A stretch of DNA of 34,402 bases. Origin: Streptococcus cristatus. Lineage in GTDB: Bacteria > Bacillota > Bacilli > Lactobacillales > Streptococcaceae. The notes beneath the pieces are model-generated. The model was not told where the DNA came from and did not search any database. It saw only the letters and a program-made list of their open reading frames with translations. Of the stretch, positions 1 to 34,402 are shown piece by piece (position 1 is the stretch's first letter; every line of letters begins with the position of its first letter). The stretch lies in assembly GCF_001578775.1 (NCBI RefSeq), contig NZ_KQ969062.1, positions 1,044,270 to 1,078,671 on the forward strand, given 5' to 3'. The position numbers and the translations under genes are program-made.

Positions 1-344
1 TTGCCAAACCTTACTATCTGACCGGCTATGGTACCCGTGAGCAATTTGCCAAACTCTACAAGACTATCTACCAGTTCCCCGAGTTTGACGTTCGCTATAA
101 ACTCAAAGAGTTGGCGGCTTACCTGAAAATCGACCCGATTCTCTTGGTTAAAATGATTCAGATTTTTGAAGAGCTGGGCTTTGTCAGCATCACCGAAGGT
201 GTCATGACAGTTAATAAAGAAGCTGAAAAGAAAGAAATTGACAGCAGTCACATTTACCAAGACCTCAAGCGCCTAGTCAAAGAACAAGAACTCATGGCAC
301 TGGGCACCGTGCAGGAGATTTACGACTATCTCATGGATTGCTAG
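1..344 (+). CDS. recJ: RecJ single-stranded-DNA 5'-3' exonuclease, C-terminal fragment (5' end outside window)
   Basis: The reading frame is open from base 3 to the TAG at 342-344, so only about the last 113 residues are visible. They match what I recall of the C-terminal region of streptococcal RecJ (TGYGTREQF, then a helical stretch ending GTVQEIYDYLMDC). The catalytic DHH domains lie upstream, outside the window. RecJ degrades single-stranded DNA 5' to 3' in recombinational and mismatch repair. The next gene is apt, a recJ-apt neighbourhood common in streptococci. The name rests on resemblance of the tail and on context, because no catalytic motif is visible. Confidence 0.82.
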   Translation, partial: AKPYYLTGYGTREQFAKLYKTIYQFPEFDVRYKLKELAAYLKIDPILLVKMIQIFEELGFVSITEGVMTVNKEAEKKEIDSSHIYQDLKRLVKEQELMALGTVQEIYDYLMDC

Positions 345-424
345 GGAAAAGGCCTCCTTGTTTTACAAATCTTTCATATCTAAAAAAATTTGAAAGACTG
401 TTAGAGCCTTTTTGAATAAAACAT

Positions 425-432
425 GGTATAAT
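425..432 (+). promoter_or_regulatory. Extended -10 promoter of apt
   Basis: TGG immediately precedes a perfect TATAAT at 427-432, 35 bp before the apt start. No convincing -35 hexamer lies at the usual spacing, which is typical of TGn-type promoters in streptococci. Confidence 0.7.
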
Positions 433-466
433 AGAGAGTAAAAAATTTTTTGAAAGAAAGAACATT

Positions 467-979
467 ATGAATTTAAAAGATTATATTGCAACTATTGAAA
501 ACTACCCAACGGAAGGGATTCTCTTCCGCGATATTAGCCCTTTGATGGCTGATGGGAATGCCTATAGCTACGCTGTACGTGAAATTGTACAGTATGCGAC
601 TGACAAGCAAATCGACATGATCGTCGGTCCAGAAGCGCGTGGCTTTATCGTAGGATGTCCAGTTGCCTTTGAATTAGGAGTTGGTTTTGCTCCTGTCCGT
701 AAGCCTGGCAAACTTCCTCGTGAAGTCATCTCAGCGGACTATGAAAAAGAGTATGGTGTAGATACTCTGACTATGCATGCGGATGCGATCAAACCTGGCC
801 AACGCGTTCTGATTGTCGATGACCTTCTTGCAACTGGTGGAACAGTTAAGGCAACCATTGAGATGATTGAGCGCCTTGGCGGAGTTGTTGCTGGTTGTGC
901 CTTCCTTATCGAGCTGGATGAGCTCAAAGGTCGCGAAGCGATCGGCGATTATGACTACAAAGTATTGATGCACTACTAA
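467..979 (+). CDS. apt: Adenine phosphoribosyltransferase
   Basis: This enzyme converts adenine and PRPP to AMP and pyrophosphate in cytosolic purine salvage. The 170-residue length is normal for the family. The PRPP-binding motif [13 protein letters not shown] lies at about residues 114-126, with the two acidic residues D118 and D119 followed by the small-residue loop. The N-terminal pattern [13 protein letters not shown] is also typical. A run of GAAAGAAAGAA precedes the ATG instead of a strong Shine-Dalgarno. The gene has its own extended -10 promoter and follows recJ. Confidence 0.95.
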
Positions 980-980
980 A

Positions 981-1001
981 GATATAGCTTATTGCTATAT
1001 C
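981..1001 (+). terminator. Short perfect hairpin after apt (weak terminator or processing signal)
   Basis: GATATAGC (981-988) and GCTATATC (994-1001) form an 8-bp stem around a TTATT loop, one base after the apt stop codon. The sequence that follows (TAGTTAGAGAAAAAG) has no U-run, so efficient intrinsic termination is doubtful. Confidence 0.35.
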
Positions 1002-1021
1002 TAGTTAGAGAAAAAGTATAA

Positions 1022-1050
1022 TTGAAAACTATATCTCCTTTGAGTATAAT
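1022..1050 (+). promoter_or_regulatory. Sigma-A promoter of metA
   Basis: TTGAAA (1022-1027) is followed by a 17-bp spacer and a perfect TATAAT (1045-1050), 29 bp before the metA start codon. Confidence 0.8.
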
Positions 1051-1075
1051 AGGTATATTAAACAAAAGGAGATAT
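1031..1075 (+). promoter_or_regulatory. 11-bp inverted repeat spanning the metA -10 region and its Shine-Dalgarno
   Basis: ATATCTCCTTT (1031-1041) is the exact reverse complement of AAAGGAGATAT (1065-1075), which contains the metA ribosome-binding site. The left arm lies in the promoter spacer, so transcripts from the metA promoter would lack it. Read-through RNA from apt would contain both arms. The repeat could be an operator or a device that hides the ribosome site on read-through RNA. Function is inferred. Confidence 0.55.
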
Positions 1076-1079
1076 TTTC

Positions 1080-2021
1080 ATGCCTATCAAGATTGATAAG
1101 AAGCTTCCCGCAGTTGAAATTTTAAGCTCTGAGAATATCTTTGTCATGGATGATGACCGGGCAGATCATCAAGATATCCGCCCCTTGAATATCTTGATAC
1201 TTAATCTCATGCCCCAGAAAATGGTGACGGAAACTCAGATTTTGCGTTATTTGGCCAATACACCCTTGCAGCTGACAATTGAGTTTCTTTATATGACTTC
1301 TCATACGTCAAAGACTACCCAAGTGGAACACATGCAGACCTTTTACAAGACTTTTGATGAGGTCAAACATCGTTTCTTTGATGGCTTGATTATCACAGGA
1401 GCGCCAGTAGAGCATCTACCTTTTGAGGCGGTGGACTATTGGGAGGAATTCCAGCAAGTGATTGAATGGTCTAAGACTCATGTCTTTTCGACTTTACATA
1501 TCTGTTGGGGAGCACAGGCCGGCCTTTATGCCCGCTATGGCGTAGATAAGCACCAGATGGAAGAGAAACTCTCAGGTGTTTACGAGCAGTCGGCTCCAAG
1601 CAATAATCTGCTTTTCAGAGGTTTTGATGATGAATTTATCACGCCTCATTCAAGGCATACTGAGGTACTGAAAGAAGACATTCTTAATCTGACCAATCTA
1701 GAGATTCTCTCCGAGGGGGAAGACACGGGCTTGTCCGTTTTGGCGAGTCGTGACTTGCGAGAGGTATATAGCTTCGGTCATATGGAGTACGACCGTGATA
1801 CCCTTGCCAAGGAGTATTTCCGTGACTTGGAAGCGGGAAAGGATCCTCATATTCCTGAGAATTACTTCAAGAATGATGATGTGAATGCGACACCTTGTCT
1901 GCGCTGGAGTTTGGCGGCAGCTCTCTTTTTCAGTAATTGGGTCAATTATGCAGTCTATCAAGAAACGCCATTTGATTGGCAAAGTCCAGAGAATGATGCA
2001 TCCTTCTTTGCTTATTTATAA
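1080..2021 (+). CDS. metA: Homoserine O-acyltransferase (MetA family, predicted acetyl-CoA type)
   Basis: This enzyme activates homoserine in methionine biosynthesis. The 313-residue length is normal for MetA. The catalytic Cys is C142 in HICWGAQAG, and the His/Glu pair is H234/E236 in FGHMEYD, each within one residue of its E. coli MetA equivalent. Residue 111 is Glu. In the characterised MetA family Glu at this position goes with acetyl-CoA and Gly with succinyl-CoA, so homoserine O-acetyltransferase is the likely activity even though such genes are often labelled succinyltransferase. AAAGGAG precedes the ATG. dnaD starts 9 nt downstream, probably in the same transcript. Confidence 0.93.
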
Positions 2022-2030
2022 AGAGGTACT

Positions 2031-2711
2031 ATGACTTATTTAGCAGCTTACAAAAATGGCAACTTGGTTCTTCCAAGTGCCCTCTTTTTGCATTTTAAAG
2101 ACATTTTTGATTCCAGTGATGATTTTTTGGTCTGGCAGTTTTTCTATTTGCAAAATACCACCTCATTGGAGGAGTTTGCGCCTAGTCAGATTGCGGAGTA
2201 TATTGGCAAGACCTTATCCGAGGTCAATCGCTCCATGTCCCATCTGACAGAAAAAGGCTTGCTCCAGTACAGAACCATTGAACTGAATGGGGAAATTGAG
2301 GCGATTTTTGATGCTTCGCCAGCCTTAGAAAAGCTAGATGAGATTCTAGGCACTTCCAGTCCTATAGGGTCAAGGCCGGCATCTGATGGCAATCTTCTCA
2401 AGGAACTGGTCGAAACCTTCCAGCAAGAGCTGGGGCGTCTTTTGACTCCATTTGAAATTGAGGATTTGACCAAGACCATTAAGGACGATCAAACCAATCC
2501 AGACCTGGTCAAGGCTGCTTTACGCGAAGCGGTTTTCAATGGCAAGCCTAATTGGAAATATATCCAGGCGATCTTGCGTAATTGGCGGCGGGAAGGCATT
2601 ACAACCCAAGCTCAAGTAGAAGCCAAACGGGCGGAGCGTGAAGTAAGTAATCCACAGAATGTAACGGTTTCAGATGATTTCCTCAATGCCATGAATTTGT
2701 GGAAGGACTAG
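2031..2711 (+). CDS. dnaD: DnaD-domain primosomal replication protein
   Basis: DnaD takes part in loading the replicative helicase at the origin and during restart in Firmicutes. The protein has 226 residues. The N-terminal ~100 residues look like the winged-helix oligomerisation domain (FAPSQIAEYIGKTLSEVNRSM). Residues ~120-195 carry the DnaD/DnaB2 domain, ending in the diagnostic NWKYIQAILRNWRREG. AGAGGT lies just before the ATG, and the gene follows metA closely. No strong terminator is obvious directly after it. The accessory island begins beyond. Confidence 0.9.
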   Translation: MTYLAAYKNGNLVLPSALFLHFKDIFDSSDDFLVWQFFYLQNTTSLEEFAPSQIAEYIGKTLSEVNRSMSHLTEKGLLQYRTIELNGEIEAIFDASPALEKLDEILGTSSPIGSRPASDGNLLKELVETFQQELGRLLTPFEIEDLTKTIKDDQTNPDLVKAALREAVFNGKPNWKYIQAILRNWRREGITTQAQVEAKRAEREVSNPQNVTVSDDFLNAMNLWKD

Positions 2712-2829
2712 TTACAAGTAAGTGTGGTGGGGCTGTGCGAAATGTTTGAAGGTTTTGCTTTTCTTTCTACTATCTAGTTTCAGATTTAAAGATCTTCAAG
2801 TTATTATAAATAGTTCCAACTCCGAGTGG

Positions 2830-2858
2830 TTGCTCAGTAATCGCTGGCTATTGAGCAA
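2830..2858 (+). other. Hairpin in the dnaD-LXG intergenic region
   Basis: TTGCTCAGTA and TATTGAGCAA form a 10-bp stem (one G-U) with a 9-nt loop. There is no U-run directly after it, so it is at best a weak terminator for dnaD. The rest of 2712-2896 shows nothing recognisable. Confidence 0.4.
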
Positions 2859-2896
2859 TTATCTACCATTTTAATAGTTTCTGAACATAATAAGGC

Positions 2897-3077
2897 GAGG
2901 AGGCTGGGACAAAAGTCCTAGCCTCTCAATTGTCTTTGGATTGTCGAGCAAGACGCAGTGGTTGAGTGGGCTCTACTACGCTGATTTCATCAGCTTTTAC
3001 AGCCCTACTCAACTGTGCGGAGGTCGGACGACGAAATCGAATTCTAACGAATTACCGATTTCTGTCCCACTCTCCTC
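2897..3077 (+). repeat. 181-bp MITE-like palindromic element
   Basis: The ends are a 15-bp imperfect terminal inverted repeat (2897-2911 against 3063-3077, 13 of 15 matching). Inside are at least three foldable units: an 11-bp stem with an AAAA loop (2900-2925); a long stem pairing the GTTGAGTGGGCT region with 3001-3014 that encloses a 6-bp hairpin (2980-2994); and a stepped hairpin at 3033-3062. It has no coding capacity. The GAGGCTGGGACAAAA start resembles a motif I recall as widespread between streptococcal genes. The right arm runs into a T-rich tract, so it may also terminate transcription. No clear target-site duplication is visible. Confidence 0.65.
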
Positions 3078-3112
3078 TTTTTTATTTTAGAACCTATGAT
3101 TTTGAGGAATTA

Positions 3113-3121
3113 TGATATAAT
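3113..3121 (+). promoter_or_regulatory. Extended -10 promoter of the LXG operon
   Basis: TGA plus a perfect TATAAT (3116-3121) lies 44 bp before the first helper gene. No good -35 is visible at 16-18 bp. It sits directly after the MITE-like element. Confidence 0.7.
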
Positions 3122-3165
3122 GAAAAGGTATGTTGATAATTCTATAAACAAAAGGAGAAGCGAAG

Positions 3166-3438
3166 ATGGGACAAATTAAATCAAGCACTATTTCAGCTAG
3201 GTCTGCTATCAGCGAGCTAGTTGGAGTTGATACCAGCAATGCACAAAATCAACAAGTCAAATTTTTCTATACAACAGGGATTGCTGGAATGGAAGCTGGC
3301 TGTCAAGCCTGCAATCAAATGCTGCAGGCTATCAGTGACTTCAGTTCGGCCGTCCTAACTCAGGCCAATAAATTTCCAGAAATTGCTGCAAAAATTGAGA
3401 AACGCGATATAGAGCAGGCTAAGCGCTGGGAGAGTTAA
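3166..3438 (+). CDS. LXG-associated small helper, TIGR04197/DUF3130 (Lap1-like) type
   Basis: This is a small, all-helical, WXG100-sized protein of 90 residues. It resembles the SACOL2603/TIGR04197 (DUF3130) group found upstream of LXG toxins. In characterised streptococcal systems such Lap proteins bind the LXG domain and are needed for export of the toxin through the type VIIb system. Visible traits are the N-terminal Ser-rich stretch, the middle segment GIAGMEAGCQACNQM and a charged C-terminal helix. AAAGGAG lies at good spacing before the ATG. It is the first gene of the operon and is followed after 1 nt by the second helper. The family call is from memory of the pattern. Confidence 0.7.
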   Translation: MGQIKSSTISARSAISELVGVDTSNAQNQQVKFFYTTGIAGMEAGCQACNQMLQAISDFSSAVLTQANKFPEIAAKIEKRDIEQAKRWES

Positions 3439-3439
3439 A

Positions 3440-3799
3440 ATGAAGGTAGATAAAAGCGAAAAAGAACGCCAAGCACTTTATGAAAAAATTCTCAAAGTTG
3501 ACGAAAAAGAAGATGAATTTATGGCTCTCAAACATCAATACGAAGATTCTCTGGTAAACTTTGCGACGGATTTCCAATATTTGACGACTCGAATGGAAAA
3601 TCTATTTTATGAGTATCCGCAAAATACTGCTTCCCTCAGTCGTGATTTAGCAGAGACTCACCATCTTAACCAACAGGTTAAGAACTATGTGGGGGTGCAG
3701 ATGGATGAACTAGAAAAGCTCGGTCGTCAAACAAGAAAGACTCTGGAAGAAGAGCGAGAAAAACTGACCAAAGAAAGGAATAGTCTGCCATGGGGGTGA
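3440..3799 (+). CDS. LXG-associated helper, DUF3958 (Lap2-like) type
   Basis: The protein has 119 residues, is highly charged and is predicted to be almost entirely helical or coiled coil (long K/E-rich heptad-like stretches at the N-terminus and from ~85 to 115). Its position between a DUF3130-type gene and an LXG gene, and its size, fit DUF3958, the second LXG partner. It starts 1 nt after the stop of the first helper with GGGAGAG ahead of the ATG. It overlaps the toxin start by 10 nt, implying translational coupling. The likely role is a cytosolic chaperone or targeting factor for the LXG domain. Confidence 0.68.
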   Translation: MKVDKSEKERQALYEKILKVDEKEDEFMALKHQYEDSLVNFATDFQYLTTRMENLFYEYPQNTASLSRDLAETHHLNQQVKNYVGVQMDELEKLGRQTRKTLEEEREKLTKERNSLPWG

Positions 3800-5406
3800 A
3801 ATATAGTGCAACAGATTCGGCCCAGCTTATCCAAGCGATGACCAGCAACCTGCAGGTGGCTAATCAGGTGACCGATCGTCTATCTAGTGGCTGCGATCAC
3901 CTGATTGCCTCTTTGGAGTCGGGTGAGCTGCAGGGAGCGGCTTATACAGCGGGAAAAGGCTTATTTACAGAAATTATAATCCCTGCTATCAAAAAGCTAC
4001 AAGCTGCTATTGATGATATTCAGGAGGAGCTGAATTCTTATAAATATGCTGACTCCACCGTATCTGAGTATGGAATACTGGATCTTGACTTGCTGAAAGA
4101 ACAGCTGGAAACAAAACAGGAGATGCTGGAGAAAACCCAAGCTCAGCTAGCAGAGCATCAATTTCTATTTCGCCGGATTATTGATGGACTTGCAGGGGTA
4201 TTAGCTGACAATCTGTCCAAGACGAATGCTCTGACAGTGCTGGAAAACCAGCTAAATATCGGCATTCGGGAAATTCAGGAAAAAATTGACAAACTGGAAT
4301 GGTTTGTGGCAGATGTTTCAAAATACTTTACAGACAGTCTAGAAATTTTGATACTAGCTATTCAAGGAGCAGTGTCATTGAGTCAAATCACAATTGATGC
4401 AGAAGGAAACTACTATACCAACGGTGCGGATATGTCCTGGATTTCCAATATGAAAAAGGAAGAAATCCGCACTTACGGCAGGGGAGAGGATCCGCGAAAA
4501 TCTTTGATTAATCAAAACATTCGGGATTTGATGCTGTCTGATGAGGCGGCAGACTATTACCGTTCGCGCCTAACAGCCTTTCTGGAAGGGAAACCATCCA
4601 GTGACTGGCCACTGTTAATCCAAGAGTTTAATAAGACTTTGAGTTTTGACCAAGATGGAAATATCTTGCTTCCTGTCCCTGTTAAAATAAATCAGGGCGG
4701 AATAGACATCTGGGTCAACATGATTTTCAAAAATGGCAAACTGGATGAGGAATATACTCAGCAGGCGATTAAAGAGCAGGCAGGTCAGTTCTTTGAGAGC
4801 TTGGGAGAAAATGCGGCAGAATTTCTAGTTGGTCTGCTAAATGTTGTCGGCGGTGCCTTACTGGATGTAGCTAGTTTAGGCTTGGGTGCCGGTGGGCTGG
4901 CTGTTGCCTTGCCGACTGGAGGTACAGTGACAATTCCGGCAACGGCTGCAGCAGTCAGCGGTCTTGCTGCTGGAACGACTATGGTTGTCGGCGGTTCGGC
5001 CGTAATGGGAGATGCCCTAAGCCAAATGGCAGCTGCTAATGCAGCCTTTCAGGTCAGCTTCGCTCAGAATTACGATAGCTGGCAGGCTAATAAACCGACG
5101 AGTAAGACCATTTCTGGCAAAGGTGGTAAGCAGATTGAAGGCAGAGCGGGAAATAGAAAAGTAAAAATTCGTGTGGATTTGGAACCAAATAGTGGTGCAG
5201 GAGGCCAAGGGAAATTACAAGTTCAGTCTGGAAGTGGAAAGTCGGGATATGATATTAATAGACACTTAAATGTTAATGAAATTACAGGAAAAGATTATAT
5301 CAGGAATTGGGTAAATAAAACTGCGGATTTAAAAAACCAAACGAAAAGTGTTAAAGAGGAAATAATCGAAAGGTTATGGAAGGGTTACCAGGAAATGGTG
5401 AATTAA
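3790..5406 (+). CDS. LXG-domain polymorphic toxin, type VIIb secretion substrate
   Basis: The protein has 538 residues and three parts. Residues ~1-210 form a helical LXG domain, with the family-like AYTAGKGLFTE at 51-61 followed by long coiled coils. A middle linker leads into a Gly/Ala-rich hydrophobic segment at ~343-415, as in the pre-toxin region of other LXG proteins. From ~438 to the end is a ~100-residue basic domain (I count 19 K/R against 11 D/E) containing KVKIRVDLEPN and GKLQVQSGSGKSGYDI. I cannot assign this toxin domain; the short beta-strand pattern faintly recalls small nuclease-type polymorphic toxin domains. No lipid II phosphatase or NADase motif is apparent. The ATG overlaps the upstream helper, with AAAGGA about 11 nt ahead. 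The downstream acidic gene family is the presumed immunity set. Confidence 0.85.
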   Translation: MGVKYSATDSAQLIQAMTSNLQVANQVTDRLSSGCDHLIASLESGELQGAAYTAGKGLFTEIIIPAIKKLQAAIDDIQEELNSYKYADSTVSEYGILDLDLLKEQLETKQEMLEKTQAQLAEHQFLFRRIIDGLAGVLADNLSKTNALTVLENQLNIGIREIQEKIDKLEWFVADVSKYFTDSLEILILAIQGAVSLSQITIDAEGNYYTNGADMSWISNMKKEEIRTYGRGEDPRKSLINQNIRDLMLSDEAADYYRSRLTAFLEGKPSSDWPLLIQEFNKTLSFDQDGNILLPVPVKINQGGIDIWVNMIFKNGKLDEEYTQQAIKEQAGQFFESLGENAAEFLVGLLNVVGGALLDVASLGLGAGGLAVALPTGGTVTIPATAAAVSGLAAGTTMVVGGSAVMGDALSQMAAANAAFQVSFAQNYDSWQANKPTSKTISGKGGKQIEGRAGNRKVKIRVDLEPNSGAGGQGKLQVQSGSGKSGYDINRHLNVNEITGKDYIRNWVNKTADLKNQTKSVKEEIIERLWKGYQEMVN

Positions 5407-5419
5407 GGAGAACAGGATT

Positions 5420-6070
5420 ATGGAACTTTATATAAAAGGTGACTTTACTAAAGAAATTCCGTTTGATTATTTGGATCTAGCGAAGAGAATGTGGTTTGAA
5501 AGTTATCAAGGAGAGGATATTCCTATCTCCTATTCTGGTTACCGTCGAATCAGAGAAGGGAATGATTTAGCCATTCATCTAAAACTAGATAAACAAGATT
5601 ATGATGAACGTTGGTTACATGTCCCAATACAAGAAGGAATAAAATACCGTTTTTATTCACAAATTGATGAAGATCTAAATTTGGATTTTGAGGGTGCTTA
5701 TGTAACAGATTGTCGCGAAAATGGAGACTATCTTTGTCTGGCTTCTACTCATCTTAAGCTATTGACACTTGACAGACGGGCTATGTATATCATGGCTGTT
5801 GAGATTGCTACAATCTTTGATGGACAAATCAGTGAAGATGGCAAAAAAAGCTGGATAAGCGTTGAGGAATTCAAGGCAAGGCACAGTGATACATTATCTC
5901 TAACCTTTGAGGAAGCGAATGAGAAGAGCTTGGAAGAAATTCGGACAATAGATCCTACAGAAGAGCCTCTTTGGGCTGAATTGGACCAAAAGCGTGAAGA
6001 ATATATCCGAATTCATGGGGAGGCAGAGCTGGGTGATGAATATGAGGAAGAAGATGAGGAGGATGAGTGA
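5420..6070 (+). CDS. Presumed immunity protein, copy 1 (subtype A)
   Basis: This is the first of nine tandem paralogues after the toxin, with 216 residues. The family has no name I can give. Shared traits are an N-terminus MxLYIKGDxTK, a KRMWFE motif near residue 30, a variable middle, a conserved block from ~117 (LDRRAMYIMAVEIAT, FDGQISEDGKKSW, EEFKARH), then EEPLWAELDQKREEYIRIHGE and an extremely acidic tail. There is no signal peptide or membrane segment, so it is probably cytosolic. It lies 13 nt after the toxin stop with AAGGAG before the ATG. The cognate immunity role is inferred from adjacency and charge complementarity with the basic toxin end. Confidence 0.75.
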   Translation: MELYIKGDFTKEIPFDYLDLAKRMWFESYQGEDIPISYSGYRRIREGNDLAIHLKLDKQDYDERWLHVPIQEGIKYRFYSQIDEDLNLDFEGAYVTDCRENGDYLCLASTHLKLLTLDRRAMYIMAVEIATIFDGQISEDGKKSWISVEEFKARHSDTLSLTFEEANEKSLEEIRTIDPTEEPLWAELDQKREEYIRIHGEAELGDEYEEEDEEDE

Positions 6071-6708
6071 GACTCTATATCAAAGGTGACTACACCAAAA
6101 CAGATTTTTATGACGAGTTTAAAGAAATGGCTAGAAAAATGTGGTTCAAGGAACGAAAGGGAATTGAACTAGATTTTTCCTATGCTTGGGATGAAGATTT
6201 GCATTTAAATTTGAAGTTGGATAAATTTAAATACAATGACGAGCGTTGGGGGAATGCGGATTTCAAGAAAAATATAAATCCTTGGAAGACATTGAAGTAT
6301 GAAAATTTGACAATGGATCTTGAGGATTCCTACGAAAGCGATGGCCGCGAAAAAGGTGATTATCTGCGACTTCTCTCAACGCATTTGGATATCTTGACAG
6401 TTGATAAGCGGGGCATGTATATCATGGCAATTGAAGTGGCATCAGCTATTGACGGTCAAATTAGTGAAGATGATAAAGAAACTTGGCTGACGATTGAAGA
6501 GTTCAGAACCACACATCAAGATTTGCTTGACTTGACTTACGATGAAGCTGTTGACATCAGCTTGGAAGAATTAAAGGTCATGAAAGCAGTAGATGAGCCT
6601 CTTTGGGACGAGCTGCACAAAGGGCGCGAAGAATACATTAAAATTCATGGTGAGAGGGTTTATGATGATGACGATGATGAAGATTTCGAGGACGAGGAGG
6701 ATGAGTGA
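6067..6708 (+). CDS. Presumed immunity protein, copy 2 (subtype B)
   Basis: This paralogue has 213 residues and starts at a GTG that overlaps the previous stop by 4 nt (GTGA). The AGGAGG at 6057-6062 lies inside the Glu codons of copy 1's acidic tail. The N-terminal half (KTDFYDEFKEMARKMWFKERKG, then a variable middle) differs from copy 1. The C-terminal half (TVDKRGMYIMAIEVASAIDG, SEDDKETW, SLEELKVMKAVDEPLW, IKIHGERVY) is close to copies 3 and 4. The tail is almost all Asp/Glu. It is the only copy of its N-terminal type and is intact. Confidence 0.7.
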   Translation: MRLYIKGDYTKTDFYDEFKEMARKMWFKERKGIELDFSYAWDEDLHLNLKLDKFKYNDERWGNADFKKNINPWKTLKYENLTMDLEDSYESDGREKGDYLRLLSTHLDILTVDKRGMYIMAIEVASAIDGQISEDDKETWLTIEEFRTTHQDLLDLTYDEAVDISLEELKVMKAVDEPLWDELHKGREEYIKIHGERVYDDDDDEDFEDEEDE

Positions 6709-7349
6709 GACTTTATCTTAAAGGAAACTACGAAACCAGCATCTATCAGGTCAGCCTGGAATACCCGTGGAAAATGTGGTTTAAGGAGCGCAAGGGAGAG
6801 CAGCTTAGTTTTTCCTATGCGCGTGATGATGATTTTTATCTAAGTTTAACCTTGGATAAATTTTCTTCTAACGATGAACGTTGGGCAACAGCTGATTTTA
6901 GAACGAGAGATAACTCTTGAGATACTTTTAAACGTGAGAATCTAAATCTAAATTTTGAAGATTCCTATGAAAGTGATGGTCGTGAGAAAGGAGAGTTTCT
7001 GAGAATTATAACATCCCATGAGGAAGTCCTGACGGTCGACAAGCGGGCTTTGTATATCATGGCGATTGAAGTAGCAACAGCTATTGACGGCCAAATTAGT
7101 GAGGATGACAAAAAAACTTGGCTGAGTATCGAGGAGTTCAGAACTAAGCATCAAGATTTGCTTGATTTGACCTACGATGAAGCTGTTGATATCAGCTTGG
7201 AAGAATTAAAGGTCATGAAAGCAGTAGATGAACCACTCTGGCCTGAGTTAGACAGAAAACGTGAAGACTATATCCGAATTCACGGCGAGGCAGAGCTAGA
7301 TGATGAATACGAAGACGACGATAATTTCGAGGACGAGGAGAATGAGTGA
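6705..7349 (+). pseudogene. Presumed immunity gene, copy 3 (subtype C), broken by one nonsense change
   Basis: Start GTG 6705 overlaps copy 2 by 4 nt. The frame is continuous to 7349 except for TGA at 6918-6920 (codon 72). At this place the paralogue at 9846 has TGG in the DNPWSS motif, so a single G-to-A change accounts for the stop. Both sides retain full homology: NYETSIYQ at the start, and RALYIMAIEVATAIDG plus the acidic tail at the end. A downstream ATG at 7050 could only give the conserved C-terminal half (99 residues). A sequencing error is possible but would have to mimic a Trp codon change. Confidence 0.8.
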
Positions 7350-7990
7350 GACTCTATATCAAAGGCGACTATTCTAAAAAAATACCATTTGGCTATAAAG
7401 AATTAGCGCAGAAAATGTGGTTCAAGGAACGCAAGGGGCATGAACTTGAGTTTTCCAATGTTGGGGACGACGAAATGCTGCAGGATGATTTCTTATTCGG
7501 AGTAGAATTAAGGAAATGGGGGACGGTTGATGAAAGATGGTCCGATGCTTCATTTGTTGTTTCTGATAACCCATGGTTATCCTTGGAATACGAAAATATT
7601 GGTTTAGAATTTGAAAAAGCTTTTATTTCGGATTACCGCGAAAGAGGAGAGTGCCTCCGAATTGCCTCAGGGCATGTTGACATTTTAACGGTTGATAAGC
7701 GCGCCCTGTTTATCATGGCCATTGAGGTCGCAAGTGCCATTGATGGTCAGATTAGCGAGGACGAGAAGCAAAGCTGGCTGAATGTAGAAGAGTTTCAGAA
7801 ACGCCATCAGGATGTTCTTTCCTTGACTTACGATGAAGCAGTTGATATCAGCTTGGAAGAATTAAAAGTTATGAAAGCCGTAGATGAACCACTTTGGGAA
7901 GAAGAGGAGCGGCTTCATGAAGAATACATCAAAATCCACGGCGAGCGTGTCTATGATGACGATGATTTCGAGGACGAGGAGGACGAATGA
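7346..7990 (+). CDS. Presumed immunity protein, copy 4 (subtype D)
   Basis: This paralogue has 214 residues and a GTG start overlapping copy 3's stop by 4 nt. GAGGAG within the acidic-tail codons of copy 3 serves as the ribosome site. Its N-terminal half carries the subtype-D signature SNVGDDEMLQDDF (shared with copy 7) and RKWGTVDERW. Its C-terminal half (SAIDGQISEDEKQSW, SLTYDEAVDISLEELK, IKIHGERVYDDDD) follows the family. The gene is intact and predicted cytosolic and strongly acidic. Confidence 0.7.
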   Translation: MRLYIKGDYSKKIPFGYKELAQKMWFKERKGHELEFSNVGDDEMLQDDFLFGVELRKWGTVDERWSDASFVVSDNPWLSLEYENIGLEFEKAFISDYRERGECLRIASGHVDILTVDKRALFIMAIEVASAIDGQISEDEKQSWLNVEEFQKRHQDVLSLTYDEAVDISLEELKVMKAVDEPLWEEEERLHEEYIKIHGERVYDDDDFEDEEDE

Positions 7991-8619
7991 GGCTTTACAT
8001 CAAAGGCGATTATACCAAAGAAATTCCATTTGATTACTTGGAACTGGCGAAAAGGATGTGGTTTGAGAAAAAAGATGGAATAGAGCCAGATTTGTCGTAT
8101 GCTGGGTATTTAGATTTACCAATCGAGAAACTTTCTATTCACTTAGAATTAGACAAGAAAACTCATGATGATAGGTGGAAAAGTGTTCGGATAAAGAAAG
8201 GGATTAAATATGATTTTTTATCCCATAAGTCAGAATATATACAGTTAGACTATGAAGATGCTATCATGTCGGATTTTCGTGAGAAAGGTGAATGTTTAAG
8301 AATTGCTTCTAAGCACCTTGACCTTCTCACTGTTGATAAACGAGCTATGTATATTATGGCCATTGAAATTGCGACTGCTATTGATGGTCAGATTAGCGAA
8401 GATGATAAAGAGAGCTGGTTAAGTGTGGAGGAATTTAAAAAACGGCATGAGGATATCCTTTCGATGAGTTATGAAGAGGCTAATGAGCTGAGTTTGGAAG
8501 AAATTCCCTTTTTGGGCGATGTGAGAGACCCAGTTTGGGAAGACGATGACCGTAGAAATGAAGAATACATCAAAATCCATGGAGAAGTGGAGTTGGATGA
8601 CGATGAGGACGACGAGTGA
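7987..8619 (+). CDS. Presumed immunity protein, copy 5 (subtype A')
   Basis: This paralogue has 210 residues and an ATG start in an ATGA overlap with copy 4, preceded by GAGGAGG within tail codons. Its N-terminus (DYTKEIPFDYLELAKRMWFE) is nearly the same as in copy 1, so it is a second subtype-A gene. The middle diverges (SYAGYLDLPIEKLSIHLELDK). The C-terminal block is conserved (DKRAMYIMAIEIATAIDG, SEDDKESW), and the tail ends in a DDDEDDE run. It is intact. Confidence 0.7.
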   Translation: MRLYIKGDYTKEIPFDYLELAKRMWFEKKDGIEPDLSYAGYLDLPIEKLSIHLELDKKTHDDRWKSVRIKKGIKYDFLSHKSEYIQLDYEDAIMSDFREKGECLRIASKHLDLLTVDKRAMYIMAIEIATAIDGQISEDDKESWLSVEEFKKRHEDILSMSYEEANELSLEEIPFLGDVRDPVWEDDDRRNEEYIKIHGEVELDDDEDDE

Positions 8620-9223
8620 AACTATATCTTAAAGGTGATTATACAAAAAAGATACCTTATGGTTATCTAGAGCTTGCTGGAAAAATGTGGTTTCCAGAAG
8701 AAAAGCAAGTATCTTACTCAATGCTGGGAATAATGATGCATTACAAGAGGATTTTTCTGTAAATTTATCCTTGAGGAAAAGTACTGCAGATAAGCGATGG
8801 TCTAGTGTCCCTCTAAAGGAAGGGGTACGAATACTCTTTTCGCATCTTAACGAATGTATTGAGATAGAGTTTGAAGATGCGTTTGCTACGGATTATAATG
8901 AAAAGGGGGACTATCTTCGCATTTTAACTAGCCATCTAGAAATCTTGACAGTAGACAAACGAGCCATGTACATTATTGCACTTGAGATTGCAAAGGTGAT
9001 TGACGGGCAAATTAGCGAGGATGGTAAGAATAGCTGGTTGACAATTGAAGAGTTTAAAAGAAAACACGAGGCTATTCTATCTCTGACTTTTGAAGAAGCA
9101 AATGAAATCAGTCTGACAGAAATTCAAACAATGGATGTTATAGACGATCCTCTTTGGGAGGAAGAAGCTATTCGTCGAAAAGAATATATACTAGCACATG
9201 GAGGCGATATCTCAGATTTATGA
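8616..9223 (+). pseudogene. Presumed immunity gene, copy 6 (subtype E), frameshifted
   Basis: GTG 8616 overlaps copy 5 by 4 nt and opens a normal family N-terminus (KLYLKGDYTKKIPYGYLELAG). Near 8720 the sequence reads TCAATGC where the related copy at 10454 has TCAAATGC, so one A is missing and the frame changes. Downstream the family continues perfectly in the other frame to 9223 (NAGNNDALQEDF, DKRAMYIIALEIAKVIDG, SEDGKNSW). A GTG at 8687 could start the downstream frame but has no ribosome site. Unlike the other copies it ends HGGDISDL with no long acidic tail. Confidence 0.78.
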
Positions 9224-9849
9224 GACTATATATCAAAAGTGGTTTTAAGAAAAAAATAACCTTTACAACAAGAGAGTTGCTCTGGAAAATGTGGTTTAAG
9301 GAGTGGCATGGTCATCCTATTACATACTCAAACGTCGGTGATGATGAGATGTTACAAGATGATTTTTACTTTGTAGTAAGCTTTGATAAATGGCGTTTTT
9401 TTGACTCAAGATGGAATAATATTCCCTCTTATGATTTAAAAAATCCGTGGAATTCCTATAAATATGAAAATATATCCCTTGAATTTGAAAAAACTTTCAT
9501 TACAGAGTGGAGAGAACGTGGAGATTATCTACGTATCGCAACATCTCATATAGATGTTTTAACAGTAGATAAACGTGCTTTATACATTATGGCGGTCGAG
9601 GTTGCGAGTGCAATAGATGGGGATATCAGCGAGGATGACAAAGAGACATGGTTGGATGTAGAGACTTTTAAGGAGCTACATAAGGATGTTCTTTCACTGA
9701 CTTATGATGAAGCTGTTGAAATCAGTTTGGAAGAATTAAAGACAATGGTACCGGTAAGAGATCCTCTATGGGAAGAGGAGGAAAGGCTTCGAGAAGAATA
9801 TATCAAAATCCACGGTGAACGTGTTTATGACGATGAGGAAGATGAGTGA
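9220..9849 (+). CDS. Presumed immunity protein, copy 7 (subtype D')
   Basis: The ATG at 9220 (ATGA overlap with copy 6) gives 209 residues starting MRLYIKSGFKKKI, aligning with all other copies. An in-frame upstream start is possible but lies in copy 6 sequence. It carries the subtype-D signature SNVGDDEMLQDDF as in copy 4, then DKWRFFDSRW, DKRALYIMAVEVASAIDG, SEDDKETW and a short acidic tail (DDEEDE). The nearest GGAGG is about 15 nt upstream, so coupling to copy 6 translation may be poor. It is intact. Confidence 0.68.
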   Translation: MRLYIKSGFKKKITFTTRELLWKMWFKEWHGHPITYSNVGDDEMLQDDFYFVVSFDKWRFFDSRWNNIPSYDLKNPWNSYKYENISLEFEKTFITEWRERGDYLRIATSHIDVLTVDKRALYIMAVEVASAIDGDISEDDKETWLDVETFKELHKDVLSLTYDEAVEISLEELKTMVPVRDPLWEEEERLREEYIKIHGERVYDDEEDE

Positions 9850-10457
9850 GACTATATCTTAAAGGCAACTACGAAACTAGTATTTACCAAAACTGTATGG
9901 AATATCCTTGGAAAATGTGGTTCAAGGAACGTAAGGGAGTGAAAGTTGGTTTTTCTTATGCACGTGATGATGACTTCTATTTTAGTGTTAGTTTGGATAA
10001 ATTTTCTTCAAATGATGAGCGTTGGGGAATGACTGATTTTAAAATAGGAGATAATCCATGGAGTTCATTTAAATATGAGTATCTAATATTGGATTGTGAA
10101 GATTCCTATGAAAGTGATGGGCGAGAAAAAGGAGACTATCTTCGAATAATCACGACTCATAAGGATATTCTAACGGTTGATAAGCGAGCTCTCTATATCA
10201 TTGCGATTGAAGTAGCATCTGTCATTGACGGTCAAATCAGCGAAGACGACAAAGAAACATAGCTGAGCCTTGAAGAATTCAAAATGAAACATATAGACCT
10301 GCTGAATTTGACCTACGACGAAGCGGTCGATATTAGTTTAGAAGAGATAAAGGTTATGAAAGCGATAGACGAGCCTCTCTGGGAAGAATTGGATAGGAAG
10401 CGTGAAGAGTACATTCGAATTCATGGAGAGGTAGAGTTGGACGACGAGGACGAATGA
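9846..10457 (+). pseudogene. Presumed immunity gene, copy 8 (subtype C'), broken by one nonsense change
   Basis: GTG 9846 overlaps copy 7 by 4 nt. The frame runs to TGA 10455-10457 but contains TAG at 10260-10262 (codon 139), exactly at the Trp of the conserved SEDDKETW motif (TGG in other copies). The N-terminus NYETSIYQ and the middle SYARDDDFYFSVSLDKFSS match copy 3. The truncated product (138 residues) would lack the C-terminal third and the acidic tail. The rest is still recognisable (EEFKMKH, VMKAIDEPLW, YIRIHGEVELDDEDE). Confidence 0.8.
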
Positions 10458-10640
10458 AATTATACTTAAAAGGCGATTATACAAAAAAGATACCTTACGG
10501 TTATCTAGAGCTTGCTGGTAAAATGTGGTTTCCAGAGGATGAGCAGGTTTCTTACTCAAATGCTGGGAATAATGATGCATTGCAAAAGGATTTTTTTCAA
10601 ATTTATCCTTGAGGAAAGGCACTTTCGATAAGAGGTGGGT
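10454..10640 (+). pseudogene. Presumed immunity gene, copy 9 (subtype E'), frameshifted and truncated
   Basis: ATG 10454 (ATGA overlap with copy 8) begins KLYLKGDYTKKIPYGYLELAG, the same N-terminus as copy 6, and continues through PEDEQVSYSNAGNNDALQ. A one-base loss at about 10592-10600 relative to copy 6 leads to TGA at 10610-10612, giving 52 residues. In the shifted frame the homology continues only to about 10640 (Leu-Arg-Lys, then Asp-Lys-Arg-Trp) and then stops, so the rest of the gene is deleted. This marks the right edge of the array. Confidence 0.75.
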
Positions 10641-10773
10641 ATTACTTATAATGTTGAAGGGATTCCTTTACTCCTCTTGCTATTGAGAAAAACTCACTAT
10701 TCTGTAAGTGTTAAACGATTTGATGGGGAAGCTTAATTTAGATAGAAGGTACAAATGGCTAAAACAAAATAAT
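10641..10773 (+). other. Non-coding junction between the immunity array and trmK
   Basis: No supported gene is present. A short open stretch (about 10651-10735, ending KRFDGEA then TAA) has no start or ribosome site that I trust and no family I recognise. It may be the leftover end of a gene removed when copy 9 was truncated. Confidence 0.4.
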
Positions 10774-10802
10774 TTCACTTGATGATACAGAAATGATATA
10801 CT
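10774..10802 (+). promoter_or_regulatory. Promoter of trmK
   Basis: TTCACT (10774-10779), a 17-bp spacer and TATACT (10797-10802) with an upstream TGA (extended -10) lie 31 bp before the trmK start. Confidence 0.6.
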
Positions 10803-10833
10803 GAATAGAAGAACGTTTAGAAAAGAGTAAGCA

Positions 10834-11523
10834 ATGCAAAAAAAGACGATTTCCCAACGCTTGGAGCGAGTGGCTGCTTTTGTACCAGATGGGGCAAAGC
10901 TGCTGGATGTCGGGAGCGATCACGCCTATTTGCCTATTTACCTGATTCAGCAGGGACGGATTGAGAAGGCTCTGGCCGGAGAAGTGGTAGAGGGGCCTTT
11001 TCAGTCTGCCCAGAAAAATGTGGCAGAGCATGGGCTGACGGAGCAGATTGAGGTTCGCTTGGCCAATGGTCTGGCGGCTTTTGAAGCGGAAGATCAGATT
11101 GACACCATCGTCATTGCTGGTATGGGTGGTCGCTTGATTTCAGAGATTTTGGAAAATGGCAGAGCTAAGCTTTCGTCCGTTTCCCGCTTGATTTTGCAGC
11201 CCAATAACCGAGAGGATGAGCTCCGCAGCTGGCTGGTATCTAACGGTTTTCGCTTGCTGGCTGAGGATATTTTAGAAGAAGCTGGAAAGTTTTACGAAAT
11301 CCTAGTGGCTGAGGCAGGCCAGCAAACATTGACAGAGCAAGAAAAACGCTTTGGTCCTTTCCTATTAGAGCAGCAATCGCCTGTTTTTCAGTTAAGATGG
11401 CAGAAAGAACTGAAAAAACTTGAAGGAGCTCTAGCCCATATCCCAGAAAAGAATGAGCTAGAACGCTCTGCTATGTCCCAAAAAATTGAAAGTATCAAGG
11501 AGGTGCTCCATGTTAGCAAGTGA
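10834..11523 (+). CDS. trmK: tRNA (adenine(22)-N1)-methyltransferase TrmK
   Basis: A SAM-dependent methyltransferase of 229 residues that forms m1A22 in bacterial tRNAs. The SAM-binding loop [15 protein letters not shown] is at ~20-34. The [11 protein letters not shown] motif and the following ILQPNN (catalytic-region motif) are in the middle, and the C-terminal ~60 residues are a charged helical region, as in the TrmK/YqfN family. AAAAGAG precedes the ATG. The gene overlaps nif3 by 14 nt, the standard trmK-nif3 pair of Firmicutes. Confidence 0.92.
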
Positions 11524-12307
11524 AATCATCGCCCGTTATGAAGCCTATTGCCCGCAAGAATTGTCCATGGAGGGCGACATTTCAGGCCTGCAAATCGGAA
11601 CTTTGGACAAAGAAGTGGACAAGGTTCTAGTGGCATTGGATATTCGTGAGCAAACGGTGGCGGAGGCTATCGAGGCAGGTGTTGGACTGATTATCGTTAA
11701 GCATGCGCCTATCTTTCGACCGCTCAAGAACCTAGTGGCAGATAAGGCGCGAAATCAAATCATTCTAGACCTCATCAAGCATGATATTGCTGTTTATGTC
11801 AGCCATACCAATATTGATGTTGTAGAGGACGGGCTCAATGACTGGTTCTGCCAGTTATTAGATATTGAGGAGACAAATTTTCTCAGTCAGACAAGTCCAG
11901 AACACGGTATTGGTCGCGTAGGGAATATTGCTCCTCAGTCTTTTGGGGATTTTGCGGCTAAGGTCAAGGCAACTTTTGGACTAGATAGTTTGCGTCTGGT
12001 TACTTATGAAGAAGCGGATCTCGAACGCGTGATTGAGCATGTGGCTATTTGTGGTGGCAGCGGTCAGTCCTTTTATCCGGAAGCTATTGCCAAGGGAGCG
12101 CAGGTCTACATTACAGGTGATATTTACTATCATACAGCTCAGGAAATGCTGACAGAGGGGCTTTTGGCGCTGGATCCTGGACACCATATCGAGGTTCTTT
12201 TTACCGAAAAATTAAAAGAAAAATTTGATACTTGGAAGGCAGAAGAAGGCTGGGAAATTGAGATTCTAGCTAGTCAGGCTTCGACCAATCCTTTCCGACA
12301 TATTTGA
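11510..12307 (+). CDS. Nif3-like dinuclear metal centre protein (YqfO family)
   Basis: I chose the ATG at 11510 because AAGGAGGTG sits just upstream within trmK and [15 protein letters not shown] aligns with the family; 265 residues is the usual short streptococcal form. Metal-ligand motifs are [20 protein letters not shown] near residues 70-105 and GHHIEVLF near the C-terminus. The family has been linked to GTP cyclohydrolase I-type activity but its role is uncertain. It overlaps trmK, and the next gene follows after 11 nt, so trmK, nif3 and the FAD gene likely form one operon. Confidence 0.88.
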
Positions 12308-12318
12308 GAGGGAGCGAC

Positions 12319-13437
12319 ATGAAAAAAGTAGCAGTGATTGGAGCTGGGATTGTCGGATCAACAGCGGCTTACTATCTGTCCCAATCCCCAGATGTGGAAG
12401 TGACTGTCTTTGATGACGGCAAGGGGCAGGCAACCAAGGCAGCCGCTGGCATTATCAGTCCTTGGTTTTCCAAGCGTCGCAACAAGGCTTGGTACAGGAT
12501 GGCGCGTCTGGGCGCTGATTTTTATCAGTACTTGATTGCGGAACTGGAAGCGGCTGGAATCCAGACAGACTTTTACCAACAGACAGGTGTTTATCTGTTG
12601 AAAAAGGATGAGAGCAAGCTGCAGGAACTTTATGATTTGGCTGCTAATCGTCGTGAAAAGTCGCCGCTGATTGGGGACTTGAGTCTTCTCAGCCGTCAGG
12701 AAGCCCAGGAGAAATTTCCAGACTTGCAAGGCTTTGAGCAACTTCTCTATGCTTCCGGTGGCGCCCGTGTGGAGGGAGCGCTCTTGACGGAGACGCTTCT
12801 GAAAGCCAGCAAGGCAGAGTTAGTTGAGAAAAAGGTAATCTTGACAGTAGATAGAGAGCAACTTCTGGTGGATGGTCGTAGTTTTGACTGTGTCATCTTA
12901 GCTGCGGGGGCTTGGCTGGGAGAAATCTTGCAGCCACTGGGCTATAAGACAGATGTTCGGCCGCAAAAAGGACAGCTACGTGATTTTAAGCTGGCTGAAA
13001 AGACGGATGACTACCCTGTGGTTATGCCTGAGGGCGAGCTGGATATCATTCCTTTTCTAGCAGGCAAGGTCAGTGTCGGTGCCAGTCATGAAAATGATCA
13101 GGGCTTTGATTTGACGGTAGATAAGACGGTGCTGAATCAGTTGCAGCAAGAATCGGAAACTTACTTGCCAAGTTTATCTAAAGCAGAGATTCTGGGTGAG
13201 CGCGTGGGAACGCGGGCTTATACCAGCGACTTTTCTCCTTTCTTTGGAGCTGTGCCAGACTTGCCGCATGTCTACGCAGCCAGCGGTCTAGGCTCTTCCG
13301 GCCTGACAACTGGTCCGCTCATCGGACGCCAATTGGCTCAGATGGCTTTGGGAGAAGCGGGGCTGCTAGATCCAGCAGACTATCCTATTGAACGGTACGT
13401 GGAGAAGAAGATACTTAAGGAGAATAAATGTTTTTAA
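12319..13437 (+). CDS. FAD-dependent oxidoreductase (DadA / D-amino-acid oxidase fold)
   Basis: The protein has 372 residues. The FAD-binding Rossmann motif VIGAGIVGSTAAYYL lies at the very N-terminus. A second flavin-contacting region is near the C-terminus (YAASGLGSSGLTTGPLIG). Other family features are GIISPWFSKRRNK and RPQKGQL. It probably oxidises an amine or amino acid, with unknown substrate. GAGAGGGAG precedes the ATG at 12319, which I prefer over the upstream in-frame TTG at 12304. It follows nif3, the conserved order in streptococci. Its last 10 nt overlap the next reading frame. Confidence 0.85.
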   Translation: MKKVAVIGAGIVGSTAAYYLSQSPDVEVTVFDDGKGQATKAAAGIISPWFSKRRNKAWYRMARLGADFYQYLIAELEAAGIQTDFYQQTGVYLLKKDESKLQELYDLAANRREKSPLIGDLSLLSRQEAQEKFPDLQGFEQLLYASGGARVEGALLTETLLKASKAELVEKKVILTVDREQLLVDGRSFDCVILAAGAWLGEILQPLGYKTDVRPQKGQLRDFKLAEKTDDYPVVMPEGELDIIPFLAGKVSVGASHENDQGFDLTVDKTVLNQLQQESETYLPSLSKAEILGERVGTRAYTSDFSPFFGAVPDLPHVYAASGLGSSGLTTGPLIGRQLAQMALGEAGLLDPADYPIERYVEKKILKENKCF

Positions 13438-14467
13438 TATTTCTCATTTTACTTTTACTAGTAATATCAATCTTAATTTCAATCTTACTTATTCTATTTA
13501 CTAGACATGAAAGTCGTTCTCAACATTCTCTTGTTGCTCAAAATAATGGAGGAAATCAGGAACTAGCAAAGAATAACAAACATAAAATAGGTTTTGGTGT
13601 TTTGGGCTGTTTCCTATCCAGTGTGGTGATCGTTTTTCTTATGGCTCTTGTCTCTATGTTTCTGAATTTCATAGATATATGGGGATTTTTGTACGAGTAC
13701 CGAAATATGAAATGGTACAGGCTGTTCAGCGCTCTTATAAGCAGAGTGGTTTTGAAGGAACGGTCAGAGTTTTAGATGCTAATAAAAACTATACCTCTTT
13801 TGCTGGTTATTTAGTCAGTGCTGAGTATTCTGAGGAAATTGAGGGGAAAACGGTTAAGATCGGTGACCGAATTGAGTACTACACCTCTCGGGATGAGAAA
13901 TATGGAAAAACGGATATTGACCTACAGCTTGAAAAGGGAGATGCGATTTATCAAGTTTTTCCTAGTATCGCTTATACGGGACTAGAGCTGAGTCCGGGCT
14001 ATAGTGAAACTTTAGAAACTGTAAAAGATAGCTTCACAAGAGCGGATAAGAAGAAACTATATCTAGAATCCCTTGATTTTATGATAGATAAGGATGCACC
14101 ACATATTGATGCATACGAGGCTCTGATAAAGAAGAATCGGGCAGAAGGCCAGCCTTTGCAGGGCTTATATCCAATTCCTATTTCTGACATGTTAGAAAAA
14201 GAGGCTCTTGCCATTGAAATGAAGGTAATTTTGAACGTGGAGCAAGATGATGGATCTATCATTAGTATTGGCCAAGACCAGAAGAATGATGATAAAATCA
14301 AGCAGATTTTACAAGAGCAGCTAGATTTCACGAAGCTACCAAATGCACGTTATCTTATGGCTATTAGTGTCGGGAAAGATAGTAAGTATTCTGGATTTGG
14401 TAAATACGAAGTCATTGTTCAAAATCATCAGATCGTTCGATTTTCTATCCAAAATAAAGAATATTGA
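13428..14467 (+). pseudogene. Membrane-anchored protein gene, probably frameshifted
   Basis: Two overlapping reading frames make one plausible gene. The first (13428-13775) has AAGGAG and an ATG and encodes two hydrophobic membrane segments (about residues 2-24 and 55-82) separated by a polar stretch. The second (open from 13679 to 14467) encodes a soluble domain beginning FVRVPKYEMVQAVQRSY and has no ribosome site. The first frame loses sense where the second begins (about 13670-13700), so a single-base indel probably split one gene. The family is unknown to me. If the split is original, the window instead has a 115-residue membrane protein and an untranslated or re-initiated 262-residue frame. 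Confidence 0.5.
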
Positions 14468-14575
14468 GTTGGAATAACTCTTTTGGGTATTGCTTTCAAT
14501 TACAGCTTGTGGTTGTGTAAGCATCATGAACGTGGTTTTCTTAAAGTTACTAATGCTAGGTGGAGAAGGTTTGAT

Positions 14576-15046
14576 ATGACAGAAACTATTTTGAATTGGG
14601 TCAATATTTGTGTAAAAAAAGACGATGAAATTTTACTGCTTAATCGCCAGCATGATAACTTTAAAGGGTGGATACAACCAGGTGGGAAGGTGGAGTTTCC
14701 AGAATCTTTTTTTGAGGCTGCAAGGCGCGAATTAAAAGAAGAAACAGGGCTGACTGCTCTAAACTTGGAATTGAAGGGAATTTCAGGTTTCACTAATCCG
14801 AGTAAAAAAGAACGGTATGTGTATTATGATTTTCTTTGTACTGCCTTTGAGGGGCAAGTTAGGGGAAACGATCATGAAGGGGAGCCCAAATGGTGGAAGA
14901 TTTCGGAACTTGACCAAATAGATATGCAGGACGACATACGTGAACGTTTGCCTCTCTACTGGCGGAAAGGCTCTTTTGAGCGGATTCATTACTGGAATGA
15001 GGAAAAACATTGTATCGGCGAAACCAAGACAATTTTGTATGATTGA
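14576..15046 (+). CDS. NUDIX hydrolase, MutT/8-oxo-dGTP diphosphatase-like
   Basis: The protein has 156 residues. The NUDIX box is complete: G at the start of GGKVEFPE, then seven residues, then RELKEETGL, matching GX5EX7REUXEEXGU with all acidic metal ligands. The sequence around it (LLLNRQHDNFKGWIQPGG) fits nucleoside-triphosphate-cleaning or related NUDIX enzymes, but the substrate cannot be read from sequence. I chose the ATG at 14576 because GGAGAAGG precedes it at good spacing. It stands between a broken membrane gene and a broken ZIP gene. Confidence 0.85.
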   Translation: MTETILNWVNICVKKDDEILLLNRQHDNFKGWIQPGGKVEFPESFFEAARRELKEETGLTALNLELKGISGFTNPSKKERYVYYDFLCTAFEGQVRGNDHEGEPKWWKISELDQIDMQDDIRERLPLYWRKGSFERIHYWNEEKHCIGETKTILYD

Positions 15047-15068
15047 TTTGAGAGGATAGGGAGAAGTT

Positions 15069-15350
15069 ATGGACTGGTTACGATCGCAGCCTGTGGTTAT
15101 GCAGGCATTCTTGGCGGGGCTTTTTACATGGGGATGTACCATTGTGGGCTCGGCTGTTGTATTTTTCTTTAAAAAGGTCAGTCGTAAGTTGCTGGATATT
15201 ATGATGGGCTTTGCGGCAGGAGCTATGATTTTCGTTGTGGTAGAGGAGCTGATACCGGATTCGCAGACCAATGGCAATACCGATGTGGCGACCTTAGGTC
15301 TCATGGTGGGATTTGTTCTCATTATGGTTTTGGATGTAGCTTTAGGTTGA
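15069..15350 (+). pseudogene. ZIP-family metal transporter remnant with internal deletion
   Basis: The 93-residue frame begins like a full ZIP/GufA-type zinc transporter (MDWLRSQPVVMQAFLAGLFTW, first membrane segment, then KLLDIMMGFAAGAMI) and ends like its last part (FVVVEELIPDSQTNGN, then a final membrane segment). ZIP transporters of this type are about 270 residues, so the central membrane helices with the metal-binding His/Glu residues are absent. The frame is preserved. The junction falls at FAAGAMI (residues 48-54, bases 15210-15230), a motif I recall occurring twice in the intact family, which suggests deletion by recombination between short repeats. GATAGGGAGAAG precedes the ATG, so a short product may still be made. 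Confidence 0.75.
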
Positions 15351-15379
15351 TGCCAATTTAGAATCAAAGAGCAGAAGGA

Positions 15380-15402
15380 AGCGGAATTTCCGCTCTTTTT
15401 TC
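15380..15402 (+). terminator. Intrinsic terminator after the ZIP remnant
   Basis: AGCGGA, ATT loop and TCCGCT form a 6-bp stem (15380-15394), followed by CTTTTTTCTTTT. Confidence 0.8.
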
Positions 15403-15425
15403 TTTTATTAAGGGGAGTGAAAAGG

Positions 15426-15454
15426 GTGACATCCGCTTTCAAAAATGGTAAAAT
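15426..15454 (+). promoter_or_regulatory. Promoter of the rml genes
   Basis: GTGACA (15426-15431), a 17-bp spacer and TAAAAT (15449-15454), with TGG just upstream of the -10. It starts 60 bp before rmlA. Confidence 0.7.
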
Positions 15455-15485
15455 AAAGGGAATACATTAAGAGAGGAAACTCATT

Positions 15486-16355
15486 ATGAAAGGTATTATC
15501 CTTGCAGGCGGTTCGGGTACACGTTTGTATCCATTGACCCGCGCTGCGTCAAAACAGCTCATGCCGGTTTATGACAAACCCATGATTTATTATCCACTGT
15601 CAACTCTTATGCTGGCTGGTATCAAGGACATCTTGATTATCTCCACTCCGACGGATCTGCCTCGTTTTGAGGATCTGCTGGGAGATGGCTCTGAGTTTGG
15701 TATCAAGCTCTCTTATGCGGAGCAGCCAAGTCCGGATGGATTGGCACAAGCCTTTATCATTGGAGCTGATTTTATTGGAGATGACAATGTAGCGCTGATT
15801 CTTGGGGATAATATTTACCATGGACCAGGTCTGAGTAAAATGCTCCAAAATGCTGCGGCGAAAGAAAAAGGAGCAACTGTCTTTGGCTACCATGTCAAGG
15901 ATCCAGAACGCTTTGGTGTTGTAGAATTTGATGAAAATATGAATGCTATCTCCATCGAAGAAAAACCAGAACAACCTCGCTCTAACTATGCAGTGACAGG
16001 ACTCTATTTCTATGATAACGATGTTGTAGAAATTGCCAAGAACATCAAACCAAGTCCTCGCGGAGAACTGGAAATCACTGATGTCAACAAGGCTTACTTG
16101 GATCGTGGTGACTTGTCTGTTGAGCTCATGGGACGTGGTTTTGCTTGGTTGGATACAGGAACTCATGAAAGTCTCTTAGAAGCCGCTCAATATATCGAAA
16201 CAGTTCAGCGTATGCAGAATGTTCAGGTGGCAAATCTGGAAGAAATTGCCTATCGTATGGGCTATATCACTAAAGAGCAAGTGCACGAATTGGCGCAGCC
16301 GTTGAAGAAGAATGAATACGGACAATACTTGCTCCGTTTGATTGGAGAAGCATAA
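15486..16355 (+). CDS. rmlA: Glucose-1-phosphate thymidylyltransferase
   Basis: This is the first step of dTDP-L-rhamnose synthesis: dTTP plus glucose-1-phosphate to dTDP-glucose. The 289-residue length is standard. The nucleotide-binding signature [18 protein letters not shown] is at the start, with [16 protein letters not shown] following, [19 protein letters not shown] in the middle and [13 protein letters not shown] near 220. GAGAGGAAA precedes the ATG. rmlC follows after 4 nt, so the two are cotranscribed. The product supplies rhamnose for the cell-wall rhamnopolysaccharide typical of streptococci. Confidence 0.96.
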
Positions 16356-16359
16356 GAAG

Positions 16360-16953
16360 ATGACAGAACAATTTTTTGATAAGGAATTAGCAGCGCGTGA
16401 GGTTCCCGGAATTCCTGGAATGCTAGAATTTGATATTCCTGTTCGCGGGGACAACCGAGGCTGGTTTAAGGAAAATTTCCAAAAGGAAAAAATGCTGCCA
16501 CTAGGCTTCCCTGAAAGCTTCTTTGCAGAAGGGAAACTGCAAAATAATGTCAGCTTTTCTCGTAAAAATGTCCTGCGTGGTCTTCATGCTGAGCCTTGGG
16601 ACAAGTACATCTCTGTTGCAGATGACGGCAAAGTGCTGGGTTCTTGGGTAGACCTGCGTGAAGGTGAGACCTTTGGCAACACCTACCAAACAGTAATCGA
16701 TGCCAGCAAGGGGATTTTTGTGCCACGGGGCGTAGCCAACGGCTTCCAAGTTCTTTCTGACACGGTTTCCTATAGCTATCTGGTGAATGACTACTGGGCT
16801 TTGGAACTCAAACCTAAGTATGCCTTTGTCAACTATGCAGACCCAGCTCTAGGCATCCAGTGGGAAAATCTAGAAGCAGCAGAAGTCTCAGAAGCAGACA
16901 AGAACCATCCATTACTCAGGGATGTCAAACCACTAAGAAAAGAAGATTTATAA
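16360..16953 (+). CDS. rmlC: dTDP-4-dehydrorhamnose 3,5-epimerase
   Basis: The third enzyme of dTDP-rhamnose synthesis, 197 residues with a cupin-like fold. The ATG at 16360 follows the rmlA stop by 4 nt, preceded by ATAAGAAG. Visible family motifs are GDNRGWFKE, NVLRGLHAE with the catalytic His, GIFVPRGVANGFQVL and YLVNDYW. An in-frame TTG at 16342 would extend it by 6 residues into rmlA and is less likely. Confidence 0.94.
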   Translation: MTEQFFDKELAAREVPGIPGMLEFDIPVRGDNRGWFKENFQKEKMLPLGFPESFFAEGKLQNNVSFSRKNVLRGLHAEPWDKYISVADDGKVLGSWVDLREGETFGNTYQTVIDASKGIFVPRGVANGFQVLSDTVSYSYLVNDYWALELKPKYAFVNYADPALGIQWENLEAAEVSEADKNHPLLRDVKPLRKEDL

Positions 16954-17001
16954 GAAGATTTCTTTTCTGATTCATTAATTGATACTGAAATATATGATTT
17001 A

Positions 17002-17170
17002 GCTCAGCTCTAATCTGAGCGAAGCGAATTAAAGAAATGATTGCCGCTGTGGTGTAAGTCATGTAACAAATTATTTAGTTTGTTACATGACAGGGGATTT
17101 TTGAGACGTTAGGCTCAAAAATAAGCAATGAAACCGGAGGTTTGCTTGCGTCCCCACCACTTAAGGCAAT
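17002..17170 (+). ncRNA. Highly structured element between rmlC and rmlB (candidate leader RNA or palindromic insertion)
   Basis: A small hairpin (17002-17020, 6 bp) precedes a nested fold. The outer stem pairs 17040-17045 with 17165-17170 and 17049-17054 with 17155-17160. Inside are a perfect 13-bp hairpin (17058-17070 with 17079-17091), a helix pairing GGGGA 17093-17097 with TCCCC 17151-17155, a 9-bp hairpin (17097-17105 with 17114-17122) and a 9-bp stepped hairpin (17125-17149). The last two helices share end bases with neighbours, so not every pair can form at once. It ends 24 nt before rmlB. No riboswitch class I know fits. The helices are visible; RNA function is inferred. Confidence 0.55.
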
Positions 17171-17185
17171 TATAAAAAAGTTTAA

Positions 17186-18241
<1,056 letters not shown>

Positions 18242-18291
18242 GAATAGAATATTTATACTAAGCTCTGTTATACAGACAATATGCGACTAAG

Positions 18292-18322
18292 AGGCTGGGA
18301 TTATTTGTCCCAGTCTTTTTTA
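18292..18322 (+). terminator. Intrinsic terminator of the rml operon
   Basis: AGGCTGGGA (18292-18300) pairs with TCCCAGTCT (18308-18316, one G-U) around a 7-nt loop, then TTTTTTTA. The core GGCTGGGA is shared with the left hairpin of the MITE-like element at 2897. Confidence 0.85.
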
Positions 18323-18442
18323 TAGGATTGTTAGCCTTTTAATCTCTTTGTTACAGAAAATGATGTAAAAATAGTGTAAAATGAGATAAATCCTTTTTGT
18401 GTTTTCAGCTAAGGATATTTCTCAAAGTAAAGGAAGACAGAT

Positions 18443-19045
18443 ATGAAATTGATCAAAAGATTGGTGGGAATTGTTTTGGTACTGTTACTTGCAGCAGTGC
18501 TATTTCTGGTTCCTTCTTCTATCAATCCGAATGAACAACTAAAAAATGTTCAAGCTAATACTTCGTGGGAAAGTATGATTGAGCCGACTTTGAACAATGC
18601 TAATGTAACGGCTCAGGGAGTCAGCACAGAAGTCTCTCTAAACAGTGTCCAGCTTAATCAGCTTCTCAAGTCTTCGCTGACTGATAGTGATAATCAGGAA
18701 CTGCTAAATGGAGCTTACAGTATTGAAGGCAATAAGCTGCGCATCCAGTATCCGGTTAAGCTGTTTTTTATTGATAGTAAGCTAGATCTAGAGGTGGATG
18801 TGACGGTGAAGGGGAGTGCCTTATACATCACAATCGATAATGCCAAGCTAGGCATCCTTCCTATCCCTAAATCTTGGGTGACTGGCATGCTGAAGCAGCG
18901 ACTGCAGACCTCTAATTCGACTATCACGACGGAGGGAGATAGTTTCCTTCTATCTCTGCCGCAGGGTCCGTTCAGCATTGACAAAGTCAGCCTGCAGAAT
19001 GGAGTTGCTAAAATCCAGATCAGTATGGCTTATGGAATTCAATAA
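18443..19045 (+). CDS. Exported or membrane-anchored protein, YpmS/DUF2140-like
   Basis: The protein has 200 residues. Residues ~5-25 are a hydrophobic signal-anchor (after MKLIKRL), and the remainder is extracellular, mostly beta-rich. The stretch NKLRIQYPVKLFFID, then VTVKGSALYITIDNAKLGILPIPKSW, resembles the DUF2140/YpmS pattern, where a repeated strand precedes an LGxLPIP motif. Function in that family is unknown. It stands alone between the rml terminator and its own terminator. AAAGGAAG precedes the ATG. Assignment to DUF2140 is tentative. Confidence 0.6.
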   Translation: MKLIKRLVGIVLVLLLAAVLFLVPSSINPNEQLKNVQANTSWESMIEPTLNNANVTAQGVSTEVSLNSVQLNQLLKSSLTDSDNQELLNGAYSIEGNKLRIQYPVKLFFIDSKLDLEVDVTVKGSALYITIDNAKLGILPIPKSWVTGMLKQRLQTSNSTITTEGDSFLLSLPQGPFSIDKVSLQNGVAKIQISMAYGIQ

Positions 19046-19074
19046 TTTTGAAATCTAATTTAAACCAATTTTCT

Positions 19075-19121
19075 AGATTGAAGAAAAGATCTATTTTAGA
19101 TGACGTTCTTCAATCTTTTTA
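19075..19121 (+). terminator. Strong intrinsic terminator
   Basis: AGATTGAAGAA (19075-19085) pairs perfectly with TTCTTCAATCT (19106-19116), followed by TTTTTATATTT. The loop is 20 nt. Confidence 0.8.
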
Positions 19122-19204
19122 TATTTAAGGAAATTGATTGAATAGAGCATGATGAAAATACCACATTTTTTAACTTTGTAGGTATCAATTAGGAATATTA
19201 AAAA

Positions 19205-19236
19205 ATTCTGACAATTCTTCAGAATTATGCTAGAAT
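19205..19236 (+). promoter_or_regulatory. Promoter of the cupin gene with overlapping inverted repeat
   Basis: CTGACA (19208-19213), a 17-bp spacer and TAGAAT (19231-19236) with TGC in front (extended -10). A 7-bp inverted repeat, ATTCTGA (19205-19211) and TCAGAAT (19219-19225), covers the -35 and looks like an operator for an unknown regulator. Confidence 0.65.
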
Positions 19237-19256
19237 GAAGAAAAGGAGGGAAAACG

Positions 19257-19550
19257 ATGAAATTTTACTCAATAAATCCAAATGTTGATGTGGTTGAAAC
19301 TCCGGTCGAAGAGCAAGGGCGTCTCATCCGCCATTTGCACCTTGCTAAGGGAAAACAAATTCCTGAACATAGCGCAGATGCTCTTGTTACAGTTGTCTGT
19401 CTAGAAGGAAAGGTGGATTTTACTGCCTTAGGAGAAACTGTACAATTAGTACCGGGAAGTTTTCTGACAATGGAGCCGAATGAACTTCATAGTTTATATG
19501 GTGTGGAAGAGAGCCATGTTTTAGTGATTCAGCAGTTGCTTTATCCCTGA
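19257..19550 (+). CDS. Small cupin-domain protein
   Basis: A single-domain cupin of 97 residues. It has the two beta-barrel motif regions (KGKQIPEHSADALVTVVCLEGK, then PGSFLTMEPNELHSLYG). The usual metal ligands are only partly present (H at EHSA and H at ELHSL). The likely role is binding of a small molecule or metal; the substrate is unknown. AAGGAGGG precedes the ATG. It forms a single-gene transcription unit with its own promoter and terminator. Confidence 0.8.
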   Translation: MKFYSINPNVDVVETPVEEQGRLIRHLHLAKGKQIPEHSADALVTVVCLEGKVDFTALGETVQLVPGSFLTMEPNELHSLYGVEESHVLVIQQLLYP

Positions 19551-19579
19551 TCTACTCGAACAGAGGCTCTTTCAACATT

Positions 19580-19615
19580 AACTCAAGGAATTTTTCTATT
19601 TCTTGAGTTTTTTTA
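19580..19615 (+). terminator. Intrinsic terminator after the cupin gene
   Basis: AACTCAAGGAA (19580-19590) pairs with TTTCTTGAGTT (19599-19609, one G-U), followed by TTTTTTATT. Confidence 0.85.
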
Positions 19616-19650
19616 TTCTATTTTCCAAGGGGGCTTTGTCGTTAATTTTA

Positions 19651-19659
19651 TGCTATAAT
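19651..19659 (+). promoter_or_regulatory. Extended -10 promoter of hemW, eight bases from the start codon
   Basis: TGC plus a perfect TATAAT (19654-19659) lies 7 nt before the ATG at 19667. Transcription would start at or next to the A of the ATG. There is no Shine-Dalgarno. Confidence 0.65.
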
Positions 19660-19666
19660 AAATACT

Positions 19667-20797
19667 ATGCAAACTAAACCAACTTCTGCCTATGTGCATA
19701 TTCCTTTTTGTACTCAGATTTGTTATTACTGCGATTTTTCAAAGGTTTTTATCAAAAATCAGCCGGTAGATAGTTATCTGGAGCATTTGATTGAGGAATA
19801 TGATTCTTACGACATCAAAAAGCTCCACACCCTCTATATCGGAGGAGGGACTCCGACGGCTCTATCGGCGCCTCAGTTGGCTTTTTTGCTGGAAAAGCTG
19901 ACGGACAAGCTGGACTTGTCTTATCTTGAGGAGCTGACCATCGAAGCCAATCCTGGGGACTTGGATGAGGAGAAGATTGCTGTACTTAAAGATTCACCTG
20001 TCAATCGGGTTTCACTGGGCGTACAGACTTTCAACGACCGCATGCTCAAGCAGATTGGCCGCAGTCACTTAGAAAAGGACATCTATGAGAACATTGCCAA
20101 TCTCAAAAAAGCAGGTTTTGATAATATTTCAATCGATCTGATTTATGCCCTGCCCAAGCAGACTATGGAAGATGTGAAAATCAATGTAGCCAAGGCTATT
20201 GCCCTGGACATTCCTCATATGAGTTTGTATAGCTTGATTTTGGAAAACCATACGGTCTTTATGAATCGGATGCGGCGTGGGAAGCTGCCTCTGCCCAAGG
20301 AAGACTTGGAAGCGGAGATGTTCGAATACATTATAGCTGAGCTAGAAAAGGCAGGTTTTGAGCATTACGAGATTTCCAACTTTTCCAAACCAGGCTTTGA
20401 GAGCCGCCACAATCTCATGTACTGGGACAATGCTGAGTATTATGGTATTGGAGCGGGAGCGTCTGGCTATGTCGATGGTGTACGCTATAAAAACCACGGG
20501 CCCATTCGTCATTATCTGCAGGCGGTGGAAGCGGGCAATGCCCGTGTGCAGGAAGAAGTGCTGACGCTGCATGAAAAGATGGAAGAAGAGATGTTTCTAG
20601 GCTTGCGTAAGAAGTCAGGTGTTTCAAAAAAACGTTTTGAGGAAAAATTCGGTCTTTCCTTTGAAGATCAGTACGGATCTGTGGTGTCTGAGCTGACTGA
20701 GCAGGGTTTGCTAGTGCCAGACAAAGACATCGTGCGCATGACCAAACAAGGCCTCTTTTTGGGCGATACGGTTGCTGAGAAATTTATATTGGAGTAA
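19667..20797 (+). CDS. hemW: HemW-like radical SAM protein (heme chaperone; often labelled coproporphyrinogen III oxidase-like)
   Basis: The protein has 376 residues. The radical-SAM CxxxCxxC cluster ligands are C15, C19 and C22 (PFCTQICYYCDF). Other motifs are LYIGGGTPTAL, the EANP motif, VSLGVQTFNDRML and the C-terminal HemN_C-like region (EEMFLGLRKKSGV). HemW proteins carry or insert heme and are not true coproporphyrinogen oxidases. The start at MQTKPTSAYVHIPFC matches family N-termini, so the lack of a ribosome site is not from a wrong start. Thioesterase, NagD-like and TIGR01906 genes follow in a conserved streptococcal order. Confidence 0.9.
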   Translation: MQTKPTSAYVHIPFCTQICYYCDFSKVFIKNQPVDSYLEHLIEEYDSYDIKKLHTLYIGGGTPTALSAPQLAFLLEKLTDKLDLSYLEELTIEANPGDLDEEKIAVLKDSPVNRVSLGVQTFNDRMLKQIGRSHLEKDIYENIANLKKAGFDNISIDLIYALPKQTMEDVKINVAKAIALDIPHMSLYSLILENHTVFMNRMRRGKLPLPKEDLEAEMFEYIIAELEKAGFEHYEISNFSKPGFESRHNLMYWDNAEYYGIGAGASGYVDGVRYKNHGPIRHYLQAVEAGNARVQEEVLTLHEKMEEEMFLGLRKKSGVSKKRFEEKFGLSFEDQYGSVVSELTEQGLLVPDKDIVRMTKQGLFLGDTVAEKFILE

Positions 20798-20800
20798 ATC

Positions 20801-21538
20801 ATGGGCTTAACTTATCAAATGAAAATGAAAATTCCTTTTGATATGGCGGATATGAATGGCCATATCAAGCTGCCTGATGTCATCTTACTGTCCTTGCAGG
20901 TATCAGGCATGCAGTCGATTGAGCTCGGCGTCAGCGACAAGGACATGCTGGAGCAGTATAATCTAGTCTGGATTATTACGGACTACGATATTGATGTGAC
21001 ACGACTGCCACGATTTGCAGAGGAAATTACCATTGAGACAGAAGCTTTGACCTATAATCGGCTCTTTTGCTACCGTCGCTTCACGATTTTTGATGAAGCG
21101 GGTGAAGCTATTATACAGATGATGGCAACCTTTGTCCTTATGGATCGTGATAGCCGCAAGGTTCATGCAGTTGAACCGGAGATTGTAGCACCATATCAAT
21201 CAGAGTTTTCCAAGAAATTGCTGCGTGGCCCCAAGTATCCAGCTTTGGAAAAACCTGTCAGCAAGGACTATCATGTGCGCTTTTACGATTTGGACATGAA
21301 CGGACATGTCAATAACAGCAAGTATCTGGACTGGATTTTTGAGGTCATGGGCGCAGACTTCCTTACCCAGCATATTCCTCAGAAAATCAACCTGAAGTAT
21401 GTCAAGGAAGTTCGACCCGGCGGCATGATTGCCTCTAGCTATGAACTAGATGGTCTGCAGAGCACTCACCAGATTTCCAGTGACGGCGATGTCAATGCAC
21501 AAGCTATAATCACTTGGCAAGAGATTGAAAAAGATTAG
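20801..21538 (+). CDS. Acyl-ACP thioesterase (FatA-like, double hotdog)
   Basis: The protein has 245 residues and two hotdog domains. The first contains DMADMNGHIKLPDVILL; the second has the signature RFYDLDMNGHVNNSKYLDWIFE with the Asn/His catalytic-type residues. It releases fatty acids from acyl-carrier protein. GGAGTAAATC precedes the ATG, 3 nt after the hemW stop, so it is cotranscribed with hemW. Confidence 0.88.
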   Translation: MGLTYQMKMKIPFDMADMNGHIKLPDVILLSLQVSGMQSIELGVSDKDMLEQYNLVWIITDYDIDVTRLPRFAEEITIETEALTYNRLFCYRRFTIFDEAGEAIIQMMATFVLMDRDSRKVHAVEPEIVAPYQSEFSKKLLRGPKYPALEKPVSKDYHVRFYDLDMNGHVNNSKYLDWIFEVMGADFLTQHIPQKINLKYVKEVRPGGMIASSYELDGLQSTHQISSDGDVNAQAIITWQEIEKD

Positions 21539-21548
21539 AAAGTAATGT

Positions 21549-22319
21549 ATGACTTATAAAGGATATTTGATTGATTTAGATGGTACAATTTATAAGGGTA
21601 AGAGCCGAATTCCTGCTGGCGAAGCTTTTGTGCATGAGCTACAGAAGCGCAAGATTCCCTATCTTTTTGTGACCAATAACACCACGCGTACGCCAGAAAT
21701 GGTTCAAACTATGCTGGCTGAGAATTTCAATATTGAGACGCCGCTTGAGACTATTTACACAGCAACTCTAGCTACTATTGACTATATGCAGGAGAAAAAT
21801 CTTGGCAAGAAAGTCTATGTTATCGGAGATGTCGGGCTTAAACATGCCATTGAAGAAGCTGGCTATGAGGAAGATACAGAAAACCCCGACTATGTGGTAG
21901 TGGGTTTGGACTGGGAAGTGGATTATGAGAAACTGACAATAGCGACGTTGGCCATTCAAAAGGGTGCTCACTTTATCGGAACCAATCCTGACCTCAATAT
22001 TCCGACTGAGCGAGGCCTGCAGCCGGGAGCGGGTGCTATCAATGCTCTCTTGGAAGCCGCTACTCGTGTTGAGCCGACCTTTATCGGCAAGCCCAATGCC
22101 ATCATCATGGAAAAAGCCATAGAGCATTTAGGGCTGGTGCGTGAGGACGTGGTTATGGTGGGCGATAACTACCTGACAGATATTCGAGCTGGAATTGATA
22201 ATGGCATTCCGACTCTCTTGGTTACGACAGGCTTTACCCTGCCAGAAGAGGTGCCCAATCTGCCTATCCAACCAACACATGTCTTGTCTAGTCTAGCGGA
22301 GTGGGACTTTGATGCGTGA
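21549..22319 (+). CDS. NagD-like HAD-superfamily phosphatase (TIGR01457 type)
   Basis: The protein has 256 residues. HAD motif I is [12 protein letters not shown] with nucleophile D9 and D11. Motif II is [10 protein letters not shown]. The Lys motif is [12 protein letters not shown], and motif IV is [15 protein letters not shown] large cap domain lies between motifs II and III, as in NagD/p-nitrophenyl phosphatase-type enzymes. The substrate is unknown. It starts 10 nt after the thioesterase and overlaps the next gene's start by 8 nt. Confidence 0.88.
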
Positions 22320-22938
22320 TAAGTTCAGATTTTTAGCTAGCATCCTGTGCTTGCTGGCAGCAGCTATCTTACTGACTATTTATCTGGCTTGGCTCTTATA
22401 CCCGATGGAGATTTCTTATTTCGCTTTGTCCGATAAGGTTCATTTGAAAGCAGAGACTATCCAGTATAATTTCAACATTTTGATGAATTACCTGACCAAT
22501 CCTTTTAGTCAGAAGCTGGCAATGCCGGATTTTCGTTCGTCAGCAGCAGGTCTGCATCATTTTCAGGTGGTCAAGTATCTCTTCCACTTGGCACAGGCTG
22601 TCTTTCTGCTAACCTTGCCGGCTTTGATCTTCTTTATCAAAAAAGTGGTCAAAAAAGGATTTTTAGCTCTTTATCAAAGAAGTTTGTTTTTCTTGAGCGT
22701 ATTGCCCTTCGTCATGATTTGCTTGGCTGGCTTGATTGGTTTTAACAGCTTTTTTACGCTCTTTCATCAAGTGCTTTTTGTGGGAGACAATACATGGCTA
22801 TTTGATCCAGCCAAGGATCCAGTCATCTGGATTTTGCCAGAAGAATTTTTCATGCACACCTTTATTCTTTTTGCTCTTCTTTACGAGGGAATCTTTTTAA
22901 GTTTGTATTTTTTCAGTAGAAAGACTCGTAGTCAATAA
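22312..22938 (+). CDS. TIGR01906-family integral membrane protein
   Basis: The ATG at 22312 gives 208 residues ([10 protein letters not shown]); a TTG at 22309 is less likely. Four hydrophobic segments are visible: about residues 7-29, a middle pair after [15 protein letters not shown] and at [18 protein letters not shown], and the last near [14 protein letters not shown]. An extracellular-type loop with [10 protein letters not shown], and later [21 protein letters not shown], is characteristic of the family. Function is unknown. Its place downstream of a NagD-like gene is conserved in streptococci. Confidence 0.82.
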
Positions 22939-22954
22939 TACCAAAGGAGATTTT

Positions 22955-23926
22955 ATGAATACGTTACCTGAGCCTTTAAATCCCAAGAAAGATTTGGGGA
23001 GATTTTCAGCAAGCTGCTTCACTTATTCTATCGTGATGCTAGTGGTTGTCATACTTTATACTGTCTTTTCCTATTTCTTTGTTCTTTTTCAGCAGGGCTT
23101 TGATATAGGTAAGACTGAGGAATTTGTGAAAAGTTTTATGGATAAAGATGGTGGTTCCTACATTATCGCTTCTTGTTTGGGAGTGCTTATTTTCACGATT
23201 TTCAGGGGCAAGCAGCTTTTCACGCGAGATTTGCGCAAGAAAAATAAGAAAATGACAGCCAAAGTCTTCTTCTTCATGATTTGTTTTTTGTTTTTCTCTC
23301 AGTTGTTTAGCACTGTGACAAGTCAAATCATGAATGCTATTTTGTCTCTCTTTGGTTTGGATCTTTCTGAGATTTTATCACAGGATTTTAGTTCTCATTC
23401 AATCACCATGTTTATCTATACCACCATCATGGCACCGATTACGGAGGAGATTATTTTTCGAGGAGCAGGATTGCGCGCTTTGGAAAAGCACGGAAAAGTC
23501 TTTGCCATTGTCATGACGGCTCTCCTTTTCGGACTGTTTCATGAAAATTTATATCAGCTTTATTTTGCTGCTATGATTGGTCTGGGATTTGGTTACATCG
23601 CTTTTGAATATTCCATTTTCTGGGTGATCTTCTTCCATATTTTCAATAATTTGGTCATCGCAGAAGGACTTGATTTCCTGACCAACTATATCCCAGAAAG
23701 CATCGTGAATCTCATAAATTATGGATTGATGACTGCAGGAACAACGGTAGTATTGATTGTACTCATCCTAAATAGGTCGAAAATTAAAGCTTATATTGCT
23801 GAAAATAGATCTCAGCCAGGAACATATAGGCAAGCTCTTAAATCGGTTTGGTTTTGGGTATTTTCAATCTTATGTGTGCTTGCTGCCTTTTTACCGATTC
23901 TTCTTGTCTATATCACTACAAGATAA
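22955..23926 (+). CDS. CPBP-family intramembrane metalloprotease (Abi/CaaX-like)
   Basis: The protein has 323 residues and about eight membrane helices. The CPBP signature is complete: EEIIFRGAG (Glu-Glu and Arg) near 168, FGLFHENLYQ with the second-motif His near 191, and HIFNN with the third-motif His near 229. Such proteins in Firmicutes act in prenyl-protein-like processing, bacteriocin self-immunity or phage defence; the role here is not indicated. AAAGGAG lies upstream of the ATG, and a terminator follows. Confidence 0.87.
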   Translation: MNTLPEPLNPKKDLGRFSASCFTYSIVMLVVVILYTVFSYFFVLFQQGFDIGKTEEFVKSFMDKDGGSYIIASCLGVLIFTIFRGKQLFTRDLRKKNKKMTAKVFFFMICFLFFSQLFSTVTSQIMNAILSLFGLDLSEILSQDFSSHSITMFIYTTIMAPITEEIIFRGAGLRALEKHGKVFAIVMTALLFGLFHENLYQLYFAAMIGLGFGYIAFEYSIFWVIFFHIFNNLVIAEGLDFLTNYIPESIVNLINYGLMTAGTTVVLIVLILNRSKIKAYIAENRSQPGTYRQALKSVWFWVFSILCVLAAFLPILLVYITTR

Positions 23927-23936
23927 TAAAGGAATT

Positions 23937-23963
23937 AAAAGAAGTTTAACAGGCTTCTTTTTT
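23937..23963 (+). terminator. Intrinsic terminator after the CPBP protease
   Basis: AAAAGAAG (23937-23944) pairs with CTTCTTTT (23954-23961) around a 9-nt loop, the right arm merging into a T-run. Confidence 0.75.
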
Positions 23964-23988
23964 CTATATTCAAACAAATGATTAATTT

Positions 23989-24007
23989 TGATAGAAAGTG
24001 ATAGAAA
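23989..24007 (+). promoter_or_regulatory. Tandem TGATAGAAA direct repeats upstream of the fru promoter
   Basis: TGATAGAAA occurs at 23989-23997 and again at 23999-24007, one helical turn apart and just upstream of the -35. Direct repeats of this kind are typical operators of DeoR-family regulators, so autoregulation by the adjacent FruR is the simplest reading. Confidence 0.55.
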
Positions 24008-24011
24008 ATGC

Positions 24012-24039
24012 TTGACTTTGAAATTTAATCTTGTATAAT
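24012..24039 (+). promoter_or_regulatory. Promoter of fruR-fruK-fruA
   Basis: TTGACT (24012-24017), a 16-bp spacer and a perfect TATAAT (24034-24039) lie 32 bp before the fruR start. Confidence 0.8.
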
Positions 24040-24043
24040 AGAA

Positions 24044-24058
24044 CTGTAATCGATTGCA
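24044..24058 (+). promoter_or_regulatory. cre-like CcpA site at the fru transcription start
   Basis: CTGTAATCGATTGCA fits the cre consensus WTGNAANCGNWNNCW at every constrained position except the first base, and is almost palindromic when extended to CAG. It overlaps the expected start of transcription, which predicts carbon catabolite repression. Confidence 0.65.
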
Positions 24059-24071
24059 GAGGAGGTATTCT

Positions 24072-24815
24072 ATGCTGAAGTCGAAAAGAAAGCAGCTGAT
24101 TCTCGAAAAAGTTACCAAAGATAAATTTGTTTCTTTAGAGTATCTAGTAAAAGCTTTAAACACTTCAGAATCAACTGTTAGAAGAGATTTAGATGAGCTT
24201 GAAAGCGAGCGGAAGTTGAGGCGTGTGCATGGCGGTGCTGAGAGCCTTCACTTCTTGCAGGAGGAAGAAAGCAATCAAGAAAAATCTATCAAAAACATTC
24301 AAGAAAAAACAAAGATTGCTCAAAAAGCAGCCAGCTTGATTCAAGAATACGATGTCATCTTTATTGATGCAGGGACGACCAATGAACTCTTAGTCAATGA
24401 ATTGCATGATCCAAGCGTGACGGTGGTTACTAATTCTATCCATCATGCAACTAAGTTGGTGGAGCGCAACATTCCCACTGTGATTATTGGCGGTGTCGTG
24501 AAACGCTCGACAGATGCCAGTATTGGCGGTGTCGCTCTAAATCAAATCGGTCAGCTGAATTTTGACAAGGCTTTTATCGGAATGAATGGAATTGACAGTG
24601 GATTTTTCACGACTCCGGACATGGAAGAAGGAGCGGTGAAACGCGCTATTCTCGAAAATGCTAAGAGAACTTATGTTTTAGCTGATGCTTCAAAGTTGGG
24701 CAATACATCTTTTGCAAAAGTGGCACCAATATCGCGCGCAAGGCTTATTACAAACCAAACTGAATCTGAAGTGACTCAAAAGATCAAAGAAGAAACGGAG
24801 GTAATAGAAGCATGA
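24072..24815 (+). CDS. fruR: DeoR-family transcriptional regulator of fructose utilisation
   Basis: The ATG at 24072, preceded by GAGGAGG, gives 247 residues. The N-terminal helix-turn-helix contains LEYLVKALNTSESTVRRDLDEL, here seen at about residues 22-43 and followed by RRVHGGAE. The C-terminal sugar-phosphate sensor domain has IFIDAGTTNELL, VTNSIHHA and the KAFIGMNGID stretch. Its effector is probably fructose-1-phosphate, by analogy. It overlaps fruK by 4 nt (ATGA), and operon position defines its target. Confidence 0.88.
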   Translation: MLKSKRKQLILEKVTKDKFVSLEYLVKALNTSESTVRRDLDELESERKLRRVHGGAESLHFLQEEESNQEKSIKNIQEKTKIAQKAASLIQEYDVIFIDAGTTNELLVNELHDPSVTVVTNSIHHATKLVERNIPTVIIGGVVKRSTDASIGGVALNQIGQLNFDKAFIGMNGIDSGFFTTPDMEEGAVKRAILENAKRTYVLADASKLGNTSFAKVAPISRARLITNQTESEVTQKIKEETEVIEA

Positions 24816-25723
24816 TTTATACAGTCACACTCAATCCATCCATTGACTATATCGTTCGCTTGGACCAAGTCCAAGTTGGCAGTGTCAATCGTATGGACAG
24901 TGATGATAAGTTTGCTGGTGGGAAAGGAATCAATGTCAGTCGTGTCTTGAAACGCTTGGATATTCCAAATACAGCAACTGGATTTATCGGAGGCTTTACT
25001 GGTAAATTTATCACAGACACTTTGGCAGAAGAAGAAATCGAAACACGTTTTGTCCAAGTGGCAGAAGATACGCGTATCAATGTTAAAATCAAAGCAGACC
25101 AAGAAACAGAAATCAACGGAACGGGTCCAAATGTCGAACCAGCTCAGCTAGAAGAATTAAAAGCAATTTTATCTAGTTTGACAGCAGAAGATACGGTTGT
25201 ATTTGCGGGTTCAAGTGCTAAGAACTTGGGAAATGTCATCTACAAGGAGCTGATTGCCTTGACACGCCAGACTGGTGCGCAAGTGGTTTGTGACTTTGAA
25301 GGACAGACCTTGATTGATAGTTTGGACTACCAGCCACTTTTGGTCAAACCAAATAATCATGAACTTGGAGCTATCTTTGGAGTGAAACTGGAAAGTTTGG
25401 ACGAAATCGAGAAATACGCTCGTGAGTTACTGGCCAAAGGTGCTCAGAACGTCATTATCTCTATGGCTGGGGATGGTGCTCTTCTTGTCACATCTGAGGG
25501 AGCTTACTTCGCTAAACCAATCAAGGGAACAGTGAAAAATTCAGTTGGGGCTGGCGACTCTATGGTCGCTGGATTCACAGGTGAGTTTGTCAAATCTAAA
25601 GATGCAGTAGAAGCCTTCAAATGGGGAGTCGCTTGTGGAACAGCAACCACCTTCTCAGATGACTTGGCAACAGCGGAATTTATTAAAGAAACATATGAAA
25701 AAGTTGAGGTAGAAAAACGATGA
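24812..25723 (+). CDS. fruK: 1-Phosphofructokinase
   Basis: The enzyme phosphorylates fructose-1-phosphate to fructose-1,6-bisphosphate. The protein has 303 residues of the PfkB fold. PfkB signature 1 is GGKGINVSRVLKRL. Signature 2 is VGAGDSMVAGF, with G246, G248 and the catalytic base D249. Opening MIYTVTLNPSIDYIV is typical. The start overlaps the fruR stop and the end overlaps the fruA start, both in ATGA quartets. Confidence 0.93.
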   Translation: MIYTVTLNPSIDYIVRLDQVQVGSVNRMDSDDKFAGGKGINVSRVLKRLDIPNTATGFIGGFTGKFITDTLAEEEIETRFVQVAEDTRINVKIKADQETEINGTGPNVEPAQLEELKAILSSLTAEDTVVFAGSSAKNLGNVIYKELIALTRQTGAQVVCDFEGQTLIDSLDYQPLLVKPNNHELGAIFGVKLESLDEIEKYARELLAKGAQNVIISMAGDGALLVTSEGAYFAKPIKGTVKNSVGAGDSMVAGFTGEFVKSKDAVEAFKWGVACGTATTFSDDLATAEFIKETYEKVEVEKR

Positions 25724-27681
25724 AAATTCAAGACCTATTGAGAAAAGATGTCATGTTGCTGGATTTGCAGGCAACTGAAAAAACAGCTGTCATAGAAGAG
25801 ATGATTAAAAGTTTGGTCGATCACGGTTATGTGACGGATTTTGAAACATTTAAAGAAGGCATTTTGGCGCGTGAATCCTTGACTTCCACTGGTTTGGGTG
25901 AGGGAATTGCTATGCCACACAGCAAGAACTCTGCTGTCAAAGAAGCAACAGTTCTCTTTGCCAAGTCAAATAAGGGTGTTGACTATGAAAGTTTGGATGG
26001 TCAACCAACAGACCTCTTCTTCATGATTGCAGCTCCAGAAGGTGCCAATGATACTCACTTGGCAGCCCTAGCAGAATTGTCTCAATACTTGATGAAAGAC
26101 GGCTTTGCAGACAAATTGCGCAAAGTATCTTCACCAGATGAAGTTATCGCTCTCTTTGACCAAGCTTCAGAAAAAGCAGAAGAGCCTGCAACTGTTGCTC
26201 CTGCCAACGAATCTGGTGACTTCCTCGTAGCTGTTACAGCTTGTACAACAGGGATTGCCCACACTTACATGGCTCAAGAAGCCCTTCAAAAAGTGGCTGC
26301 TGAAATGGGCGTTGGTATCAAGGTTGAAACTAACGGTGCCAGTGGTGTTGGCAACAAACTAACAGCAGAAGACATTAAAAAAGCTAAAGCAGTTATCATC
26401 GCAGCAGACAAGGCTGTTGAAATAGATCGTTTTGACGGCAAACCTTTAATCAGTCGCCCGGTTGCAGACGGTATTCGCAAGACAGAAGAACTCATCAATC
26501 TGGCTCTTTCTGGCAATGCTGAAGTTTACAAGGCTGCTAATGGTAGCGCTGCAGTAGCTAGCAGCAATGAAAAACTTAGCTTGGGCGGAGCTTTTTACAA
26601 GCACTTGATGAGCGGTGTTTCTCAAATGTTGCCATTCGTTATTGGTGGCGGGATTATGATTGCCATTGCCTTCTTGCTAGATCAGATCTTAGGTGTGCCA
26701 AAAGATCAGCTTTCTAATCTGGGAGGCTATCATGAAATTGCAGCTCAATTTAAGGCGATTGGTGGTGCAGCCTTTGGCTTCATGTTGCCAGTATTGGCTG
26801 GTTATATCGCTTACTCAATCGCTGAAAAGCCAGGTTTGGTTTCTGGTTTCGTAGCCGGTGCAATTGCGAGCAGTGGCGCATCATTTGGTGGTGTTGCCTA
26901 TGCTGCAGGTGGTGAGAAGACACTCTCTCTAGCGGGTGTATCATCTGGTTTCCTTGGAGCTTTGGTCGGTGGATTCTTAGCTGGTGGTGTGATTTTAGTC
27001 CTTCGCAAATTACTTGCAGCTCTGCCTCGCTCACTTGAAGGTATCCGCTCCATCTTGCTCTTGCCACTTCTTGGAGTTCTTGTGACTGGATTCCTTATGC
27101 TGGCAGTCAATATCCCCATGTCAGCAATCAATACAGCCCTCAACGATTTCTTGGCAAGTCTAAGCGGAAGCTCTGCGGTTCTTCTCGGTCTCTTAGTCGG
27201 TGGTATGATGGCTGTCGATATGGGTGGACCAGTGAACAAAGCAGCTTATGTATTTGGTACAAGTACGCTGGCAAGTACTGTTTCAACTGGTGGTTCTCCA
27301 GTCATGGCAGCGGTTATGGCAGCCGGTATGGTTCCACCGCTTGCAGTATTTGTTGCAACTCTACTTTTTAAAGATAAATTTACTACTGAAGAACGTGATT
27401 CTGGTTTGACAAATATCGTCATGGGGCTTTCCTTCATCACAGAAGGTGCGATTCCTTTTGGAGCTGCTGACCCAGCCCGTGCAATTCCAAGTTTTATCGT
27501 CGGTTCAGCTCTTACAGGTGCACTTGTCGGTCTGTCTGGCATCAAACTTATGGCTCCTCACGGAGGAATCTTCGTTATCGGTTTGACTAACAACCCAATC
27601 CTTTACCTTGCGTATGTCTTGATTGGTGCAATTGTCAGCGGTATTCTTTTCGGATATTTGCGTAAACCATTGGAAAAATAA
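25720..27681 (+). CDS. fruA: PTS fructose transporter subunit IIABC
   Basis: A single-chain enzyme II of 653 residues that imports fructose as fructose-1-phosphate. The N-terminal EIIA domain has the phosphorylated H67 in GIAMPHSKN. The EIIB domain begins near 165 with the phosphorylated C175 in AVTACTTGIAHTYMA. From about 285 the EIIC part has many membrane helices (GGAFYKHLMSGVSQMLPFV onward, GGPVNKAAYVFG, ITEGAIPFGAADP). It is the last gene of the operon, with a terminator 11 nt downstream. Confidence 0.95.
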   Translation: MKIQDLLRKDVMLLDLQATEKTAVIEEMIKSLVDHGYVTDFETFKEGILARESLTSTGLGEGIAMPHSKNSAVKEATVLFAKSNKGVDYESLDGQPTDLFFMIAAPEGANDTHLAALAELSQYLMKDGFADKLRKVSSPDEVIALFDQASEKAEEPATVAPANESGDFLVAVTACTTGIAHTYMAQEALQKVAAEMGVGIKVETNGASGVGNKLTAEDIKKAKAVIIAADKAVEIDRFDGKPLISRPVADGIRKTEELINLALSGNAEVYKAANGSAAVASSNEKLSLGGAFYKHLMSGVSQMLPFVIGGGIMIAIAFLLDQILGVPKDQLSNLGGYHEIAAQFKAIGGAAFGFMLPVLAGYIAYSIAEKPGLVSGFVAGAIASSGASFGGVAYAAGGEKTLSLAGVSSGFLGALVGGFLAGGVILVLRKLLAALPRSLEGIRSILLLPLLGVLVTGFLMLAVNIPMSAINTALNDFLASLSGSSAVLLGLLVGGMMAVDMGGPVNKAAYVFGTSTLASTVSTGGSPVMAAVMAAGMVPPLAVFVATLLFKDKFTTEERDSGLTNIVMGLSFITEGAIPFGAADPARAIPSFIVGSALTGALVGLSGIKLMAPHGGIFVIGLTNNPILYLAYVLIGAIVSGILFGYLRKPLEK

Positions 27682-27692
27682 AACATAGACGA

Positions 27693-27726
27693 AAGAATCT
27701 TGATGGTTTGTCAAGGTTCTTTTTGC
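27693..27726 (+). terminator. Intrinsic terminator of the fru operon
   Basis: AAGAATCTTGA (27693-27703) pairs with TCAAGGTTCTT (27711-27721, one G-U), followed by TTTT. Confidence 0.85.
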
Positions 27727-27950
27727 ATCTTCTAGAATATTGATAGGCAGAGGTCTCATTGTTAGGTGAAATAAAAGGAAATGAAATCTTGATAAAAACT
27801 TTACTTACAGAAATAAAATAAGAAGCGTTCTTTAGATTAATATCTATACCATGTTTTGAAAATAATTTCGAGAATTGAATTTGTTACCAAAGAGAATCTA
27901 AAATCTGATTTTAGTAAGTATAGCAAGTTGTTCTGAACATTAGATCATAT
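27727..27950 (+). other. Intergenic region upstream of the surface-protein gene
   Basis: AT-rich, no gene. It holds a 7-bp hairpin, CTAAAAT/ATTTTAG (27898-27914). It also holds AAGCGTTCTTTA at 27823-27834, which recurs at 28022-28033 inside the start of the next gene with similar flanks (about 17 of 18 bases), perhaps a relic of a duplicated gene start. Confidence 0.4.
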
Positions 27951-27979
27951 TTGACAAATTCCATTGATATTGATATAAT
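27951..27979 (+). promoter_or_regulatory. Full-consensus promoter of the vWA surface protein
   Basis: Perfect TTGACA (27951-27956), a 17-bp spacer, TGA and perfect TATAAT (27974-27979). It is the best promoter in the window and predicts high basal expression. Confidence 0.85.
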
Positions 27980-28009
27980 ATAATCAAAATTTATTAAAGG
28001 AGAATATTT

Positions 28010-29401
28010 ATGAAAAATAGGAAGCGTTCTTTATTTTGGAAATGCAAATCTGTTTTATTTTCAGTTGCCCTAGCATCTGTATTCACAACGGTTACACAAG
28101 CTGATGCTGATGAGGTAAATAAGCCAAGTCAAGCTGCTAATGAGTTAGCTCAAGTAAGCTCAAATGAACTTGCTGCTAAAACAACTCAGGCTAATCAACA
28201 ACTTTCTGAGACAGCCAAAGAGATTCAAGAAAAGGTTAGTACTCCAGTAGTGCCAATTGATAAGGCTAAACCTGGTGATGTAGTGAAAGTATCTACTACT
28301 TCTACTGATGTCAAAGTGGATACGAAAGAAAATGAATCCGGTACAGAAGCTGTTGCTAAAGCAGAGGCTTCTGTGAGTGTTGAGACAACTAGTGTAGCTG
28401 CTAAAGGAACTGCTGTTGGAGAAAAAGCGCCAGTTGCTACATCAAAGACAGTTACCGATCATGTTGATACGGATGAGTATGTAGCTGATGTTACTCAGAC
28501 CATCAAGAAGACAACATTTGAAAAAGTGATGAAAGAAGCAGATGTGACAATTACGAAGCAATCGTCTGGTTCTGCTGATATCGTTTTTACTATTGATAAG
28601 TCAGGTTCAATGGGTTCATCTATTCAGAATGTTATGCAAAATATTGAGGCTTTTGTCCGTGATTTGGCTAGTAAAAAGGTTGATGCTCGTCTTGGCTTAA
28701 TCGCGTATGAGTCTGCTAAGGATGTTCAATATTTCGATTTTAATGGGTCTAAATTCACTAAGAATGTAGAAGAGTATATTAAGGCTCTTAGATCTATTCA
28801 AACAGGTGGTGGAACAGAAGAGCCTACAGCCCCTCTTCATCATATTGCAACTTCAAAAGATTACGATTGGTCTACAGCTTCTAATAATCGTCGTTTTGCT
28901 TTCTTGATTACTGATGAAAGTATCGATTTCAGTACTCCAGGTATTCCAACAGTAGAAGAAACTCTGAAAGCTCTTAAAGCGGCTGATATTTCCCTATCGG
29001 TTGTGGGTGTAACATACGAAAAAACGACTTTTAAACCTCTAGTTGAAGGAACAAAAGGTCTTTACCTTGATATTCGTCAAGAATTTTCTAGTCTTTTAAA
29101 TCGTGATTTTACAAATCATGTTGTTAAGACTGTCCAAGAAGGACGTGTTTACCGCATTGTGACAGAGAAATATGACTTCTTGGCAGAAGCACATGTCGTA
29201 CTTAAGCAAAAAGCTCCGGCTCCTACAGTAGCGAAACCTATTGGAAGTACGAAGCCAGTTTATCATACTACATCAATTTCTAATAAGGTGGCTGAATTAC
29301 CAAAAACTGGGGAGCAAGTTTCTTCAGGTTTGGCTGTAGTTGGAGTAGCATTAGTTGCAGTAGCTTCAGGATTGACTATTAGTGCTAAGAAAAAAGACTA
29401 A
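28010..29401 (+). CDS. LPXTG cell-wall-anchored protein with von Willebrand factor A domain
   Basis: The protein has 463 residues. The signal peptide (KNRKRSLFWKCKS, hydrophobic core, then ADADEV) ends near residue 33. A Ser/Thr/Ala/Lys-rich helical or stalk region runs to ~150. The vWA domain spans ~190-375 with MIDAS residues D196, S198 and S200 (DKSGSMG), GGGTEEP supplying the Thr, and LITDES for the Asp. The sortase signal LPKTG is at 430-434, followed by a hydrophobic segment and KKKD. It is probably a host-ligand or matrix-binding adhesin. AAAGGAGAA precedes the ATG. It is monocistronic, ending at a strong terminator. Confidence 0.92.
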   Translation: MKNRKRSLFWKCKSVLFSVALASVFTTVTQADADEVNKPSQAANELAQVSSNELAAKTTQANQQLSETAKEIQEKVSTPVVPIDKAKPGDVVKVSTTSTDVKVDTKENESGTEAVAKAEASVSVETTSVAAKGTAVGEKAPVATSKTVTDHVDTDEYVADVTQTIKKTTFEKVMKEADVTITKQSSGSADIVFTIDKSGSMGSSIQNVMQNIEAFVRDLASKKVDARLGLIAYESAKDVQYFDFNGSKFTKNVEEYIKALRSIQTGGGTEEPTAPLHHIATSKDYDWSTASNNRRFAFLITDESIDFSTPGIPTVEETLKALKAADISLSVVGVTYEKTTFKPLVEGTKGLYLDIRQEFSSLLNRDFTNHVVKTVQEGRVYRIVTEKYDFLAEAHVVLKQKAPAPTVAKPIGSTKPVYHTTSISNKVAELPKTGEQVSSGLAVVGVALVAVASGLTISAKKKD

Positions 29402-29460
29402 TAGAGTCATGGATAAAGTAAGTTTTACTTGCTTTTCGAAAGTGATATAAGTCATGTGAG

Positions 29461-29504
29461 AAAAAGTCTTGGTTTTGTACAATACAGAACTAAGGCTTTT
29501 TGGT
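29461..29504 (+). terminator. Strong intrinsic terminator after the surface-protein gene
   Basis: AAAAAGTCTTGGTT (29461-29474) pairs along 14 positions with AACTAAGGCTTTTT (29488-29501, two G-U). A-rich left and T-rich right arms make it usable in both directions. Confidence 0.85.
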
Positions 29505-29511
29505 TCTTTGT

Positions 29512-29860
29512 TAACTTGTAGCTGGGTGATGTTAGTTAACATTGATTTCTTTATTGATCAATACATAGGAAAGGATGGGCGATAAAAACGTTTATTGCTT
29601 AGTTTTTGACTATCTTGCTAGATGAGTTTCCAGCATCGTTTTATTGTCTTGTAATCGCGAGATTTTTGATCAAATTGTTTCATGATTTGGATGTGAAGGC
29701 AGTCCATAGTCTGATTTAGGTGTTGTACATGTGAAAGCGATCGAGGACAATTTAAGCAGAAAGAAAGAGATCCTTAGCTATGTTGTAGTATACCCATGGC
29801 AATAACTATAAGTCCGTTTCGAACCAGTCTGGAATAGCGCCGAAATCAATTACAAGTAGT
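29512..29860 (-). mobile_element. Decayed ISL3-family transposase remnant
   Basis: Read on the minus strand this region gives pieces of an ISL3-type (IS1167-like) transposase in shifting frames. From upstream: YYNIAKDLFLSA then a stop where Lys is expected, IVLDRFH (29731-29742 encodes DRFH), a one-base loss, then VQHLNQTMDCLHIQIMKQF, DQKSRDYKTIKRCWKLI, a stop, and QDSQKLSNKRFYRPSF. Only the central part of the gene survives; no terminal inverted repeats are recognised. It separates the surface-protein gene from the DUF1149 gene and suggests past mobility here. The stretch 29861-30038 shows nothing further that I can name. Confidence 0.8.
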
Positions 29861-30038
29861 TACTTGAGCACATCCATCTAAGGTAGTTATAATCTTTCTT
29901 GAATTGAAATCTTGCGCAATAAAACTTATTTAAAAATACTAAATTAAAGATTTGCTTACACTTGTGCAATGTTAGGAGAAGTTTTTTATCTATTTGTTGG
30001 GTAGGCTCCTTTTTTACATAGAAACTTTCCTTAAATTA

Positions 30039-30047
30039 TGTTATAAT
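30039..30047 (+). promoter_or_regulatory. Extended -10 promoter of the DUF1149-degV-dapB-cca run
   Basis: TGT plus perfect TATAAT (30042-30047) lies 31 bp before the start codon at 30078; no good -35 is seen. Confidence 0.7.
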
Positions 30048-30077
30048 GGACTATCGTATATTTTTAGGAGAATAGTA

Positions 30078-30452
30078 ATGGAATTACAACGTGAACAAGA
30101 ATTTGTCAGCCAGTATCATTTTGATGCACGCAATTTTGAATGGGAAAAGGAAAATGGAACACCTGAAACAAAAGTTGACGTGAATTTTCAGCTGATTGAA
30201 AGAAATGAAGAAAAGAATTCAACATCCATGATTGTGATTTTGACTTTCATGATTGTGTTTGATCGTTTTGTAATTAGTGGAACGATTACACAGACAAATC
30301 ATATTCAAGGACGTTTGGTGCAGGAACCTAGTGAGTTTGAGCATGAAGAAGTGGAAGAATTGGCGCGTCCTTGCTTGACCATGCTCAATCGCTTGACGTA
30401 TGAAGTGACGGAGATTGCGCTAGATTTACCAGGTATTAATTTGGAGTTCTAA
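30078..30452 (+). CDS. DUF1149 family protein
   Basis: The ATG at 30078, with TTAGGAG upstream, gives 124 residues; an upstream in-frame start would run through the promoter and is rejected. The beta-rich soluble protein ([47 protein letters not shown]) matches the DUF1149 pattern known in streptococci and lactococci. Its role is unknown. Its stop codon shares a base with the degV start. Confidence 0.8.
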
Positions 30453-31303
30453 TGATGAAATTAGCGGTTATAACGGATTCGTCCGCTTTTTTATCGGATA
30501 GCCTTCGTGGAAATGACCATCTTTTTGTGCTCGATATTCCAGTAGTGATTGCTGGAGAGACTTATGTAGAAGGAAAAAATCTGACAGCTAGTGAGTTTTA
30601 TGAGAAAATGGCTGCTGCAGATGATTTGCCAAAGACAAGTCAGCCTAGTGTGGCAGAGTTGGAGGAGACGTTGACGCGCCTTGCTGGCGAAGATTACACG
30701 CATGTGCTGGGGCTCTTTTTATCCAGTGGGATTTCAGGATTTTATCAAAATATCCAGTATCTCAAGGATGAGTTTCCTGATTTGAAAATCGCTTTTCCTG
30801 ATTCAAAAATCACTAGTGCTCCGCTTGGCCTCATGGTCGAAAATGCTTTGACTTGGGCTGCTGAGGGGCAGGATTTTGAAGAGATTTTGATTAAGATTCA
30901 ACGACAAATCGATGGAACCAGCGCCTTTATCATGGTTGACGATCTCAATCATCTGGTTAAGGGCGGTCGCTTGTCCAATGGCGCAGCTATTTTGGGAAAT
31001 CTCCTAAGTATCAAGCCGATTCTGTATTTTAATGATGCAGGGGTTATCGAAGTCTTTGAAAAGATTCGGACGGAAAAGAAGGCGACCAAGAGATTGATTG
31101 AAGTAGTGGAGGAAAAAACTGCCTCTGCTTCTTATCAGGTCATGGTGATTCATGGGAATGCTGAAGAGAAGGCGGAAAGCTTACGCCAGCAGCTGATAGA
31201 GGCTGGCATAGCGGACGATATTCCCCTGGCTACCTTTGGTAGTGTGATTGGAACTCACTTGGGCGAGGGTAGTGTCGCTTTGGCCTACATTCCGCTGGTC
31301 TAG
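30452..31303 (+). CDS. DegV-family fatty-acid-binding protein (FakB-like)
   Basis: DegV/FakB proteins bind fatty acids and present them to the FakA kinase. The protein has 283 residues. The N-terminal motif [12 protein letters not shown] holds the family Ser. The middle motifs [10 protein letters not shown] and [13 protein letters not shown], and [30 protein letters not shown], are diagnostic. The start may be either of two adjacent ATGs (30452 or 30455), with TTGGAG upstream; the second has better spacing. It follows DUF1149 directly. Confidence 0.88.
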
Positions 31304-31345
31304 AGTTTGCCAGAGCAGTTAGTCAAGAATAGAGAGAGGTTCTAG

Positions 31346-32113
31346 ATGAGTATAAAAGTCATTATTGCTGGTTTCAAGGGAAAGATGGGACAAGCAGCCT
31401 ATAAAATGGTAACAGAAGATCCTGAGTTGGTATTGGCCGGTCTACTAGATCCCTTTACAGATGAAAAGGAAGTAGCGGGAGTTCCAGTTTTCAATGCTAA
31501 AGAAGAACTTGCGGGTCTTCAGGCGGATGTCTGGATTGACTTTACGACTCCTAAAGTGGCTTATGAAAATACTCGCTTTGCTCTTGAGAATGGCTTTGCT
31601 CCAGTGGTCGGAACGACAGGTTTTACGCCTGAGCAGATTGAAGACTTGACCCAACTATCTCGTCAAAAGCGTCTGGGCGGTTTGATTGCGCCGAATTTTA
31701 CTCTGGGAGCTGTTTTGCTTATGCAGTTTGCAGCCCAAGCAGCCAAGTATTTTCCAGATGTGGAGATTATCGAACTGCATCATGACAACAAAAAAGATGC
31801 ACCGAGCGGTACGGCTATCAAAACAGCTGAATTAATTAGTCACGTTCGGACGAGTAAGCAGCAGGGAGCGGCTGATGAAGAAGAATCGTTAGCTGGTGCC
31901 CGTGGGGCGGCGTTTGACGGAATGCGGATTCACTCAGTGCGTTTGCCGGGCTTAGTGGCCCATCAGGAAGTTATCTTTGGTAGTCAAGGAGAAGGACTGA
32001 CTTTGCGGCATGACTCCTATGATCGGGTTTCCTTTATGACTGGGGTAAATCTAGGTATCAAAGAGGTAGTGAAGCGCTCTGAATTGGTCTATGGATTGGA
32101 ACATTTACTATGA
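31346..32113 (+). CDS. dapB: 4-Hydroxy-tetrahydrodipicolinate reductase
   Basis: An enzyme of lysine/diaminopimelate synthesis (peptidoglycan lysine in streptococci). The protein has 255 residues. The N-terminal NAD(P)-binding [14 protein letters not shown] is present. [24 protein letters not shown], the catalytic [15 protein letters not shown] (His-His and Lys) and the C-terminal [12 protein letters not shown] are all intact. AGAGAGGT precedes the ATG. It overlaps cca by 4 nt. Confidence 0.95.
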
Positions 32114-33315
32114 GATTAGAGAAGATGCCTTCTGAGTTTCAGGAGGCTTTGCCAGTATTAGAGAAGATTAAAGAGGCCGGTTTTGAGGCTTATTTTGTCG
32201 GCGGTTCTGTACGAGATGCTCTGTTGAATCGGCCGATTCACGATGTGGATATTGCCAGCTCAGCCTATCCCGAGGAAATCAAAACCATCTTTCCTCGGAC
32301 AGTTGATGTTGGCATTGAGCATGGAACAGTTCTGGTCTTAGAAGGCCAGGGAGAATACGAAATAACGACCTTTCGGACTGAGGATGTCTATGTGGACTAC
32401 CGCAGGCCTAGTCAGGTCTCTTTTGTGCGCTCTTTGGAAGAAGATCTGAAGCGTAGGGACTTTACAATCAATGCTCTTGCTTTAAACCAAGAGGGGGAGA
32501 TTGTGGACCTCTTTAACGGTTTGGCAGATATGAAAAATCGCACTCTGCGGGCAGTTGGAGTGGCTTCAGAGCGTTTCAATGAAGATGCTCTCCGCATCAT
32601 GCGGGGCTTCCGTTTTCAGGCTGGTTTAGACTTTGATTTGGAAGACTTTACTTTTCAGGCTATGGCAGATTGCGCGCCGCTTTTGGAAAAGATATCGGTA
32701 GAGCGGATTTTTATCGAGTTTGACAAGCTCCTGATGGCACCTTTCTGGCGAAAAGGCTTGGAGAGCCTGATCAAAGCTGCTGCCTACGACTTTCTTCCTG
32801 ATATGAAACATTCAGCAGAAGCTTTGCAGGAACTATTAGCCGGTTTAGAAGAAGATTTTCAATTTTCTAGTTCTGAGCAGGCTTGGGCTGCGCTTTTGCT
32901 GGCTTTGAAGGTAAAAGATGTTCGCAAGTTCTTGAAACATTGGAAAACGTCCAATGAATTTCAAAAGCGAGTAAATCAGCTAGTGGCTGTTTATGAGATT
33001 CGGCAGGAGCGGAGTCTTTCTAAGCGTGATTGCTATCAGTATGATTTGGATTTGATTCTACAGGCGGAAAGTTTGAGGCAAGCAGCTGGTTTGTCGGTTG
33101 AATTTGAGGCCATTGAGGCAACACATGCTGCTCTGACCATTCATGACAAACATGAGATTGTGGTGACGGGCAGTCATTTGATCCGAGATTATGGCTTTAA
33201 ACCCGGGCCAGAATTGGGACAAATTCTGACTAAAATTGAATGGGCCATTGTCGACGGAGAATTGGAAAATAGCAAGGAAGAGATTATGAACTTTATAAAG
33301 GAGCAAGTTGGATGA
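32110..33315 (+). CDS. cca: CCA tRNA nucleotidyltransferase
   Basis: This enzyme adds or repairs the 3' CCA of tRNAs. The protein has 401 residues, class II. The nucleotidyltransferase motif is [22 protein letters not shown] with the two catalytic Asp. [11 protein letters not shown] and the [16 protein letters not shown] motif follow in order, with the nucleotide-recognition region of the family. The start overlaps dapB (ATGA) and the end overlaps the ABC-F gene (ATGA), so the three genes are translationally coupled. Confidence 0.95.
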
Positions 33316-34402
33316 GTGACTTTATCGTTGAAAAGCTGACCAAGTCTGTCGGGGATAAGACAGTCTTTCAAGAGATTTCTTTTATCATTCACGACTTGGA
33401 TCGGATTGGACTGATTGGAGTCAATGGGACAGGAAAAACCACTCTTTTGGATGTCTTGTCTGGCAAATCAGGATTTGATGGTGATGTATATCCTTTTTCA
33501 GCAAAATCTGACTATAAAATCTCCTATTTGACTCAGGAACCAGTCTTCGATGAAGAGAAGACTGTCTTGGATACTGTTTTGTCCAGTGATTTGCGAGAAA
33601 TGCAGCTCATTCGAGAATATGAACTGCTCATGGCAGCTTATGATGAAGCCAAGCAAGCTCGTCTGGACAAGGTCATGGCAGAAATGGATTCGCTGCATGC
33701 TTGGGAAATTGAGAGTCAGGTAAAAACCGTCCTATCCAAGCTTGGTATCTCAAATTTGGCAGCAAAAATCAGCCAGCTTTCTGGTGGTTTACGTCGGCGG
33801 GTTCAGTTGGCGCAGGTTTTACTTTCCGAAGCAGACTTGCTGCTGCTAGACGAGCCAACCAACCATCTGGATATTGACACGATTGAATGGCTGACAAATT
33901 TCTTGAAAAATTCAAAGAAGACAGTCCTCTTTATTACCCACGACCGCTATTTTTTGGATAATATTTCCACGCGGATTTTTGAATTGGACGGCGGGAGCTT
34001 GATTGAGTATCAGGGTAACTATCAGGACTATGTATGGCTCAAAGCTGAACAAGATGAGCGCGATGCTGCCCTGCTACACAAGAAACAGCAGCTCTACAAG
34101 CAGGAGTTATCTTGGATGCGCCGCCAGCCTCAGGCGCGGGCGACCAAGCAGCAGGCACGTATCAATCGTTTCCATGACCTCAAAAGTGATTTGGCTGGTC
34201 AGACCAATCAGACGGACTTAGAGATGAACTTTGAAACCAGTCGGATTGGAAAGAAGGTTATTGAGTTTCAGGATGTGGATTTTGCATACAGAGACAAGCA
34301 TATTTTGTCGCATTTCAATCTCTTGCTGCAAAATAAAGATCGACTGGGCATTGTAGGAGATAATGGAGTGGGTAAGTCTACTCTGCTTAACCTAATTGCT
34401 GG
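33312..34402 (+). CDS. ABC-F family ATPase (Uup/YfmR-like), 3' end outside window
   Basis: About 363 codons are visible. The first ATP-binding cassette has Walker [12 protein letters not shown] near 37-47, signature [13 protein letters not shown], Walker [13 protein letters not shown] and the switch [10 protein letters not shown]. The inter-domain linker ([24 protein letters not shown] onward) is Lys/Arg-rich, and the second cassette begins with [12 protein letters not shown]. There are no membrane segments: ABC-F proteins act on ribosomes, not in transport. The start overlaps cca in ATGA, with AAGGAG about 10 nt upstream. Confidence 0.9.

What the first reader, a model, noticed from the sequence alone, without database searches (positions are those of the whole stretch)
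5420..10640. Nine-gene tandem array of one acidic protein family behind an LXG toxin
Nine paralogues of about 205-216 residues follow the toxin in a chain of 4-nt overlaps. All share the DKRAxYIMAIEVA / DGQISEDxKxxW / EPLWEE / YIKIHGE blocks and most have a D/E-rich tail. Arrays of immunity homologues are known downstream of other T7SS toxins (for example EsaG copies beside EsaD in staphylococci), but I recognise no named family here. The basic toxin end and acidic partners suggest charge-based neutralisation, and the variety suggests defence against several toxin variants of competing strains.
Basis: partly seen in the sequence, partly recalled or inferred. Interest (0 to 1): 0.75.

Follow-up and report, generated by a model that had tools for sequence, protein, structure and literature searches.

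The report
Antidote library behind a bacterial toxin
A streptococcus, probably from the mouth, carries right behind one of its predicted secreted toxin genes a row of nine related genes (five intact, four broken) that likely make antidotes: the first is predicted to protect the cell from its own toxin, and others resemble the genes that sit beside different versions of that toxin in other streptococci, so the row would work as a stored set of antidotes against rivals.

Summary
The array is real: nine copies of one protein family behind an LXG toxin, eight of eight junctions overlapping by 4 nt. Five copies are intact; 3, 6 and 8 are interrupted, 9 is truncated. Neither the copies nor the toxin's last ~110 residues (the tip) credibly matched Pfam, NCBIfam or solved structures.

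In Streptococcus the family occurs in 29 of 284 genomes, including all 23 with the tip. The toxin-adjacent copy follows the tip: same-tip locus pairs share its class in 27 of 28 cases, different-tip pairs in 7 of 225; the link survives control for the toxin backbone (partial r 0.59, p 0.001). Tip plus copy 1 moves as one cassette. At the main threshold all ten copy classes include a toxin-adjacent gene; at 15% only 11 of 16 do. Arrays hold few duplicates (4 same-class pairs, 19.5 expected). Four genomes keep the array at the same site without the toxin block.

Best reading: copy 1 neutralises the strain's own tip, later copies protect against tips of other streptococci. Such arrays are known (EsaG, TipC, V. 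cholerae T6SS); this is a new, unusually decodable member. Toxicity, export and neutralisation are untested.

The parts
3166..3438 (+). Lap1-like gene (TIGR04197-like, 90 aa)
   Evidence: TIGR04197 E 1.2e-4, 22.5 bits, below the 26-bit cut-off; the FxxxD motif was not seen by eye in the translation
3440..3799 (+). Lap2-like gene (119 aa, predicted helical)
   Evidence: position between Lap1-like gene and toxin; DUF3958 only E 0.048, below cut-off; homologues in the same place in most tip loci
3790..5406 (+). LXG toxin gene, 538 aa; LXG match at residues 12-121, glycine-rich stretch about 345-430
   Evidence: PF04740 28.8 bits, cut-off 26.5
5071..5403 (+). Toxin tip (residues 428-538): conserved RVDxEP core and variable end of about 50 residues
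   Evidence: alignment of 23 tips; model pLDDT 85
5420..6070 (+). Copy 1, 216 aa, intact, class 7: predicted antidote to the window's own tip (type 4)
   Evidence: toxin-adjacent; model pLDDT 83.7
6067..6708 (+). Copy 2, 213 aa, intact, class 8: N part 72% to the gene beside tip type 7 (next class 58%)
6705..7349 (+). Copy 3, broken (TGA at 6918-6920), class 0 (tip type 10) by its first piece
7346..7990 (+). Copy 4, 214 aa, intact, class 1: N part 72% to genes beside tip type 2 (next class 58%)
7987..8619 (+). Copy 5, 210 aa, intact, class 4: N part 88% to the gene beside tip type 3
8616..9223 (+). Copy 6, broken (split between two frames), class 2 (tip type 0) by its pieces
9220..9849 (+). 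Copy 7, 209 aa, intact, class 6: N part 73% to the gene beside tip type 9 (next class 69%, weak)
9846..10457 (+). Copy 8, broken (TAG at 10260-10262), class 0 (tip type 10) by its first piece
10454..10612 (+). Copy 9, truncated after about 52 codons, class 2 (tip type 0) by its piece

Best explanation
The nine tandem genes are five intact and four broken copies of one family without a Pfam or NCBIfam model that likely act as antidotes: copy 1 is predicted to bind and block the tip of the LXG toxin encoded just upstream, and the other intact copies would protect the cell from versions of that tip carried by other streptococci. The toxin is predicted to leave by the type VII secretion system with Lap1-like and Lap2-like helpers. 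Its last ~110 residues (conserved RVDxEP...QxG.G core, variable ~50-residue end) would be the toxic part; its chemistry is unknown. Each antidote has a variable N part (about residues 1-114), inferred to read the variable end of the tip, and a conserved C part. Shown by sequence: tip and copy 1 move together as one cassette between toxin backbones and species; later copies are under purifying selection and rarely duplicate a class within an array. Inferred: a new tip-plus-antidote cassette replaces the old tip while older antidotes stay behind it, giving a set of different specificities; copies no longer needed decay.
For: All 23 tip-bearing genomes of 284 in the genus have the family. Position 1: same-tip pairs share the copy class in 27 of 28, different-tip pairs in 7 of 225; position 3: 1 of 12 and 7 of 54. 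Partial r 0.594, p 0.001, for variable tip end against N part of copy 1 given LXG and glycine-rich parts (19 loci with intact toxins). Cassette movement seen in both directions. Few duplicates: 4 same-class pairs, 19.5 expected, p 0.0001. N-part dN/dS 0.20 among later copies, 0.15 among first copies. Arrays kept without the toxin block at the same site in four genomes. Tip-antidote adjacency also in the eight loci read outside Streptococcus with a tip.
Against: No toxicity, binding or protection was tested. At a 15% threshold only 11 of 16 classes have a toxin-adjacent member, and window copies 2, 4 and 7 are then without one. Copy 7 is nearly as close to another class. The toxin-adjacent members of classes 5 and 8 stand beside tips of broken toxins (L081, L087). 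Tip types 1 and 8 share class 3. In L102 the first intact copy is not of the expected class, though a deleted remnant is. The C part also follows the tip (partial r 0.45), so specificity is not proven to lie in the N part alone. In the window against its three same-site relatives identity falls from about toxin residue 180-210, well before the tip.
Confidence: 0.85

Rival explanations
1. The extra copies are plain tandem duplicates of the cognate antidote, kept for dosage or drifting, without targets of their own.
For: Tandem arrangement with overlaps; four of nine window copies broken.
Against: Within arrays there are far fewer same-class pairs than chance (4, expected 19.5). Copies in one array are no closer to each other than to copies elsewhere (different-class pairs: 5' part 0.544 within, 0.546 between; 3' part 0.680 and 0.691). 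N-part dN/dS of later copies is 0.20.
Confidence: 0.04
2. The toxic part is the glycine-rich membrane-like stretch before the tip, as in TelE, and the family neutralises that stretch.
For: The stretch is rich in glycine and hydrophobic residues; TelE and EsxX are LXG toxins with a glycine zipper (PMC10434224, passages; PMC12744356, abstract start only).
Against: The glycine-rich part does not track copy 1 once the tip is accounted for (partial r 0.135, p 0.10), whereas the tip does; unlike backbones with the same tip have near-identical copy 1.
Confidence: 0.06
3. The conserved C part makes these proteins secretion adaptors or chaperones for the toxin, with immunity secondary.
For: Conserved C part and variable N part, as in S. 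suis MSE-ExT immunity proteins whose C-terminal region recruits the effector (PMC12558993, passages).
Against: Four genomes keep whole arrays without the toxin block; Lap1-like and Lap2-like genes already stand in the operon; DUF6572, the family of the S. suis region, does not appear among matches at E<=0.1. A second role is not excluded.
Confidence: 0.05

Closest known systems
TipC arrays beside TelC, streptococcal T7SS (PMC9484751, section 18; PMC6193138, passages)
   Same: LXG toxin with Lap1/Lap2 helpers in Streptococcus, many tandem immunity paralogues (15 in S. mitis BCC08), orphan copies thought to protect against other strains.
   Different: TipC is membrane-bound, faces outside and counters a lipid II phosphatase; its arrays show conserved blocks at both ends and recombination between paralogues. 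Here no signal peptide is evident, the variable part is N-terminal, and no concerted evolution within arrays was found.
EsaG arrays beside EsaD, Staphylococcus aureus T7SS (PMC9484751, abstract and passages)
   Same: Strings of up to twelve non-identical immunity genes behind a polymorphic T7SS toxin.
   Different: Another toxin and immunity family; array change there is driven by recombination between paralogues. Here classes map onto toxin-adjacent genes of other genomes.
Orphan immunity arrays of Vibrio cholerae T6SS (PMC5361080, abstract and passages)
   Same: Old immunity genes stay behind when a new effector-immunity pair replaces the effector; array members match effector-linked genes of other strains.
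   Different: T6SS of a Gram-negative; array members are of different families. Here one family, in T7SS, with tip swapping on LXG backbones.
TelE-TipE, S. gallolyticus T7SS (PMC10434224, passages)
   Same: LXG toxin with variants and a small soluble immunity protein.
   Different: TipE is a 151-aa DUF5085 protein; DUF5085 did not appear among the Pfam matches of this family.
MSE-ExT immunity proteins, S. suis (PMC12558993, passages)
   Same: Divergent N part matching toxin types, conserved C-terminal region.
   Different: Effectors lack the YeeF domain and are NADase-like; the conserved region is DUF6572, not found here at E<=0.1.

Membership tests
LXG effector of T7SSb | LXG domain above Pfam cut-off | tested here: met
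   28.8 bits, cut-off 26.5
LXG effector of T7SSb | EssC ATPase in the genome | tested here: met
   TIGR03928 over cut-off, 1480-aa frame
LXG effector of T7SSb | T7SS-dependent export | not testable with these tools
   needs an experiment
Lap1 (DUF3130/TIGR04197) and Lap2 (DUF3958) helpers | Family match above cut-off | tested here: inconclusive
   TIGR04197 22.5 of 26 bits; DUF3958 14.4 of 26.3 bits
Lap1 (DUF3130/TIGR04197) and Lap2 (DUF3958) helpers | FxxxD motif in Lap1 (PMC9600955, passages) | tested here: not met
   not seen by eye in the translation; hence only 'Lap1-like'
Polymorphic toxin with immunity array (kind of system) | Variable toxin tips on shared backbones | tested here: met
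Polymorphic toxin with immunity array (kind of system) | Adjacent gene specific to the tip | tested here: met
   27 of 28 and 7 of 225; partial r 0.594; sequence association, not binding
Polymorphic toxin with immunity array (kind of system) | Array members match toxin-adjacent genes of other strains | tested here: met
   10 of 10 classes at 25%, 10 of 12 at 20%, 11 of 16 at 15%
Polymorphic toxin with immunity array (kind of system) | Toxicity and neutralisation | not testable with these tools
   needs an experiment
Curated immunity families in Pfam/NCBIfam (among them DUF5085 of TipE and DUF443 of TsaI/TipD) | Match to the family model | tested here: not met
   51 copies scanned: best Pfam E 0.011 (DUF3884), best NCBIfam E 0.017, none an immunity family
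Known toxin fold for the tip | Structural match to a solved toxin | tested here: inconclusive

The most novel reading that the evidence does not exclude
The array is an ordered memory of past toxins. In the three other genomes with the same insertion site, the front of each array reappears as an inner block of the window's array: L082's front (tip 3) at copies 5-6, L080's front (tip 0) at 6-7, L079's front (tip 2) at L080 copies 2-3 and window copies 7-8, each headed by the gene matching its present tip. Either every tip swap adds an antidote at the toxin end and leaves the old one behind, or stored antidotes serve as homologous landing sites where a matching tip cassette recombines in and deletes what lies before it, so that a cell takes up a toxin to which it is already immune. 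A strain's resistance spectrum and weapon history could then be read from its array, and the array outlives the weapon.
Probability: 0.4. Interest if true: 0.8.

Novelty: new member of a known kind. Interest (0 to 1): 0.62.

Why it matters
Arrays of immunity genes behind T7SS toxins are known, but which rival toxins the extra copies are for is usually unclear. Here array classes can be matched by sequence to toxin-adjacent genes of other streptococci, which gives testable predictions of who is protected from whom, a candidate specificity region, and a case where antidotes persist at a site from which the toxin block is missing. Neither the toxin tip nor the antidote family had a model in the Pfam and NCBIfam copies searched.

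Tried and rejected
Concerted evolution or gene conversion within arrays, suggested by the similar C-terminal blocks of window copies 2-4: not supported. 3' DNA identity of different-class pairs is 0.680 within arrays and 0.691 between. Some 3' sharing exists across classes: 36 different-class pairs at >=0.93, the 15 best all between classes 4 and 5.

Charge matching as the basis of specificity: not significant (rho -0.34, p 0.12).

L102 as a counter-example: its toxin is broken, and the gap before its first intact copy holds the start and the end of an internally deleted copy whose start is 92% identical to window copy 1. This was looked at after the counts; L102 stays a miss, and its remnant is not counted among the first copies (counting it would make 1 of 22 broken).

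Rows dropped: L089 (tip split between frames) from the tip set, leaving 23 of 24 tip loci; five loci with broken toxins (L081, L087, L089, L100, L102); L097 (near-duplicate of L083) from the redundancy, concerted-evolution, selection and breakage counts; L103 (a field of fragments) from the class set; ORFs under 185 aa from the class set (102 of 125 kept). In one search I chose 20 pairs by hand. The 25% and 22% thresholds were single choices; the sweep came afterwards. One search has no shuffled control.
Full report
WHAT IS THERE. The window (C1:1044270-1078671 of a 2.2 Mb, 44-contig genome) holds an operon-like run: a Lap1-like gene (3166-3438), a Lap2-like gene (3440-3799), an LXG toxin gene (3790-5406; PF04740, 28.8 bits, cut-off 26.5) and nine copies of one family (5420-10612). 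All eight copy junctions overlap by 4 nt. Five copies are intact (1, 2, 4, 5, 7); copy 3 has a TGA, copy 8 a TAG, copy 6 is split between frames, copy 9 ends after about 52 codons. The genome has an EssC with a 1480-aa frame. Flanking genes (dnaD side and trmK side, names by similarity and recall) are 92-100% identical in L079, L080 and L082.

FAMILY STATUS. Of 51 copies scanned none matches a Pfam or NCBIfam model credibly (best E 0.011 and 0.017). No solved sequence matches copy 4 or the profile. Of 23 tips none matches credibly (best E 0.037 and 0.019), nor any solved sequence. Protein search: 2367 relatives of copy 4 and 349 of toxin residues 400-538 at E<=0.01, 120 of each listed. Models: tip pLDDT 85 (five strands, then helices); copy 1 pLDDT 83.7 with residues 205-216 of the acidic tail below 50. 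No confident fold match for either.

LINKAGE. In 284 genomes of the genus the tip was found in 23 and the family in 29, including all 23. I fetched 32 stretches around such hits from other genomes and 3 from the window's own, and used 29 loci (window + 28) with 125 family ORFs, of which 102 were long enough to classify. There are 24 tip loci; L089, whose tip is split between frames, was left out. In 395 genomes of the order, 13 have the tip, five outside Streptococcus, and 18 have the family, six outside. In the seven stretches fetched from those five genomes and in a Streptococcaceae MAG (L128) the tip is directly followed by a homologue. Of four such toxins scanned, three (L142, L143, L144) match LXG above cut-off and the MAG toxin does not, though it resembles the window's LXG part (E 1.8e-48).

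SPECIFICITY. Copies have a variable N part (mean identity 0.49 over all pairs of 102) and a conserved C part (0.70). Clustering N parts at 25% difference gave 10 classes and tips at 22% gave 11 types; each class includes a toxin-adjacent copy, but those of classes 5 and 8 stand beside tips of broken toxins. Position 1: same-tip pairs share the class in 27 of 28, different-tip pairs in 7 of 225; position 2: 7 of 19 and 7 of 101 (p 0.012); position 3: 1 of 12 and 7 of 54 (p 0.88). Over copy thresholds of 15-35% the same-tip figure stays 27 of 28 at tip thresholds of 15% and 22%, and the different-tip figure runs from 5 to 12 of 225; at a tip threshold of 30% the same-tip figure is 27 of 39. For 19 loci with intact toxins, the variable tip end against the N part of copy 1, given LXG and glycine-rich parts, has partial r 0.594 (p 0.001), against the C part 0.452 (p 0.001); LXG and the glycine-rich part given the tip have r 0.07 and 0.135 with the N part (p 0.26 and 0.10). 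Among seven tip-antidote pairs from outside Streptococcus, tip and antidote identities also correlate (rho 0.67, p 0.0009 on 21 non-independent comparisons).

CASSETTE. DNA identity profiles over toxin and copy 1 (20 hand-chosen pairs) show both directions. One backbone with different tips drops after about residue 420-480 (L101-L098, L080-L082, L106-L095). Different backbones with the same tip rise there (L091-L080, L085-L098, L079-L088: 0.82-0.99 from residue 451 to copy 1 residue 182, lower in the tail bin). In the window's own pairs with L079, L080 and L082 identity falls already from about residue 180-210, so more than the tip differs there.

WHAT THE WINDOW CARRIES. Copy 1: class 7, own tip (type 4); no other intact toxin-adjacent class 7 copy was seen. 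Copy 5: class 4, N part 88% to the gene beside tip type 3. Copies 2 and 4: 72% to genes beside types 7 and 2, next class 58%. Copy 7: 73% to the gene beside type 9, next class 69%, so weak. Broken copies 3 and 8 are class 0 (type 10), broken copies 6 and 9 class 2 (type 0), judged from separate pieces. At a 15% threshold copies 2, 4 and 7 have no toxin-adjacent partner, so their exact targets may be unsampled; one frequent tip type of the protein collection (27 of 118 tips) is in none of my loci. Predicted: protection against types 3 and 4, perhaps 2, 7 and 9; not against 0 and 10.

MAINTENANCE. Within arrays there are 4 same-class pairs, 19.5 expected (28 arrays, 96 copies, p 0.0001). N-part dN/dS is 0.15 among first copies, 0.18 between first and later, 0.20 among later copies. 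In arrays of two or more, first copies are broken in 0 of 22, middle in 9 of 61, last in 6 of 22 (first against last p 0.021); L102's deleted remnant, found later, is not counted there. Four genomes (L083, L094, L096, L097) have the array directly behind an ABC permease that in L092, L093, L095 and L106 (96-97% identical) stands before Lap1-like, Lap2-like, toxin and array: the toxin block is missing, the array kept. None of the four has the tip; two of them (G148, G149) show no LXG match. All six genomes with family matches but no tip have a near full-length EssC.

ORDER. At the window's site the fronts of L082, L080 and L079 align as contiguous inner blocks of the window's array: copies 5-6 (91%, 825 bp), 6-7 (83%, 1235 bp) and 7-8 (81%, 1237 bp); L079's front is also L080 copies 2-3 (92%). 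The fit is not perfect: window copy 7 is class 6 where L080 and L079 have class 1, and the later copies of L080 are not in the same order. Over four sites, 28 of 110 ordered same-site pairs with different or no tip show the front block starting at an inner copy of the other array (no shuffled control). L142, outside Streptococcus, has toxin, antidote, antidote, stand-alone tip, antidote, which looks like a displaced pair. This fits sequential displacement as proposed for V. cholerae T6SS (PMC5361080), or recombination into stored copies; the data do not decide.

EXCEPTIONS. L102 carries tip type 4 but its first intact copy is class 1; its toxin is broken and the gap of about 170 bp holds an internally deleted copy that starts like window copy 1 (92% over 116 bp). 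Tip types 1 and 8 share class 3.

NOVELTY. Immunity arrays behind T7SS toxins (EsaG; TipC with 15 copies in one S. mitis: PMC9484751, abstract, passages, section 18), protection by orphans (PMC6193138, passages) and the displacement model (PMC5361080, abstract and passages) are in print. Other papers opened: PMC10434224 and PMC12558993 (passages), PMC9600955 (passages, section 7), PMC13392607 (abstract; not used). In six paper searches no listed title or abstract start describes this family or tip; full texts beyond those named were not read. Hence a new member of a known kind, with unusually complete decoding.

Noticed in passing
Window's genome C1:71782-171773: Eleven or more of the 14 EssC (TIGR03928) matches, two over the cut-off and many partial, are strung along about 100 kb: a stretch of repeated essC copies and fragments.
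   Followed up: no
Window's genome C2:175750-175866; also G020:C5:85307, G023:C5:150234, G024:C23:478: A relic of only the last ~37 residues of the family (model positions about 171-210), a few kb downstream of another LXG gene in the window's genome and G023.
   Followed up: partly
L103 1687-12600 (G206:C1 near 2.01 Mb): A field of family fragments on both strands, away from the tip-bearing locus of that genome.
   Followed up: no
L148 4351-5313: A 320-aa protein with two family-like halves in one frame, next to a stand-alone tip fragment.
   Followed up: no
L142 2703-5989: Toxin, two antidotes, a stand-alone tip (75 aa), another antidote: looks like a displaced tip-antidote pair kept in place.
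   Followed up: partly
L099 4853-5464: A lone family member without a tip-bearing toxin in its genome; a transposase-like gene (IS30-like by recall) lies about 1 kb upstream.
   Followed up: no
window 28010-29401: 463-aa secreted protein with a VWA-like stretch and a C-terminal LPKTG motif (by eye): a probable wall-anchored surface protein.
   Followed up: no
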